Shown here piece by piece: positions 1-64,000 of a stretch of DNA of 64,000 bases. Position 1 is the stretch's first letter. The number at the start of each line of letters is the position of its first letter. A model generated the notes under the pieces. The model was not told where the DNA came from. It saw only the letters and a list, made by a program, of their open reading frames with translations, and did not search any database. Source of the stretch: Xylanimonas oleitrophica (GTDB lineage Bacteria > Actinomycetota > Actinomycetes > Actinomycetales > Cellulomonadaceae); assembly GCF_003244315.1 (NCBI RefSeq), contig NZ_QKWH01000005.1, positions 62,001-126,000 on the forward strand. The letters run 5' to 3'. The translations under genes and the position numbers were made by a program.

Positions 1-1704
1 TCCCCCGCCGCCGCGGACGCCGATGTTGCCGATCAGCCCGTCAGCGGGCTGCGACCCGTCCAGCGTGATCTCGCTGACCAGGGTGTAGCTGCCCATGTTG
101 ACCATCCCGCTGTTGAAGTACGCGGGGACGTGGGTGGCCACCTGGCTGGCGGAGTACTGGTGGTCGTTGACCGCCGCGCCGTCGGCGCTCGTGTAGCCGT
201 CGTTGGTGTTGTCCTTGAGCCACCGCACGCGGATCGCCGTCGTGCCCTTGGCCGTGTAGTTCACGCTGAACCGGTAGGTCGCGCCCGGCTCGGGCCGGAA
301 CGCCACCTCGCCGTCGTCGGTGGTGGACCATGGCCACGCCGACGCGTCGTCGCCCAGGACGATGTTCGCACCGCTCCAGGAGTCGCCGGCCGAGGTGTCG
401 AACACGTGGACGCCGGGGACCGGGGCGCGATCCTCGCCGCCGGAGGTGTCGATGTACTCGTGCGTGGCGAGGAACTCGTCCGGGTACAGGATGCCCAGCA
501 GCGCCAGCTTCGCCTTGCCGTCGTAGTCGTACGGCATGGCGAACTCTCCGCCCTTCCAGCCGGTGCGCACGTCGCGGACGCCCGCCAGCTTCACGGCGGT
601 GATCACCCGGGGGTTTCCCGTCGTGTTCGCCGGGCCGGCCGCGTGGTCGCGGTAGACCTTGAACAGCTCGGCGTACTTCATGCCCTGGTTGTTCTCGTTC
701 TCCGGCGTCAGCTCGCCGGGCGGCAGGGCGACGTCCATCTCCGTGACGTTGACCTCGACGTTCCCCAGCGAGGCGAAGAGCCTGATGTTGTCCTCGACGG
801 CGGACACGTCCGTGGACAGGTTGTAGTGGCCTTGCATGCCGATGACCTCGATCAACGGCTTGCCGCTCGGGCGCACGCCGGTGTAGCGCTCGTTGATGTC
901 CTTGACCATCTCGTAGACCACGCGGGCCTTCGCCGGGGAGTCGAGCCCGAAGTCGTTGTAGGTCAGCTTCACGTCCCAGCCGTGGGCGTCGACCACCTCG
1001 GCAGCCTTGAGGAAGGCGAGCTCTACCCAGTCGGAACCGAGCGCCTGGTACCAGCCCTCGCCCTTGGCCAGGGAGGCACGCCAGTCGGCCGGGTCAGCGG
1101 TGCCGACCGCCTCGTTCACGACGTCGATCGCCACCAGGCGGTCCCCGAAGTGCCCGAGCACGGCCTCGATGTGGGTGTTCAGGTTCTCCAGGGCGACGTC
1201 GCTGTCGAACGTGCCCGGCTGGCCGAACCGCGCTGGGGGCGCGTCCCACATCCACGTCGGCGTCTGGGAGTGCCAGGCCAGGGTGTGCCCGTAGAACAGG
1301 AGGTCCGGGTTCTGGGCCGCGTGCTCCTCGAACGCCCCGTCCGCCGCGTCGAACGTGAACACACCCTTGTCCCGCTGGGTGCTCTCGGGCTTCATCTCGT
1401 TGCCCGGCGTGTAGGACGCGTAGTTGTAGATCAGCCCGTTCATCTCACCGCGGCCGAAGATGCCGAACGAGAAGTGGTCCTCGTAGACGTCCTTCATCGC
1501 CGGGTAGTGCTCGAACGTCAGCCCGCTGGGCGGAAGCTCCGGCTCGGCGGCCGTTGCCGGGTCTCCTGGTCCGATCGCGGGGACCGTCATGAGCCCCGCG
1601 AGCGCAGCGGCCGCGACAGCGCGGGCTGCTCCTCTGCCCTGCCGGCCGCTCCGCGGGGAGCGGCCTGGTCCGGTGGCCGCGAGCCGTCGTCCTGAATCCG
1701 GCAC
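1..1704 (-). CDS. Secreted endo-1,4-beta-xylanase, GH10, with C-terminal CBM-like domain (3' end outside window)
   Basis: Hydrolyses internal beta-1,4 bonds of xylan outside the cell. This frame is open for 568 codons from a GTG at 1704 to the window edge, so the C terminus is missing. AGGAGG lies 6 nt before the GTG. Residues 1-53 form an Arg-rich, Ala-rich export signal. The GH10 barrel spans about 64-445, with the acid/base Glu198 in DVVNEAV and the nucleophile Glu322 in VTEMD. From about 460 a separate beta-rich region (VHVFDTSAGDSWSGANIVLG onward) resembles a carbohydrate-binding module of the CBM4/9/22 type; the exact family is inferred. The gene is divergent from the ABC operon and has its own promoter with a LacI-type operator. 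Confidence 0.93.
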   Translation of the reverse strand, partial: MPDSGRRLAATGPGRSPRSGRQGRGAARAVAAAALAGLMTVPAIGPGDPATAAEPELPPSGLTFEHYPAMKDVYEDHFSFGIFGRGEMNGLIYNYASYTPGNEMKPESTQRDKGVFTFDAADGAFEEHAAQNPDLLFYGHTLAWHSQTPTWMWDAPPARFGQPGTFDSDVALENLNTHIEAVLGHFGDRLVAIDVVNEAVGTADPADWRASLAKGEGWYQALGSDWVELAFLKAAEVVDAHGWDVKLTYNDFGLDSPAKARVVYEMVKDINERYTGVRPSGKPLIEVIGMQGHYNLSTDVSAVEDNIRLFASLGNVEVNVTEMDVALPPGELTPENENNQGMKYAELFKVYRDHAAGPANTTGNPRVITAVKLAGVRDVRTGWKGGEFAMPYDYDGKAKLALLGILYPDEFLATHEYIDTSGGEDRAPVPGVHVFDTSAGDSWSGANIVLGDDASAWPWSTTDDGEVAFRPEPGATYRFSVNYTAKGTTAIRVRWLKDNTNDGYTSADGAAVNDHQYSASQVATHVPAYFNSGMVNMGSYTLVSEITLDGSQPADGLIGNIGVRGGGG

Positions 1705-1790
1705 TGGATTCCTCCTGGTTGCCCTGCCGCGCCACGGTGCGCAGCCGTCTCGGGTGGGGCGACTCTCACCGTCGAAAGGTCGCGCCACTG

Positions 1791-1818
1791 AACTTATCCG
1801 CTCTGCAAACGTTGTCAA
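1791..1818 (-). promoter_or_regulatory. Xylanase promoter overlapped by a LacI-type operator
   Basis: Read on the minus strand, TTGACA (1813-1818) and TAAGTT (1791-1796) are 16 bp apart, a good sigma-70 promoter about 80 nt upstream of the GTG. The dyad TGCAAACGTTGTCA (plus strand 1804-1817) has the central CG and flanking TG/CA typical of LacI/CcpA-family operators and covers the -35. Sugar-responsive repression is inferred; no LacI gene is in the window. Confidence 0.7.
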
Positions 1819-1875
1819 GGGTTCCGCAGCCTGCGTCGGGCACGCTCCAGGAGCTCGGTGACCACCCGGTCGGCC

Positions 1876-1913
1876 GGGCTGCGGCCTCCTCCCACGGGAG
1901 GAGGCCGCAGCCC
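1876..1913. terminator. Strong hairpin between two divergent genes
   Basis: An 18-bp perfect inverted repeat (GGGCTGCGGCCTCCTCCC and its complement) encloses 2 nt. It looks like an intrinsic terminator without a clear T tract. Both neighbours start here rather than end, so it may insulate the two transcription units or act in the 5' leader of the ABC operon. Confidence 0.6.
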
Positions 1914-2014
1914 GTCGCTTCTCCTCCGGCAGCAGGTGCTGGGCGCCAGGTCAGGCTCCGTAGCGTCGCTGACGGACGCCCCGCAGGGCGCCGAGCCGAC
2001 GACGAGGAGACGTG

Positions 2015-2941
2015 ATGATCGAGGTGGAGGCGCTGACCAAGCGCTACGGAAGCACGACAGCGGTGGACGGGCTCACGTTCACCGCCCCGCCCGGGACGGT
2101 CACGGGGTTCCTGGGGCCCAACGGCGCCGGCAAGTCCACGACCATGCGCGTCGTCGTGGGGCTCGAGCGCCCGACGTCGGGCACCGCGACGATCCACGGG
2201 CGGCGGTACGCCGACCTGCCCGCGCCGCTGCACGCTGTGGGCGTCATGCTCGACGCCCGCTCGGTGCACCCGGGCCGCACGGCGTACAAGCACCTGCTGG
2301 CGATGGCGCAGACGCACGGCATCAGCAAGGCCCGGGTCCGTGAGGTCATCGCGCAGACAGGTCTGGAGCCGGCCGCTCACCGCCGTGCCGGCACCTTCTC
2401 GCTCGGCATGGGTCAGCGGCTCGGCATCGCCGGGGCGCTGCTGGGCGACCCGGCCACGCTCATCCTCGACGAGCCGGTCAACGGCCTGGACCCCGACGGT
2501 GTGCTGTGGGTGCGCCGCCTCGTCCGTGACCTCGCCGCGGAGGGGCGCACGGTGCTGCTCTCCTCCCACCTCATGCACGAGCTCGCCCTGTGCGCCGACC
2601 GGGTCGTCATCATCGGCCGCGGGCGGCTGCTCGCCGACGCCCCCGTCAAGGAGATCGTCGAGCGCTCCGAGCGTGCCGGCACCGTGCGGGTGCGCACGCC
2701 CGACCCCGAGCCGCTCACCCGCGAGCTGGTCGCTTCCGGTGCTCAGGTCACCCCGCAGGAGGGCGGGGTGCTGCACGTGCGCGGCGCGTCGGTCGACGAC
2801 GTCGGGACCGCCGCACGACGGTGCGGGGCGACCGTGCTCGAGCTCGGCACGGAGTCCGGGTCGCTGGAGGAGGCGTACCTGCAGCTGACGGGTGACGCGG
2901 TCGAGTACCGCGCGGCCGACGCCCGGGGCGGTGCGCGATGA
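2015..2941 (+). CDS. ABC transporter ATP-binding protein (exporter type)
   Basis: 308 aa. ATPase of an ABC-2-like exporter. Walker A GPNGAGKST is at 34-42, a LGMGQ signature precedes the Walker B stretch LILDEP, and a C-terminal extension of about 90 residues follows, as in BcrA/NatA-type multidrug or antibiotic-resistance ATPases. ATG 2015 is preferred over GTG 2012 because GAGGAGA then sits 5 nt upstream. Its stop overlaps the ATG of the first permease (ATGA). It is the first gene of a five-gene run ending in a two-component system, an arrangement often linked to sensing and export of cell-envelope-active compounds; the substrate is unknown. Confidence 0.9.
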   Translation: MIEVEALTKRYGSTTAVDGLTFTAPPGTVTGFLGPNGAGKSTTMRVVVGLERPTSGTATIHGRRYADLPAPLHAVGVMLDARSVHPGRTAYKHLLAMAQTHGISKARVREVIAQTGLEPAAHRRAGTFSLGMGQRLGIAGALLGDPATLILDEPVNGLDPDGVLWVRRLVRDLAAEGRTVLLSSHLMHELALCADRVVIIGRGRLLADAPVKEIVERSERAGTVRVRTPDPEPLTRELVASGAQVTPQEGGVLHVRGASVDDVGTAARRCGATVLELGTESGSLEEAYLQLTGDAVEYRAADARGGAR

Positions 2942-3813
2942 GCGCCGCGACCGCGACCCCGCACGGGGCCCGCGCGACGACCGCGCGCCCCGGCCCCGCC
3001 TTCGGGCGCGTCGTCGCGGCCGAGGGGACCAAGCTCCTCTCGCTGCGCTCGCCGTGGTGGGCCGCCGCCGTGACGGTGGTGGTGGCCGGCGTGATCACCT
3101 ACCTGTCCGCGGAGGCGTCCTCGGTGGACCCCGGGTTCGAGCCGCTCGACTCCCTGTCCACCGGCCTGGCGCTGGCGCACCTCGGACCCCTCGTGCTCGG
3201 CGTCCTGGTCGGCGCGGGCGAGTTCCGCACGGGCGCGTCCCGGACGACCTTCACGCTGGTCCCGCGACGATGGCCGGTGCTCGCCGCCCAGGTGCTCGTC
3301 ACGGCAGCGTTCGCGCTGGGCACGGCCGTGCTGGCGACGGCGGCGAGCGTGCTGGGGATCCTGCCCTCGGCGGCGTCGCGTGGCATCACGGTCGACCTCA
3401 CGAGCGACGACACCCCCGGGCTCGTCCTGGGCATGGTGCTGTTCCTCGTCGCGCTGGCGCTGTTCGGGCTGGCGCTGGGAGCGCTGCTGCGCCGGACGGT
3501 CCCCGCCCTGGTGACGGGGCTGCTCGTCGTCGTGATCCTGCCGGTCGTGCTGACGACGGCGGGCGACCCGCTCGTCAGCGGCGCCGACCCGGCGTCGACG
3601 GGGCTCGCCGGCCCGCCGACCACCGTCCTCGGCACGCTCGCGGTGCTGAGCCCCGGCGGCGCGGCCCAGCTGATGACGACGTCCGCCTCCGCCGGGCCGA
3701 TGTCGGGCACGCCCGACCTGGGTCCGGTGGGCGGCGGCCTCGTCTTCGCTGCGTGGGTCCTCGTCGTGCTCGTGGCAGCGGCCGTGCGGCTGCGCGCCCG
3801 GGACGTGCGATGA
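2938..3813 (+). CDS. ABC transporter permease (first of two)
   Basis: 291 aa. Integral membrane subunit of the exporter. The N terminus carries the VVAAEGTKLLSLRSPWWA motif typical of ABC-2 permeases in this class, then about six hydrophobic segments, the last being VFAAWVLVVLVAAAVRL near the end. It overlaps both neighbours by 4 nt (ATGA), so translation is coupled. It is similar in layout to the next gene, consistent with a tandem duplication giving a heterodimeric membrane part. Confidence 0.85.
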   Translation: MSAATATPHGARATTARPGPAFGRVVAAEGTKLLSLRSPWWAAAVTVVVAGVITYLSAEASSVDPGFEPLDSLSTGLALAHLGPLVLGVLVGAGEFRTGASRTTFTLVPRRWPVLAAQVLVTAAFALGTAVLATAASVLGILPSAASRGITVDLTSDDTPGLVLGMVLFLVALALFGLALGALLRRTVPALVTGLLVVVILPVVLTTAGDPLVSGADPASTGLAGPPTTVLGTLAVLSPGGAAQLMTTSASAGPMSGTPDLGPVGGGLVFAAWVLVVLVAAAVRLRARDVR

Positions 3814-4652
3814 CGACCGTCCTCCCGGAGTCCCGCGCACCGCAGCGAGCCTCGCGCGGCGCTCCCAGACGCACCGGACCGACCCTGTGGCGCGTGCTCG
3901 CCGCGGAGCGGACGAAGCTCACGAGCGTGCGGGCGAACACCTGGCTGGTGCTCGGCACGGTCGTCGCCGCGGCGGGCACCGCGTACGGGCTGGGCATGTT
4001 CGTCCGGCCAGACGACGGCCGCTCGGGGTCCTGGGTCGTGACCTCCGGGTTCGTGCTCGCTCAGCTCGGCTTCCTCGTCCTCGGGGCGCTCGTCGGGACG
4101 GCGGAGCACACGACCGGGACGGCGCGCACGACGTTCACCGCCGTGCCCCGGCGGCTCCCCGTGCTCGGCGCGCAGGCCCTGGTCGCCGCGACGACCGCTC
4201 TCGTGACGGCGGTCCTCGCGCTGGGTGCCTCGTACGTCGCGACGGCGGTCGCCCCTCTGGCGGACGCCCCCGCGCTCGACCTGTCCGTGCCGGGTGCGTC
4301 GCGTGCGCTCCTGGGGTTCGCGCTCGCCTCCGTCGCGGTCACCCTGCTGGGCCTGGGCCTCGGCGCGCTGCTGCGGCGCCCCGCGGCTGCGCTCGTCACC
4401 GGCGTCGTCCTCGCGATCGTCAGCGACCAGCTCCTCGCCGCGAATCCCAGCCGGTTCACCGACACCGTGCGATCCCTCCTGCCGTCGGCGGGCGCACGGC
4501 TCACGCAGGACGACGCCGCGCTCGCGGCGCTGGACGCGGCGACGCGCGGCCCGCAGCTCGGCGTGTGGGGCGGCGGGGTGGTCGTCGGGGCCTGGGTCCT
4601 CGTGGTGCTCGCCGCGGCGGCGTACCGGCTGCGGCGTCATGACGTCCGCTGA
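3810..4652 (+). CDS. ABC transporter permease (second of two)
   Basis: 280 aa. Paralogue of the preceding permease: the same N-terminal pattern (RVLAAERTKLTSVRANTWLV), the same segment EHTTGTARTTFTAVPRR as the upstream EFRTGASRTTFTLVPRR, and the same C-terminal helix ending in YRLRRHDVR. About six membrane helices. The ATG overlaps the previous stop. It probably pairs with its neighbour and the ATPase at 2015. Substrate unknown. Confidence 0.85.
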   Translation: MTTVLPESRAPQRASRGAPRRTGPTLWRVLAAERTKLTSVRANTWLVLGTVVAAAGTAYGLGMFVRPDDGRSGSWVVTSGFVLAQLGFLVLGALVGTAEHTTGTARTTFTAVPRRLPVLGAQALVAATTALVTAVLALGASYVATAVAPLADAPALDLSVPGASRALLGFALASVAVTLLGLGLGALLRRPAAALVTGVVLAIVSDQLLAANPSRFTDTVRSLLPSAGARLTQDDAALAALDAATRGPQLGVWGGGVVVGAWVLVVLAAAAYRLRRHDVR

Positions 4653-4746
4653 CGGCACCTCCTCCCGGGCGGTCGGGCCACCGGCCGCCCGGGAGCCGGC
4701 GTGCGCCGCGGGTCCCCGACCGGGACCGGGGTGGGAGCATGGGAGG

Positions 4747-6144
4747 GTGCCGACCCGACGTGTGCTCCTGCGGAACGGTGCGACCGACGCCCCGCCGGAG
4801 ACCGTGCTGACGGAGGCGCAGGTCAGCGGGGGCAGCCCGGTCGCCCGCCTGGTCCACGCCCACCCCTGGGTCATGGACGTCACCGTCGCCGGCACGATGC
4901 TGCTGGTGGGGCTGGTCGGTTCGATGTTCGCCTGGGAGACCGCGGGCGGCGCCCAGGCGCTCGGCCTGTACCCGCCGGACGTCGACGTGGCGAGCAGGAT
5001 CAACGTCACGTGGTTGGTCGGTGCCGCGGTCGGTGCCGCGCTGCTCCTGCTGCGCCGTGCCGCACCGCTCGCCGTCACGGCGGCGCTGACCGTCGTGGCC
5101 GTGCTCTCGCTTCTCGCCGCCGGCGTGCTCGGCGTGCTCGGCGCGTGCGCGGCGTGCGCCCTCTACAGCGTCGCCAAAGCCCACGGCACGCGCACCACCT
5201 GGATCGCCTTCGGCGTCGTGCTGACGACGCTGACCCTCACGCTGTGGCGGTGGCAGGACATCGGCCTCATCGAGATGATCGTGTGGTCCGGCGCCGGAAC
5301 AGGGCCCGTGCGGGAGCCGACGCGCATCCTGCCCGAGCCCCTGTTCTCGCCGGGGCGCCGCATGGGGTCGGTCCTGCTGCTGCTGGCGCTGCTGCTGCTG
5401 GGGCTCGCGGTGGGCTCCGCCGCGCGCGCCCGCCGCCTGCACGCGCTCGATCTCGTCGAGCGCTACCGTGCGCTGGCCCGCGAGCGCGACCAGAGCGCCG
5501 CGCTCGCACGCGCCGCCGAGCGGGCGCACATCGCCCGCGAGATGCACGACGTCGTCGCCCACAACCTCTCCGTCATGGTGGCGCTGGCCGACGGCGCCGA
5601 CGCCGCGTTCGAGCGTGCGCCAGACCGTTCCCGGGACGCCGTGCGCCAGGTCGCGAGCACCGGGCGCTCAGCGCTGGCGGACATGCAACGCGTGCTGGGC
5701 GCGCTCGGCACGGGGGCGGGGGACGACGACCACCGCGCGGTGCCCACGGAGGTCGACCTCGGCACCGTCGTCGAACGGTTCGGGACCGCCGGCATGCCGG
5801 TGACCGCGACGGGCCTCGACACCGCGCTGCCCGACGACACGGCGGTCCGGCTCGCCGTCACACGCATCCTCGGCGAGGCGCTGACGAACGTGCTCCGGCA
5901 CGCTCCCGGCGCGTCGTCGGTCGAGGTCGCGGTGCGCCGTACGCCGAGGACGGTCGAGGTGGATGTCGTCGACAGCGGCGGCACGCGCACCGGCGACGGC
6001 CCCGGGACCGGCCGCGGCATCGTCGGCATGCGTGAGCGTGCGGCGCTGCTCGGCGGCCACGTCGAGGCCGGGCCGCGCGAGGGCGGCGGGTGGCGGGTGC
6101 GTGCGGTGCTGCCGTGGTCGCAGGAGGAGGGTGAAGGACGATGA
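4747..6144 (+). CDS. Sensor histidine kinase (NarL-type partner, HisKA_3)
   Basis: 465 aa. Membrane sensor: several N-terminal helices (about 45-240), then the phospho-acceptor helix AREMHDVVAHNLSVM with His267, and a HATPase_c domain ending in GRGIVGMRERAALLGGHVEA. A VPTRRV start at GTG 4747 is chosen; GGTGGGAG lies about 8 nt upstream, but GTG 4762 is also possible. The stop overlaps the response regulator by 4 nt. With no large extracellular domain it resembles intramembrane-sensing kinases located beside ABC exporters, so it may sense the exporter's substrate (inference). Confidence 0.87.
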   Translation: MPTRRVLLRNGATDAPPETVLTEAQVSGGSPVARLVHAHPWVMDVTVAGTMLLVGLVGSMFAWETAGGAQALGLYPPDVDVASRINVTWLVGAAVGAALLLLRRAAPLAVTAALTVVAVLSLLAAGVLGVLGACAACALYSVAKAHGTRTTWIAFGVVLTTLTLTLWRWQDIGLIEMIVWSGAGTGPVREPTRILPEPLFSPGRRMGSVLLLLALLLLGLAVGSAARARRLHALDLVERYRALARERDQSAALARAAERAHIAREMHDVVAHNLSVMVALADGADAAFERAPDRSRDAVRQVASTGRSALADMQRVLGALGTGAGDDDHRAVPTEVDLGTVVERFGTAGMPVTATGLDTALPDDTAVRLAVTRILGEALTNVLRHAPGASSVEVAVRRTPRTVEVDVVDSGGTRTGDGPGTGRGIVGMRERAALLGGHVEAGPREGGGWRVRAVLPWSQEEGEGR

Positions 6145-6821
6145 CGACGGTGCTCCTGGTGGACGACCAGACCCTGATGCGTGTCGGCTTCCGGCTCGTC
6201 ATCGAGTCCGAGCCAGACCTCGAAGTGGTCGGCGAGGCCGCCGACGGGCGGGTCGCGCTCGACCAGGTGGCCGCCCTGCGCCCCGACGTCGTCGTCATGG
6301 ACATCCGCATGCCCGGCATGGACGGCATCGAGGCGACCCGTCGCATCGTCGCCGACCACCCCGGGTCACGCGTGCTGGTGCTCACCACGTTCGACGTCGA
6401 CGACCTCGCCTTCGCCGCGCTGCGCGCCGGGGCGAGCGGCTTCCTGCTGAAGTCCTCCCGTCCCGACGAGCTGGTGGACGCGATCCGCACGGTCGCCGCC
6501 GGCACCGCGGTCGTCGCTCCCCGGGTGCTGCGACGCATGCTCGACCTCTTCGCACCTCACCTGCCGGCTGCCCGCCATGCCTCCCCCGACGGCCTGGACC
6601 CTCGGCTGAGCACGCTCACGCCGCGTGAGCTCGACGTCCTGCGGCTCATCGCGGAAGGGGCGTCGAACTCCGAGATCGCGGCCGAGCTGGTGGTGTCGGA
6701 GACCACGGTGAAGACGCACGTGGGCAACGTGTTCCTGAAGCTGGGCGCCCGGGACCGGGTGCAGGCCGTGATCATCGCGTACGAGTGCGGGCTGGCCGGG
6801 AGCAGCACCCCCCGACGCTGA
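6141..6821 (+). CDS. LuxR/NarL-family response regulator
   Basis: 226 aa. Receiver domain with the phosphorylation site Asp54 in VVVMDIRMPGMDG, and a C-terminal LuxR helix-turn-helix (LTPRELDVLRLIAEGASNSE) of about 60 residues. The ATG overlaps the kinase stop, so this is the cognate regulator. Likely target: the promoter of the upstream exporter operon (inference). The 147 bp up to the convergent dnaB hold no clear hairpin. Confidence 0.92.
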   Translation: MTTVLLVDDQTLMRVGFRLVIESEPDLEVVGEAADGRVALDQVAALRPDVVVMDIRMPGMDGIEATRRIVADHPGSRVLVLTTFDVDDLAFAALRAGASGFLLKSSRPDELVDAIRTVAAGTAVVAPRVLRRMLDLFAPHLPAARHASPDGLDPRLSTLTPRELDVLRLIAEGASNSEIAAELVVSETTVKTHVGNVFLKLGARDRVQAVIIAYECGLAGSSTPRR

Positions 6822-6968
6822 GCAGGGCGGCCGCTCGGCAGGCTGCCGGTCACGCACGCGGTGCACGGGCTCTGTCCGACACGGCACCGCTTCATCGCGA
6901 CGTCGGCGCCAGGACGTGCCCGCGGCACATCGACGACGAGCCGACGTCCACCCTCACCGGCCGGGGCG

Positions 6969-8759
6969 TCAGGCCTGCATGTCGACGAAGCGCGAATAGT
7001 GACCCTGGAACGCGACGGTGATGGTGTCGGTAGGACCGTTACGGTGCTTGGCCACGATGAGGTCGGCCTCGCCCGCGCGCGGGGACTCCTTCTCGTAGGC
7101 GTCCTCACGGTGCAGCAGGATGACCATGTCCGCGTCCTGCTCGATGGAGCCCGATTCACGGAGGTCCGACATCGCCGGCTTCTTGTCGCCGCGCTGCTCC
7201 GGGCCACGGTTCAGCTGCGACAGCGCGATGACGGGAACCTCGAGCTCCTTGGCGAGCAGCTTGAGCGCACGCGAGAACTCCGAGACCTCCTGCTGACGCG
7301 ACTCGACGCGCTTTCCGGAGGACATGAGCTGGAGGTAGTCGATGACGATCAGCTTGAGGTCGTGCCGCTGCTTGAGGCGTCGCGCCTTCGCGCGGATCTC
7401 CATGAGCGACATGTTGGGCGAGTCGTCGATGAACAGCGGCGCCTCGGAGATCTTGCCCATCACCTTGGCGAGCTTCTGCCAGTCGTCCTCGGCCATGTTG
7501 CCGTTGCGCAGCTTCTGCAGGTGCACGCGCGCCTCGGCCGAGAGGAGTCGCATGGTGATCTCGTTGCGGCTCATCTCCAGGGAGAAGACGACGGCCGTCT
7601 GCCCGTGCCTGACGGCCGCCGCACGTGCGATGTCGATGGCGAAGGTCGAGTTGTGCGTCGGGATCATCGCCCGGCTCGCCAGATACAGGTGCTCGTCGTT
7701 GTCGACCTGGACGCACCGGACGGGCACCGAGTCGATGGGGCGCACATCGACGATCTTCCACACAGCGGAATCGGTCGAGACGGTGTGAGCGACGCCAGCA
7801 TCCATCGATCGCACGATGTCAGCCGTCGTGCGGACCTCCGCGTCGAGGCGCGACCCACTGGTGCTCGTGACCCACTGGTGCTCCGCGTCGGCGACGATCG
7901 TGGTGCCGTCGTCGAACACCACCTCGTAGCAGGGGCGGCCGTGCATGACCTCGGTCACGGCAGTCACTGTCGTGGGGCGGCCGTCGGCGCCGAGCAGCCG
8001 GTCCCCTGCTGCGACCTCACCCATCGTCGTCCACCCCGACGGGGTGGGCAGCGCGGTGTCGAGGGCCAGCGCCTTGCCGATGGCCGGGCGGGCGGCGATG
8101 ACGATCATCTGGCCGGGGTGGAGGCCGTTCGTCAGCCGGTCGAGGTCCGCGAACCCGGTGGGCACACCCGTCATGCCCTCGCCGCGGTGCCCCGCGGCCT
8201 CGATCTCGTCCATCGTGCCGCCGATGATCTCGGACAGCGGCAGGTAGTCCTCGGTGGTGCGCCGCTCGGTGACGGCGTAGATCTCGGCCTGCGCGTTGTT
8301 GACGATGTCGTCGACGTCGCCGCCCTCGGTGGCGTACCCGAGCTGCACGATGCGGGTGCCGGCCTCGACCAGGCGGCGCAGCACGGCGCGCTCGCGCACG
8401 ATGCGGGCGTAGTAGCCGGCGTTGGCGGCGGTGGGGACACCGGCCATGAGGTCGTGGAGGTAGGGCGCGCCGCCGATGCGCCCCAGCTCGCCGCGCTTCT
8501 GCAGCTCGGCGGCCACGGTGATGGCGTCGGCCGGCTCGCCCCGACCGTAGAGGTCGATGATCGCGTCGTAGATCGTCTCGTGCGCCGGCCGGTAGAAGTC
8601 GTTGCCACGGATGACCTCGACGACGTCGGCGATCGCGTCCTTGCTCAGCAGCATGCCGCCGAGCACGCTCATCTCGGCGTTGACGTCCTGTGGCGGGGTA
8701 CGGTCGAACGCGGCACCAGACCCCCCGTTGTATGAGGTCTCGAGCTCTTCGACCGACAT
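6969..8759 (-). CDS. dnaB: Replicative DNA helicase DnaB containing an intein
   Basis: 596-aa precursor; 455 aa remain after removal of a 141-residue intein (230-370). Hexameric 5'-3' helicase of the replication fork. The N-terminal domain starts PPQDVNAEMSVLGGMLLS. The RecA-like domain follows, with Walker A split as ARPAIGK|ST, then LKLIVIDYLQLM (Walker B) and SQLNRGPEQR. The precursor cannot form an intact P-loop before splicing. ATG 8759 is preferred to the in-frame GTG 8831, because the extra 24 residues are Arg-rich and unlike DnaB and the GTG has no RBS. It is convergent with the response regulator. The upstream region carries a DnaA-box-like array. Confidence 0.95.
   Translation of the reverse strand: MSVEELETSYNGGSGAAFDRTPPQDVNAEMSVLGGMLLSKDAIADVVEVIRGNDFYRPAHETIYDAIIDLYGRGEPADAITVAAELQKRGELGRIGGAPYLHDLMAGVPTAANAGYYARIVRERAVLRRLVEAGTRIVQLGYATEGGDVDDIVNNAQAEIYAVTERRTTEDYLPLSEIIGGTMDEIEAAGHRGEGMTGVPTGFADLDRLTNGLHPGQMIVIAARPAIGKALALDTALPTPSGWTTMGEVAAGDRLLGADGRPTTVTAVTEVMHGRPCYEVVFDDGTTIVADAEHQWVTSTSGSRLDAEVRTTADIVRSMDAGVAHTVSTDSAVWKIVDVRPIDSVPVRCVQVDNDEHLYLASRAMIPTHNSTFAIDIARAAAVRHGQTAVVFSLEMSRNEITMRLLSAEARVHLQKLRNGNMAEDDWQKLAKVMGKISEAPLFIDDSPNMSLMEIRAKARRLKQRHDLKLIVIDYLQLMSSGKRVESRQQEVSEFSRALKLLAKELEVPVIALSQLNRGPEQRGDKKPAMSDLRESGSIEQDADMVILLHREDAYEKESPRAGEADLIVAKHRNGPTDTITVAFQGHYSRFVDMQA
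7650..8072 (-). other. Class-3-like mini-intein inside DnaB Walker A
   Basis: 141 residues from ALALDTALPTPSGW to AMIPTHN, followed by Ser as +1 residue. Joining the flanks restores AARPAIGKSTFAI, a normal Walker A. The usual Cys/Ser at position 1 is Ala. Instead Trp67 (block B, EHQW), Cys120 (block F, VRCVQVD) and Thr139 (block G, PTHN) are present, the WCT set that defines class 3 inteins. No LAGLIDADG or HNH endonuclease fits in 141 residues, so it is a minimal splicing element. Class assignment is from motif reading. Confidence 0.92.
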
Positions 8760-8875
8760 CCTGTGCCCCGCCCCCGTCTGTGCCGTCCGCCCTGTTCGTC
8801 GTGGCCTCGTTCTACCGTGGACCACCGACACCCGCGACGACGCTAGGCGCGCTCACCGACCTGGTCAACGCGTCT

Positions 8876-8975
8876 TGTGGACAGGGGTGTGGACAACGAT
8901 GTGGACGGCCCCGCGATGGCTGTGCACAGTACGTGGACAACCATGTGCACAACTGGGGACATCCCCTGTGTACAA
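8876..8975. promoter_or_regulatory. Phased array of seven DnaA-box-like 9-mers
   Basis: Seven 9-mers in one orientation match TGTGGACAA (the complement of TTGTCCACA): 8876 TGTGGACAG, 8888 TGTGGACAA (perfect), 8900 TGTGGACGG, 8921 TGTGCACAG, 8932 CGTGGACAA, 8944 TGTGCACAA, 8967 TGTGTACAA. Steps are 12, 12, 21, 11, 12 and 23 bp, about one or two helical turns. Inverted copies occur at 9115 and 9128 in the 5' end of the MATE gene. The array lies between the divergent dnaB and MATE genes, about 39 kb from oriC. Confidence 0.7.
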
Positions 8976-9043
8976 GCCCCTTTCAGGGCCGTGACCTGGG
9001 GAAATACTGCCCTCAGCCTGTGGAGGAAAAGAAGGTGGGTGAG

Positions 9044-10471
9044 ATGCGCCGCACGCCCGGCAGCACACCGGAGGATGCCGCTCCGAGCACCGGCGGCGAC
9101 ACCGCCCCGGCTCGTCGTCCACAGGCTCCGTCCACAGGGGGTGCACAACCCGGTCGTCGCTCCTCGATCGACCGGGAGATCCTCGCCCTCGCCCTGCCGG
9201 CGCTGGGTGCCCTGGTGGCCGAGCCGCTGTTCGTGCTCGTCGACTCCGCCGTCGTCGGGCACCTGGGCACACCGCAGCTCGCCGGGCTCTCGCTCGCCTC
9301 GAACCTGCTGCTCCTGATCGTGGGCCTGTGCGTGTTCCTCGCGTACGCCACCACGGCTGCCGTCGCTCGCCTCACCGGCGCCGGACGCCTCCGCGAAGCG
9401 CTCCAGTCGGGCGTCGACGGCATGTGGCTCGCGCTCGGCCTGGGCGTCGCGCTCGCCGCCCTCCTGTGGGCAGCGGCGCCCTGGGCCACCGCCGCGCTCG
9501 GCGGCACCGGCGACGTCGCCACCCACGCCGTCACCTACCTGCGCTGGTCCGCGCCCGGCCTGCCCGGCATGCTCCTCGTGCTCGCCGCCACCGGCGTGCT
9601 GCGCGGCCTCAAGGACACCCGCACGCCCCTGGTCGTCGCCTCGACCGGGGCTGTCGTCAACGGGATCGTCAACGTGCTCCTCGTGTACGGCGCCGGCATG
9701 GGCATCGCCGGCTCCGGCCTCGGCACCGCTCTCGTGCAGCTCGCGATGGGCGCCACGCTCGTCGCCGTCGTCGTGCGTGGCGCCCGCCGGCACGGCGCCT
9801 CGCTGCGCCCCGCGGCAGGCGGCATCTGGGCCAACGCGGTGGCCGGCCTCCCGCTGTTCGTCCGCACCGTCTCGCTGCGGCTCGCCATCCTGCTCACCGT
9901 CGCCGTCGCCACCCGCCTCGGCGACGTCGCCCTGGCCGGGCACCAGGTCGTCAACAGCCTGTGGGGGCTCGCCGCCTTCGCCCTCGACGCCCTCGCCATC
10001 GCCGCCCAGGCGCTGGTGGGCCACGGCCTCGGCTCTGGCGACATCGCCCGGGTCCGTGCCGTCCTCTCCCGCTGCCTGCGGTGGGGCGTCGGCGCGGGCG
10101 CCGTGATCGGCGTCGTGCTCGCCGGGGCCGGATGGTGGATCGCTCCCCTGTTCACCTCCGACGACGGCGTGCGCACCGCCGTCGCCACCGGCCTCGTCGT
10201 CTGCGGCCTGCTCATGCCCATGGCCGGCTGGGTGTTCGTGCTCGACGGGGTCCTCATCGGCGCCGGCGACGGCCGCTACCTGGCCTGGGCGGGGATGCTC
10301 ACCCTCGTCGTCTACGTGCCCGCCGCGCTGGCCGTGGCCGCCTGGGCGCCTGGGGGCGCCGCCGGCCTCGCCTGGCTCTGGGCCGCGTTCACCGGCGTCT
10401 TCATGGCCGCTCGCGCCCTCACCACCGGGCTCCGCGCCCGCGGGACCCGGTGGATGGTCACGGGCGCGTGA
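9044..10471 (+). CDS. MATE-family efflux transporter (DinF-like)
   Basis: 475 aa, about 12 membrane helices. Cation-coupled drug or metabolite exporter. The conserved core begins at REILALALPALGALVAEPLF and continues with VDSAVVGHLGTPQLAGLSLA, typical of DinF-type MATE proteins. The first 45 residues are low-complexity and polar, and the DNA there also contains DnaA-box-like sequences. ATG 9044 has GAAGGTGG 6 nt upstream. GTG 9035, with GGAGG 8 nt upstream, is an equally good start and adds three residues. Confidence 0.9.
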   Translation: MRRTPGSTPEDAAPSTGGDTAPARRPQAPSTGGAQPGRRSSIDREILALALPALGALVAEPLFVLVDSAVVGHLGTPQLAGLSLASNLLLLIVGLCVFLAYATTAAVARLTGAGRLREALQSGVDGMWLALGLGVALAALLWAAAPWATAALGGTGDVATHAVTYLRWSAPGLPGMLLVLAATGVLRGLKDTRTPLVVASTGAVVNGIVNVLLVYGAGMGIAGSGLGTALVQLAMGATLVAVVVRGARRHGASLRPAAGGIWANAVAGLPLFVRTVSLRLAILLTVAVATRLGDVALAGHQVVNSLWGLAAFALDALAIAAQALVGHGLGSGDIARVRAVLSRCLRWGVGAGAVIGVVLAGAGWWIAPLFTSDDGVRTAVATGLVVCGLLMPMAGWVFVLDGVLIGAGDGRYLAWAGMLTLVVYVPAALAVAAWAPGGAAGLAWLWAAFTGVFMAARALTTGLRARGTRWMVTGA

Positions 10472-10521
10472 GCGGCACGTCATTCACCCGCTGGGCGGTG
10501 AGGCGGGGTCGAGCGCTCGGT

Positions 10522-10555
10522 TAGCATCGGCGTGTGCGACTGAGAATCATTTTCA
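10522..10555 (+). promoter_or_regulatory. Leaderless promoter and Fur/Zur-like box of the uptake operon
   Basis: TAGCAT (10522-10527) fits a -10 and places transcription start at about the GTG start codon (10534), i.e. a leaderless mRNA. TGAGAATCATTTTCA (10541-10555) is a 7-1-7 dyad with one mismatch. It matches the actinobacterial Zur consensus TGAAAATGATTTTCA at 13 of 15 positions and also resembles Fur boxes. Located just downstream of the start site, it would allow repression by bound metal. Confidence 0.68.
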
Positions 10556-11550
10556 CCACTGCCATGCTGACGACCGCTCTCGCCGGGTGCGGAGCAGCAC
10601 AGGGCAGCGCCCCCCAGACCGCCGCCGACGCGCAGGGATACCCCCTCACCTACACCAGCTGCGGCACCGAGGTCACCGTGGACGGCCCGCCCCAGCGCGC
10701 CGTCTCGCTCAACCAGTCCGCGACGGAGATCATGCTGCGCCTCGGCCTGGCCGACCGCATCGCCGGGACCGCCTACGAGACCGACCCCGTCCCCGAGGAC
10801 ATCGCGGACGAGTACGCCGGCATCGACCTGCTGACCGACGGGCTCCTCAAGCACGAGACCCTCCTCGAGGCCCAGCCGGACTTCGTCTACTCCTCCTTCG
10901 CCTCCTTCCTCACCACCGAGAACGCCGGGTCTCGCGACGAGCTGCACCGGCTCGGCATCCCCACCTACCTGACCGAGTTCGACTGCACGTACCACGAGGC
11001 CGTCGAAGGCGGAGCCACCTTCGACATGCTCTTCGACGAGATCACGGACATCGGCCGCATCTTCGACGTCGAGGCCGCCGCCGAACGGCTCGTCGAGGAG
11101 CAGCGCAGCATCATCGAGGCCGGGCTCGAGACGGCCGAGAACATCGAGGGCACGCCCCGCATCGTCTGGTTCTACTCGACCGCCGCGTCCTCCGCGACGC
11201 CGTCCGTCGCCGGCCCGGGCGGCCTCCCCCAGACCGTCACCGAGATGCTCGGCGCGGAGAACGTCTTCGCCGACGCCTCCACCAAGTGGCCGGAGGTGAG
11301 CTGGGACGAGGTCGCGGTCCGCGACCCCGACGTCATCGTCCTGGCCGACCTCACCCGCGGCTACCCCGGCGACACGGCCCAGGAGAAGATCGACTTCCTC
11401 AAGAACGACCCGCTCACCTCGACCATGGACGCGGTGCGCGAGGACCGCTTCATCGTCGTGCCCGGCCAGTACATGGATCCCTCAGTCCACAGCGTCCAGG
11501 CGGTCCCGACCGTCGCACAGGGCCTCGTCTCCCTGGCGGACCAGCGATGA
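10534..11550 (+). CDS. ABC transporter substrate-binding lipoprotein (FecB/BtuF type)
   Basis: 338 aa. Captures a metal complex or cofactor outside the membrane. Lipobox LAGC with Cys19 after a short hydrophobic signal; then a helical-backbone periplasmic-binding fold (RAVSLNQSATEIMLRLGLAD, LLEAQPDFVYSSF, VRDPDVIVLADL). The GTG start is supported by the signal peptide length and the leaderless promoter. Overlaps the methyltransferase by 4 nt. Ligand uncertain: the Zur/Fur-like box suggests a zinc or iron chelate, while related actinobacterial cassettes have been proposed to import coenzyme F420-0; neither can be decided here. Confidence 0.88.
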   Translation: MRLRIIFTTAMLTTALAGCGAAQGSAPQTAADAQGYPLTYTSCGTEVTVDGPPQRAVSLNQSATEIMLRLGLADRIAGTAYETDPVPEDIADEYAGIDLLTDGLLKHETLLEAQPDFVYSSFASFLTTENAGSRDELHRLGIPTYLTEFDCTYHEAVEGGATFDMLFDEITDIGRIFDVEAAAERLVEEQRSIIEAGLETAENIEGTPRIVWFYSTAASSATPSVAGPGGLPQTVTEMLGAENVFADASTKWPEVSWDEVAVRDPDVIVLADLTRGYPGDTAQEKIDFLKNDPLTSTMDAVREDRFIVVPGQYMDPSVHSVQAVPTVAQGLVSLADQR

Positions 11551-12347
11551 GCGCCGTCACGCCGTCCGACGCCGTCGAGCGCCTGATCGAGCGCTGGGAC
11601 GAGCAGCAGGCCGCCTACATCACCCACCGCGAGCAGCGATTCGCCGTCATGCTCGACGTGATCGCCCACCTGTGCACCACCACGGACACGTTCGCCGCCG
11701 ATGGCACCGGCCTGACCGTTCTCGATCTGGCCTGCGGACCGGGAAGCCTCTCCGGACGGGTGCTCGACCGGTTCCCCGGCGCGCGCGTCGTCGGCCTCGA
11801 CTACGACCCCGTGCTGCTCACCCTGGCCAGGCGCTGGCTCGGCGACCGTCACGGCGACCGCTTCACAGGTCTGGACGCCGACCTCGCCACGAAGGGGTGG
11901 GAGACGGCGCTGCCGCCCGGCCCGGTGCACGTCGCCGTCTCCTCGACGGCCCTGCACTGGCTCGAGCCCGCACAGCTCGTCGACGTGTACATGGCCCTCG
12001 GTGACCTGCTGCCCTCCGACGGCGTGCTCATGAACGCCGACCACCTGCGCTACGACACGCACACCCAGCCGTTCATGACCCAGGTTGCGGCGGCGGACGA
12101 CGCCCGCACCCAGCGCACCGCCCACGGCCAGGGCGTGCCCACCTGGGACGAGTGGTGGGCCGAGGCCACCCAGCTCCCCGAGCTGGCGCACCACCTCCCG
12201 GAACGGGAACGACGCTTCGCCGACCGGCCTCCCACCCCCCACGCCCCCCTCGAGCTGCACCTCGACGCGCTGCGCACCGGGGGGTTCCGCGAGACCGGGA
12301 CCGTCTGGCGGTACTACGACGACGTCGTGGTCCTCGCCCGCCGATGA
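11547..12347 (+). CDS. Class I SAM-dependent methyltransferase in the uptake operon
   Basis: 266 aa. Motif I VLDLACGPGS lies at 58-67, followed by VVGLDYDPVLLTLAR and a conserved STALHW segment, as in UbiE/trans-aconitate-type small-molecule methyltransferases. Start overlaps the lipoprotein stop, and its stop overlaps the permease start, so it is co-translated with the transporter. It may modify the imported ligand or a metallophore; this is inferred from position only. Confidence 0.85.
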   Translation: MSAVTPSDAVERLIERWDEQQAAYITHREQRFAVMLDVIAHLCTTTDTFAADGTGLTVLDLACGPGSLSGRVLDRFPGARVVGLDYDPVLLTLARRWLGDRHGDRFTGLDADLATKGWETALPPGPVHVAVSSTALHWLEPAQLVDVYMALGDLLPSDGVLMNADHLRYDTHTQPFMTQVAAADDARTQRTAHGQGVPTWDEWWAEATQLPELAHHLPERERRFADRPPTPHAPLELHLDALRTGGFRETGTVWRYYDDVVVLARR

Positions 12348-13399
12348 GGACCGGCCGACAGCGGCGCCGGGTGCGGCACGGCTCGACGGCCCTGCTCGTC
12401 CCGCTCTTCGCCGCGGTGCTGTGCGCCTCCGTCGTCGGGGCGACCTTCATCGGCACCGCGGCGATCGGCCCCCTCGACGTGCTCGGTGTCGTGCTCCGCC
12501 GGCTCGGCGCCGGCTCCCTGGCCCCGGTCCCACCGGCACCGCCGCTGATCGAGGCGCTCGTCTGGGAGTCCCGCCTGCCCCGCGTGCTGCTCGCCGCGGT
12601 GGTCGGCCTCGGTCTCTCCGTCTCCGGCGCGGTGCTCCAGTCGGTCACGCGCAACCCCCTGGCCGAGCCGTACCTCCTCGGCGTGTCGTCCGGCGCGTCC
12701 GCCGGGGCGGTCGGCGTCATGGTCCTCGGGCTCGGGGCCGGGGCGGTCACCCTGTCGACAGGCGCGTTCGTCGGTGCCCTCGTCGCCTTCGGGCTCGTGC
12801 TCGCCCTCATCGGCGGAGGCAAGGTGTCCAACCCCGCACGCGTGGTGCTCACCGGCGTGCTCGTCTCGCAGTTCTTCTCCGCGATCACCTCGCTCGTGCT
12901 GATGCTCGACGGCGACGCCGACGCGACCCGGGCGTTCACGTACTGGCTGCTCGGGTCCCTCGGCGGGGCCCGCTGGGAGCCCCTGGCGGTCGCCGCCGCG
13001 CTCATCGTCCTCGGGGCGGCGTGCTGCCTGCTGTTCGCACCGGCGCTCGACGCGTTCACCTTCGGCTGGGACACCGCGGCCTCCCTCGGGATCGACGTCA
13101 CCCGGGCACGCGTCGTCCTCATGGCCCTCGCCGCCCTCATGACCGCAGCGGCCGTCGCGGCCTCCGGCGCGATCGGCTTCATCGGGCTGCTGGTGCCTCA
13201 CGTGGTGCGCCTCCTCGCCGGAGGGAGCCACCGGTCCCTCCTGCCCCTGTGCGGGCTGGGCGGTGCGATCTTCCTCGTCTGGGTGGACGCCTTCGCCCGG
13301 TCCGCGTTCGCACCGCACGAGGTACCCGTCGGTGTCATCACGGCCCTGCTCGGGGCCCCGGCCTTCGCGGTCGTCCTCCGGAAGGCGGCCCGCCGATGA
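12344..13399 (+). CDS. FecCD-family ABC transporter permease
   Basis: 351 aa, about ten membrane helices. Permease of a type II importer. Typical FecCD motifs are visible: ESRLPRVLLAAVVGLGLSVSG, QSVTRNPLAEPYLLGVSSGA, FTYWLLGSLGGARW, and SGAIGFIGLLVPHVVRLL. It takes the ligand from the lipoprotein at 10534 and pairs with the ATPase at 13396. ATG overlaps the upstream stop by 4 nt. Confidence 0.92.
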   Translation: MRTGRQRRRVRHGSTALLVPLFAAVLCASVVGATFIGTAAIGPLDVLGVVLRRLGAGSLAPVPPAPPLIEALVWESRLPRVLLAAVVGLGLSVSGAVLQSVTRNPLAEPYLLGVSSGASAGAVGVMVLGLGAGAVTLSTGAFVGALVAFGLVLALIGGGKVSNPARVVLTGVLVSQFFSAITSLVLMLDGDADATRAFTYWLLGSLGGARWEPLAVAAALIVLGAACCLLFAPALDAFTFGWDTAASLGIDVTRARVVLMALAALMTAAAVAASGAIGFIGLLVPHVVRLLAGGSHRSLLPLCGLGGAIFLVWVDAFARSAFAPHEVPVGVITALLGAPAFAVVLRKAARR

Positions 13400-14175
13400 C
13401 CTCGCTGAGCGCCCGTGACATCACCTGGACGGCCGGCCGAGCACCGATCCTCGACGGCGTCGACCTCGACGCCCGGCCCGGCGAGGTGCTGGGGCTCCTC
13501 GGGCCCAACGGTGCCGGGAAGACGTCGCTGCTGCGCATCCTCGCAGGGCTGCGGCGCCCCGGCCGTGGCCGGGTACTCCTCGACGGCACACCGATCGGCC
13601 AGCTCCGCCGCCGCGAGGTCGCCCGGCGGCTCGCCATCGTCGAGCAGAGCCCCGAGGCCCACACGGACGTCAGCGTCCACGACGTCGTGTCTCTCGGCAG
13701 GACCCCGCACCGGGGCACCTTCTCCGCCCTCGGTGCCGAGGACCAGGCGGCCGTCACCGACGCGCTCGCCGCGACCGGCCTCACCGGCTGGGAGGACCGG
13801 CTCTGGAGCACGCTGTCCGGCGGCGAGCAGCAGCGTGCCCAGCTCGCCCGGGCGCTGGCGCAGCAGCCCGAGGTCATCGTCCTCGACGAGCCGACCAACC
13901 ACCTCGACGTCCGGTACCAGCTCGAGCTGCTGGCGCTGCTGCGCGGCTCCGGCCTGACCGTGGTGACCGCCCTGCACGACCTCAACCTCGCAGCCCGCTT
14001 CTGCGACCAGCTCGTGGTGCTGCAGCAGGGCCGGGTAGCCGCCGCAGGATCGCCGGCCGACGTCGTCACCGACGCCCTCGTGCGCCAGGTCTACGCCGTC
14101 GAGGCCGTCGTCGACCTCTCGCCGCACACCGGCTCGCCCGCCGTGACGTTCCTCGGACCCGCGCACCGGCCCTGA
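13396..14175 (+). CDS. ABC transporter ATP-binding protein (FecE type)
   Basis: 259 aa. ATPase of the importer: Walker A GPNGAGKTS at 36-44, signature LSGGEQQRAQLARALA, Walker B VIVLDEPTNHLD and switch His in VTALHDLNLAARF. Start overlaps the permease stop. Last gene of the four-gene operon; a strong bidirectional hairpin follows 26 bp after the stop. Confidence 0.93.
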   Translation: MTSLSARDITWTAGRAPILDGVDLDARPGEVLGLLGPNGAGKTSLLRILAGLRRPGRGRVLLDGTPIGQLRRREVARRLAIVEQSPEAHTDVSVHDVVSLGRTPHRGTFSALGAEDQAAVTDALAATGLTGWEDRLWSTLSGGEQQRAQLARALAQQPEVIVLDEPTNHLDVRYQLELLALLRGSGLTVVTALHDLNLAARFCDQLVVLQQGRVAAAGSPADVVTDALVRQVYAVEAVVDLSPHTGSPAVTFLGPAHRP

Positions 14176-14201
14176 CCGTAGCCGCCCGCACCGGGCACGA
14201 C

Positions 14202-14254
14202 GAAGGGCCCCGTCCCTCACCGCCGGAGAACCAGCGGGAGGGACGGGGCCCTTC
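14202..14254. terminator. Bidirectional terminator between FecE-type gene and rplI
   Basis: 17-bp perfect inverted repeat, arms 14202-14218 and 14238-14254 (GAAGGGCCCCGTCCCTC and complement), 19-nt loop. It ends the uptake operon on the plus strand and the rpsF-ssb-rpsR-rplI operon on the minus strand. Confidence 0.88.
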
Positions 14255-14270
14255 GGTCAGGCAGTCAGCC

Positions 14271-14726
14271 TCAGGCGGCGACGACCTTGACGGCGATCTT
14301 GGCCGACACCTCGGGGTGCAGGCGCAGCGACACGGTGTACTCACCGGTCGACTTGATCGTGCGCTCGATCTCGATCTTGCGCTTGTCGACGGACGGGCCG
14401 CCGGCCTCGGCCACCGCACCGGCGATGTCCGCGGTGGTGACGGCGCCGAACAGGCGACCGCCCTCACCAGCCTTGGCCTTCACGACGACGGCGGTCGAGG
14501 CCAGAGCCTCGGCGGTCGCCTTCGCCTCGTCCAGCGTCGCGATCTCGCGGGCCTTGCGGGCCTTGCGGATGGCGGCGACCTGCGACTCGTAACCCTTGGT
14601 CCACGGGGTGGCCAGGTTGCGCGGGATGAGGTAGTTGCGGGCGTAGCCGCTCTTCACCTCGACGACGTCGCCGGGCTCACCGAGACCGGTGACCTCGTGC
14701 GTCAGGATCAGCTTGCTCACAGACAT
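14271..14726 (-). CDS. rplI: 50S ribosomal protein L9
   Basis: 151 aa. Two-lobed large-subunit protein. The N-terminal lobe [20 protein letters not shown] and [14 protein letters not shown] are diagnostic; a long linking helix (residues 45-75) leads to the C-terminal lobe ending [17 protein letters not shown]. Last gene of the rpsF operon, 19 nt after rpsR. Confidence 0.97.
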
Positions 14727-14745
14727 GATTCAGTGATCCTTTCCG

Positions 14746-14982
14746 TCAGCGGGCCGAGGACGAGTAGGGCAGCAGCGCCATCTCGCGGGCGTTCTTCACG
14801 GCACGGGCGATCTGGCGCTGCTCCTGGACGGAGACGCCGGTCACGCGACGCGCGCGGATCTTGCCGCGGTCGGAGATGAACTTGCGCAGCAGCGCGGTGT
14901 CCTTGTAGTCGACGGTCTCGATCTTGGCCGTCTTGAGCGGGTTCGACTTCTTCTTGGGCTTGCGCACCACAGGCTTCGCCAT
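14746..14982 (-). CDS. rpsR: 30S ribosomal protein S18, cysteine-free form
   Basis: 78 aa. Binds S6 on the small subunit. The core [20 protein letters not shown] and [20 protein letters not shown] is clear. The N terminus ([17 protein letters not shown]) lacks the Cys motif of zinc-binding S18 forms, and Val-Ser replaces the usual Asn-Cys after RRVTG. This is therefore the zinc-independent (C-minus) type, here as the operon copy. GAAGGAG-like RBS precedes ATG. Confidence 0.95.
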
Positions 14983-15062
14983 GGTGTTGCTCCTTCACAG
15001 GTGCGAGTCCGGGCGGCGCGGAGGCCGTCACGGACAGGGTGTGGTCCGGGAGGTGGTGCCGG

Positions 15063-15614
15063 TCAGAACGGAGGCTCGTCGCTGAACGAGCCGCCCGACG
15101 ACGCGGGGCCAGCCGTGGCCCACGGGTCGTTCTGCTGCTGACCGCCACCGGAGGAACCGAAGCCCCCGCCACCCTGGCTGTAGCCGCCACCGGAGCCGCC
15201 GAAGCCGCCCTGGTTGCCGCCACCACCGAAGCCACCGCCGCCACCCGAGCGCTGCGTCCGGGTGACCTTCGCCGAGGCGTTCCTCAGCGACGGGCCGACC
15301 TCGTCCACCTGCAGCTCGACGACGGTGCGCTTCTCACCCTCACGGGTCTCGTACGAGCGCTGCGTCAGACGGCCCTGCACGATCACGCGCATGCCCTTCG
15401 TCAGCGACTCGGCGACGTTCTCCGCCGCCTCCCGCCAGACCGAGCAGGACAGGAACAGGCTCTCGCCGTCCTTCCACTCGTTGGTCTGCCGGTCGAAGGT
15501 GCGGGGCGTGGACGCGATGCGGAAGTTCGCGACCGCGGCGCCGGACGGCGTGAACCGCAGCTCCGGGTCCGCGACGAGGTTTCCGACCACCGTGATGACG
15601 GTCTCACCAGCCAT
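15063..15614 (-). CDS. ssb: Single-stranded DNA-binding protein
   Basis: 183 aa. OB fold in residues 1-115 ([58 protein letters not shown]), a Gly-rich flexible tail, and the acidic tip SFSDEPPF that recruits partner proteins. Located between rpsF and rpsR as usual in bacteria. Confidence 0.97.
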
Positions 15615-15727
15615 GCCAAGCTCCTTCGTTCGTCCGAGACACGTTCGGGGAGGATCCCATCAGGCGGCTCTGACACGCCAGTGCGTGCCGGTTCCCGACG
15701 GGGTGTGGGGGATTGATCGGTTCTGTC

Positions 15728-16018
15728 TCAGCGAGCGTCCGTGCGCAGGATCTTGGTGCGCAGCACGGCCTCGTTGAGGCCCAGCTGACGGTCAAGCTCC
15801 TTCGCGGTGTCCGACGTGGCGGTGAAGTCCACGACGGCGTAGATGCCCTCGGACTTCTTGGCGATGTCGTAAGCCATACGGCGACGACCCCAGATGTCCA
15901 CCTTGTCGACGGACCCGCCCTCGGCCGAGATCACCGACAGGTACTTCTCGAGCGACGGGGCGACAGTGCGCTCCTCGACCTCCGGGTCCAGGATCACCAT
16001 CATTTCGTACTGACGCAT
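15728..16018 (-). CDS. rpsF: 30S ribosomal protein S6
   Basis: 96 aa: [17 protein letters not shown], then [23 protein letters not shown] 16018 is chosen over the upstream in-frame start at 16051 because GAGGAGGTG precedes it and the extra 11 residues are not S6-like. First gene of the rpsF-ssb-rpsR-rplI operon. A TATCCT -10-like element (minus strand, 16129-16134) may start transcription about 100 nt upstream. Confidence 0.95.
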
Positions 16019-16232
16019 GAGTAACCCACCTCCTCTGGTCTGTGCGGTCACGGTCCATCCGTGACAGGAGGGTCTTGTGCGTCGCTGTGCCTGCGGTGCG
16101 GTGCACGCGCGGGCACAGACAGTCGTCCAGGATACCTGACGAACAGGGTCTTGGGCGACGGGCTGTGGGCGGCGCAGGTCGCTCGACCCGCACCGTCCAC
16201 AGCCGTCCCGCCGGACTCAGGCCGGGCGGAGG

Positions 16233-18743
16233 TCAGCCGCCGCTCCCCCCGGAACCGACGCCGGGGAGGATGCCGCCGCCCGCGCCGGCTCCGCCGCCGC
16301 CGGTGCCGCCGTCACCGCCACCGCCACCGCCGTCACCGGTACCACCGCCACCGGTGCCGCCGCCAGGGCCGGGCTCACGCGACGGACCGGGCGCAGGCTC
16401 GGTCGCCGGGGGCTGGCTCGGCTCCGGTGCCGGCGGCGCGGTCGACGGCGCCGGGTCCGGTGTGGGCCGGCCCTGGCTGCCCGTCGAGACCACCACGGGG
16501 ATCCGGGAGCCTGGCGGCACCTGGTTGCCCGACGCGTCGTACGACAGCACCGTGTTCTTCGGCGAGGGGTCGTCCTGGGCGCGCGGCACGGCGACGAGGC
16601 CCAGCTCGGCGAACTGGCGCTGGAGCTCGTTGAACTCCCTGCCCACCAGGCCGCCGGGCACGGTCACCCACTCCTCAGCGGGCTCCTCCGGCAGCGGCTC
16701 CTCGCTCGGCTCCTCGCTGGGCTCCTCGCTGGGCGTCGGGGACGCCGTCGGGCGCGGGGGCACGTACGGGGGGAACTGTTCCACCGGAACGTCCTGGAGC
16801 GCGACCTCCATGTAGTCCGTCCAGGCCCGAACCGGGAACGTCGATCCCGTCATCCCGCTGAGGCCGTGCCAGCGTCCGAACGGGGTGATCTTCTCCTCAC
16901 CGGCCCCGTCCTCCGTGTCCTGGTGTAGGCCCACCACAGTGACGAGCTGGGGCACGAAGCCCGCGAACCACGCGGACCTGTTGCTGTTGGACGTACCTGT
17001 CTTGCCGGCGACCGGACGCTTCTCCCGGTTCGGGCCCCGCAACTCCTGCGCCGTCGAGCCGGAGCCGTCCTCGACCACCTTGGTCATCGCGTACGTCGCC
17101 GCGGCGATGACGTCGGGGTCGAACTCCTGCACGCGCTCGGTCGGACCGGTGTAGCGCACCGAGTCGTCGGAGTTCTTGACCTCGCGCACCAGGTGGGGCT
17201 GTACGCGGTAGCCACCACCGGCGATCGTGGAGTAGGCGGTGGCCATGTCGATGGGCCGCACGCTCGAGTCGCCGAGCACGTTCGCGGCGTTGTTCCCGAC
17301 GAAGCCCGGCTTGCCCTCCTCGATCTTGGGCAGACCCAGCCGGTGCGCCACCTCGGCAGTCTTCTCCGGACCGATCTCGAGGTTAAGCCGAGCGTAGACG
17401 GTGTTGACCGACTTGGCGGTGGCCTCGACCAGGTCGATGTTCCCGAAGTTGTCACCACCGAAGTTGCGTGGGCCGATGTTGTTCTCGCCCCAACCCTGGA
17501 TCCTTGCCTCGCTCTGGCCGTCGTACCGCTCGCTGAGCTGGTGCCCCTCCTCAAGCGCGCCGATGAGGGTGAACGGCTTGAACGTCGAGCCTGCCTGGGC
17601 ACGGCCGTCCGTGGCGAAGTTGAAGGAGTTCGTCACGTAGTCCCGGCCGCCGTACAGCGCGCGCAGCTCGCCGGTCCGCGGGTCCATCGACACCAGACCG
17701 ATCTGCATCCGCTCCAGCGCCGGCGGGTCGGCGTTGTAGGCGGACTCCGCCACGGCTTCCGCTGCGCTCTGCAGGCGAGGGTCGATCGTCGTGTAGATCT
17801 TCAGGCCCTTGGTGTCGAGCGTCTGCTCGTCGAACTGGCCCGTGCGGAGCAGCTCGCGGCGCACCTCGTTGAGGAGGAAGCCGGCCTGGCCGCCCTTGGA
17901 GTTGGTGGCCTCCTGGCGAGGCAGGTACGCCGGGAACTCGGCGGCGGCCTTCTCCTCGGCCGTGATGTAGCCGTCGGCGGCCATGCGGTTGATGCTGCGC
18001 TGCCAGCGGGCCTTGGCCTGGTCCTCGTTCAGCGCCGGGTCCCAGCGGCTGGGCGAGGGGATGATGCCGGAGAGCAGGGCGGCCTCGGAGTAGGTGAGCT
18101 CCTTGGCGCTGTGCCCGAAGTACGCCTGGGAGGCAGCCTCGATGCCGTAGGCGCCACGACCCCAGTAGATGGTGTTGAGGTACTTGCCCAGCACCTCTTC
18201 CTTCGACTGGGCCTGCGTGATCTTGACCGCGAGGATCGCCTCCTTCGCCTTGCCGGTGTAGGAGGTGACGGTGTCGGTGTAGTAGCGCTCGACGTACTGC
18301 TGCGTCAGCGTGGAGGCGCCCTGCCGGGAGCCGCCCGTGAGGTTGTTGATCAGGGCACGGCCCATGCCGCGGATGTCGATGCCGTTGTGGTCCCAGAACT
18401 TGGCGTCCTCGGAGGCGACGACGGCGTCGCCCACGTACTTCGGCAGCTCCTCGTACGGGACGAGCTCGCGCTTCTGCACGAAGAACTCGCCGATGGGGGT
18501 GCCGTCGGCGTAGTAGACCGTGGTGGTCTGGTCGTTCACCGAGTCGAGGTTCTTGGGGATGGTCGTGGTCGCGTACGCCGCGACGAACGCCCCGGACCCC
18601 AGCGCGACGAACCCGAGGATCGTCCCCAGGATGAATCGCCACGACGGCAGCCACCGCCGGATGGGACCCTTGCCGGGGCGCGGGTAGTTCCAGAACCGGC
18701 GACGGCGGGTCGCCGGGCGCGCCTTGCTCCGCGTGCTCGCCAA
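16233..18743 (-). CDS. Class A penicillin-binding protein (PonA type) with PASTA domain
   Basis: 836 aa. Makes peptidoglycan outside the membrane by glycan polymerisation and cross-linking. Short basic cytoplasmic tail, one membrane helix (about 36-58), GT51 transglycosylase with Glu112 in [13 protein letters not shown], and transpeptidase with Ser386-TFK389, SVN 445-447 and KTG 581-583. A PASTA domain at about 690-755 and a Pro/Gly-rich tail to 836 follow. Start is TTG 18743 with GAAGGAAGG upstream. Transcribed away from padR. Confidence 0.93.
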
Positions 18744-18917
18744 CGTCCTGCCTTCCTTCGGGGGTGTGCTCCGCCGAGAAACACTAGGCGATGTCTCCCC
18801 GGCGCAGGAGGGACCGCGCGGGCGAGACGTCCCCTTCGCCCGGCCTCTCCCCTGGCGGACCCGACGCGCTCCGCCGAACCTTCACATCTGCGGGGAGCCT
18901 TGGCGCGCGTTGATCCG

Positions 18918-18979
18918 TTGCACGGACAGGGAATCGGGCATATCGTCGCCACCCAGCACGCGATGTATCGACTCGATAC
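18918..18979 (+). promoter_or_regulatory. padR-ino1 promoter region with palindromic operator
   Basis: A perfect 7-1-7 palindrome, GTATCGACTCGATAC (18965-18979), lies 66 bp before the padR start. TTGCAC (18918-18923) and TATCGT (18941-18946), 17 bp apart, form a plausible promoter placing the dyad just downstream of the transcription start. PadR proteins usually repress their own promoter through such dyads. The remainder of 18744-19045 shows no gene. Confidence 0.6.
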
Positions 18980-19045
18980 GTCAACGCATCACATCGAGTG
19001 CCGCACGCCACCAGCGGACGCCCCGGAGAGAGACGAGGAGGACCC

Positions 19046-19750
19046 GTGCGCAGCCGTTCCACCGTGCTCGAGACGGCCATCCTCGGCCTGCTCTCCTCCG
19101 CGCCCCTGCACGGCTACGAGCTGCGCAAGCGGCTGGCCCTCCTGCTGGGCCCCTTCCGCGCGTTCTCCTACGGCACCCTCTACCCGGCGCTCAAGTCCCT
19201 CCAGGCCCGCGGCCTGATCGACACCGCCGAGCCCGCGCCGTCGGCCCCCGCCCCCCGGGCGAAGGGCGCCGCACGCGCCGCGCGGCGTGCCGCCGTCGCG
19301 CACGACGGCGGCACCAAGCCGCCGCTGACGGGGCGCCGCGGGCGCATCGTGTACGAGCTCACGGCGGAGGGCAAGGAGCACCTCCAGACCGTGCTCGCCT
19401 CCTCAGGTCCCGCGGCCTGGGAGGACGAGAACTTCGACGTCCGCTTTGCGCTCTTCGCGCAGACCGACGCCGACACCCGCCTCCGGATCCTCGAGGGCCG
19501 GCGATCCCGGCTCACCGAGCGCCTGGAGGCGGTCCGGGAGTCCGCTGCTCGCACCCGCGAGCGGCTCGACGAGTACACCCTCGAGCTGCAGCGTCACGGG
19601 CTCGAGCAGGTCGAGCGCGAGGTGCGCTGGCTCGACGGCCTCATCACCACCGAGCGGGACCGCGCCTCCCGGCGCGGCCCCCAGTCCGAGAACCAGGGGC
19701 GGCGTCCCGACGCCACCCCGGAATCCATCGAGTACAAGGAGCGAGGATGA
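19046..19750 (+). CDS. PadR-family transcriptional regulator
   Basis: 234 aa. Winged helix in residues 5-65 ([25 protein letters not shown] in pieces, then [19 protein letters not shown]), a basic linker, second half of the wing ([18 protein letters not shown]) and a long coiled C-terminal dimerisation helix ([19 protein letters not shown]). GTG 19046 has GAGGAGG 4 nt upstream. Overlaps ino1 by 4 nt. The same padR-ino1 pairing exists in mycobacteria (Rv0047c-ino1), which points to control of inositol synthesis. Confidence 0.92.
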
Positions 19751-20838
19751 CCTCCATCCGCGTCGCCATCGTCGGTGTCGGCAACTGCGCATCGTCCCTG
19801 GTCCAGGGCGTGCAGTTCTACCGCGACGCCGACCCCGCCAGCACCGTCCCGGGCCTGATGCACGTGCAGTTCGGCGACTACCACGTGCGTGACCTCGAGT
19901 TCGTGGCGGCGTTCGACGTCGACGCGAAGAAGGTCGGCTTCGACCTCGCCGAGGCGATCAACGCGTCCGAGAACAACACCATCAAGATCGCCGACGTGCC
20001 GCCCACCGGCGTCACCGTCCAGCGCGGCCACACCCTCGACGGCCTGGGCGACTACTACGCCGCCACCATCGAGGAGTCGGACGCCGAGCCCGTCGACGTC
20101 GTCCAGGCCCTCAAGGACGCGCAGGCCGACGTCCTCGTCTGCTACCTGCCCGTCGGTTCCGAGGCTGCCGCCAAGTTCTACGCGCAGGCTGCCATCGACG
20201 CCGGGGTGGCCTTCGTCAACGCCCTGCCCGTCTTCATCGCCTCCGACCCCGAGTGGGCCAAGAAGTTCGAGGACGCCGGCGTGCCGATCGTCGGCGACGA
20301 CATCAAGTCGCAGATCGGTGCCACGATCACGCACCGCGTGCTCGCGAAGCTCTTCGAGGACCGCGGCGTCGTGCTCGACCGCACGTACCAGCTCAACGTC
20401 GGCGGCAACATGGACTTCAAGAACATGCTGCAGCGTGACCGCCTGCAGTCGAAGAAGGTCTCCAAGACCCAGTCCGTGACCTCCAACCTCACCGGGGCGC
20501 TGGCCGGCAAGACGGAGGACCGCAACGTCCACATCGGCCCGTCGGACTACGTCGCCTGGCTCGACGACCGCAAGTGGGCGTACGTGCGCCTCGAGGGCCG
20601 GGCGTTCGGCGAGGTGCCGCTGAACCTGGAGTACAAGCTCGAGGTGTGGGACTCCCCCAACTCGGCCGGCATCATCATCGACGCCGTCCGTGCCGCGAAG
20701 ATCGCCAAGGACCGCGGCGTCGGCGGCCCGATCCTGTCGGCCTCGACGTACTTCATGAAGTCCCCGCCCGTGCAGATGGAGGACCAGAAGGGCCGCGCCC
20801 AGCTGGAGGCCTTCATCCGCGGCGAGGTCGAGCGCTGA
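19747..20838 (+). CDS. ino1: Inositol-3-phosphate synthase
   Basis: 363 aa. Converts glucose 6-phosphate to inositol 3-phosphate with bound NAD+, feeding phosphatidylinositol and mycothiol synthesis. Rossmann start [18 protein letters not shown], then the conserved [32 protein letters not shown] and [20 protein letters not shown]. Length fits the short actinobacterial/archaeal form. Start ATG overlaps the padR stop. The last 8 nt, including the stop codon, form the beginning of a 90-bp tandem repeat. Confidence 0.97.
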
Positions 20839-21249
20839 CCGGAGCGCAGCGCAGGGTGGGGGCCGAGGAACGAGGCACCCGCCCGTAGCGGAGCGCAGGT
20901 CGGCGCGACCACAGGGTGTGAGCGCTGACCGGAGCGCAGCGCAGGGTGGGGGCCGGGGAACGAGGCACCCGCCCGTAGCGGAGCGCAGGTCGGCGCGACC
21001 ACAGGGTGTGAGCGCTGACCGGAGCGCAGCGCAGGGTGGGGGCCGGGGAACGAGGCACCCGCCCGTAGCGGAGCGCAGGTCGGCGCGACCACAGGGTGTG
21101 AGCGCTGACCGGAGCGCAGCGCAGGGTGGGGGCCGAGGAACGAGGCACCCGCCCGTAGCGGAGCGCAGGTCGGCGCGACCACAGGGTGTGCGCGCTGACC
21201 GGAGCGCAGCGCAGGGTGGGGGCCGAGGAACGAGGCACCCGCCCGTAGC
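20831..21249. repeat. 90-bp tandem repeat array, 4.7 copies, starting in the ino1 stop codon
   Basis: Units begin at 20831, 20921, 21011, 21101 and 21191 (the last stops after about 59 bp). They are nearly identical; the visible differences are G/A in the GGCCGAGG/GGCCGGGG segment and A/C at the first base of unit 5. Each unit opens with AGCGCTGACC, whose TGA is the ino1 stop in copy 1. The period is divisible by 3 and reading frames stay open, but the predicted peptides are not protein-like. Confidence 0.95.
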
Positions 21250-21258
21250 TCTCCGACC

Positions 21259-21296
21259 GACCGCGGCCGGCCAGCACCTGCTGGCCGGCCGCGGTC
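21259..21296. terminator. Terminator hairpin after the ino1 repeat array
   Basis: Perfect 18-bp inverted repeat GACCGCGGCCGGCCAGCA (21259-21276) and complement (21279-21296), two bases between arms. It ends the padR-ino1 transcript after it has passed through the repeats. Confidence 0.85.
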
Positions 21297-21366
21297 GTGC
21301 CGTACCGGGAACCGTCCGGCGCCGACGGCGGTGCGGGGCGTCCCGGCCGACCGCACGCCCCACGCA

Positions 21367-21372
21367 TAGGGT
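21367..21372 (+). promoter_or_regulatory. -10 element of a leaderless MFS transcript
   Basis: TAGGGT followed by 7 nt and then GTG 21380. This is the usual spacing for actinobacterial leaderless mRNAs, and no Shine-Dalgarno sequence stands before the GTG. Confidence 0.65.
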
Positions 21373-21379
21373 GGGCGGC

Positions 21380-22762
21380 GTGGGTGTCCTCTCCGAGCTG
21401 CGGGCCCTCCTGCGCCTGTCCGGCTTCCGCAAGCTCTTCGCCGTCCGGCTCGTCTCCCAGGCGGGCGACGGCATGTTCCAGGTGGGGCTCGCCTCGCTCC
21501 TCTTCTTCTCCCCGGAGTCGCAGGGCTCGGCCGCGGGCATCGCCGGGGCGTTCGCCGTGATGCTCGCGCCCTTCACGGTCGTCGGGCCGTTCGCGGGCGT
21601 GCTGCTGGACCGGTGGCGACGACGGCAGGTGCTGGTGTGGGGCAACGCCGTGCGCCTGGTGGTGACGCTCGCGATGGGTACCGTGATGCTCTCGGTGGGC
21701 GGCGGGTCGGCCTGGGTGATCGTGCTGGGCCTCGCCGCCCTCTCCGTCAACCGGTTCCTGCTGGCGGGCCTGTCCGCCGGGCTGCCCCGCGTCGTCGACG
21801 GGCCGCTGCTGCTGACGGCCAACTCCCTCACCCCGACGCTCGGCGCGGGCGCGGCGTTCGTGGGCGGCGGCGTCGGGTTCGTGCTGAGTCTCGCCCTGCC
21901 GGAGGGCCGGGTGCACGACGCCTCGGCGCTGCTGTGCGCCGCCGTCGTCTTCGGTGCCGCCTCCCTGCTGGCGCTGCGGCTGGCCCCGGACCAGCTCGGG
22001 CCCGAGCACCCGGCGCGCGGCGACCTGCGCGGCGAGCTGGCCGCCGTCGTCCGCAACCTGGCGGGCGGAGCCCGCTACCTCGCCGCTCGGCGCACCCCGG
22101 GGCAGGCGCTGATGGCGATGGCGGCGCACCGCTTCCTGTACGGCATCGTGTTCATCGCGTCGATCCTCATCGCGCGCAACCTGCTCACCTCCCCCGGCGA
22201 CACCGCCGCGGGGCTGGCCACCTTCGGGCTCGTCATCGGGATGACGGGCGTGGGCGGCGCCGGCGCCGTCCTCCTGACGCCCACCCTGTCCCGGTACACC
22301 GGCCCGCAGGTGTGGATCGCTCTCATGCTGCTGCTCGCGGCCGCCTCCCAGGTGCTGCTGATGACGACGCCGGAGCGCGCCGTCGTCCTCACCGGCGCCG
22401 CTCTGCTGGGTCTTGCCGCCCAGGGCGCCAAGATCGCCGTCGACACCGTGGTGCAGCGCGACACCCACGACGACGTGCGCGGGCGGGCCTTCGCGTTCTA
22501 CGACGTGCTGTACAACGCCGCGTTCGTGGGCGCCGCCGCGCTGGCGGCGTTCGCCGTGCCGGACACGGGGTGGTCGCGCGAGCTGTTCGGCGTCCTCGCT
22601 GCCGCCTACGTCGTCGCCGCCGTGCTGCTGTGGACGCGTGGGGCGCGGGTGCCCGCCGACGTGTCCCCGACGCTCGCCGTGCCCGGTGCCGGCACCGATG
22701 AGTCCCGCCGGGAAAAGGAGTCGACCCCCTCGCAGGGAATACCGCAGCCTGATCAGACGTAG
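21380..22762 (+). CDS. MFS transporter (MFS_3-like)
   Basis: 460 aa, about 12 membrane helices. Starts FRKLFAVRLVSQAGDGMFQV and has the loop GPFAGVLLDRWRRRQVLVWG after helix 2, typical of MFS_3/enterobactin-exporter-like proteins; DTHDDVRGRAFAFYD is another family signature. Exports an unknown compound. Start GTG 21380 matches a leaderless -10. The C-terminal 40 residues are polar and probably cytoplasmic. Confidence 0.9.
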   Translation: MGVLSELRALLRLSGFRKLFAVRLVSQAGDGMFQVGLASLLFFSPESQGSAAGIAGAFAVMLAPFTVVGPFAGVLLDRWRRRQVLVWGNAVRLVVTLAMGTVMLSVGGGSAWVIVLGLAALSVNRFLLAGLSAGLPRVVDGPLLLTANSLTPTLGAGAAFVGGGVGFVLSLALPEGRVHDASALLCAAVVFGAASLLALRLAPDQLGPEHPARGDLRGELAAVVRNLAGGARYLAARRTPGQALMAMAAHRFLYGIVFIASILIARNLLTSPGDTAAGLATFGLVIGMTGVGGAGAVLLTPTLSRYTGPQVWIALMLLLAAASQVLLMTTPERAVVLTGAALLGLAAQGAKIAVDTVVQRDTHDDVRGRAFAFYDVLYNAAFVGAAALAAFAVPDTGWSRELFGVLAAAYVVAAVLLWTRGARVPADVSPTLAVPGAGTDESRREKESTPSQGIPQPDQT

Positions 22763-22822
22763 TCACCCAAGGTCGTGAGCAGCGTCGCCGCGGTCACCCG
22801 TGAAGCCACCAGGAGGACCCCC

Positions 22823-24346
22823 ATGGACGCCGCGTCCGCCCCGCCCACGCCTGCACCGCAGGCGGGCCCCCCGCAGCCCCCGACCGCCACGCCCGGCAGC
22901 GCGCCCACGGCGGCGCCGTCGGACCGCCTGCCCCGCGAGCACCTCACCGTGATCGCCCTGCTCATCGCCTCGGCGTTCGTGGTCATCCTCAACGAGACCA
23001 CCATGGGTGTGGCGCTGCCGCAGATCATGGAGGACATGCACGTCACGGCCTCCACCGGCCAGTGGCTCACCACGATCTTCATGCTCACCATGGCCGTGGT
23101 CATCCCGGCCACCGGGTTCCTGCTGCAGCGGTTCGGCACGCGGGTGTCGTTCCTGCTGGCGATGTCGCTGTTCACCGCCGGCACCCTGCTCGCCGCCCTC
23201 GCCCCCGGGTTCACCGTGCTCCTGGTCGCCCGTGCCGTCCAGGCCAGCGGCACCGCGATCATGATGCCGCTGCTCATGACCACCGTGATGAACCTCGTGC
23301 CGCCGCACCACCGCGGCAAGGTCATGGGCAACGTCTCCCTCGTCATCGCCGCCGCCCCGGCCCTCGGCCCCACGCTCTCCGGCGCGGTGCTCGGCCCGCT
23401 CGGCTGGCGCGGCGTGTTCGGCGTGGTGCTGCCCATCGCCGTGGCCGCGCTCGTGGTGGGCGGCATCATGGTCCGCGACTTCGCCGAGCGGGCGCACAAG
23501 CCGCTCGACGTGCTCTCCCTGCTGCTCGCCGCCCTCGGGTTCGGCGGGCTCGTCTACGGCCTGTCCAGCCTCGGTGAGGCCGCCGGCGGTCACGTCCCCG
23601 TCAACCCGGCGCTCCCCATCGTGGGCGGCGCCGCGTTCCTGGCCCTGTTCGTGTGGCGCCAGCTCGTGCTCGCCCGCTCGGACGACGCCCTGCTGGACCT
23701 GCGCGTGTTCCTCTCCCGCGGGTTCTCCACCGGTCTCGGCGCGATGGCCGCCAGCATGCTCGCCATGTTCGGCGCGTTCATCGTGCTGCCGCTCATCCTG
23801 CAGCGCGCCCTCGGCCTGGAGCCGCTGGCCACCGGCCTGATGCTGCTGCCCGGCGGTCTGGCGATGGGCCTCCTCGGCCCCGTGGTCGGCAACCTCTACG
23901 ACCGGGTGGGGCCGCGCCCGCTCATCGTGCCGGGCACCCTCCTGGTGGTCGTGGCGTTCGCCGGGTTCGCCACCGTGACCCCGCAGACGACGTGGTGGTT
24001 CGTGCTGGCCGCGCACGTGGTGCTCAGCCTCGGCCTGGCCTTCGTGTTCACGCCGCTGTTCACCACGGCGCTCGGGTCCCTCACGCCGCGCTTCTACTCG
24101 CACGGCTCGGCCGCCATCGGCACGGTGCAGCAGCTCGCCGGAGCCGCCGGCACGGCGATGTTCATCGCCGTCGTGACGGCGCGGGAGGCGTCGCTGCTCG
24201 GTGGCGGGGCGTCCGGGGCAGAGGCGCTGACCGGTGGGGCGCGCATCGCGTTCCTCGTGGGCGGCGCAGTGATGCTGGTGGTGCTGGCGCTGGGTGTCAC
24301 GCTGCGCAAGCCGGCGACGGCGCCGGGCGCGCCGATGGCGCACTGA
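22823..24346 (+). CDS. DHA2-family MFS multidrug transporter (EmrB/QacA type)
   Basis: 507 aa, about 14 membrane helices. Conserved opening IALLIASAFVVILNETTMGV and ALPQIMEDMHVTASTGQWL, then RFGTRVSFLLAM and GPTLSGAVLGPLGWRGVFG (motif C of drug:H+ antiporters). ATG 22823 has AGGAGG 6 nt upstream; GTG 22775 is in frame but lacks an RBS. Same direction as the previous MFS gene, 60 bp apart. Confidence 0.92.
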   Translation: MDAASAPPTPAPQAGPPQPPTATPGSAPTAAPSDRLPREHLTVIALLIASAFVVILNETTMGVALPQIMEDMHVTASTGQWLTTIFMLTMAVVIPATGFLLQRFGTRVSFLLAMSLFTAGTLLAALAPGFTVLLVARAVQASGTAIMMPLLMTTVMNLVPPHHRGKVMGNVSLVIAAAPALGPTLSGAVLGPLGWRGVFGVVLPIAVAALVVGGIMVRDFAERAHKPLDVLSLLLAALGFGGLVYGLSSLGEAAGGHVPVNPALPIVGGAAFLALFVWRQLVLARSDDALLDLRVFLSRGFSTGLGAMAASMLAMFGAFIVLPLILQRALGLEPLATGLMLLPGGLAMGLLGPVVGNLYDRVGPRPLIVPGTLLVVVAFAGFATVTPQTTWWFVLAAHVVLSLGLAFVFTPLFTTALGSLTPRFYSHGSAAIGTVQQLAGAAGTAMFIAVVTAREASLLGGGASGAEALTGGARIAFLVGGAVMLVVLALGVTLRKPATAPGAPMAH

Positions 24347-24390
24347 CGCCACGCCGTCGCCCAGCGGGCGACGGGCGTCGGGCTCCGGCG

Positions 24391-24450
24391 TCGGTGGCTA
24401 CGGCATGTCATGCAACCAGCGGTGGTTGCGTGACATGCCGTAGCCGCCGA
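24391..24450. terminator. 28-bp hairpin between convergent genes
   Basis: Arms 24391-24418 and 24423-24450 pair along 28 positions with two G-T wobbles and a GCGG loop (core GGCATGTCATGCAACCA). It sits between the ends of the DHA2 gene and cca. No T tract. It is longer than a usual terminator and may be a copy of a mobile palindromic repeat. Confidence 0.7.
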
Positions 24451-24490
24451 CGGCGGGTGGCAGCAGCAGCAGTCGGGCGGCAGCCGGCGG

Positions 24491-25957
24491 CTACCGGCGG
24501 GCGGCCCACCAGGCGCGCAGCTCCTCCTCGGCCCGCTCCGGGCCGAGGGGCCCGTGCTCCATCCGCAGGCCGAGCAGGTGCTTGTACGCCTGCCCCACCT
24601 CGGGGCCGGGGCGGATACCGAGGATCTGCATGATCTGGGTGCCGTCGAGGTCGGGCCGGATGGCGTCGATCTCCTCCTGGGCACGCAGCGCCTCGATCCG
24701 CTCCTCCAGGTCCGTGTACGCGTCGGAGAGCCGCTGGGCCTTGCGGCGGTTGCGGGTGGTGGAGTCGGCGCGGGTGAGGCGGTGCAGCCGCTCGAGCAGG
24801 GGCCCGGCGTCGGTGACGTAGCGGCGCACCGCCGAGTCGGTCCAGGCGCCGTCGCCGTACCCGTGGAACCGCAGGTGCAGCTCCACGAGGCGCGAGACGT
24901 CCTTGACGACCTGCTTCTCGTACTTGAGCGCCTTGAGCCGCTTGGCGGCGAGCTTGGCTCCCACCACCTCGTGGTGGTGGAACGAGACGCCGCCGCCGGG
25001 CTCGAACCGGCGCGTGGCGGGCTTGCCGACGTCGTGCAGCAGGGCCGCGAGGCGCAGCACCAGGTCCGGGGCGGGGACGGGGCCGTCGGGGCCGGTCTCC
25101 TGGGCGATGGCCTGCTCGAGCACGGTCAGGGAGTGCTGGTAGACGTCCTTGTGGCGGTGGTGCTCGTCGATCTCGAGCTGGAGGGCGGGCAGCTCGGGCA
25201 GCACGTGGTCGGCCAGGCCGGTGTCCACGAGCACCTCGAGCCCCTTGCGGGGCTTGTCGGCGAGCAGCAGCTTGGTGAGCTCGGCCTGGACCCGCTCGGC
25301 GGAGACGATGTCGATCCGCCCGGCCATGGCGACGACGGCGGCCAGCGTGCCGGCGTCGACGTCGAACCCGAGCTGTGCGGCGAAGCGGGCGGCACGCATC
25401 ATGCGCAGCGGGTCGTCGTCGAACGAGCGCTCGGGGGCGATGGGTGTGCGCAGCAGGCCGCGCGCGAGGTCGGTGAGCCCGTCGAACGGGTCCACGAAGG
25501 TGAGGTCGGGCAGCCGCACGGCCATCGCGTTGACCGTGAAGTCGCGGCGGGACAGGTCGCCGTCGAGGGTGTCGCCGAACGCGACCACCGGCTTGCGGGA
25601 GGCGGGGTCGTACTGGTCGGACCGGTAGGTGGTGACCTCGACGACGACGTCGGCGCCCTGGGCCCCGGTCCCGCGCGCGAAGCGGCGGGCGCCGATGGTG
25701 CCGAACTCCTTGCCGATGTCCCAGTGGGCGTCGCCCCAGCGCGCGAGGAGCTCCTGCGTCTCGTCGGGCGTGGCGGACGTCGCGAAGTCGAGGTCGTTGC
25801 TGGTGCGGCCCAGGAACGCGTCACGGACCGGCCCGCCGACGAGCGCGAGCTCGTGCCCGGCGGCCTTGAACACCTCCCCGAGCTCGATCGCCGCGGGGGC
25901 CATGGAGGTCAGCACGGCGAGGGCGCGGCGCAGCAGTTCCTGCTCAGGGGTCGACAC
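24491..25957 (-). CDS. cca: CCA tRNA nucleotidyltransferase
   Basis: 488 aa. Adds or repairs the 3' CCA of tRNAs. The polymerase head has LVGGPVRDAFLGRTSNDLDF with the catalytic DLD, RRDFTVNAMAVR and DPLRMMRAARFAAQLGF. An HD domain follows (HSLTVLEQAI, LRLAALLHDVGKP). GTG 25957 (STPEQELLRR) is chosen; the longer in-frame start at 26107 adds 50 unrelated residues. AAGAAT lies 6 nt before the GTG, suggesting a leaderless mRNA. Both tRNA genes in this window lack encoded CCA, consistent with need for this enzyme. Divergent from the NUDIX gene. Confidence 0.95.
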   Translation of the reverse strand: MSTPEQELLRRALAVLTSMAPAAIELGEVFKAAGHELALVGGPVRDAFLGRTSNDLDFATSATPDETQELLARWGDAHWDIGKEFGTIGARRFARGTGAQGADVVVEVTTYRSDQYDPASRKPVVAFGDTLDGDLSRRDFTVNAMAVRLPDLTFVDPFDGLTDLARGLLRTPIAPERSFDDDPLRMMRAARFAAQLGFDVDAGTLAAVVAMAGRIDIVSAERVQAELTKLLLADKPRKGLEVLVDTGLADHVLPELPALQLEIDEHHRHKDVYQHSLTVLEQAIAQETGPDGPVPAPDLVLRLAALLHDVGKPATRRFEPGGGVSFHHHEVVGAKLAAKRLKALKYEKQVVKDVSRLVELHLRFHGYGDGAWTDSAVRRYVTDAGPLLERLHRLTRADSTTRNRRKAQRLSDAYTDLEERIEALRAQEEIDAIRPDLDGTQIMQILGIRPGPEVGQAYKHLLGLRMEHGPLGPERAEEELRAWWAARR

Positions 25958-26051
25958 GGCGCCCCATTCTTCCCGATCGGCGGCGATGCTGCGCAGGGCG
26001 GCCGCGCACAGCGGCCGCGCAGCGCCGGTCGGGACGCCTGCGGGCACTCGG

Positions 26052-26057
26052 TAGGGT
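26052..26057 (+). promoter_or_regulatory. -10 element of a leaderless NUDIX transcript
   Basis: TAGGGT, 7 nt, then ATG 26065, with no Shine-Dalgarno sequence: leaderless layout. It starts the NUDIX-DUF6049-murJ run. Confidence 0.65.
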
Positions 26058-26064
26058 TGGCGCC

Positions 26065-26742
26065 ATGTCTTCTGCGGCACAGGCGAACGGTGGGCAGCAC
26101 CCCGCACGCCCCGTGCCCGGACCTCCGGGGCGTGGGGTCCCGGCTCCTCCCGGAGGCAGCCCGCTGCGGGTCGACCCGTCCACGCTGCGGCCGGCGCCGG
26201 GCGCCGCGCCGGGCTCGGGCGGCCTGGGCCCGCTGCCGCCGTCGACCCCTCCGCAGCAGCACCTGCCGGTGGTTGAGGAGACGTCGGCGGGCGGCGTGGT
26301 GGTGCGGCCTGCCGCTGACGGCGAGACAGGCCCGCAGGCCGCGGTGATCGTGCGGCGCAACCGTGCCGGCCGGCTGGAGTGGTGCCTGCCCAAGGGGCAT
26401 CTCGAGGGCGAGGAGACCCCGCAGCAGGCGGCGGTGCGCGAGGTGCACGAGGAGACCGGCATCGTCGGCGAGATCCGCACCACCCTCGGCGTCATCGACT
26501 ACTGGTTCAGCGGTGAGACGCGCCGCGTCCACAAGGTGGTGCACCACTACCTGCTGCGCATGACGGGCGGCACGCTCACGGTCGAGGGCGATCCCGACGG
26601 CGAGGCGGAGGACGCGTTCTGGGTGCCGGTGGACGAGCTCGCCGAGCGCCTGTCGTACCCCAACGAGCAGAAGCTCGCCGTGGTGGCGCGGCAGCTGCTC
26701 GCCCGCACCCCTGGCCTGACGCTGCCGGGGTCGGCGCAGTGA
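26065..26742 (+). CDS. NUDIX hydrolase
   Basis: 225 aa. The Nudix box is complete: G-H-L-E-G-E-E, then REVHEETGI (GX5EX7REVXEEXGI). About 65 N-terminal residues are Pro/Gly-rich and outside the fold. It hydrolyses a nucleoside-diphosphate-linked or similar substrate; which one is unknown. Stop overlaps the DUF6049 GTG by 4 nt. Actinobacteria often keep this gene between cca and murJ. Confidence 0.9.
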   Translation: MSSAAQANGGQHPARPVPGPPGRGVPAPPGGSPLRVDPSTLRPAPGAAPGSGGLGPLPPSTPPQQHLPVVEETSAGGVVVRPAADGETGPQAAVIVRRNRAGRLEWCLPKGHLEGEETPQQAAVREVHEETGIVGEIRTTLGVIDYWFSGETRRVHKVVHHYLLRMTGGTLTVEGDPDGEAEDAFWVPVDELAERLSYPNEQKLAVVARQLLARTPGLTLPGSAQ

Positions 26743-28967
26743 CCCGAGCGCCCAGAGCGCCCCGAGCGCCCGTCCGACGTCGGCTCGTCCGTGCCCTGGC
26801 CGCAGCCGCCCTGGTGGTCGGGGCCGGTCTGGCGCCGGCTCTGGCGGGTCCGACGACGGGTGCTTCCGCGGCAGCCCCGGCTGCGCCGTCGGCGCTCTCC
26901 CGAGGGGGCGAGGCAGGGAGCCGGGCCGGTGGCCCCGCCCGGGCGGTGGCGGACGACGGCGCCCCCACGCTGCAGCTCCAGCAGGTGACCCCGCAGGTGG
27001 CTCGCCCGGGGGACACGCTCGCGGTCACGGTCCGCGTGACGAACCCGGGTGCTCGCACGCTCGACGACGCGAGCCTTGACCTCGGTGCGGGGTGGAAGGC
27101 GATCCAGTCGCGCACCGAGCTCGCGGGGTGGACGGAGAGCACCTCACGGCTCGCCACCCCGATGACCAGCGCGCCGGTGGCGTCCGTCGCCCCCGGCGCG
27201 AGCACGGACGTGCGCATCGAGCTCCCGGTCGACCGCCTCGCCCTGGGGACGGCGGCACGCGGCCCGCGCGAGATGTCCGTGGCGCTCCGTGACGCGTCGG
27301 GGTCGGTCGTGGCGTCGCTGCACACGTTCCTGCTGTGGGACCCGGACCCGGCCGAGGACGCCGCGAGGCTCGATCCGGACGACCAGGTCCGGCTGAGCCT
27401 GCTCGCACCCGTGACGGGCCCGGCTCTCGACCCGGCCGACACGCTGGCCGAGGACGACCTCGCCGAGGCGACGGCCGGCGAAGGCTCCCTCTCGCGGGTG
27501 CTCGACGCCGTCGAGGCGGCCGCGCAGGCGACCGGGACGCGGGGGGCGCTGGCCCTCGCGGTGGACCCGGCGGTGGTCGCGGACGCCTCGGCCTCGGAGG
27601 ACTCGGCGCTCTCGGCGTGGGCCGCGCGCGTGGGCTCGATGGCGGAGCACACCGACGTGCACCCGCTGCCACCGTACGACCCGGACCTCGCCGCCCTCGC
27701 CCACGCCGACCTTCCCCCGCACGCCCTGGCGGCCACCGTCACCACGCCGTTGCGGGGCGGGTGGAGCGTCCCCGAGACGTGGGGGTCGCCGCTGGCGTGG
27801 CCGGCCGGGGGTGCCGATGCCGACCTCGCCACCCTGGACGGTGCGCGCGGTGCCGGGCTGGAGACCGTCGTCCTGCCGACCGGCCTGTCGACGGCGCGCA
27901 CGTCGCCTGGTCTCGCGCGGGTGGAGACGGCCACCGGGGAGGTGACGGCCCTCGTGGGCGACGAGGCGCTCGGGCAGGTGCTGGCCGCGGGCACAGACCG
28001 GCGTGCTGCGGCCACGGACGAGCCGCTGACCACGGCGGAGGCGGTGCAGCGGCTGCTGGCCGAGACCGCCGTGGTGGCGACGCAGTCCACCGAGGAGGCG
28101 CACCTCGTCGTCGCGCTGCCGCGGGGCTGGACGCCGGACCTGACCGCGCTGCGCAACGAGCTGAGCGCTCTGACGGCGTCCGGCTGGGTGAGCGTCGTGC
28201 CCCTGAACGAGCTGCTCTCGACGCCCACGGCGGACGTCGTCCGGGCGGGGATCGACGACCTGGCACCGCAGCCCGCCGAGCTGTCCCCCGACGCCGTCCG
28301 GCGCCTGGACGCGGCACGGGCCGAGCTGACGGAGCTGGCGACCGTCTCCCCCGACCCGCAGGCGGTGACGTCCCAGACGCTGCCCTCCGTCGTCGCTCCG
28401 CTGTCGGTGGCGTGGCGGTCGGTGCCGCAGGCCCGCGACGCCGCGGTGACCGTGGCGCTCGACGTCGCGGCGGCCCAGCGCCGCTCCGTCACGGTGGTGC
28501 CCCGCACGGTGCTCTCCCTGATCAGCGCCGCTGGCGACCTGCCCGTGGTGGTCCGCAACGACCTGCCCACGGACGCCACGGTGACGGTGGTGCTGCGGCC
28601 GGACGACCCACGGCTCGTGGTCGACGCGTGGCCTACCGCCACCGTGCCCGCGAACGGCGCGGCCACCGTCAACGTGCCGGTGCGCGCCATCGCCTCGGGC
28701 GACGTCGAGATCGAGATCCAGGTGCTCACCCCCACGGGGTTCCAGGCCGCGGAGCCCGCGTCGCTCGAGGTGCGCGTGCGGGCGGGCTGGGAGACGGCGG
28801 GCACCGTCGTCGTCGCCGCGGGCGTGGGGCTGCTGTTCCTGGTGGGCATCTGGCGCACCGTGCGGCGGGGCCGCTCCCCACGGCGCACCACCACCGACGT
28901 CCCCGCACCCGTCAACCCCGCCGACGCCCAGGCGGTGGGGTCCACCGACGCCGAGAGGCAGGCATGA
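26739..28967 (+). CDS. DUF6049-type secreted, membrane-anchored protein
   Basis: 742 aa. Arg-rich N terminus and export signal (about 14-40), a large extracellular part with an N-terminal beta domain (LQLQQVTPQVARPGDTLAVT), and a C-terminal membrane helix TVVVAAGVGLLFLVGIW with a basic tail. This is the conserved protein that precedes murJ in many actinobacteria (DUF6049); its role is not established, but overlap with both NUDIX (GTG/TGA) and murJ (ATGA) suggests involvement in envelope assembly. Confidence 0.82.
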   Translation: MTRAPRAPRAPVRRRLVRALAAAALVVGAGLAPALAGPTTGASAAAPAAPSALSRGGEAGSRAGGPARAVADDGAPTLQLQQVTPQVARPGDTLAVTVRVTNPGARTLDDASLDLGAGWKAIQSRTELAGWTESTSRLATPMTSAPVASVAPGASTDVRIELPVDRLALGTAARGPREMSVALRDASGSVVASLHTFLLWDPDPAEDAARLDPDDQVRLSLLAPVTGPALDPADTLAEDDLAEATAGEGSLSRVLDAVEAAAQATGTRGALALAVDPAVVADASASEDSALSAWAARVGSMAEHTDVHPLPPYDPDLAALAHADLPPHALAATVTTPLRGGWSVPETWGSPLAWPAGGADADLATLDGARGAGLETVVLPTGLSTARTSPGLARVETATGEVTALVGDEALGQVLAAGTDRRAAATDEPLTTAEAVQRLLAETAVVATQSTEEAHLVVALPRGWTPDLTALRNELSALTASGWVSVVPLNELLSTPTADVVRAGIDDLAPQPAELSPDAVRRLDAARAELTELATVSPDPQAVTSQTLPSVVAPLSVAWRSVPQARDAAVTVALDVAAAQRRSVTVVPRTVLSLISAAGDLPVVVRNDLPTDATVTVVLRPDDPRLVVDAWPTATVPANGAATVNVPVRAIASGDVEIEIQVLTPTGFQAAEPASLEVRVRAGWETAGTVVVAAGVGLLFLVGIWRTVRRGRSPRRTTTDVPAPVNPADAQAVGSTDAERQA

Positions 28968-30781
28968 GCGACAGCACCACGCCGGGGGTCCCCGCCGAGG
29001 ACGTCACCGGGGCCGTCCCGGGGGCGGCGCGGCCCCCGGGCACCCCTGGGGTCCCCGACCCCGCCGTCGCGCCCGACACCACGGGCGCCCGTACCAGCCC
29101 CGGGTCTGCCGGCGGGCCCGGTACGGGCCAGGGGGCGCCGGGGGCGAAGAGCGCGAACCTGCGCCGCGGCTCGATCCTCATGACGCTCGGCACCGCGGCG
29201 TCGCGCGCCTCGGGCCAGGTGCGCACCATGCTGCTGGTCGGCGCGATCGGCACGGGCGGCGTGGTCGCCGACGCGTTCGACATCGGCAACACGCTGCCCA
29301 ACATCCTCTTCGCCCTCATCGCGGCCGGGGTGCTCCAGGCGGTGCTCGTGCCGCAGATCCTCCGTGCGATGAAGGCGGAGAACGCCCAGGAGCGGCTGGA
29401 CAAGCTCCTGACGCTCTCCGGGCTGGGCATCCTGGCGGTCACGGTGGTGCTGGCGGCGCTGATGCCGTGGATCGTCCACCTGATGACGCTCAGCGACCAG
29501 TGGACGGACCAGAACCGCCACCTCGCCCTCGTCTTCGCCCTGTGGTGCGTGCCGCAGGTCTTCTTCTACGGCCTGTTCACGCTGCTGGGCCAGGTGCTCA
29601 ACGCCCGCGGCCAGTTCGGGGCGTACGGATGGGCGCCCGTGGCGAACAACGTCGTCTCCCTGGTCGGCTTCGGCGTCTTCCTCCTGGTGTGGGGCACGGC
29701 TCCCGACCGCGGCATCAGCGACGTCGCGGGGTGGACGACGGCGCAGACCGCCGTGCTGGCGGGGACGGCGACGCTGGGCATCGCCGCCCAGGCGCTCCTG
29801 CTGATCGTCCCGCTGCGCCGGTCGGGGTTCCGCTGGCGCTTCCGGCTCGGCCTGCGGGGCATCGGGCTGCGCTCGGCCGGCAAGGTGGTGGGCTGGACGC
29901 TCGGCGCGGTGGTCCTCGAGCAGGTGGGGGTCACGTACCTCAAGAACGTCACGGGTGCGGCGGGCCAGGCGGCCGCCGCGGCCGGCGAGTTCGCGGCGGG
30001 CAACGCGGCCTACACGAACGCGATGACGATCTACCTGCTGCCGCACTCCCTCGTGGTGGTCTCGATCATCACCGCGCTGTTCCCCCGCATGAGCGCGGCG
30101 GTGGCCGAGGGCGACCTGGACGGCGTGCGCCGCGACATGTCCCTGGGGCTGAGGTCCGCGGGCGTCTTCTCCGTGTTCTCCGCGGCGGTGATGCTGGTGC
30201 TGGCCGCACCGCTCACCAAGGCGCTGCTGCCGACGGCGAGCCCCGAGATGGTCGACGCCGGTGCGCCGGTGCTGCGGGCGATGGCGCTGGGCCTGGTGGC
30301 GCTGGGCGCGACGGTCATGGTGCGGCGCATGTACTTCGCGTTCGAGGACGGGCGCAGCATCTTCGTCATCCAGATCTTCGCCACGGTGAGCATGGTGCTG
30401 GCGCTGTGGGCGGCGACCGTGCTGCTGCCGGTGGAGCGCTGGGCCGTGGCCGCGGGCGGCGCGTACGCGCTGTCGACGTGGATCTCGGTGCTGCTGCGCG
30501 TGCGCGGCATGCGGCGCAAGCTCCACGGGATCGACGGCGCCCGCGTGCTGCGCCTGTACGTCCGCGCCGGGATCTCGGCCACCGTGGCCGGCCTGGCGGG
30601 GTGGGGGACGATGCGCCTCCTCGGTGCAGACGCCGCCCTGACCTGGGGGCACGCGGTGCTCGTCACCGCCGTGGTCGGGGTGGTCATGGTCGCCGTCTAC
30701 GGGGTGCTGCTCAAGGCGCTGCGGGTGCGGGAGCTCGACGACGCCCTGGGCCCGGTGCTGCGCCGGGTGCGGCGGCGGTAG
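28964..30781 (+). CDS. murJ: Lipid II flippase MurJ (MviN)
   Basis: 605 aa, about 14 membrane helices. Moves lipid II across the membrane for peptidoglycan synthesis. Family features: GTAASRASGQVRTMLLVGAI, ADAFDIGNTLPNILFALIAA, QAVLVPQILRAM. The first 65 residues are Pro/Gly-rich. In mycobacteria MurJ carries a C-terminal pseudokinase; here the protein ends after the membrane part and a pseudokinase is encoded by the next gene. Confidence 0.95.
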   Translation: MSDSTTPGVPAEDVTGAVPGAARPPGTPGVPDPAVAPDTTGARTSPGSAGGPGTGQGAPGAKSANLRRGSILMTLGTAASRASGQVRTMLLVGAIGTGGVVADAFDIGNTLPNILFALIAAGVLQAVLVPQILRAMKAENAQERLDKLLTLSGLGILAVTVVLAALMPWIVHLMTLSDQWTDQNRHLALVFALWCVPQVFFYGLFTLLGQVLNARGQFGAYGWAPVANNVVSLVGFGVFLLVWGTAPDRGISDVAGWTTAQTAVLAGTATLGIAAQALLLIVPLRRSGFRWRFRLGLRGIGLRSAGKVVGWTLGAVVLEQVGVTYLKNVTGAAGQAAAAAGEFAAGNAAYTNAMTIYLLPHSLVVVSIITALFPRMSAAVAEGDLDGVRRDMSLGLRSAGVFSVFSAAVMLVLAAPLTKALLPTASPEMVDAGAPVLRAMALGLVALGATVMVRRMYFAFEDGRSIFVIQIFATVSMVLALWAATVLLPVERWAVAAGGAYALSTWISVLLRVRGMRRKLHGIDGARVLRLYVRAGISATVAGLAGWGTMRLLGADAALTWGHAVLVTAVVGVVMVAVYGVLLKALRVRELDDALGPVLRRVRRR

Positions 30782-31007
30782 CGCCCTGCCGTGGCGGTGC
30801 GCACGGACCGGCGGAGCGCGACGAGAGGTGCACGACGGGTGAAGGTGCCGTGGCCGTCGCCCGGTGCCGCGCCCCCGGTGCGGGACCGGCCAGGTGCCGC
30901 ACCCCTACGATGAACGGACTGCGACGAGAGACCGAGGGTCCGCCCGACGTCCGGTTGAATGGACCCGTCAGGGCTCACGCCCACCGACACGCGAACGAGG
31001 AGGCCTG

Positions 31008-32981
31008 GTGAGCACCGTACCGCCCGGCGGCACGACGCCCGCTGCCGAGGGCCCCGTGCCTGCAGTCATGGAGGCGGGGGCCGTGCTGGTCGACCGATAC
31101 CGCCTCGAGCACCCCACCACGAGCGACCTCGCCGACGCCGTCGTCTGGCAGGCGCGCGACCAGATCCTGGACAAGCCGGTCCGGGTGACGTTCCTGGGCG
31201 GCGTGCACGCCTCCCAGGCGCTCGACGCGGCCCGCCGGGCCGCCCTGGTGTCGGACCCGCGCCTGGCGCGGGTGCTCGACGTCGGCCGGACCACGCTGCG
31301 CGGTGTCGAGCTGCCGTACGTCATCACGGAGCCGTACACCGGCTCCACGCTGACGGAGATCGTCTCGAACGGGCTGGTCGACGCCCAGCAGGTCCGCGCC
31401 GTCGTCGGGGAGGCTGCCACGGCGCTCGACGCCGCCGCTGGCCGCGGCGTGCACCACCTGGCCCTGCGTCCGGACGCCGTGCGCGTGGACGGCCGCCGCG
31501 TCGTCGTCACCGGGCTGGGGCTGGACGCCGGTCTCGCGGGCGTCGACGCCACCGGGGAGGACGGCGCGGCCTCCGACGCGCGCGACCTCGCCGCGCTCGC
31601 CTACTACGCCCTCACCGCGCGCTGGGCGGGCGACAGCCTCGACGAGCCGTGGATCGCCCCGCACACCGTGCTGCCGCTACCGGCGCAGCAGGACGAGCAC
31701 GGCGACGTCGTGCCGCTCGCGATGCTCGTGCCGCACGTCGACCCGGTGCTCGACCAGCTGGTGCGCCGCACCCTCGGCGGTGACGACGACGCACCCGCTT
31801 CGCCGGCGGCCGTGGCCGACGCGCTCAAGCCGTGGGACGAGGTCTCGCTCACGGCAGCGACCGCGGAGACGGCACAGCGCACGGCCGTCGGCGGCGCGCC
31901 CGTGCGCCAGTCGGTGCGCGGCGCGGCTGCGCAGGCGGCTCCCGGCGCACCCGTGCGGCGCACCACCGGTCGCATCGCGCGGGCTGGCAGCGTCGGCGCC
32001 GTCGGTGCGGGCGCCGTGGGCGCCGGCGCGGGCAGCGCCGCCGCCCAGACCGCGGCGGTCCCGCCACCGCCCCCGCCCGCCACGCCGTACGGTTACGGCG
32101 CACCGACCCAGGCCTACCCCGCACCGGCACCACAGGCGGGCTGGGACAACGGGTGGCAGGGAGCGCCTGCCGCGCAGAACCCCGTCCCGCAGGACCCGCA
32201 GGCGACCGCGCAGTACGCGTACGGCTTCGGGCAGCAGGGGCAGCCCCAGGGCTACCCGCAGGGGCAGGTGCCCCAGGGCCCCGCGGTGCCACCTCCCGCT
32301 CCGCCCGGCGCCGCCCCGCAGGGGTTCGCGTCCGAGCCGTCCCCGCGGCGCGGGGTCAACCCCACGCCCATCGTGCTGACCATCGTGGTGCTGGGCGTCG
32401 TCCTGGGCGCCGGGTGGGCCGTGTCGAAGGCGTTCTCACCGCTCGAGCCGGCGATCGTCGACGCCAGCCCCACGGCCAGCGCGCCCGCCGAGGGTGATGG
32501 CGGGGCCGCGTCGGGCGGCGACAGCGCCCCCACGCCGGAAGAGCAGCCCACGCCCGAGGCGCGACCCGTCATCGCGAGCGGCCAGCAGGTCAGCCCCACC
32601 GGGCAGCCCGAGAAGCCGGAGTTCGAGGCGCTGGCCGTCGACGGCGACCCGTCCACGTTCTGGTACACCTTCACCTACAACAGCGCGGAGTTCGGCCGGC
32701 TCAAGCCGGGCGTCGGCTACGCCATCACGCTGCGCGAGCCGGCCCCCGTCACCGCGATCACCCTCACGACCAACAGCGAGGGTGGCCACGTCGAGGTCCG
32801 CCAGACCACGCCGGACAACCCCACCGAGGGCCCCGTCCTCGCCTCGGGTGCGTTCAGCCCCACCACCGAGCTCACCTTCGACGAGCCGGTCGTGGGCGAC
32901 CAGTTCGTCCTGTGGATCAGCGAGCTGCCCAGCACCCAGGGCAGGTTCCGGCTCGAGCTGAACGAGATCCTGCCCCAGTGA
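31008..32981 (+). CDS. Membrane pseudokinase with extracellular discoidin-like domain
   Basis: 657 aa. Residues 25-280 are a Ser/Thr-kinase fold without the catalytic residues: Thr61 stands where the beta3 Lys belongs (VRVTFLGG), the HRD loop reads HLALRPDA (Asp replaced by Ala152), and the DFG position reads GLG. A long Ala/Pro/Gln-rich linker leads to one membrane helix (about 452-472). Outside, residues 520-657 look like an F5/8-type (discoidin) beta-sandwich (LAVDGDPSTFWYTFTY). GTG 31008 has GAGGAGG 4 nt upstream. Probably the counterpart of the MurJ-fused pseudokinase of mycobacteria (inference). The 226 bp before it hold a TACGAT -10-like site (30906-30911). Confidence 0.83.
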   Translation: MSTVPPGGTTPAAEGPVPAVMEAGAVLVDRYRLEHPTTSDLADAVVWQARDQILDKPVRVTFLGGVHASQALDAARRAALVSDPRLARVLDVGRTTLRGVELPYVITEPYTGSTLTEIVSNGLVDAQQVRAVVGEAATALDAAAGRGVHHLALRPDAVRVDGRRVVVTGLGLDAGLAGVDATGEDGAASDARDLAALAYYALTARWAGDSLDEPWIAPHTVLPLPAQQDEHGDVVPLAMLVPHVDPVLDQLVRRTLGGDDDAPASPAAVADALKPWDEVSLTAATAETAQRTAVGGAPVRQSVRGAAAQAAPGAPVRRTTGRIARAGSVGAVGAGAVGAGAGSAAAQTAAVPPPPPPATPYGYGAPTQAYPAPAPQAGWDNGWQGAPAAQNPVPQDPQATAQYAYGFGQQGQPQGYPQGQVPQGPAVPPPAPPGAAPQGFASEPSPRRGVNPTPIVLTIVVLGVVLGAGWAVSKAFSPLEPAIVDASPTASAPAEGDGGAASGGDSAPTPEEQPTPEARPVIASGQQVSPTGQPEKPEFEALAVDGDPSTFWYTFTYNSAEFGRLKPGVGYAITLREPAPVTAITLTTNSEGGHVEVRQTTPDNPTEGPVLASGAFSPTTELTFDEPVVGDQFVLWISELPSTQGRFRLELNEILPQ

Positions 32982-33020
32982 CACCCCCACCGCCCTGGCG
33001 CCACCGCACGGCTCCAGGGC

Positions 33021-33046
33021 GGAACATCGACGCCACCGTACGTGTT
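33021..33046 (+). promoter_or_regulatory. SigR/SigH-type promoter of trxBA
   Basis: GGAAC (33021-33025), exactly 18 bp, then GTT (33044-33046). This fits the GGAAT-N18-GTT consensus of thiol-oxidative-stress ECF sigma factors, which drive trxB in Streptomyces and mycobacteria. It lies 71 bp before the trxB start. Confidence 0.68.
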
Positions 33047-33116
33047 ACGCAGGCGGTGCACCGCAGCCGTCGTCGGCCTGACGACGAGCCGGTGAGCCGT
33101 GCGAGAAGGAGAGAAC

Positions 33117-34160
33117 GTGACTGACCAGGCCGCTGACACCGCAGTGACCACCGTGCACGACGTCGTCATCATCGGCTCGGGCCCCGCGGGCTACACCGCA
33201 GCGGTCTACGCCGCACGCGCCGGCCTCGCGCCCGTCGTGCTCGCCGGCTCGGTCACCGCGGGCGGCTCCCTGATGAACACGACCGAGGTGGAGAACTTCC
33301 CCGGGTTCCCCGACGCCGTCATGGGGCCCGACCTCATGGACAAGATGCGGGAGCAGGCCGAGAAGTTCGGTGCCCAGGTCGTGTGGGACGACGCCGAGCA
33401 GGTCGAGCTCGCGGGCGACGTCAAGACGATCGTCACGGGCGGCGGCGAGACGTACCGCGCCCGCGCCGTCATCCTCGCCACCGGCTCCGCCTACCGCGAG
33501 CTGGGCCTGGAGGACGAGAAGCGGCTGTCGGGCCGCGGTGTCTCCTGGTGCGCCACCTGCGACGGGTTCTTCTTCCGCGACCAGCACATCGCCGTCGTCG
33601 GTGGCGGGGACTCCGCCATGGAGGAGGCCACGTTCCTCACGCGGTTCGCCTCCAAGGTGACCCTGGTGCACCGCCGCGACTCGCTGCGTGCGTCGAAGAT
33701 CATGGCTGAGCGCGCCCTGTCGAACCCGAAGATCGAGATGGCCTGGAACAGCGAGGTCGCCGGCATCACGGGCGAGAACCAGGTCTCGGCGATCACGCTG
33801 CGCGACACCGTGACGGGCGAGACCCGCGAGCTGCCCGTGACCGGGCTGTTCGTGGCGATCGGCCACGAGCCGCGCACCGCGCTCGTCAAGGGTCAGGTGG
33901 AGCTCGACGACGAGGGCTACATCGTGGTCGAGGGTCGTTCGACCCGTACCAACCTGCCCGGCGTGTTCGCCTGCGGTGACGTCGTCGACCACACCTACCG
34001 GCAGGCGATCACCGCCGCCGGCTCGGGCTGCTCGGCCGCGCTCGACGCCCAGCACTACCTGACGGCGCTGGCCGACGACGAGGGCGAGGCAGACCTCGCC
34101 GGCACGCCGCAGGTGCCCAACCCCGACGGGCTGCCGGCCGCTCTCGAGCAGGTCGGCTGA
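33117..34160 (+). CDS. trxB: Thioredoxin-disulfide reductase
   Basis: 347 aa. FAD enzyme passing electrons from NADPH to thioredoxin. FAD-binding [20 protein letters not shown], redox-active Cys pair in [16 protein letters not shown]-binding [15 protein letters not shown], and [19 protein letters not shown] at the end. GTG 33117 with GAAGGAGAG 4 nt upstream. Followed 65 nt later by trxA. Confidence 0.97.
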
Positions 34161-34225
34161 TCGCCACCCGTCCCGTTCCTGACGACGGGCCCGTCCCGAC
34201 GTCGTCCCCGCGAAGGAGCAACCGC

Positions 34226-34567
34226 ATGACCGACGAGACCACGCGCAGCACGGTCGCCGTCACGGACGACACGTTCAAGGCCGAGGTGCTCGACTCCGAC
34301 ATCCCCGTCGTGGTCGACTTCTGGGCCACCTGGTGCGGCCCGTGCCGCATGGTGGCCCCGATCCTCGAGGAGATCGCCGACGAGTACGCCGGGCGTCTCA
34401 AGGTGGCCAAGCTCGACACGGACGCCAACCAGGCGACGACCATGGCGTACGGCATCGTGTCGATCCCGACGCTCAACATCTACAAGGGCGGCGAGCTCGT
34501 GAAGTCCATCGTGGGCGCCCGCCCGAAGAAGGCGCTGCTCGAGGAGATCGAGCCCGTCCTGTCCTGA
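34226..34567 (+). CDS. trxA: Thioredoxin
   Basis: 113 aa. Active site WCGPC with Cys37 and Cys40 in [13 protein letters not shown], cis-Pro in [13 protein letters not shown]. Reduces protein disulfides, recycled by the upstream TrxB. AAGGAG lies 8 nt before the ATG. Ends at a hairpin at 34607. Confidence 0.97.
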
Positions 34568-34606
34568 CAGCTGGGACGGCGTGCCGTCGCGCACGCCGTG
34601 TCGCCG

Positions 34607-34639
34607 GAGGCCGGCAGCCCGCGGAGGGTTGCCGGCCTC
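34607..34639 (+). terminator. trxA terminator
   Basis: GAGGCCGGCA (34607-34616) pairs with TGCCGGCCTC (34630-34639); 13-nt loop, followed by TTGCGCTCTCC. Confidence 0.75.
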
Positions 34640-34763
34640 TTGCGCTCTCCGACGCGCTGACCTGCGGCGATGGCCCGGCATGGACCCACGCACATGGTTC
34701 ACAGCACAATCACGTACGGCGCTGGGGCGTGTCACGTTCTTCTTGTGACTGATCTGTGTGGTG

Positions 34764-34769
34764 TAGCGT
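34764..34769 (+). promoter_or_regulatory. -10 element of the leaderless HTH-aminotransferase mRNA
   Basis: TAGCGT, 7 nt, then ATG 34777; CTTGTG at 34742-34747 is a weak -35 with 16-bp spacing. It places the transcript start at the first codon of the fusion ORF, which supports translation of the N-terminal domain. Confidence 0.62.
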
Positions 34770-34776
34770 GCCTCGC

Positions 34777-36597
34777 ATGCCGCGCAAGCTGCCCGCCGAG
34801 CTCGTCACCCGCCTCCTCCGCGAAGGCATGGGTCCGCGCGCCATCGTGGAGCACCTGCGAGAGCACGAAGGCATCGAGGTCTCGCCCCAGGCCATCTCCA
34901 CCTTCCGCCAGCGCCACACCGACGTCCCGCCCCAGCACTCCACCCGGCGCGTCGTCCCCTGGGACGTGCGCCCGGAGCACCGCTCCAGCGGATACCGGCG
35001 CGCCATCCTCGCCTACCACCGGCGCGCCCAGGGCCGCACCCTCACCGGCGAGGAACGCCGCAACCTCGAGCACGTCGAGCGCACGCTGCGCGAGGCCGGC
35101 CAGGTCATCGACTACCAGCCCGCGCAAGGCTGGCTGCTCGTCCCCGCCCGCCCCGGAGTCGACACCGGGATCGTCCGAGAGCCGGAGGCCTCGATGACGC
35201 ACGACACGACGCCCACGCAGCCCGCCACGACTCCGGCGCCCAGCGCGGCCGCCGCGCCCGCCCCGCCCGGCGGCCCTGCGGCCTCGGCAACAGCCGCGGG
35301 CGGCGCGGGCACGCGTCTCGACCCCTGGTTCGGCTCGTACGCCGCCCGCGCCCACGGCATGCGCGCCTCAGAGATCCGCGCGCTCTTCGCCGTCGCCAAC
35401 CGGCCCGAGGTCGTCTCGCTCGCCGGCGGCATGCCGTTCATCGAGGGCCTCCCCCTGGACGTGATCGGCGAGGCCGTGCAGCGTCTCATCGCCACCAAGG
35501 GCACCACCGCCCTCCAGTACGGCTCCGGCCAGGGCGACGAGGAGCTGCGCGAGCGCATCCTCGAGATCGTCGCCCTCGAGGGCATCACCGACGCCCACCC
35601 CGACGACGTCGTCGTCACCACCGGATCCCAGCAGGGTCTCGACCTCGTGACACGGATCTTCGTCGACCCTGGTGACGTCGTCCTCGCCGAGGCGCCCTCG
35701 TACGTGGGCGCGCTCGGTGTGTTCCGCTCCTACGAGGCACAGGTGCAGCACGTCCCCCTCGACGCCGACGGCCTGGTGCCCGAGGCCCTCGAGAGGGCCA
35801 TCGTCCAGGCGCGCTCAGCCGGGCAGCGCGTCAAGTTCCTCTACACCATCCCCAACTACCACAACCCCGCCGGTGTGACGCTCAGCCTCGAGCGCCGCCA
35901 GCGGGTCCTGGAGATCTGCAAGCGGCACGGCGTGCTCATCATCGAGGACAACCCGTACGGCCTGCTCGGGTTCGACCGCGAGCCGCTCCCCGCCCTGCGC
36001 GCCTTCGACGACGAGGGCGTCGTCTACCTCGGCTCGTTCTCCAAGACGTTCGCCCCCGGGTACCGCGTCGGCTGGGTCATCGCTCCCCACGCCGTGCGGG
36101 AGAAGCTCGTGCTCGCCAGCGAGTCGTCAATCCTCTCGCCGTCGAACGCCTCGCAGATGGCCATCACCACCTACCTGGCCACCTGCGACTGGCGTGGCCA
36201 GATCAAGGCGTACCGGGAGATGTACCGCGAGCGTCGCGACGCCATGGTCGGGGCGCTGTCCGAGCACCTGCCCTCCGCCAGCTGGAACGTGCCGGACGGC
36301 GGCTTCTACGTCTGGGTCCGGCTGCCCGACGGCCTCGACGCCCGTTCCATGCTGCCGCGTGCCGTGACCGAACGCGTCGCCTACGTGCCCGGGACCGCGT
36401 TCTTCTACGACGGTCAAGGCGCCGACCACATGCGCCTCTCCTTCTGCTACCCCACGCCGGAACGCATCCGCGAAGGCGTGCGCCGCCTCGCCTCCGTCGT
36501 CAACAGCGAGGCCGATCTCGTGCGGCTCTTCGGCACGCACGCCGAGCCCGACGACGACCCCCGCGACGCCGAGCACCCCTCCCCCAACCTGGCCTGA
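34777..36597 (+). CDS. HTH-like domain fused to a fold-type I PLP aminotransferase
   Basis: 606 aa in one uninterrupted frame. Residues 1-135 form a basic, helix-turn-helix-like domain (LVTRLLREGMGPRAIVEHL, VSPQAISTFRQRH). Residues 140-185 are an Ala/Pro linker. The rest is a class I/II aminotransferase like LysN/KAT II (VANRPEVVSLAGGMP, YTIPNYHNPAGVTLS, PLP Lys423 in GSFSKTFAPGYRVGW). MocR regulators have the same layout but with a GntR wing; this N-terminal part is not GntR-like by eye. An internal ATG at 35194 could start the enzyme alone, but the leaderless promoter favours 34777. Whether it is a regulator or a bifunctional enzyme is unknown. Confidence 0.82.
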   Translation: MPRKLPAELVTRLLREGMGPRAIVEHLREHEGIEVSPQAISTFRQRHTDVPPQHSTRRVVPWDVRPEHRSSGYRRAILAYHRRAQGRTLTGEERRNLEHVERTLREAGQVIDYQPAQGWLLVPARPGVDTGIVREPEASMTHDTTPTQPATTPAPSAAAAPAPPGGPAASATAAGGAGTRLDPWFGSYAARAHGMRASEIRALFAVANRPEVVSLAGGMPFIEGLPLDVIGEAVQRLIATKGTTALQYGSGQGDEELRERILEIVALEGITDAHPDDVVVTTGSQQGLDLVTRIFVDPGDVVLAEAPSYVGALGVFRSYEAQVQHVPLDADGLVPEALERAIVQARSAGQRVKFLYTIPNYHNPAGVTLSLERRQRVLEICKRHGVLIIEDNPYGLLGFDREPLPALRAFDDEGVVYLGSFSKTFAPGYRVGWVIAPHAVREKLVLASESSILSPSNASQMAITTYLATCDWRGQIKAYREMYRERRDAMVGALSEHLPSASWNVPDGGFYVWVRLPDGLDARSMLPRAVTERVAYVPGTAFFYDGQGADHMRLSFCYPTPERIREGVRRLASVVNSEADLVRLFGTHAEPDDDPRDAEHPSPNLA

Positions 36598-36629
36598 GAC
36601 CGCCAGCCCTCGCGACAGGTGACGCACCC

Positions 36630-37670
36630 ATGACTCCTCCCACCCCCGCCACCACGCCTGCGGCGCCCGACGTCGTCGCCCCCGGCCTCACGGGCACCTC
36701 CAGCACCGCACCCGCTCACGGCACCGACCTCTCCGTGGCCGTGCTCGCCGGCGGCCTCTCCCACGAGCGTGACGTGTCGCTCCGCTCCGGGCGTCGCGTC
36801 GCCGAAGCCCTGCGCGCCGCCGGCGTCGACGTGCGGTTGCACGACGTCGACGCCGATCTCCTCGGCTTCCTGCGCACCACCCGTCCCGACGTGGTCTGGC
36901 CGCTCCTCCACGGCGCCGGGGGTGAGGACGGGTCGCTGCGCGACGTGCTCGAGCTCGCCGGCGTCCCCTATGTGGGTACCGGCCCTCGCGCGAGCCGTGC
37001 CGCCTGGGACAAGCCCATCGCCAAGGAGCGACTCCAGCAGGCCGGCCTCACGACGCCCGAATGGCTCACGCTCCCCCAGGAGCTCTTCCGCGACCTTGGA
37101 GCCGCCGCCGTCCTCGACGCGGTGGTCGAGCGCTTCGGCCTTCCCGTCGTGGTCAAGCCCACCCGGGGCGGGTCCGCGCTCGGGGTCACCCGCGTGCAGC
37201 GCCGGGAAGACCTCGCCCGAGCGATGGTCGACTGCTTCGCGTACGGCGGCAGCGCGCTCATCGAGCAGGCTGTCGACGGCATCGAGGTCGCCGTCTCCGT
37301 CATCGACAGCCCCACCGGCCCCACAGCCCTCCCCCCTGTCGAGATCGTCGTCGACGGCACCTACGACTACGACGCCCGCTACAACGCCGGTCGAGTCGAG
37401 TACTTCGCCCCTGCCCGCCTCGACGACCACGTCGCCAGGCAGGTGGCGACCGACGCCGTCGCCGCTCACCGAGCGCTCGACCTGCGGCACCTGTCCCGCA
37501 CGGACATGATCGTTCGACCCGACGGCGCACCCACCGTGCTGGAGGTGAACGTCGCTCCCGGCATGACCGAGACCTCGCTGTTCCCCCAGGCCGTCGTCGC
37601 TGCTGGGCACGACGTCCCGGCGCTGTATCGCTCCATCGCGGAGCAGGCGCTGACCTCCGTGCGTCGCTAG
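36630..37670 (+). CDS. D-alanine--D-alanine ligase family protein
   Basis: 346 aa. ATP-grasp ligase that makes the D-Ala-D-Ala end of peptidoglycan precursors. Family features: VAVLAGGLSHERDVSLRSG, PLLHGAGGEDGSLRDVLEL, GVPYVGTGPRASRAAWDKP, VVVKPTRGGSALGV, and the metal-binding end VLEVNVAPGMTETSLFP. It is shorter and has HGAGGEDG where many Ddl have HGxxGEDG, a fit. It starts 33 nt after the aminotransferase. A second ddl elsewhere, as in some actinobacteria, cannot be excluded. Confidence 0.88.
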   Translation: MTPPTPATTPAAPDVVAPGLTGTSSTAPAHGTDLSVAVLAGGLSHERDVSLRSGRRVAEALRAAGVDVRLHDVDADLLGFLRTTRPDVVWPLLHGAGGEDGSLRDVLELAGVPYVGTGPRASRAAWDKPIAKERLQQAGLTTPEWLTLPQELFRDLGAAAVLDAVVERFGLPVVVKPTRGGSALGVTRVQRREDLARAMVDCFAYGGSALIEQAVDGIEVAVSVIDSPTGPTALPPVEIVVDGTYDYDARYNAGRVEYFAPARLDDHVARQVATDAVAAHRALDLRHLSRTDMIVRPDGAPTVLEVNVAPGMTETSLFPQAVVAAGHDVPALYRSIAEQALTSVRR

Positions 37671-37708
37671 GCGTCCGGGGCACTGCGTTCGGGTCGACCT
37701 TGAGGGTC

Positions 37709-37722
37709 GTTTCACGTGAAAC
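37709..37722. promoter_or_regulatory. parS site 1
   Basis: Perfect GTTTCACGTGAAAC, the bacterial ParB-binding palindrome, 38 bp after the ddl stop. Confidence 0.93.
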
Positions 37723-37833
37723 GACCGCGGCCTCCCCGTGCCGGCATGGTGGGTCGGTGCGGTACTCACGGCCCTACCCGCCCCGGATCGCCGTTGATGG
37801 CGGGCAGGCCCTGACGGAGCTCTGGGTGTGGTC

Positions 37834-37847
37834 GTTTCACGTGAAAC
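37834..37847. promoter_or_regulatory. parS site 2
   Basis: Perfect GTTTCACGTGAAAC, 125 bp from site 1. Confidence 0.93.
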
Positions 37848-38142
37848 GGTCGGGGCCCGGTGCGGCACTGCGGCGCTGTCATCGCTCGCTCTGGCTGGTC
37901 TCTGGCTGGTCTCTGGCCCACCTGTCGGTGCCCTTGGTGGCCCGACCATCTGTCTCCCGAGAACCGGCGAATGGCCGTCCCCAGGAGGGATCCGAGCGGT
38001 GCAGGGCCGAGGTGAAGGGTTCCAGGTAGGTCACCCGCCAGACGAACGGTCGGAGGCGACGCCTCACTGCGAGCCCACCACTCCTTGTCAGGCACGGTGC
38101 TCTTGGTGGGGGCTGAGCCGACGGGGCTCGCTATGGCTGGTT

Positions 38143-38156
38143 GTTGCACGTGAAAC
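38143..38156. promoter_or_regulatory. parS-like site 3 (one mismatch)
   Basis: GTTGCACGTGAAAC, one base from consensus; the flanking T and A of the 16-bp consensus are present. Confidence 0.75.
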
Positions 38157-38543
38157 AACCCCGCCCGGACCAGTACCTGGGCCGGGTTCAGTGCCGAGCC
38201 CGGCGCTCATGTTCGGTCGGCAGCTCGGGCCGCATCCGGCATCGACCGCTCGTCTGGAGGTGCTGTACGTCCCTCAGGCTGGCTACACCCGAACCGCGGC
38301 AGTTCCGATGCCCCCATCCACGCACCCATATCCAGCCCTGTCTCCCGAGTCCGACTCTGGCAGCGCGATCACACCGACGGCCTCTCCTGGTGGGTCGTGC
38401 AGTGCCAGTGGAGGCGCCCCTCCGTCGACGGACGGCTGCCCCGCCACGTCCCGCATCGAGGTGGCGCCTTCACGCCGCTGCCCGAGCAGGCCGTGCCGTC
38501 GCCTGCGAGACCTGACACGACACCCGTCTTGTCGGGCGGTCTC

Positions 38544-38557
38544 GTTTCACGTGAAAC
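38544..38557. promoter_or_regulatory. parS site 4
   Basis: Perfect GTTTCACGTGAAAC in the gene-free region. Confidence 0.93.
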
Positions 38558-38838
38558 ACCGCTGCGGGGCCTGTTCCGCTCGGCCGACCGGTTCTGCCCC
38601 GGCGGCAGGTCAACCACTCGGCCCTGGCGCTTCGGGTGCGCGAGCCCGGCCCCCGCGAGGGCGTCGCCCGGGCCGGACGAGTGCTCCTCCGGCTCTCTCC
38701 TCGGATCCCCCGCTGGCTGAGAGGATGTCCGATCGTGCGGCCACCCGCCCTGCGGCAACCGCCTCGTGCAGTCAGACCTGTCTCCCTGCCTGATTCCCGA
38801 GGCTCGCTCCGTATCCATCCCTCGGTGAAGCCAGTTGC

Positions 38839-38852
38839 GTTTCACGTGAAAC
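38839..38852. promoter_or_regulatory. parS site 5
   Basis: Perfect GTTTCACGTGAAAC in the gene-free region. Confidence 0.93.
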
Positions 38853-39579
38853 GACGCGGTTCCTTCGTACCGCGACTGATTGCACAGGCGACCACGTGCA
38901 ACTACACGGGACACCGGTACCGCAGCGTCGTGGTGCGGCTCCCACCGGGTCGTCCAGCACCAGAGTCGTGGGGTGCCGCGCTCGGCTACCTGCACTGCCC
39001 CCGCCCGGACCTGACGCCGTTCGCCGCGCCCGTCCATCCGTCCTCAGCGCACGCAGTGCCCTCTACGGGCCGGCGCCGAGCCGCCAAGGAGTACCCAGGA
39101 AGCACCGGACCATCCGCGATGCCTCGATGCCGTCATCTGAGGCCCGCCTCCCGTCCCATGCCCATGGCCCCTGCTCCCTACGGCCAGGCGAACCTCCTGA
39201 CGGACGGCGCAGTGCCCGGCCGCCGTCAGTGCTACCTCACAGCACCGCGCCCCCTGCGCATCCGGTATCCCGACGCGCGCTCCCCCTCCGGTGCTGCGCC
39301 TCGCACGTGAGCACGACATGCCCTGGCCCTTGATCCGTGTCGTCCGCCTGTCACGTGAAGCCGTCACATCAGCTCCGACGCCCGCGGACGCCCCCTGGCA
39401 GGCGCCCTGAACCAATCCGGTGCGTCACCGGCCGCCACAGTTCGTCGCCGCGCGTCGCCTCGCTCCCGGTCGTGCTCCAGCGGGAGGTATGACCGAGCCC
39501 TCGTGAGAGGGCAACCGCAGGACTCCGCGCAGGTCGGTGACCACGGCGCCGCCCCACCGGAGTGTCATGCCGCCAACGA

Positions 39580-39617
39580 CCACGGGCCCCTGTTTCACGT
39601 GAAACAGGGGCCCGTGG
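39580..39617. terminator. parB terminator hairpin with parS site 6 at its centre
   Basis: A perfect 38-bp palindrome: GC-rich arms CCACGGGCCCC and complement flank the full 16-bp consensus TGTTTCACGTGAAACA (39591-39606). It begins 11 nt after the parB stop on the minus strand, so the RNA would fold into a terminator while the DNA binds ParB. Confidence 0.85.
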
Positions 39618-39627
39618 GAGGCACGGA

Positions 39628-40995
39628 TCAGGACTTGAGCAGCCCTGGGTCGTCCGGAGCCATGACAGCGAGGATCCGGTTGAGGTCCTCGACGGAGGCG
39701 AACTCGACCGTGAGCCGCCCCTTCGACTTACCCACCTGGATCTTCACACGCGTCTCGAACCGGTCGGAGAGCCGCCCCGCGAGCTCGTCCGCAGCGGCAC
39801 TCCTCTGCCCCGCCCGGGGTGCACGACGCTTGCTCTCCTCGCCACCCGCCGTCATCATCGTGACGATCTCCTCGGTGGCGCGCACCGAAAGTCCTTCGGA
39901 GACGATGCGCTGCGCGAGCCGCTCGATCTCGGCGCCGTCCGTGAGGCCGAGGAGCGCGCGCGCATGTCCTGCGGAGAGAATGCCTGCCGCCACTCGGCGC
40001 TGGACCAGGGGCGGCAACTTCAGGAGCCGCAGCGTGTTCGAGATCTGCGGACGGCTCCGGGCGATCCGTGCCGCAAGCTCTTCGTGCGTGCAGCCGAAGT
40101 CGTCGAGGAGCTGACGATAGGCGGCAGCCTCCTCGAGGGGGTTGAGCTGAGCCCGATGCAGGTTCTCCAGAAGCGCGTCGCGGAGCATGTCCGCGTCGTC
40201 GGTCTCCCGGATGATCGCGGGAATGGTCTCCATCTCGGCGAGCTGCGACGCACGCCAGCGTCGCTCGCCCATGATCAGCTCGAAACGTCCTGTCTCAGAG
40301 CGATCCGGCCGGACGACGATCGGCTGCAGGACGCCGATCTCCTTGATCGACTCCACGAGCTCGTCCAGGTCCGCCTCGTCGAAGACGGTGCGTGGCTGCC
40401 AGGTGTTCGGCCGGATGGACGAGACGGGGATCTCCGCAAAGCTGGCGCCGGGGACGGGCACCAGGTCCGTGTCGGAACCGCCCGAGCTCCCGGTCGAGGC
40501 CCCGGCCTCCCCCGCGGGCGTGCCATCGCCGATGCCCGCGAACGCTGCGTCGACCACCGCGTTCGCCGCACCCTTGCTCGCGAGCGCATCGTGCGGCACC
40601 CGTACCCCACCGATCGGTGTGACGGTGGCCAGGTCGCTCGGGCCGCTGGTGAGACCGTCGATCGCTGACGGGCTCTCGCTCGCGTCGACCTGCGGGAGCT
40701 CGAGGCTGTCCGTCGACGCCTCGTTGGCAGCCGTGCGGTCCGCACCTCGCGCAGCGCTCGACCGGATGGCCAGCCGGCCGCTGGACATCGCCGCGTCCCA
40801 TGACGTCGACCGCGCGCTGCCCGAGGCAGCCGCACCGGACGGCTCCGTCGCCTCCTTCTCCTCTGCCGGCTCCTCGCCCGCAGGCGCCTTCTCCCCTGCG
40901 GGGAAGAACACGTCGACAGGCCGTTCCCCCTCCGGACCGGAGGGGATCAGTGCACCCAGCCCCCGCCCGAGGCCGCGCCTCTTCTGAGCACTCAT
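39628..40995 (-). CDS. parB: Chromosome partition protein ParB
   Basis: 455 aa. Binds parS, spreads as a CTP-dependent clamp and is moved by ParA. The first 170 residues are a low-complexity extension, longer than usual, after the start [20 protein letters not shown] that contacts ParA. The N-terminal domain contains [21 protein letters not shown]-type motifs ([22 protein letters not shown]), then the HTH ([19 protein letters not shown]) and the C-terminal dimerisation domain. Confidence 0.96.
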
Positions 40996-41134
40996 CGCGC
41001 CTCCTCGCCTCGCTCCAACACTCGTGTTCGTGATCGTCGTGGTCTGTCGGCAGGCTCGTCGGGCCCTCCGACGCGGGTCTCAGCGGGTCGCGGCACCGCC
41101 GCCCCCCGGACGTCTCTGTTCGAGACTACGCGCA

Positions 41135-42259
41135 TCACCGCAGGTCAGCGCGTTGGAAAGCGCGCTCGGCCAGCTCCCGTGCAGCCTCAAGATAGGCGAG
41201 CGCACCGGTGGAGGTCGGGTCGTACGTCATCACCGACTGGCCGTGGCTCGGAGCTTCGGAGATGCGCACGGAGCGCGGGACGGTGGTCCGCAGGGTCTGC
41301 TCCGGGAAGTGAGATCGCACCTCCTGGGCGACCTGCTGCGCGAGGTTGGTACGGCCGTCGTACATCGTCAGGAGGATCGTGGACACCGACAAGCCTGGGT
41401 TCAGGTGTGCCCGGATCAGGTCGATGGTCTTGAGGAGCTGCGTCAGGCCTTCGAGCGCGTAGTACTCGCACTGGATCGGGATGAGAACCTCGCGGCCGAC
41501 CACGAAGGCGTTCACGGTGAGGAGACCGAGACTGGGCGGGCAGTCGACCAGCACGTAGTCGATCGGCTCCTCCCCCTTCTCCACCCGCTCCTGCAGGTAC
41601 GCGTCCACCGCGCGCCGAAGGCGTGTTTCACGTGAAACGAGGGAGACGAGCTCGATCTCGGCCCCCGACAGATCGATGGTCGCGGGAACGCCCCACAGCC
41701 TGGGGATGTCGGGGCACGCCTGGATCGCGCTGGAGAGCGGCGCGTCCTCGACGAGCACCTCATAGATCGACTGCGTGCCCGCACGATGCTCCAGACCGAG
41801 CGCTGTCGATGCGTTGCCCTGCGGGTCGTTGTCGATGACGAGCACGTTGAGCCCGGCGAGCGCCAGCCCTGCGGCGAGGTTCACGGTGGTCGTCGTCTTG
41901 CCGACGCCACCCTTCTGGTTCGCCACCGTCAGGATGCGGGTCGAGGCCGGCTTGGGGAATCGGCGACCCTGCAGCTCGATGCGCCGCCGAGCATCGAAGG
42001 CAAGCTGGGCGGCGAGGGGCGTGTCCTCGTCGACCTCGGGGATGCTGTCCATGAGCGCGGCGCGCTGCGCGTCCTCCGCAACCCACGTCACTCGTGCTGG
42101 CTCCGGGGAGGGGCCGGAGGGACGAGCCTGAGGTGGGACAGACGTGCCCTCGGCTCCGGCGAACCCGCTGGTGGGGCCGGGCTCCGGCACGGACTGCGCG
42201 TCATCGGCGGCCGGCGCGGCCACGCGGTTCCACGGCCACCTGCGCTCGTCCGTTGCCAT
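41135..42259 (-). CDS. parA: Chromosome partition ATPase ParA (Soj)
   Basis: 374 aa. Deviant Walker A KGGVGKTTT at 116-124 and LVIDNDPQGNAST identify ParA. The first 105 residues are a Pro/Ala-rich extension. ATG 42259 (ATDERRWPWN) follows GAGAGGGACGTGAGC; the frame remains open to 42421 but without an RBS. A parS site lies inside the coding sequence, where it encodes VSRET. 139 bp separate parA from parB; both read toward parB. Confidence 0.95.
   Translation of the reverse strand: MATDERRWPWNRVAAPAADDAQSVPEPGPTSGFAGAEGTSVPPQARPSGPSPEPARVTWVAEDAQRAALMDSIPEVDEDTPLAAQLAFDARRRIELQGRRFPKPASTRILTVANQKGGVGKTTTTVNLAAGLALAGLNVLVIDNDPQGNASTALGLEHRAGTQSIYEVLVEDAPLSSAIQACPDIPRLWGVPATIDLSGAEIELVSLVSRETRLRRAVDAYLQERVEKGEEPIDYVLVDCPPSLGLLTVNAFVVGREVLIPIQCEYYALEGLTQLLKTIDLIRAHLNPGLSVSTILLTMYDGRTNLAQQVAQEVRSHFPEQTLRTTVPRSVRISEAPSHGQSVMTYDPTSTGALAYLEAARELAERAFQRADLR
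41625..41638. promoter_or_regulatory. parS site 7, inside parA
   Basis: Perfect GTTTCACGTGAAAC within the parA coding sequence. Confidence 0.93.
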
Positions 42260-42454
42260 GCTCACGTCCCTCTCGTCGACGACGTCTCCCTGGCGTCGCG
42301 CACGCGCCCGATGCTGCGGATGGGACCGGTAGACGGCGCCGCACACGACCAGCCACAGCCTACGGCCTCGCCGCGCCGAGCCCGCGACGCCACACAGCAT
42401 CGTGATGTCACGCGACAACACTCCAGGGCAGCCGGAGGGCGCGGACGGAAGGCC

Positions 42455-42468
42455 GTTTCACGTGAAAC
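42455..42468. promoter_or_regulatory. parS site 8, between rsmG and parA
   Basis: Perfect GTTTCACGTGAAAC in the 469-bp space between parA and rsmG, which otherwise shows no gene. Confidence 0.93.
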
Positions 42469-42615
42469 ACCGGCGCGCCCGCACTACGGGCGGCTGCGGC
42501 CGGTACCCCGAGGCCCCCCGAACGCAGCGCACCCCGGCACGCCGCCGTGCCGCCGTGCTGCCGTGCTGCCGGACCCTGCCTCAGTGTGGGGCGCCCGCCA
42601 CCTTGAGGACGCCCT

Positions 42616-42629
42616 GTTTCACGTGAAAC
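42616..42629. promoter_or_regulatory. parS site 9, between rsmG and parA
   Basis: Perfect GTTTCACGTGAAAC, 161 bp from site 8. Confidence 0.93.
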
Positions 42630-42728
42630 GTCGGGTGGGGGGAACTGTCGATCCCGGGCGCCCGCACGAGCATCACAACCAGCCCGCGACAGACCAGCGA
42701 CGCTCGGACCGCGCCCTCAGAACACCCG

Positions 42729-43439
42729 TCAGCCGCGCCGGACCCGCAGGATCGTCGTCGGTTCGACGCCTGCCACGGTCGTGCCAGAGAGGATCTCCGG
42801 CTCAGACGCCTTGTAGGCCCGCAGCACCTTGCGCGCGGGGTCGATCTCCTGAGCCACGTTTCGGCCCTTGAGGATCACCATCTCGCCACCGTGACGCAGC
42901 AGCGGCATGCTCAGGCGAGCGAGCTTTGCGAGGTTTGCGACCGCACGGGCAGTGAGAACGTCGGCCTCGAAGGCACCGTGGTACTCCTCGGCCCGCCCAC
43001 GCTTCACCTGGACGTTGCCGAGTCCGAAGCGCTCCACCACCTCGGACAGCCAGGTGGTGCGCCGCTCCATCGGCTCGATCAGGAGGACGTCGAGCTCGGG
43101 CCGCATCATCGCGACCACGATGCCGGGCAGTCCGGCGCCGGAACCCACGTCGACCAGCGTCCCCCTGGCCGGCAGGTAGGGCACCACGGCCGCGGAGTTG
43201 AGGAGGTGGCGCTCCCACAACCGGCCGACCTCACGGGGGCCGATGAGACCGCGCAGCTCGCCCTGCTCACGGAGGAGGTCCCCGAACCCTGCGACCCGCT
43301 CGTACGCGTCGCCCAGGAAGGCTCGGACCTGCTCGCTCTCGCCGAGCGCACGGTCAGCGGTGTCGTCGACGATCTCGTCGGCACCGCCGCCTGCGGGATC
43401 CTGGGCGTCGCTCGAGATCGCGCTGCGCTGGTCTGCCAC
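42729..43439 (-). CDS. rsmG: 16S rRNA (guanine-N7) methyltransferase RsmG (GidB)
   Basis: 236 aa. Methylates G527 (E. coli numbering) of 16S rRNA; loss gives low-level streptomycin resistance. SAM-binding LVDVGSGAGLPGIVVAMM, plus LLIEPMERRTTWLSEVV and VLTARAVANLAKL. GTG 43439 has GAAGGA 7 nt upstream. It stands between jag and parA as in most bacteria. Confidence 0.96.
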   Translation of the reverse strand: MADQRSAISSDAQDPAGGGADEIVDDTADRALGESEQVRAFLGDAYERVAGFGDLLREQGELRGLIGPREVGRLWERHLLNSAAVVPYLPARGTLVDVGSGAGLPGIVVAMMRPELDVLLIEPMERRTTWLSEVVERFGLGNVQVKRGRAEEYHGAFEADVLTARAVANLAKLARLSMPLLRHGGEMVILKGRNVAQEIDPARKVLRAYKASEPEILSGTTVAGVEPTTILRVRRG

Positions 43440-43577
43440 CTGTCAGTCCTTCGTTCTCCGTGAGACGGCGAGCCTCTCGCCGCACTGCTCGCCCCTCGGG
43501 GCGCTTCCACACATCGTCGTCCTGGGGCACAGCATGTCACCGGCCGACTGGTGGTGCTGCAGCACCCCGGTCATGCA

Positions 43578-43612
43578 GGTGGCGGGTGCCGGCCCTGCCG
43601 ACACCCGCCACC
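43578..43612 (-). terminator. jag terminator
   Basis: GGTGGCGGGTGCCGG pairs with CCGACACCCGCCACC (15 bp, one wobble), 5-nt loop, 29 nt after the jag stop on the minus strand; ends the rpmH-to-jag transcript. Confidence 0.75.
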
Positions 43613-43641
43613 GTCAGACTGCGCTGTCCTGAGCTGCGACC

Positions 43642-44142
43642 TCAGCCGGCCACCGGCTGCACCACGACGTACCGCTCAGGCTCGACACCGCGCGAGTCGC
43701 TCGCAAGACCTGCGGCAGCGACGACGTCGTGCACCACCTTGCGCTCGAACGCGTTGAGCGGTTCGAGCTCCACCTCGGTACCCGACTCCTTGACCTTCGC
43801 CACGGCTGCCTCGGCGATCTCGGTCAGCTCCACGCGCCGCTGGGCACGGAACCCGGCGATGTCGAGCATGAGCCGGCTGCGCTCACCGGTGCGGGCCTGG
43901 ACAGCGAGCCTGGTCAGGTCCTGGAGCGCCTCCAGCACCTCGCCGTCATCACCGACGAGGTGGTCGAGGGACGCCTCCTCCTCGGCAACGATCTCGACGG
44001 CCGCCCGGCCGTGCCGTACGTCGATGTCGATGTCGCCGTCGAGGTCGGCGATGTCGAGGAGCTCCTCGAGGTAGTCGGCCGCGACCTCGCCCTCTTCCTC
44101 GAGCTGCGTGGTCGGGTTGACGTCACCCTCGTGCACAGTCAT
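43642..44142 (-). CDS. Jag/KhpB family RNA-binding protein (KH and R3H)
   Basis: 166 aa. The N-terminal acidic region precedes a KH domain (about 30-95; LIDHLVG-like SLDHLVGDDGEVLEALQDL) and a C-terminal R3H domain (LNAFERKVVHDVVAAAGL, SRGVEPERYVVV). It binds RNA, and in other bacteria it influences cell division and envelope synthesis. Start ATG lies 3 nt after the yidC stop, so the two are co-translated. Confidence 0.93.
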   Translation of the reverse strand: MTVHEGDVNPTTQLEEEGEVAADYLEELLDIADLDGDIDIDVRHGRAAVEIVAEEEASLDHLVGDDGEVLEALQDLTRLAVQARTGERSRLMLDIAGFRAQRRVELTEIAEAAVAKVKESGTEVELEPLNAFERKVVHDVVAAAGLASDSRGVEPERYVVVQPVAG

Positions 44143-44145
44143 GGC

Positions 44146-45093
44146 TCAGCCCTTCTTCTTGCGGTTCTTGCGCTGCGGCTGCACGCGCTGGCCGCGCGGC
44201 TGCTCCGGCTGCTCGTCCGGCGTCTCCTCGGCGACGATCCCCTTGGCAGCAGCCTTGCGGGCACGCTTCTCGTTGAGGACGCGCTCGGCCTCGGAGCCGG
44301 GGGCCGGCATGCGCTTGATCGTGTAGAACTGCTGCCCCATCGACCAGATGTTGGTGACCGTCCAGTAGATGAGCACACCCACCGGGAAGTTCACGCCCGA
44401 GATCGCGAAGATCAGCGGCAGCATGTACAGCATCATCTTCTGCGTGCTGGCCATCGGGCCTTCGAGCGCGGCCTTCGGCATGTTCTTCATCGTGAGCTGA
44501 CGCTGCGTGAAGAACGTGGTCGCGGACATCGCGATGATCAGGCCGATCACCACGAGGCGGGACACGGTCGAGTCCGTGGTGCGGAAGACGTCGGAGAGCT
44601 GGGCGCCGAACAGGGTCGAGGACTCGATGTCGGCGGCGACGTGCTGGTCGATGGGGCCGATGGGCGCGTGCGCGCCCGTCGAGATCCGCTCGAGGTTGTT
44701 GAGCACCCGGAACAGCGCGAAGAAGATCGGCGACTGCAGCAGGATCGGCAGGCAGGAGGCGAACGGGTTCGTCCCGTGCTTGCGGTAGAGCTCCATCGTC
44801 TCGCGGGTCATCGCCTCGCGGGACGCCGGGTCGGTCTTGCCCTTGTACTTCTTCTGGATCGCCTGCATCTCGGGCTGCATGAGCTGCATGCCTCGGGACG
44901 CCTTGATCTGCTTGAAGAACAGCGGGATCAGGACGATACGGATGACGATCACCAGGGCGACGATCGACAGCACCCAGGCGATCCCCGGGCCGTCGGGCAG
45001 GCCGAGCGTGGTGAAGAGGGCGTGCGAGCCGGTCATGACCCATGCCACGGCCCACTCGATCGGATACAGAAGTGCGAAGATCCCGCCGTCCAT
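44146..45093 (-). CDS. yidC: Membrane protein insertase YidC
   Basis: 315 aa. Inserts proteins into the cytoplasmic membrane, alone or with SecYEG. Five membrane helices; family motifs PEMQAIQKKYKGKTDPASRE, NPFASCLPILLQSPIFFALF and the basic C-terminal tail. The short form without a large periplasmic domain is normal for actinobacteria. ATG 45093 (MDGGIFALLYPIEW) follows GAGGAG; the frame extends further upstream but is Arg/Pro-rich there. Confidence 0.95.
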   Translation of the reverse strand: MDGGIFALLYPIEWAVAWVMTGSHALFTTLGLPDGPGIAWVLSIVALVIVIRIVLIPLFFKQIKASRGMQLMQPEMQAIQKKYKGKTDPASREAMTRETMELYRKHGTNPFASCLPILLQSPIFFALFRVLNNLERISTGAHAPIGPIDQHVAADIESSTLFGAQLSDVFRTTDSTVSRLVVIGLIIAMSATTFFTQRQLTMKNMPKAALEGPMASTQKMMLYMLPLIFAISGVNFPVGVLIYWTVTNIWSMGQQFYTIKRMPAPGSEAERVLNEKRARKAAAKGIVAEETPDEQPEQPRGQRVQPQRKNRKKKG

Positions 45094-45151
45094 CAGGTTT
45101 GGCTCCTCGGTAGGGAAGTCTGCAGGGGACCCGGTGGCGCGGGCCGGGAGG

Positions 45152-45490
45152 TCAGTGCTGGTGCGCGTGGTCGCGCACGTCGTCGCCGGCGCCCTGAGCG
45201 GCCGCGGTCGCCCGCGACGCGCCGTCGTCGGCGCCGCGGGTGCGCGGCCTGGCTGGCGGGACGTCGTCCACGCCGCCGAGGCTCCAGGGGTTGCAGCGGA
45301 GGATGCGCCAGAGCGCCAGGCCCGTCCCTCGCAGCGCACCGTGGGTGCGCAGCGCCTGCACGGCGTAGTGGGAGCAGGAGGGGTAGTACTTGCAGGTGGG
45401 GCCCGTCATCGGGGAGACCACGACCTGGTAGACGCGGATGATCCCCACCAGCACGCTGGCGGGGATCTCGCGGATGGTCTCGAGCCTCAT
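45152..45490 (-). CDS. yidD: YidD, membrane protein insertion efficiency factor
   Basis: 112 aa. Small membrane-associated protein with the signature [18 protein letters not shown] and [18 protein letters not shown] overlaps the rnpA stop (ATGA). The polar C-terminal 35 residues are an extension. Confidence 0.95.
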
Positions 45491-45882
45491 ACCGGGCTCG
45501 CGGTGCGCGGGGAGGTGCTGTCGCCAGCCGCGCGGCGCGCGGCCTTGCCGAGCGCACCGGAGACGTCGCGGCCGAGCTCCGCGTAGGTGGCGGACGCCGC
45601 GGGCGGCAGCGCACGCACGACGACGCGGGTGCGGGGCGGCAGGGATCCTGCGGCGTCGAGCACGTGCGAGCGCACCAGCGCCCGCAGGCGACGCTTCACC
45701 AGGTTCCGCTGCACGGCATTCCCCACGGCCTTGGATACGACAAGACCGACCTGCGGTGGCGCATCCCCCTCGTCGTCGACGAGAAGGTGGACCACCACGG
45801 TCGATCGTCCTGCACGCGCGCCGCGGCGCACCGTCCGTTCGAACTCGACGGGACGACGCAGACGGTGCGCCGCTGGCAGCAC
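45487..45882 (-). CDS. rnpA: Ribonuclease P protein component
   Basis: 131 aa. Protein subunit that helps the RNA subunit trim tRNA 5' ends. Family motif [19 protein letters not shown], preceded by [11 protein letters not shown] start at 45882. Located 20 nt after rpmH. Confidence 0.94.
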
Positions 45883-45902
45883 GTGTCAGTCAGGTGGCTG
45901 CG

Positions 45903-46040
45903 TCAGGCCGACAGCTCGACGCGACCCTTGCGGCGGCGGGCCGCCAGGATGGCGCGGCCGGCGCGGGTGCGCATGCGCAGCCGGAAGCCGTGGGTCTTCG
46001 CACGACGGCGGTTGTTCGGCTGGAAGGTCCGCTTGCTCAC
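45903..46040 (-). CDS. rpmH: 50S ribosomal protein L34
   Basis: 45 aa, GTG start at 46040. [19 protein letters not shown] is diagnostic, ending RKGRVELSA. First gene of the rpmH-rnpA-yidD-yidC-jag run and divergent from dnaA. Confidence 0.96.
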
Positions 46041-46525
46041 GAGGTGCTCCAAGAAACGTCGGGTCGGGGGGCACGCCGCCCGACGCGGGTCGACTGTGCA
46101 GGTCCTGGTGACCGGCTTCCTGAGCTTGGCGCCCGAGCGGAGGACCGGCCGTGCGCTCCGAGGTTTCCGGCGCCCGGTCGAGGGCGCGCGAAAGTACCTG
46201 GAACGGCTGTATGACGTTACGCGATGGGAGGCCGTGAGGTCAAACCCGGTCGAGTCTGCCTACGATGGCACGCACCGGACGCGCCACGTCGCAGCCGCCG
46301 CGGCGTGTCCGCGGGGCCCCCGCCGCAGAAGAGGATGCACGTCACTCTCCTGATCGGCAGATTCCACAGGTTGTGGAGAACTTTGTGGACGAAGATGTCG
46401 GGTAGCTGCCCGGCGTGACACACTCCCAGTCTCACCTGCCGTGCGCACCCGAGCCCCGGGCCGGCCACCGGACCACGGCGCAGGACGACCAGACGAGCAC
46501 ACAGCGAGACGAAGGAGCGCCGGCG
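46041..46525. promoter_or_regulatory. rpmH-dnaA divergent promoter region with DnaA boxes
   Basis: 485 bp without a gene. Two DnaA-box-like 9-mers, TGTGGAGAA (46372-46380) and TGTGGACGA (46384-46392), 12 bp apart, lie just before dnaA, consistent with dnaA autoregulation. Promoters for rpmH (minus) and dnaA (plus) must be here; none is clear enough to place. Confidence 0.65.
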
Positions 46526-47941
46526 GTGGCGGACGAGGACATCAACAAGGTCTGGGCCCAGACCCTCGAGGTGCTGGAGCAACGGCCCGACATGACGGCC
46601 CGCCAGCTCGCCTTCATCCGTCTCGCCAAGCCGATGGCGGTGGTGGACGGCAACGCCTTCATCGCCGTCCCCCACGAGCAGACCCGCACGTACCTGGAGA
46701 CGAGCGTGCGCGAGCAGCTCATCTCGGCGATGTCCTCGGTGCTCGGCAGGGACGTCCGGTTCGGTATCACCGTGGACCCGGAGCTCAGCGCGGAGAGCCT
46801 CACCGGCCCGTCGCAGGACTACATCGAGCCGGAGGAGGACGAGGACGACGTCGTCGCGGAGATCCCCGCGCCCGTCCTCCCTCGCCAGCCCCGCCCGTCG
46901 GCCGAGCCCACCCGGCTCAACCCGAAGTACATCTTCGAGACCTTCGTCATCGGTTCGTCCAACCGGTTCGCGCACGCCGCCGCGGTCGCCGTGGCCGAGG
47001 CGCCCGCCAAGGCCTACAACCCGCTGTTCATCTACGGCGACTCGGGCCTGGGCAAGACGCACCTGCTGCACGCCATCGGGCACTACGCCCACAACCTGTA
47101 CCCGCACGTGCGTGTGCGCTACGTGAACTCCGAGGAGTTCACCAACGACTTCATCAACAGCATCGGCGAGGGCAAGGCGGGCGCGTTCCAGCGCCGCTAC
47201 CGCGACGTCGACGTGCTCCTCATCGACGACATCCAGTTCCTCCAGGGCAAGGAACAGACGATGGAGGAGTTCTTCCACACCTTCAACGCGCTCCACAACG
47301 CGAACAAGCAGGTGGTGATCACCTCCGACGTCCCGCCCAAGCAGCTCAACGGGTTCGAGGACCGGCTACGGTCGCGCTTCGAGTGGGGACTGATCACCGA
47401 CGTCCAGCCGCCGGACCTGGAGACGCGCATCGCGATCCTCCGCAAGAAGGCGGCCAGCGAGCGGCTCGACGCCCCGAACGAGGTGCTCAGCTACATCGGG
47501 TCACGCATCTCGACGAACATCCGTGAGCTCGAGGGCGCCCTGATCCGCGTGACGGCGTTCGCGAACCTCAACCGGCAGCAGGTAGACCTGCCGCTGGCGG
47601 AGATCGTGCTGCGCGACCTCATCACGGACGACGACACGACCGAGGTGACACCGGCCATGGTGATCGCCCAGACGGCGGCGTACTTCGGCCTCACGATCGA
47701 GGACCTGTGCGGCACCTCTCGCTCGAGGGTGCTGGTGACCGCGCGGCAGATCGCGATGTACCTGTGCCGCGAGCTGACGGACCTGTCGTTGCCGAAGATC
47801 GGGCAGCAGTTCGGTGGTCGTGACCACACCACGGTGATGCACGCCAACAAGAAGATCGCCGGTCAGATGGCCGAGCGCCGGTCGACCTACAACCAGGTCA
47901 CGGAGCTGACGAGCCGTATCCGGCAGCAGCACCGCGGCTGA
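46526..47941 (+). CDS. dnaA: Chromosomal replication initiator DnaA
   Basis: 471 aa. Domain I starts [15 protein letters not shown]; domain II is short and acidic. Domain III is the AAA+ core with Walker [33 protein letters not shown] and [17 protein letters not shown]. Domain IV carries the DnaA-box-binding signature [19 protein letters not shown] 46526 has GAAGGAG 8 nt upstream; the frame is open upstream to 46415 without an RBS. Confidence 0.97.
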
Positions 47942-47955
47942 TCGTGCGACCCGTG

Positions 47956-47988
47956 AAGCCCCCGCCGGAGACCTTCCGACGGGGGCTT
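47956..47988 (+). terminator. dnaA terminator
   Basis: AAGCCCCCG (47956-47964) pairs with CGGGGGCTT (47980-47988), extended by CGGA/TCCG, and is followed by TTGCCC; 14 nt after the dnaA stop. Confidence 0.8.
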
Positions 47989-48570
47989 TGCCCTCCCTGG
48001 AGCGCCCTGTGGGGACGCCCGGCGCGGTGCGGACATCTGTGCACAAGTGCCGATCCACACCCTTGTACACAACGAGGAGCCTGCCGAACCACGTCAGTGC
48101 GCCGATCCCTCGACGCTGTCCCCACAGGTGTGGACAGCAGATGTGGAAATCTCAGAGCCCCGCGACGCGGTCGCCGTACACACATGTGGACAACCCTGTG
48201 GACAGGTGTGGACACACCTGCCCATCTCTGTGGACTGCAGGTGTACAGACGGTGGACGGCTGTGGGCACGACGAGCCCCGTCCACAGAGGTCCCCAGCTC
48301 ACCCACAACCTCACCCCCAGCGCATCCACATGCGGAATTGGGCTCTGACCTGCACGAACACCCGATTTCCCCATGTTCCACAGCACCGAAGAAGATGACG
48401 ACTGATCTCGAAGAAGGGAATTCACACACCTTCATCAGGCCGACCGGCCGCTGCGGTGCGCACCCCGAGCCCAGACGCTCTCCCGCTCGCTCCGTCCGCC
48501 CTGACCACGCTCAGATGTGAGCCGAGATGTGGACAGCCGAGTCGACGTGCCGCCTCACGCTCGACTCGCG
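47989..48570. other. Replication origin oriC (dnaA-dnaN intergenic)
   Basis: About 580 bp dense in DnaA boxes. Matches to TGTGGACAA: 48185 (perfect), 48129, 48197, 48207, 48229, 48142, 48528 and TGTGCACAA at 48038; opposite strand TTGTACACA at 48063 and several TCCACA motifs at about 48280-48380. Several are 10-13 bp apart. The stretch 48360-48430 is the most A/T-rich and may be the unwinding element. Position between dnaA and dnaN is the standard actinobacterial origin. Confidence 0.93.
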
Positions 48571-48576
48571 TAGGGT
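48571..48576 (+). promoter_or_regulatory. dnaN -10 element
   Basis: TAGGGT 49 bp before the dnaN start, giving a short leader that contains the RBS GAGGGAG. Confidence 0.5.
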
Positions 48577-48625
48577 TCGGTCTGTCCGCCGTCGTCCGAC
48601 GTGCCTTGAGACCTGAGGGAGTGGG

Positions 48626-49759
48626 ATGAAGTTCCGGGTTGAGCGTGACGTCCTGGCCGATGCCGTGACCTGGACCGCACGCACCCTCCCCACGCGCCCG
48701 CCAGCTCCCGTCCTCGCCGGCGTCCGGATCGAGGCGGACCCGTCAGGAGTCATCGGCCTCTCGAGCTTCGACTACGAGGTCTCCGCACGCTCGGAGATCC
48801 CGGCAGAGGTCGCCGAGCCCGGCACGGTCCTCGTCTCGGGCCGCCTCCTCGCGGAGATCGCCCGTGCGCTCCCCCACAAGCCTGTGGACGTCACGCTGGA
48901 GGGCACCAAGGTCGTGGTGACCTGCGGTGCCTCGCGGTTCACGCTGCTGACGATGCCCGTCGAGGACTACCCGACGCTGCCGCAGATGCCCGAGCTGTCG
49001 GGCACCGTCTCGGGCGACGCCCTGACCCACGCCGTCGCGCAGGTGTCCGTGGCTGCCAGCCGCGACGAGACGCTCCCGCTGCTGACCGGTGTCCGCATGG
49101 AGATCGAGGGGGAGCGCATCACGCTCCTGTCGACCGACCGCTACCGCCTCGCGCTGCGCGAGCTGACCTGGACGCCCACGACGCCGGACTTCTCCGCGGT
49201 CGCGCTGGTCAAGGCCCGCACCCTCACGGACGTCGCCAAGTCGCTCGGCAGCGGCGGCGGCCTGGTCAACATCGGCCTGTCCACGGGCAACGGCCTGGAC
49301 CTCATCGGCTTCGAGGCGGGGGGTCGCCACACGACGTCCCAGCTCGTCGACGGGGACTACCCCGCCGTGCGTCGCCTGTTCCCCGACGCGACGCCGATCC
49401 ACGCCGTCGTGCCGACGCAGGCGCTGATCGACGCAGCCCGCCGCGTCGCGCTGGTCGCGGAGCGCAACACGCCCATCCGGCTCGCCTTCACCGACGGCCA
49501 GGTGGTGCTCGACGCCGGCCAGGGCGACGACGCGCAGGCGTCCGAGGCGCTCGAGGCCGTGCTCGTGGGCGAGGACATCACCGTGGCGTTCAACCCGCAG
49601 TTCCTGCTCGACGGGCTCACGGCCCTGGGGACGGACTTCACGCGCCTGTCGTTCACGCACCCGAACAAGCCCGTCGAGTTCACCGGCCAGGAGTCGCTGG
49701 ACGGCGAGGACTCCTCGGAGTACCGCTACCTGTTGGTCCCCATCCGCTTCGCCGGCTGA
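48626..49759 (+). CDS. dnaN: DNA polymerase III beta subunit (sliding clamp)
   Basis: 377 aa. Three similar domains; start MKFRVERDVLADAVTWTART, and RDETLPLLTGVRMEIEGERITLLSTDRYRLA in the second domain, end YRYLLVPIRFAG-like. Encircles DNA as the polymerase clamp. RBS GAGGGAG 4 nt before ATG. Confidence 0.97.
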   Translation: MKFRVERDVLADAVTWTARTLPTRPPAPVLAGVRIEADPSGVIGLSSFDYEVSARSEIPAEVAEPGTVLVSGRLLAEIARALPHKPVDVTLEGTKVVVTCGASRFTLLTMPVEDYPTLPQMPELSGTVSGDALTHAVAQVSVAASRDETLPLLTGVRMEIEGERITLLSTDRYRLALRELTWTPTTPDFSAVALVKARTLTDVAKSLGSGGGLVNIGLSTGNGLDLIGFEAGGRHTTSQLVDGDYPAVRRLFPDATPIHAVVPTQALIDAARRVALVAERNTPIRLAFTDGQVVLDAGQGDDAQASEALEAVLVGEDITVAFNPQFLLDGLTALGTDFTRLSFTHPNKPVEFTGQESLDGEDSSEYRYLLVPIRFAG

Positions 49760-49797
49760 GCCCGGCGTCTCCCGCGGGCACCACGAGCCCGCACCGC

Positions 49798-49824
49798 CCC
49801 CGACCGGGGCGGGAACCGGTCGGG
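49798..49824 (+). terminator. Hairpin between dnaN and gnd
   Basis: CCCGACCGG and CCGGTCGGG (9 bp), 9-nt spacer; modest terminator candidate. Confidence 0.5.
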
Positions 49825-49870
49825 TCGTCGCCCGGCCGTCACCACAGCACGTCGCACGCAAGGAGTCAGC

Positions 49871-50764
<894 letters not shown>

Positions 50765-50862
50765 CCCGTCCGGTCCGCCGTGCCCGCCGGTCGCCTCACC
50801 ACCGGGTGAGCTGACCGACGGGCACGGTGCCGACACCGGCGGAGGCGAGCGCGAGAGGGCCC

Positions 50863-52104
50863 ATGTACGTCTCCCACCTGTCGCTCCTGGACTTCCGCTC
50901 CTACGCGTCCGTGGACGTGGAGCTGGAGCCGGGCCCCAACGCGTTCGTCGGTCGCAACGGCCAGGGGAAGACGAACCTGGTGGAGGCGATCGGCTACGTG
51001 GCGACGCTGGGGTCGCACCGGGTGGCGTCCGACGGCCCGCTGGTCCGTGCCGGTGCGGAGCGCGCGATCGTGCGCACGCGGATCGTCCGGGGTGACCGCG
51101 CCTCGACCGTGGAGCTGGAGATCACCCCGGGGCGCGCGAACCGTGCGCGGGTCAACCGGGGGCAGCCTGGCCGGCCACGGGACGTGCTGGGCATCCTGCG
51201 GACGGTGCTGTTCGCCCCGGAGGACCTGGCCCTGGTCAAGGGTGACCCGGACGGCCGCCGGCGCCTCCTCGACCAGCTCGTGGTCCAGCTCCTGCCGCGT
51301 GCGGCAGGACTGCTCGGGGACTACGAGCGGGTGGTCAAGCAGCGGTCGGCGCTGCTCAAGTCGTTGCGAGGGCTGCGGGCCTCGGGCCGTACCCCTGACC
51401 TGTCCACGCTCGAGGTGTGGGACGCCAAGGCTGCGCAGCTGGGAGCCGAGGTGCTGGCGATGCGGCTGCAGCTCGTGCAGGCGCTGCGACCGCACGTCGC
51501 GGCGGCGTACGAGCAGGTGAGCGACGCCGACGGTGCCGCGGAGCTGGGCTACCGCTCGAGCCTCGAGGCGTTCTCGGCCGACGGCGCGGCGTCGGACGCA
51601 GCAGGCGGCCTCCTGCCCGACGACGTCGCCGTCGCTCCGCCGTCGGCGGCCGTGCTGGAGCAGGCCCTGGTGGTGGCGATGGCGGCCGCCCGGCCCCAGG
51701 AGGTCGAACGTGGGGTGAGCCTGGTGGGGCCGCACCGCGACGACCTGGTGCTGACGCTCGGTGGCCTGCCGGCGAAGGGGTACGCGAGCCACGGCGAGTC
51801 GTGGTCGTTCGCGCTGGCTCTGCGGCTGGCGTCGTTCCGGCTGCTGGGCGGCGGTGGCGTGGGCACCGGGGAGGGGACGCCGGAGACGTTCTGGGACCCG
51901 GACCTGGGGACGGACGCGGACCCGGTGCTGGTGCTGGACGACGTGTTCGCGGAGCTGGACGTGCGGCGGCGCGAGCGGCTGGCGGAGCTCGTGGCGCCGG
52001 CGCGACAGGTGCTGGTGACGGCGGCGGTGCCGGACGACGTGCCCGCCGGGCTGATGGCGGCGCGGTTCGACGTGACGACGGGTGAGGTCGCGCGTGCGGT
52101 CTGA
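50863..52104 (+). CDS. recF: DNA replication/repair protein RecF
   Basis: 413 aa. SMC-like ATPase that loads RecA at gaps. Walker [16 protein letters not shown] (about 29-43), signature [15 protein letters not shown] and Walker [24 protein letters not shown] 50863 ([14 protein letters not shown]) is the standard RecF start with GAGAGG just upstream; the frame is open 12 codons further. Overlaps the DUF721 gene. Confidence 0.96.
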
Positions 52105-52813
52105 GGACGCCTCGGTGCGGCCGGGCTCGCAGGCAGGTCCCGTCGGTGGTGCGCGCCCGACGTCGGACCTCGCCCCCGGGGACCCCGCACCCGCGCAGTC
52201 CGCGGACCCGGACGCCGCGCCCCGCGCGAACGCGTCCACCGGCGCGGTCGCCCCTGCGCCCGGCACGCCCACCGCGGGTCAGGCGGCAGGTCAGGCGGCG
52301 GACGAGGTGCCCCCGATGGCGCCGGCCGACGTCGCCCGTGCTGCGCTCAACCGCGCTCGGGCGGCGGCTCGTGCGAAGGGGCTGCGGCCAGGTTCTCCGG
52401 CGCGTCGGTCGCCGTTGGCGGAGCCGCGGACGGGCTCGGGCTCCGGCCCGGGGGCACGGGACCCTCAGCTGGTGTCGGACGTGATCGGCCGGCTGCTGCG
52501 GGACAAGGGCTGGAACGAGGACGTGTCCGTCGGCGGGGTGATCGGCCGATGGCGGGAGGTGGTGGGCGAGCAGGTCGCCGACCACTGCGTCCCGGAGACG
52601 TTCGAGGACAAGGTGCTGGTGGTGCGCGCGAGCTCGACGGCGTGGGCGACCCAGGTGCGTCTGCTGGTGCCGACGCTGCTGCGCCGCCTGGCCGAGGAGG
52701 TCGGCGAGGGCGTCGTGGAGGAGGTCAAGGTGCTCGGTCCGCAGGGTCCGGGGTTCGGGCGCGGGCCGCGATCGGTGCGTGGCGGACGGGGTCCGCGGGA
52801 CACCTGGGGCTGA
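52094..52813 (+). CDS. DciA-like DUF721 protein
   Basis: 239 aa. The C-terminal domain (about 120-215: [54 protein letters not shown]) is DUF721, the DciA family that helps load DnaB in bacteria lacking DnaC. The first 110 residues are Ala/Pro-rich. GTG 52094 is chosen because GGTGAGG lies 6 nt upstream; GTG 52082 is possible. It overlaps recF by 11 nt. Confidence 0.88.
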
Positions 52814-53160
52814 CTCGTGGGCAAGCGCCGTCCACACTGCTGTGGACGACTGTCCATACATGTGGAGAACCTTGTGGACAACCGGTGTCTCCTCGTCATC
52901 CGACCCCCTTTCAATCCCAGGTTGTGGGGCCCGAGAAGGTAGACTGGGCAGGTCATCCACGGGCCTCGGCAGGCCCTGTCGGCGCAGCGATCCCGAGGCC
53001 TTCCCAGACCCGATCCGTGCCCGGCGGGAGCAGGTCGTCGCACGGGGTGGCAGCACCGACCCGCGGTCCGCCGGCTCACGTCGCCGGACTCTCGCCGCGG
53101 CCTGGGCACAGGGCCTGGGACCCGTTCGGTGCGTGTGGACGACGAGGAGCGAACCGGCCT
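52814..53160. promoter_or_regulatory. gyrB upstream region with DnaA-box-like sites
   Basis: 347 bp without a gene. TGTGGACGA (52841), TGTGGAGAA (52861) and a perfect TGTGGACAA (52873-52881) lie 20 and 12 bp apart in one orientation. The gyrB promoter is presumably downstream of them but no element is convincing. GAGGAG at 53143-53148 is the nearest RBS to the gyrB GTG. Confidence 0.65.
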
Positions 53161-55221
53161 GTGGCGAATTCGAACGACGGCGGATACGACGCCGGGAACA
53201 TCACCGTCCTGGAAGGTCTGGAGGCCGTCCGCAAGCGCCCGGGCATGTACATCGGCTCGACCGGTGAGCGCGGTCTCCACCACCTCGTGTACGAGGTTGT
53301 GGACAACTCGGTGGACGAGGCTCTCGCCGGGTACGCCGACACCATCGAGGTGACGCTGCTGGAGGACGGCGGCGTGCGGGTGACGGACAACGGCCGTGGC
53401 ATCCCCGTGGCGATGCACCCGACGGAGGGCAAGCCGACCCTCGAGGTCGTCATGACGATCCTGCACGCGGGCGGCAAGTTCGGCGGTGGCGGCTACGCCG
53501 TCTCCGGCGGTCTGCACGGCGTGGGCATCTCCGTGGTCAACGCGCTGTCGACGCGCGTGGTCAGCGAGGTGGCGCGCGACGGCCACCGCTGGCGCCAGGA
53601 GTTCGCCGACGGCGGCAAGCCGGTCACCGGGCTGGAGCAGCTCGAGGCCACAGAGGAGACCGGCACCACCCAGACGTTCTGGGCCGACCCGGAGATCTTC
53701 GAGACCACCGAGTACGACTTCGAGACGCTGCGCGCCCGGTTCCAGCAGATGGCGTTCCTCAACAAGGGCCTGGCCATCACGCTCACCGACGAGCGTTCGG
53801 GCAAGGCCGACACCGAGGACGAGGTGGTGGGCGCCGAGGGTCGTGCCGTCGACGCCGACGGCGTGACCACGGCGGACGGGACGGCGTCGGACGGCGTCGC
53901 CGCGGCCAAGCCGGGCGCGCGCACGGTCACCTACCGGTACGACGGCGGCCTGACGGACTACGTCAAGCACCTCAACGCGGGCAAGAAGGTCGAGCTGGTC
54001 CACCCCGAGGTGGTCGACTTCGAGGCCGAGGACACCGAGCGCAAGATCAGCGTCGAGGTGGCGATGCAGTGGACGAGCGCGTACAGCGAGTCCGTCCACA
54101 CCTACGCCAACACGATCTCCACCACGGAGGGCGGCACGCACGAGGAAGGCTTCCGTGCGGCGCTGACCAGCCTGGTCAACTCCTACGCGCGCGAGAAGGC
54201 GATCCTCAAGGAGAAGGAGGACAACCTCACGGGTGACGACATCCGCGAGGGCCTGACCGCCGTCATCTCCGTCAAGCTCGGCGAGCCGCAGTTCGAGGGC
54301 CAGACGAAGACGAAGCTCGGCAACACCGAGGCCAAGACGTTCGTGCAGAAGGTGGTGCGCGAGCAGCTCACCGACTGGTTCGACTCCCACCCCAACGAGG
54401 CCCGGGACATCATCCGCAAGGCGATCTCCGCCTCGCACGCCCGCATCGCTGCCCGCAAGGCGCGCGAGGCGACCCGCCGCAAGGGCCTGCTGTCGAGCGG
54501 CGGCATGCCCGGCAAGCTCAAGGACTGCCAGTCCAACCGGGCGGAAGAGTGCGAGATCTACATCGTCGAGGGTGACTCGGCGGGCGGTTCGGCGGTGCGC
54601 GGGCGCAACCCGCACAACCAGGCGATCCTGCCGATCCGCGGCAAGATCCTGAACGTCGAGCGGGCGCGCCTGGACAAGGCGCTCTCCAACGCCGAGGTCC
54701 AGGCGCTCATCACGGCGTTCGGCACGGGCATCGGCGAGGACTTCGACATCTCGAAGCTCCGCTACCACAAGATCATCCTGATGGCAGACGCCGACGTGGA
54801 CGGCCAGCACATCGCGACGCTGCTCCTCACGCTGCTGTTCCGCTACATGCGACCGCTGATCGAGCACGGCCACGTGTATCTGGCGATGCCGCCGCTGTAC
54901 CGCCTCAAGTGGTCGAACGCGCCGCACGAGTACGTGTACTCGGACAAGGAGCGCGACGCGTTCCTGCGTGAGGGCCTGGCGGCCGGCAAGCGGATCCCCA
55001 AGGACAACGGGATCCAGCGCTACAAGGGTCTGGGCGAGATGGACTACTCCGAGCTGTGGGACACCACCATGGACCCGGACCACCGCACGCTGCGTCAGGT
55101 CACCATGGACGACGCCGCAGCGGCCGACGAGATCTTCTCGATGCTCATGGGCGAGGACGTCGAGTCCCGCCGCAGCTTCATCCAGCGCAACGCCAAGGAC
55201 GTCCGCTTCCTCGACATCTAG
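53161..55221 (+). CDS. gyrB: DNA gyrase subunit B
   Basis: 686 aa. ATPase subunit: [68 protein letters not shown] and [20 protein letters not shown]. An insert of about 30 acidic/Ala residues ([15 protein letters not shown] region) breaks the transducer domain. GTG 53161 is the only in-frame start near the conserved N terminus; its RBS is 12 nt away, a little far. Confidence 0.97.
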
Positions 55222-55226
55222 CGGCC

Positions 55227-55258
55227 GACGGCGGTGCACCCGCGGGTGCACCGCCGTC
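55227..55258 (+). terminator. Hairpin between gyrB and gyrA
   Basis: GACGGCGGTGCACCC (55227-55241) pairs perfectly with GGGTGCACCGCCGTC (55244-55258), 6 nt after the gyrB stop. gyrA therefore probably also has its own promoter. Confidence 0.75.
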
Positions 55259-55321
55259 GCGCGGCTCGGTCAGGCTCAGCGGTAGGGACGCGCCCGTGGC
55301 GGCGTGGGAAGGAAAAGATCG

Positions 55322-57967
55322 ATGACGGAAGAGACGCCGGGGACCGGCGCCGACGACAACCTCGAGGTGGACGGCGCCACGGAGCTGGCCGTCCACCACG
55401 GGCGCATCGAGCAGGTCGACCTCAACCTGGAGATGCAGCGCAGCTACCTCGACTACGCGATGAGCGTGATCGTGGGCCGCGCGCTCCCGGACGTGCGCGA
55501 CGGCCTCAAGCCGGTGCACCGCCGCGTGCTGTACGCGATGTACGACGGCGGGTACCGCCCCGACCGCTCGTACTCCAAGTGCTCGCGCGTCGTCGGCGAC
55601 GTGATGGGCAAGTACCACCCGCACGGTGACAGCGCGATCTACGACACGCTCGTGCGCCTGGTGCAGGACTGGTCGCTGCGCTACCCGCTGGTGGCGGGCC
55701 AGGGGAACTTCGGCTCCCCCGGCAACGACCCCGCAGCGGCCCCGCGGTACACCGAGTGCCGCATGGCCCCCATCTCGATGGAGATGGTGCGGGACATCGA
55801 GAAGGACACGGTCGACTTCCAGGACAACTACGACGGGCGTGAGCAGGAGCCCGTCGTGCTGCCGTCCCGGTTCCCGAACCTGCTGGTCAACGGCTCGGCC
55901 GGCATCGCCGTCGGCATGGCCACGAACATCCCGCCGCACAACCTGCGCGAGGTGGCCGAGGGCGTCAAGTGGCACCTGGCGAACCCGGACGCCTCCCGCG
56001 AGGAGCTGCTCGCGGCCCTGATGCAGCGCATCAAGGGTCCGGACTTCCCGACGGGTGCGCAGATCCTGGGCACCAAGGGCATCGAGGAGGCGTACCGGAC
56101 GGGCCGCGGCTCGATCACGATGCGCGCGGTGGTCAACGTCGAGGAGATCCAGAACCGGATCTGCCTGGTGGTCACCGAGCTGCCGTACCAGGTCAACCCG
56201 GACAACCTGGCGGCGAAGATCGCCGACCTGGTCAACGAGGGCCGCATCCAGGGCATCGCCGACATCCGGGACGAGACCTCGGGCCGCACCGGCCAGCGCC
56301 TGGTGATCGTGCTCAAGCGCGACGCCGTCGCGAAGGTCGTGCTGAACAACCTGTACAAGCACACGCAGCTCCAGGACACGTTCGGCGCGAACATGCTCGC
56401 CCTGGTGGACGGCGTGCCGCGCACGCTGTCGCTCGACGCGTTCGTGCGTCACTGGACCACGCACCAGATCGAGGTCGTGCGTCGCCGCACCGAGTACCTG
56501 CTGCAGGACGCGGAGCGTCGCGTCCACATCCTGCGCGGCTACCTCAAGGCGCTGGACGCGCTGGACGAGGTCATCGCCCTGATCCGTCGCTCCCCCGACG
56601 TCGAGCAGGCGCGCACGGGCCTGATGGAGCTGCTCGACGTCGACCAGGTGCAGGCCGACGCGATCCTCGCGCTGCAGCTGCGGCGCCTGGCCGCCCTGGA
56701 GCGGCAGAAGATCATCGACGAGCACGACCAGATCGAGGCGGAGATCACCGACCTCAAGGACATCCTGGCCAAGCCGCAGCGCCAGCGCTCCATCGTGGGC
56801 GAGGAGCTCGAGGGCATCGTCGAGAAGTATGGGGACGAGCGCCGCACGCACGTCCTGCCGTACGACGGCGACATGTCGATCGAGGACCTCATCCCCGAGG
56901 AGGAGGTCGTCGTCACGATCACGCGCGGCGGCTACGCCAAGCGCACCCGGACGGACGCCTACCGCCAGCAGCGGCGTGGTGGCAAGGGGGTGCGCGGCAC
57001 GCAGCTGCGCGAGGACGACATCGTCGAGCACTTCTTCACGACGACGACCCACCACTGGTTGCTGTTCTTCACCAACCTGGGCCGGGTCTACCGGGCCAAG
57101 GGCTACGAGCTGCCGGAGGGGTCGCGCGACTCCAAGGGCCAGCACGTGGCGAACATGCTGGCGTTCCAGCCGGGTGAGCGCATCGCCCAGGTGCTGGACC
57201 TGCGCGACTACGACCAGGCGGAGTACCTGGTGCTGGCCACCCGTCGCGGCCTGGTCAAGAAGACGCGTCTGCAGGAGTACAACTCGCCGCGTTCCGCCGG
57301 TCTCATCGCGATCAACCTGCGCGAGGACGAGGACGGCAACCCGGACGAGCTGATCGGCGCCATGCTGGTGGACTCGGACAACGACATCATCCTGGTCTCG
57401 CGCAAGGGGCAGTCGATCCGGTTCCAGGCCGACGACGAGAGCCTGCGTCCCACGGGCCGGGCCACGTCGGGCGTGACGGGCATGAAGTTCCGCGACGGCG
57501 ACGAGGTGCTCGCGGCCGCCGTCGTGCTCGAGGACGCCTACCTGTTCACGGTCACCGAGGGCGGAACCGCCAAGCGCACGGCGCTCACGGTGGACAACTA
57601 CCGGCAGCAGGGCCGGGGTGGTCTCGGCATCCGCGTGGCGAACCTGCCGCAGGACCGTGGGGATCTTGTGGGAGCTCTGGTGGTGGACGAGGACGACGAG
57701 GTGCTCGTGATCATGGAGCGCGGGAAGATCGTCCGGTCGGCCGTGGGTGAGGTCCGTGCCACCGGTCGGACGACGCAGGGCGTGACGTTCGCGAAGCCGG
57801 ACAAGGGCGACAGGATCATCGCCGTGGCCCGGAACGTGGAACGACGTGTCGAGGAGGAGTCGGCTAGCGTTGACGGATCGGCCGACGCCGACGACTCCTT
57901 CGAGCCGGACGCTGCCGATCCCGAGGTTGACGGCGCCGACGCTCCTGCCGGCGAGACCGAGAACTGA
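55322..57967 (+). CDS. gyrA: DNA gyrase subunit A
   Basis: 881 aa. Breaks and rejoins DNA through Tyr143 (APRYTECRM). The quinolone region reads [11 protein letters not shown] with Ser104 and Asp108 at positions equivalent to E. coli Ser83 and Asp87, the unmutated state. GyrA box QRRGGKG in the C-terminal wrapping domain; acidic tail of about 40 residues. ATG 55322 has GGAAGG about 8 nt upstream; the in-frame GTG 55304 is less likely. Confidence 0.97.
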
Positions 57968-57987
57968 CCAGCGGACGCGAGGGAACG

Positions 57988-58908
57988 ATGACGAGCGAGA
58001 AGAGCGCGCCCAGCAAGGGCGGTCGCACCACCACGCAGTCCGCGGCCGGGTCCGAGAAGCCCGCGACCAAGTCGGGCACGAAGGTCCCGTCCGTCCCGCC
58101 CGTGCCCCCGCCGCCGTCGGGTGGCGGGGCCGGGGAGCGCCCGAAGGGCGCGCAGAGCTCGAACGGCTCGAAGGGTGCCCAGGGGGCGACGGCCCCGGCG
58201 GGGGACGGCGACGGTGTCGCCGCGGGGGCCATGAAGGCCGCCCGCAGCGCTCTCGCCGCGGCGCGCGACGCCGCCAAGCGCGTCCAGGCGACGTCGGAGG
58301 CCGAGCCGGCCGAGGCGTCGGCCGCGCCCGCGGGCAAGTCGACGAAGCCCGCGGCCTCCGCCCGCCCCGCGGACGGCGCGGGTGCGGGGCAGCCCGCGGC
58401 GCAGGCGCGACCGCAGATGCACTACACCGCCGGCGGTGTGGGGCTGACGGGTGACCCGGCGACGGGAACCCCTGCACCCGGGTACGGCGGTCCCGGTGCG
58501 GGCCAGGCCGCTCCCGCCGCGCAGCAGGCCCCGCGGACGGCGCTGGGCGGGCCGCGGCGCGTGCGCCTGACGGTCTCGCGCATCGACCCGTGGTCCGTGA
58601 TGAAGCTGGCGTTCCTGCTCGCGGTGGCGATCGGGATCATGACCGTCGTCGCCACGGCGGTGTTCTGGTACGTCATCGACGGCCTGGGCGTGTTCGCCAC
58701 GGTGCAGGACTTCGTCAACGACGCCGTGGGCAACGAGACGGTGAACGTGACGCAGTTCGTCGAGTTCGACCGGATGGTGTCGCTGTCCACGCTGGTGGCC
58801 GTCATCAACATGGTGCTCCTGACGGCGATCGCCACGATCATGGCCATCCTGTACAACATCACCGCCGCCCTGGTGGGCGGGGTCCACGTGACCCTCACCG
58901 ACGACTGA
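57988..58908 (+). CDS. DUF3566 membrane protein
   Basis: 306 aa. The first 185 residues are Ala/Gly/Pro-rich and probably disordered; the C-terminal DUF3566 domain has RRVRLTVSRIDPWSVMKLAF, then two membrane helices (about 203-225 and 265-295). Located 20 nt after gyrA, as in many actinobacteria; function unknown. GAGGG precedes the ATG. Confidence 0.88.
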   Translation: MTSEKSAPSKGGRTTTQSAAGSEKPATKSGTKVPSVPPVPPPPSGGGAGERPKGAQSSNGSKGAQGATAPAGDGDGVAAGAMKAARSALAAARDAAKRVQATSEAEPAEASAAPAGKSTKPAASARPADGAGAGQPAAQARPQMHYTAGGVGLTGDPATGTPAPGYGGPGAGQAAPAAQQAPRTALGGPRRVRLTVSRIDPWSVMKLAFLLAVAIGIMTVVATAVFWYVIDGLGVFATVQDFVNDAVGNETVNVTQFVEFDRMVSLSTLVAVINMVLLTAIATIMAILYNITAALVGGVHVTLTDD

Positions 58909-58937
58909 CGTCCTCAGGGACGACGCACGTCACACCT

Positions 58938-58972
58938 CGCAGGCCCGTCACCGTTTTGGTGGCGGGCCTGCG
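58938..58972 (+). terminator. Terminator after DUF3566 gene
   Basis: CGCAGGCCCGTCACC pairs with GGTGGCGGGCCTGCG (15 bp, one wobble) around a GTTTT loop; the tRNA-Ile promoter must lie just after it (TACGGT at 58975-58980). Confidence 0.8.
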
Positions 58973-59017
58973 GCTACGGTAAGGTCTCGTGCTGCACGCG
59001 CTCGACGGCGCGGGCCC

Positions 59018-59091
59018 GGGGCTATAGCTCAGACGGTTAGAGCGCTTCCCTGATAAGGAAGAGGTCGGAGGTTCAAGTCCTCCTAGCCCCA
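59018..59091 (+). tRNA. tRNA-Ile (GAT)
   Basis: 74 nt. Acceptor GGGGCTA/TAGCCCC, D arm GCTC..GAGC, anticodon stem CTTCC/GGAAG with loop CTGATAA (anticodon GAT), T arm GGAGG-TTCAAGT-CCTCC. 3' CCA is not encoded. Confidence 0.98.
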
Positions 59092-59169
59092 CTCACCACC
59101 GGTGCTCGATCGGGCACCTACTCGCCGCAGGTCGTGTCGGCAGGGCGGCGAGGAGACGAGGAGGTCTTC

Positions 59170-59289
59170 GTGAAGAAGCTGTTCCTGCTCCTGATCGCTC
59201 TCGGCGCGGGCTACGTGGTCTGGCGTCGGGTGTCCGAGGGCAACGCCGAGCGCGACCTCTGGTCCGAGGTCACCGACTCTCTCTCCTGA
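59170..59289 (+). CDS. DLW-39 family small membrane protein
   Basis: 39 aa, GTG start with GAGGAGG upstream. One hydrophobic helix (KKLFLLLIALGAGYVVW), then a charged tail with the Asp-Leu-Trp triplet (ERDLWSEVTD) that names this actinobacterial family. It lies between tRNA-Ile and tRNA-Ala. Function unknown. Confidence 0.85.
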   Translation: MKKLFLLLIALGAGYVVWRRVSEGNAERDLWSEVTDSLS

Positions 59290-59377
59290 TCCCGCTCTCG
59301 CCAGCGCCTCTCGCAGGCCGCGCAGAGCACGACCGCCGCGCGGGTCCCGTAGGATCTCCGTGCACGGTTCCCCGCCA

Positions 59378-59450
59378 GGGGCCTTGGCGCAATTGGTAGC
59401 GCACCTGCTTTGCAAGCAGGGGGTTACGGGTTCGAGTCCCGTAGGCTCCA
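59378..59450 (+). tRNA. tRNA-Ala (TGC)
   Basis: 73 nt. Acceptor GGGGCCT/AGGCTCC with a G3-T70 pair, the alanine identity element; anticodon stem CCTGC/GCAGG with loop TTTGCAA (anticodon TGC); T arm ACGGG-TTCGAGT-CCCGT. CCA not encoded. Confidence 0.98.
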
Positions 59451-59458
59451 CACCTCGT

Positions 59459-59489
59459 CCCCCTGCACCGACCGCATCGGTGCAGGGGG
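59459..59489 (+). terminator. tRNA-Ala terminator
   Basis: CCCCCTGCACCGA pairs with TCGGTGCAGGGGG (13 bp), 5-nt loop, followed by CTTCTCC. It may also serve the convergent MerR gene. Confidence 0.82.
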
Positions 59490-59506
59490 CTTCTCCATGT
59501 TCCGGC

Positions 59507-59851
59507 TCAGCGAGGCTGGCGGCTCAGGAAGTCGCTGATCTGCTGGTGCATGTCGGTGAGCCGCTCGATGCGCTCCGCCAGCTCGTCGCGCACCTGCTCC
59601 AGCTGCGTGGCCAGAGCCTCGTGCGCTTCCTCGGCGGCGTGCCCGGAGCACGCGAGCACGGACTCCACGACGTCGCGGGAGAAATCCATGTCGAAGAGCA
59701 TGTGGATCGTTCGCGCGCGGTCCACGGCCGACGCGTCGTACTCCCGGTAGCCGTTCGGCTCCCGACGGGCGGAGATCAGCCCGTGCTGTTCGTAGTAGCG
59801 CAGGGACCGGGGGCTCACGCCACTCCGTCGGCTCACCTCACCGATCTTCAT
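59507..59851 (-). CDS. MerR-family transcriptional regulator
   Basis: 114 aa. Winged HTH at 1-70 (MKIGEVSRRSGVSPRSLRYYEQHGLI, split: KIGEVSRRSGVSP then LRYYEQHGLI), followed by a dimerisation coiled coil with a single Cys83-like residue (VLACSGHAAEEA). ATG 59851 is the canonical MerR start; the frame extends 34 codons upstream without support. Divergent from the two SDR-type enzymes, its likely targets. Confidence 0.92.
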   Translation of the reverse strand: MKIGEVSRRSGVSPRSLRYYEQHGLISARREPNGYREYDASAVDRARTIHMLFDMDFSRDVVESVLACSGHAAEEAHEALATQLEQVRDELAERIERLTDMHQQISDFLSRQPR

Positions 59852-59861
59852 CGCGCACCAG

Positions 59862-59969
59862 ACCTTGACATGGCGCCAGAGTTTACGCGCTTCCCGTCGG
59901 GACGGTTCCGCGCCGCTCGACGCGGGCCCCTGCACAGGCATTGACCTTGACATGATGTGAATGTCTACC
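59862..59969. promoter_or_regulatory. Divergent MerR/epimerase control region with 11-bp direct repeats
   Basis: ACCTTGACATG occurs at 59862-59872 and again at 59944-59954, 82 bp apart. The second overlaps TTGACA (59947-59952), a -35 candidate for the epimerase gene. TGGCGCCA, a perfect 8-bp dyad, follows the first copy. These are candidate MerR operators for its own gene and the divergent operon. Confidence 0.55.
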
Positions 59970-60012
59970 CTGGCGACCTGTCCGCGAGTCGCGCGGGCAG
60001 GAGGGAGCAGAA

Positions 60013-60918
60013 GTGAAGGTCTTCATCACCGGAGGAACCGGCTACCTGGGAAGCGTCGTCGTCCAGCACCTGGTCGCTGGGGGTCACGAGGTCAGCGCGC
60101 TGGCCCGCTCGCACCAGAGCGCGCGGCGCCTCACCCGCGCCGGGGCCGTGCCGATCCGCGGCTCCCTCGCCGACACCCGGCTCCTCGCCGACGCCGCAGC
60201 CGACGCGGACGCCGTGATCCACGCAGCGGTCGACTACTCGATGACGGACGAGGCGGCGCAGACCGAGCTCGCCGCCGTCACCGCCCTAGTGGCGGGTGCC
60301 GGGACGGCCCGGACGGGCAAGCCCGTGATCTACACGAGCACCGGGCTCGTGTACGGGTTCGACCCCGACCACGACGCGTCCGAGGACGCCACGCTCCCCC
60401 AGGTGAGCGCACAACCGGTGAAGGTCGCCGCCGAGCGGGTCGTGCTCGGTGCCGCAGGCATCACGAGCATCGTCGTCCGTGCCGGGCTCCTCTTCGGCAG
60501 AGGCGGGAGCAGCATGATCACCGGCCTCATCGACCACGCCACGACCAACGGGAGGTCGATCTACGTCGACGAGGGCGACAACACCTGGCTGCCCCTCCAC
60601 GTCGACGACCTCGCCAGGCTCTACACCCGAGCGCTCTGCCACCCGGTCGCAGGGGTCTTCAACGCCGCAGGCGAGGTCCGGTTCTCCTTCCGGGGCCTCG
60701 CTGAAGCTGTCGGGCAGCTCACCGCGACGCCGGCGGTGTCGGTCCCCCTCGCTGCCGCGGAACAGGCATTCGGCCCCGCCGCCCGAGTGCTCACCACCAC
60801 GAGCAGGCTCAGCAGCTCGAAGGCACGCTCGGCCTTCGGCTGGGCTCCTTCCGACCGATCGCTGATCGAGGAGATCCTCGTCGGTTCGTACCGCGACCTG
60901 CGCGACAGCGTCGCATGA
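60013..60918 (+). CDS. NAD-dependent epimerase/dehydratase family protein
   Basis: 301 aa. Extended/atypical SDR: N-terminal GGTGYLG nucleotide motif, then VIHAAVDYS and YTSTGLVYGF with an active-site-like Thr/Ser; the usual YxxxK is replaced by a KVAAERVVL helix, so the catalytic Tyr is not obvious. Substrate unknown. GGAGGGAGCAG precedes ATG. Start of a two-gene operon with the SDR below; probably controlled by the divergent MerR. Confidence 0.85.
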   Translation: MKVFITGGTGYLGSVVVQHLVAGGHEVSALARSHQSARRLTRAGAVPIRGSLADTRLLADAAADADAVIHAAVDYSMTDEAAQTELAAVTALVAGAGTARTGKPVIYTSTGLVYGFDPDHDASEDATLPQVSAQPVKVAAERVVLGAAGITSIVVRAGLLFGRGGSSMITGLIDHATTNGRSIYVDEGDNTWLPLHVDDLARLYTRALCHPVAGVFNAAGEVRFSFRGLAEAVGQLTATPAVSVPLAAAEQAFGPAARVLTTTSRLSSSKARSAFGWAPSDRSLIEEILVGSYRDLRDSVA

Positions 60919-60989
60919 ACGATGTCCACCGTGGCACGGACCGCGCGCAGGCGCAGGAGGGTGCCAGTCCGCGCAGAAGGGGACGAGAC

Positions 60990-61832
60990 GTGCCGGGCAA
61001 GACCATCGTCATCACCGGAGCCAGCGACGGGATCGGTGCTGCCGCCGCACGCCAGCTCGTCGCCGACGGGCACGTGGTAGCGCTCGTCGGCCGGTCCCCG
61101 TCGAAGACGAGAGCCCTCGCCCAGGAGCTGGGAGCTGACCACTTCCTCGCCGACTTCACGAGGCTGAGCGACGTCCGCGCGCTGGCGACCCAGCTCCTCG
61201 CCGCATATCCCCGCATCGACGTCCTGGCCAACAACGCTGGTGGCATCTTCGGAGACCGCGCCCGCACGGCAGACGGGTTCGAGAAGACCCTGCAGGTGAA
61301 CCACCTGGCCCCGTTCCTCCTGACCAATCTCCTGATGGAGACGTTGGTCGCGAGCCAGGCGTCGATCCTCAACACCTCGAGCATCGGCGCCCGGCTGTTC
61401 GGGAAGATCGACCTCGACGACCTCGGCAATGACCGGAAGTTCTCGCCCAACAAGGCCTACGGAGACTCCAAGCTGGCCAACATCCTGTTCGCTCGAGAGC
61501 TGGACCGCCGGTACAGGAGCAGCGGTATCGCCGCCGTGGCGTTCCACCCCGGGAACGTCCGCACGAACTTCGCCTCCGACACGACGAGCTTCATGCGGTG
61601 GGTATATCGCACACCGGTCAGCTCGCTCGTCGGCCTCGTCAGCCCGGGCAAGGGTGCCGAGACCCTCACGTGGTTGGCGGAAGGTGCCCCTGGTCGTGAC
61701 TGGGAGCCCGGTGAGTACTACGAGAAGAAGCGACCCGCCCGAACCAGTCGGCAGGCCGCTGACGCACAGCTGGCGCACGACCTGTGGGAGAAGAGCGCCG
61801 AGCTCGTCGGCCTCCCGCCGACCGTTCGGTAG
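60990..61832 (+). CDS. Short-chain dehydrogenase/reductase (retinol-dehydrogenase-like)
   Basis: 280 aa. NAD(P)-binding TGASDGIG, NNAGG, catalytic Ser in LNTSSIG and the YxxxK motif AYGDSKLAN. A C-terminal region GEYYEKKRPARTS is typical of the RDH/WWOX-like group. GTG 60990 with GAAGGGG 7 nt upstream begins right before the fold; ATG 60915, which overlaps the epimerase stop, would add 25 non-conserved residues. Confidence 0.88.
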   Translation: MPGKTIVITGASDGIGAAAARQLVADGHVVALVGRSPSKTRALAQELGADHFLADFTRLSDVRALATQLLAAYPRIDVLANNAGGIFGDRARTADGFEKTLQVNHLAPFLLTNLLMETLVASQASILNTSSIGARLFGKIDLDDLGNDRKFSPNKAYGDSKLANILFARELDRRYRSSGIAAVAFHPGNVRTNFASDTTSFMRWVYRTPVSSLVGLVSPGKGAETLTWLAEGAPGRDWEPGEYYEKKRPARTSRQAADAQLAHDLWEKSAELVGLPPTVR

Positions 61833-61861
61833 TCCGGCTGCGTCACCTGGGCTCCACCAGC

Positions 61862-61897
61862 ACGAAGGCCGCCACCCGGACGGGTGGCGGCCTTCGT
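61862..61897. terminator. Bidirectional terminator between SDR and Ala-rich gene
   Basis: Perfect 17-bp repeat: ACGAAGGCCGCCACCCG and complement, loop GA. Confidence 0.88.
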
Positions 61898-61929
61898 CGT
61901 CCCGCAGGGCGGGTCGGACGCGGGTGGGA

Positions 61930-63099
61930 TCACTCCGGCTTGGCGGGGCCACCCTTGGGGCCGGGCTTGGCCGAGGACGGCTTGGAGGAGCCCTTCGCGC
62001 CGGCCGTCTTCTCCGCGCCGGCCTCGGCGGCCTCGGCGGCCGTGCCCGCAGCCTTGTCGGTTGCCTTCTTGGCGGCGTCGCTCGCGGCGTCCGCGGTGGC
62101 GTTCGCCTTCTCCGCCGCAGCCTCCACCCCGGTCTCGGCGGCGGCGGTGGCGCTGTCGGCGGCGTCCTTGGTCGCCTCCGCCGCGCTGTCGGCGGCGTCG
62201 GAGACCTTCTCTGCCGCCGACTCGGTCGCCTTCTTCGCCGTCGTCCGGCCGCGGCTGGTGGCCTTCTTGGCCGCCTCGGCGGCCTTGTCCACAGCCTCGT
62301 TCACACGCTCGGTGACGTCCTCACGGACCTCGGCGGCCCGCTCGGCCAGCTTCTCGCTCGCCTCCCGGCCCCGGGCCACCGCGACCCCGGCGGCCTCTCC
62401 GACGGCCTCGGCCGCGTCCCCGGCACGGTGCCGCGCCTCGCGGGCGACGCCGTCGTAGTCGGGAGCCGTGCTCTGCTCCCACGGCTCGGCCCAGGGGTCG
62501 TTCTGCGGCTGCGCACGCCGCCAGAAGACGTACCCGGCCACGGCACCGGCACCGGCGAGCAGGAACCAGAGGAAGCCCTTGCGGCCGCTCTTCTTGCGCT
62601 TGCCGGCCTTCTCGGCAGCACCCGCCACGGCCGCGGCAGCACCGCTGCCCGCCCCGGCCGCCTTGGCAGCGGCGTCGTTGAACGCGGTGACCACGCGCGG
62701 CAGGTAGTCGTCGACGAGCTTGTCGTGCGCGACGTCGACGGCCTCGCCCACCTTGACGTGGGCCGTGTCGACCAGCGGCACGAGGCGCTCGTGGGCCGTG
62801 TCGACCAGCGGGGCCGTGCGCCCGGCGAGCTTCTCGACCCGTGGGGCGGCCGCCTGCACGCTGTCGTTCCAGGCCCTCTCCGCGCGCGGGCGCAGCCAGT
62901 CCATGAAGTCGGTGAGCCGTGGCTCCGCCCACTCCTTGGCGTGCGACGCCGCGTCCTTGGCCTGGCCGGCGAGCACCGCCGCCTCCTTGGCCGCCTTGGA
63001 CCCGGCGTCCGACACGGAAGCCGCGACGTGGGCGGCAGAGTCCTTGATCTTCTCCGCGTCGACCGCGGACACCGTCTCCGAAACGCTCTTTCGCACCAT
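61930..63099 (-). CDS. Ala-rich helical membrane protein of unknown function
   Basis: 389 aa. Ala, Lys, Glu and Asp dominate. Long amphipathic helical stretches (residues 1-150) precede one membrane helix (KGFLWFLLAGAGAVAGYVFW), and a C-terminal region with many Lys-Ala-x-x-Ala-type 11-residue-like repeats (AAEKANATADAASDAAKKA) follows. This composition is seen in LEA- or apolipoprotein-like helical proteins. Two near-repeats APLVDTAHERLV and VPLVDTAHVKVG stand at about 95-120. Codon use is normal for the genome. ATG 63099. Confidence 0.82.
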   Translation of the reverse strand: MVRKSVSETVSAVDAEKIKDSAAHVAASVSDAGSKAAKEAAVLAGQAKDAASHAKEWAEPRLTDFMDWLRPRAERAWNDSVQAAAPRVEKLAGRTAPLVDTAHERLVPLVDTAHVKVGEAVDVAHDKLVDDYLPRVVTAFNDAAAKAAGAGSGAAAAVAGAAEKAGKRKKSGRKGFLWFLLAGAGAVAGYVFWRRAQPQNDPWAEPWEQSTAPDYDGVAREARHRAGDAAEAVGEAAGVAVARGREASEKLAERAAEVREDVTERVNEAVDKAAEAAKKATSRGRTTAKKATESAAEKVSDAADSAAEATKDAADSATAAAETGVEAAAEKANATADAASDAAKKATDKAAGTAAEAAEAGAEKTAGAKGSSKPSSAKPGPKGGPAKPE

Positions 63100-63209
63100 G
63101 GATCCACTCTGCCACCGGGGCGCTCACCTCGCGCGACGGACCTGCGGGGACGTCGTCGGGCGGCGCCCGCGACCTGCCCGAGCGGCCGCTTGCGTGGGAG
63201 GATGGGCGC

Positions 63210-63749
63210 ATGTTCGCAACCCTGCACACCACCGCCGGCGACATCCGGGTCGAGCTCTTCCCGAACCACGCGCCCAAGACGGTGAAGAACTTCGTCGGCC
63301 TCGCGACCGGCACGCAGCCCTGGACCGACCCGACGACGGGCGAGGAGAAGACCACCCCGCTGTACGAGGGCGTCATCTTCCACCGGGTCATCGACAACTT
63401 CATGATCCAGGGCGGCGACCCCCTGGGCACCGGCACCGGCGGCCCCGGCTACATGTTCGACGACGAGATCCACCCGGAGCTGTCGTTCGACGAGAAGTAC
63501 CTGCTGGCCATGGCCAACGCCGGCAAGCGCCGCAACCCGGTGACGGGCGAGGTCTCGGGCACCAACGGCTCGCAGTTCTTCATCACCACGACGGAGACGC
63601 CGTGGCTGACGGGCAAGCACACGATCTTCGGCAAGGTGGCCGACGACCCGTCCAGGGCCGTGGTGGACGCGATCGGGACCACCCGGACCCGCCCGGGCGA
63701 CCGCCCGGTCGAGGACATCGTCATCAACTCGATCTCCATCGAGGACTGA
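63210..63749 (+). CDS. Peptidyl-prolyl cis-trans isomerase, cyclophilin type
   Basis: 179 aa. Cyclophilin fold: MFATLHTTAGDIRVELFPNH, VIFHRVIDNFMIQGGDP, MANAGKRRNPVTGEVSGTNGSQFFITT and the active-site Arg in FHRV. No signal peptide, so cytoplasmic. It often lies close to oriC in actinobacteria, upstream of a rhomboid gene, as here. GGGAGG precedes ATG. Confidence 0.95.
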   Translation: MFATLHTTAGDIRVELFPNHAPKTVKNFVGLATGTQPWTDPTTGEEKTTPLYEGVIFHRVIDNFMIQGGDPLGTGTGGPGYMFDDEIHPELSFDEKYLLAMANAGKRRNPVTGEVSGTNGSQFFITTTETPWLTGKHTIFGKVADDPSRAVVDAIGTTRTRPGDRPVEDIVINSISIED

Positions 63750-63756
63750 GCCTCAC

Positions 63757-63788
63757 GGGTGCCGCCGTCCACCGGGGCGGCGGCACCC
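63757..63788 (+). terminator. Terminator after cyclophilin gene
   Basis: GGGTGCCGCC (63757-63766) pairs with GGCGGCACCC (63779-63788); 12-nt loop, 7 nt after the stop. Confidence 0.75.
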
Positions 63789-63810
63789 GCACCGTCCGGA
63801 GGACTGAGCC

Positions 63811-64000
63811 ATCTCCACCGAACAGCCGGTGCCGCCCCAGGGCGACGCACCCCCCGTGTGCCCGCGGCACCCCGACCGCGTCTCCTACGTCCGCTGCCAG
63901 CGCTGCGGACGGCCCGCCTGCCCGGAGTGCCAGCGACCGGCCGCCGTGGGCGTCCAGTGCGTCGACTGCGTGCGCGAGGCGGCGAAGACCGCCCCCCGCG
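63811..64000 (+). CDS. Rhomboid-family intramembrane protease, N-terminal part
   Basis: 63 codons before the window ends. The visible part is a zinc-ribbon-like region with Cys pairs (VCPRH, RCQRCGRPACPEC, VQCVDCVREA), the usual N terminus of actinobacterial rhomboid proteases downstream of cyclophilin; the protease domain is beyond the edge. A perfect GGAGG (63798-63802) stands 8 nt before an ATC codon, suggesting ATC 63811 as start; the first conventional in-frame start is GTG 63829, which has no RBS. Confidence 0.68.
   Translation, partial: MSTEQPVPPQGDAPPVCPRHPDRVSYVRCQRCGRPACPECQRPAAVGVQCVDCVREAAKTAPR

Follow-up and report, generated by a model that had tools for sequence, protein, structure and literature searches.

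In the 64-kb stretch of DNA analysed here (the window), seven DnaA boxes form a helically phased array upstream of dnaB, which probably serves as a DnaA-controlled transcription switch: DnaA would assemble on one face of the DNA and activate dnaB. The boxes, a promoter-like motif, the fixed register between them and the conservation of the arrangement are directly observed, in a region laid out as follows.

6969 to 8759, minus strand: dnaB, replicative helicase (ATG at 8759 taken as the start; Pfam match)
7650 to 8069, minus strand: putative mini-intein, an in-frame insert of ~140 residues in the DnaB P-loop, boundaries approximate
8809 to 8830, minus strand: predicted second promoter motif P2, TGTCGG-N10-TAGAAC, near the PafBC DNA-damage motif
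8840 to 8868, minus strand: predicted dnaB promoter P1, TTGACC-N17-TAGCGT, from a motif search
8876 to 8975, minus strand: helically phased DnaA-box array, from box scan, conservation and phase
8876 to 8884, minus strand: promoter-proximal box CTGTCCACA, 7 bp upstream of the -35 hexamer
8888 to 8896, minus strand: perfect box TTGTCCACA, 19 bp upstream of the -35 hexamer
8992 to 9024, minus strand: conserved element E, TCCACA-N20-CAGGTCA (a relaxed copy of TCCACA-N19-GCAGGTCAG), on the far side of the array
9044 to 10471, plus strand: MATE-family exporter, the divergent neighbour (ATG at 9044, in-frame GTG at 9035 possible; Pfam match)
9115 to 9136, plus strand: two opposite-strand box-like 9-mers (9115 and 9128) within the MATE reading frame

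The initial annotation, made from the sequence alone, had described seven same-strand 9-mers within 100 bp, spaced by 11–12 or 21–23 bp, between dnaB and a MATE exporter. Positions and spacings are as claimed, and Pfam matches confirm both genes. The 9-mers, which resemble TGTGGACAA, start on the plus strand at 8876, 8888, 8900, 8921, 8932, 8944 and 8967, with successive spacings of 12, 12, 21, 11, 12 and 23 bp; five depart from TGTGGACAA by at most one base and those at 8900 and 8921 by two. Read on the minus strand they resemble TTGTCCACA and point toward dnaB; TTGTCCACA is listed as a high-affinity box for M. tuberculosis and S. coelicolor (PMC4285127). The inverted copies at 9115 and 9128 are likewise present, with one and two mismatches, respectively.

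The array is dense. The window holds 23 sites with at most one mismatch, versus 5.84 in shuffles. With at most two mismatches, and with both strands read and palindromic sites counted twice, there are 10 sites per 100 bp in the array versus 6 at oriC, in agreement with the earlier claim that box density equals or exceeds that of the origin, and 7 in the recF-gyrB gap, where another DnaA-box cluster is found (52816 to 52881, plus 53134 and 53298). Genome-wide statements rest on pattern searches, in which TGTGGACAA with at most one mismatch occurs 220 times, versus 167 for the reversed control. At the density of these 220 sites, the Poisson expectation for site-anchored 100-bp windows with at least five sites is 1e-8 over the genome. 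A pair scan (TGTGNACR-N2..30-TGTGNACR) gave 18 matches versus 3 in the reversed control, 3 of the 18 at oriC and 7 in the dnaB-MATE region, these 7 including one place on both strands and an opposite pair near 9116 to 9136; a triple-box scan of the same genome gave 9 matches versus none in the control.

Comparison with related genera, proposed as a check in the initial annotation, shows that the boxes have been kept with dnaB. Among the 29 genomes searched, this one included, dnaB was detected in 28; the triple-box pattern gave 120 matches versus 10 in controls (table summed), and by hand comparison 18 of the 29 have a match immediately upstream of dnaB. We then counted boxes with at most one mismatch to TTGTCCACA or TTATCCACA in the 450 bp upstream of dnaB, a count in which palindromic boxes score twice and which gives 6 for the present genome. 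Eighteen genomes of the same family average 4.44 boxes, with at least three in 16 and a single box in each of the other two; together with two genomes from other families of the order (L026 and L027, with 5 and 4 boxes) they make up the 20 loci L022 to L041. Seven further genomes of the order average 3.57 boxes, and no box was found upstream of two same-order dnaB genes (L044 and L045). The 22 named loci, grouped by title as Promicromonosporaceae, Cellulomonadaceae and near relatives and including three that duplicate loci already counted, average 3.91 (0.10 in shuffles), with at least three boxes in 17. The present locus, the 20 loci and the named loci constitute what we call the family set (43 loci, or 40 after removal of the three duplicates). 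Farther afield, the mean is 2.78 for Kineococcus and other loci (n = 9), 5.69 for Arthrobacter and allies (n = 13; shuffle 0.19) and 3.97 for Streptomycetaceae (n = 36; shuffle 0.08), with at least three boxes in all 13 Arthrobacter-group and all 36 Streptomycetaceae loci. Control windows with at least three boxes were absent from every locus group (0/427 in Streptomycetaceae).

At the level of the class, for which 60 of 115 genomes with a match were picked to spread over 28 families, at least one box is present in 58 genomes, at least two in 51 and at least three in 38, with none in the remaining two; the mean is 2.97, versus 0.136 in Markov resamples (n = 60). Among phylum members outside the class (40 of 54 genomes with a match), the mean falls to 0.725 versus 0.082, with at least one box in 18 and at least two in 7, and the array is therefore largely a trait of the class Actinomycetes. 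At class level, 142 of 178 boxes face dnaB; one-way facing is nevertheless not general, because only 32 of 74 do so in Arthrobacter and allies. Boxes thus stand above chance upstream of the gene, as in a DnaA-regulated promoter, and what has been conserved is probably a regulatory region of dnaB rather than a stand-alone site for titrating DnaA.

The helical phasing noted for the single array recurs in all four sets with a period near 11 bp. For distances between dnaB-facing boxes, which within one array are mutually dependent, the best period is 11.0 bp both in the family set (mean cosine 0.70 over 237 pairs) and in the class (0.65 over 130 pairs), 11.1 bp in Streptomycetaceae (0.85) and 10.9 bp in Arthrobacter (0.92 over 26 pairs). 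When box positions were moved by up to 7 bp, the observed value was reached in none of 300 runs for each of the four sets, and in a sample reduced to a single genome per family (28 families) the mean cosine was 0.665 at 11.0 bp (49 pairs; 0/500 null runs). Spacing by about one turn would fit a DnaA filament: for boxes at oriC, a spacing change by a full turn is reported to be tolerated and one by a partial turn not (PMC4285127).

The phase is tied to a predicted promoter. Of all TTG-N19..21-TANNNT motifs in the 64 kb, P1 alone has a DnaA box (at most one mismatch) within 100 bp upstream, and boxes of the window stand 7, 19, 63, 75 and 98 bp upstream of its -35 hexamer. A search blind to the boxes (TTGNNN-N16..18-TANNNT) found the pattern in 29 of 40 family-set regions. 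With spacers of 17–18, it is present in 29/40 family-set, 25/60 class, 36/36 Streptomycetaceae and 12/13 Arthrobacter regions, versus 0/40, 1/60 and 1/36 in reverse-complement controls of the first three and 1/60 for the class read backwards. The pattern is absent from 35 of the 60 class regions, and no box lies within 30 bp of the candidate promoter in seven class and five family-set cases. Distances from dnaB-facing boxes to the -35 hexamer form a ladder near 7, 18–19, 30, 41, 63, 74 and 85 bp (7 + 11k). For the family set (94 distances) the phase is 7.8 bp and R at 11 bp is 0.87, and for the class (52 distances) the values are 7.4 bp and 0.85; a uniform null reached neither R in 2,000 runs. 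In Streptomycetaceae, a reverse box stands 5 bp from the -35 hexamer in 36 of 36 regions. The boxes hold a fixed position relative to the predicted promoter, ending before the -35 hexamer without overlapping -35 or -10.

In our judgement DnaA very probably binds the array in this species, and DnaA control of dnaB transcription appears probable. DnaA, probably in the ATP form, would bind the boxes cooperatively and, since these are spaced by about one DNA turn, its molecules would stack on one face of the DNA. Because the boxes are set back from the -35 hexamer by 7 + 11k bp, clear of the core promoter, the filament would end beside RNA polymerase and most likely activate it. More active DnaA would then yield more helicase, the enzyme that DnaA must load at oriC. 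That the effect is activation is a reading that we moderately favor, for this geometry and for a single mutant in mycobacteria. There, DnaA binding to the dnaB upstream region is reported in vitro for M. tuberculosis and in vivo for M. smegmatis, and a DnaA mutant with reduced binding at this place under-expresses dnaB (PMC7738170), which favors activation. If the whole reading is true, helicase supply is set, through a conserved geometry, by the same protein that opens the origin and must load the helicase there.

The initial annotation had placed the array far from oriC and offered titration of DnaA, its reactivation or coupling to dnaB expression as roles. The distance is correct: dnaA (46415 to 47941) and dnaN (48626 to 49759), both confirmed by Pfam, flank the gap taken as oriC (47942 to 48625), and the array lies 39 kb away, outside the dnaA/dnaN neighborhood. 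The word far is misleading, as 39 kb within a 3.49-Mb genome is origin-proximal, and the distance between dnaA and dnaB is 22–144 kb in all but one of the 28 genomes in which it was measured by hand, out of 35 searched (the other seven had rounded lengths only), the exception being G028 at ~267 kb. With dnaB so consistently origin-proximal, the distance to oriC is uninformative as a discriminator between titration and regulation. Of the offered roles, coupling of DnaA to dnaB expression is well supported by the register, the conservation across the class and the mycobacterial binding.

An array whose main function is to soak up or inactivate DnaA after origin-proximal duplication, in the manner of datA and with the adjacency of dnaB being secondary, could also be dense and near the origin, as this one is, and a datA-like cluster has been reported in S. 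coelicolor (PMC5742627). Titration, however, requires no promoter register, whereas the register is tight in the family set, the class and Streptomycetaceae and recurs at a second, unrelated promoter described below, so that we regard titration as an unlikely main role; it may, like datA-like action, be a side effect. Repression of dnaB, with a filament at high ATP-DnaA blocking polymerase, has a precedent in E. coli nrdAB, where DnaA can activate or repress and acts either way at one promoter (PMC8203912); it is quite improbable here, considering that no box reaches as far as the -35 hexamer and that the mycobacterial mutant with weaker binding at dnaB yields less dnaB transcript (PMC7738170). 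A role in reactivating DnaA in the manner of a DARS, or as an accessory origin or a site for loading helicase, might be suspected from the box density above that of oriC and from E and a short A/T-rich stretch at the far array edge in many relatives (by eye), but is scarcely credible: the box phase follows the promoter, and the seven boxes lie on one strand (palindromic TGTGCACA boxes being readable on either), unlike the three-box DARS core, in which box I faces the other way from II and III (PMC5742627).

The divergent MATE gene was also considered as the main regulated gene and rejected, because the array persists in Arthrobacter (13/13) with no MATE match in the upstream DNA examined. As for dnaB, an alternative in-frame GTG at 8831 would fall at the edge of P2. 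Many relatives match DnaB residues 1–230 and 371–596 without the mini-intein-like insert, the first residue of which is Ala and not Cys, as in class 3 inteins. A second, diverged DnaB-like helicase gene is present elsewhere in the genome (G000:C11:517105-518322), with 46% and 36% identity in two stretches.

Two further elements flank the arrangement. The PafBC motif is given as TGTCGG-N10-TA-N3-T, and dnaB is partly PafBC-dependent in M. tuberculosis (PMC8151990). P2 ends in TAGAAC, its last base departing from the T of the motif, and a relaxed form of the motif is found at 28 of the 43 loci of the family set (a raw count that includes three duplicates). The PafBC-like motif downstream of P1 suggests a second, damage-responsive dnaB promoter. 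Some relatives carry a LexA-like GAAC-N4-GT[AT]C overlapping the PafBC-like motif. On the far side, E (TCCACA with at most one mismatch, N18–21, GCAGGTCAG with at most two) is present in 35/36 Streptomycetaceae, 8/13 Arthrobacter, 30/60 class and 28/43 family-set loci, with at most one occurrence per group on the opposite strand; in many relatives a short A/T-rich stretch accompanies it (by eye). In its N18–20 form, it occurs in 36 of 118 class genomes, at dnaB and elsewhere, and E is not a dnaB-only element: none of eight E loci examined away from dnaB has a dnaB or MATE match. In the present genome, a DnaA-box cluster adjoins an E-like motif at G000:C23:192202.

The eight E loci led to a second locus, without dnaB or MATE, in other genomes of the class. 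Eleven such loci, eight reached through E and three through an RNA pattern, each carry an E-like motif, DnaA boxes and a TTGA...TA promoter motif, followed by a hairpin of ~80–95 nt.

L236 to L246 and L253 to L276 (other genomes), e.g., L253:1501-1588 on the plus strand: candidate structured RNA

The GC-rich hairpin loop, AAGGGGAAG, is identical in 31 of 31 sense rows, although the first loci were chosen by this loop. In the alignment of the eleven loci, 9 of 21 pairs show compensatory change. Pairing in a larger alignment, which was fitted to the model and in which 8 of 39 rows are antisense of the same loci, is 94.4%; shuffles give 85.7% and slid versions no more than 51%. A covariance model matched the hairpin in 68 of 196 class genomes. 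Neither this genome nor its order carries it by these searches: a strict pattern was found in 0 of 59 genomes, the present one included, and the 68 genomes with covariance-model matches, a set from which stricter filters lose weak matches, comprise none of this order. The cluster at G000:C23:192202 is probably no copy of the locus, having DnaA boxes and an E-like motif only, with no YgjP-like match and no P1-pattern promoter with a box within 100 bp in its surroundings. Rfam gave no match overlapping the hairpin in 15 loci, and such a strong hairpin could instead be a terminator. Of 30 RNA loci, 29 have a match to a YgjP-like metallopeptidase gene (Pfam), which in five of the 29 lies solely at the distant end of the locus, over 1.2 kb from the RNA. 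At L236, the divergent neighbor leftward of the RNA is not YgjP-like, and its N-terminus resembles PolX/PHP-type proteins (by eye). A c-di-AMP riboswitch-like match was seen at L234:744-849 (plus strand; 36.6 versus a gathering score of 38 bits).

At 16 loci found by the RNA model alone, at least two boxes stand upstream in 13, with a mean of 2.31 versus 0.08 (0.12 downstream). The promoter motif is present in all 16 and E in only 5, which makes E a weak candidate for a fixed partner of the array. Forward boxes occur at 13 loci, and at 8 of these the closest one is 18 bp away. Over 26 of 30 RNA loci analysed (10 from training genomes; the other four were dropped, being missed by the strict loop pattern), the box phase is 8.0 bp with R of 0.87 (31 distances), the same as at dnaB. 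The recurrence of the register at an unrelated RNA promoter favors a transcriptional role, and its constancy at two genes that have nothing in common speaks for contact with RNA polymerase or bending of the adjacent DNA. We tentatively suggest that it reflects an actinomycete DnaA promoter code, in which the array docks on RNA polymerase at 7 + 11k bp from the -35 hexamer and a small regulon includes dnaB and, in many lineages outside this order, the hairpin RNA with the AAGGGGAAG loop. If so, the level of the initiator is wired both to helicase supply and to a regulatory RNA. With this geometry as a simple guide, one could look for further actinomycete promoters under DnaA control; it has already led to the candidate RNA.

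Clusters of DnaA boxes outside oriC have precedents. In S. coelicolor, the clusters D78, H24 and H69 were reportedly proposed to control initiation in a datA-like manner (Smulczyk-Krawczyszyn 2006); they resemble the array in being origin-proximal and outside oriC, and one of them may be the dnaB site. The E. coli clusters datA, which promotes ATP hydrolysis, and DARS1 and DARS2, at which DnaA releases ADP, also lie away from oriC, datA and DARS2 working with IHF and DARS2 also with Fis; they differ in the mixed orientation of the DARS core, and a promoter register does not feature in the description available of them (PMC5742627). In Caulobacter, predicted DnaA boxes upstream of dnaB, as cited in PMC8203912, place dnaB in the DnaA regulon, as proposed here, in a proteobacterium. 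Another precedent is the Rv0057-dnaB site of Mycobacterium, where DnaA binds ahead of dnaB in a member of this class; the description of it, in the portions available, mentions neither a phased array nor a promoter register (PMC7738170). In the literature accessible to us, which covers few subscription journals, we found no actinomycete dnaB for which such a phased array has been described. DnaA action at dnaB is thus of a kind already known, since binding has been published for mycobacteria (PMC7738170), and what seems to be new is the phased architecture across the class, together with its reuse at a second promoter, which would transcribe a hairpin RNA unmatched in Rfam.
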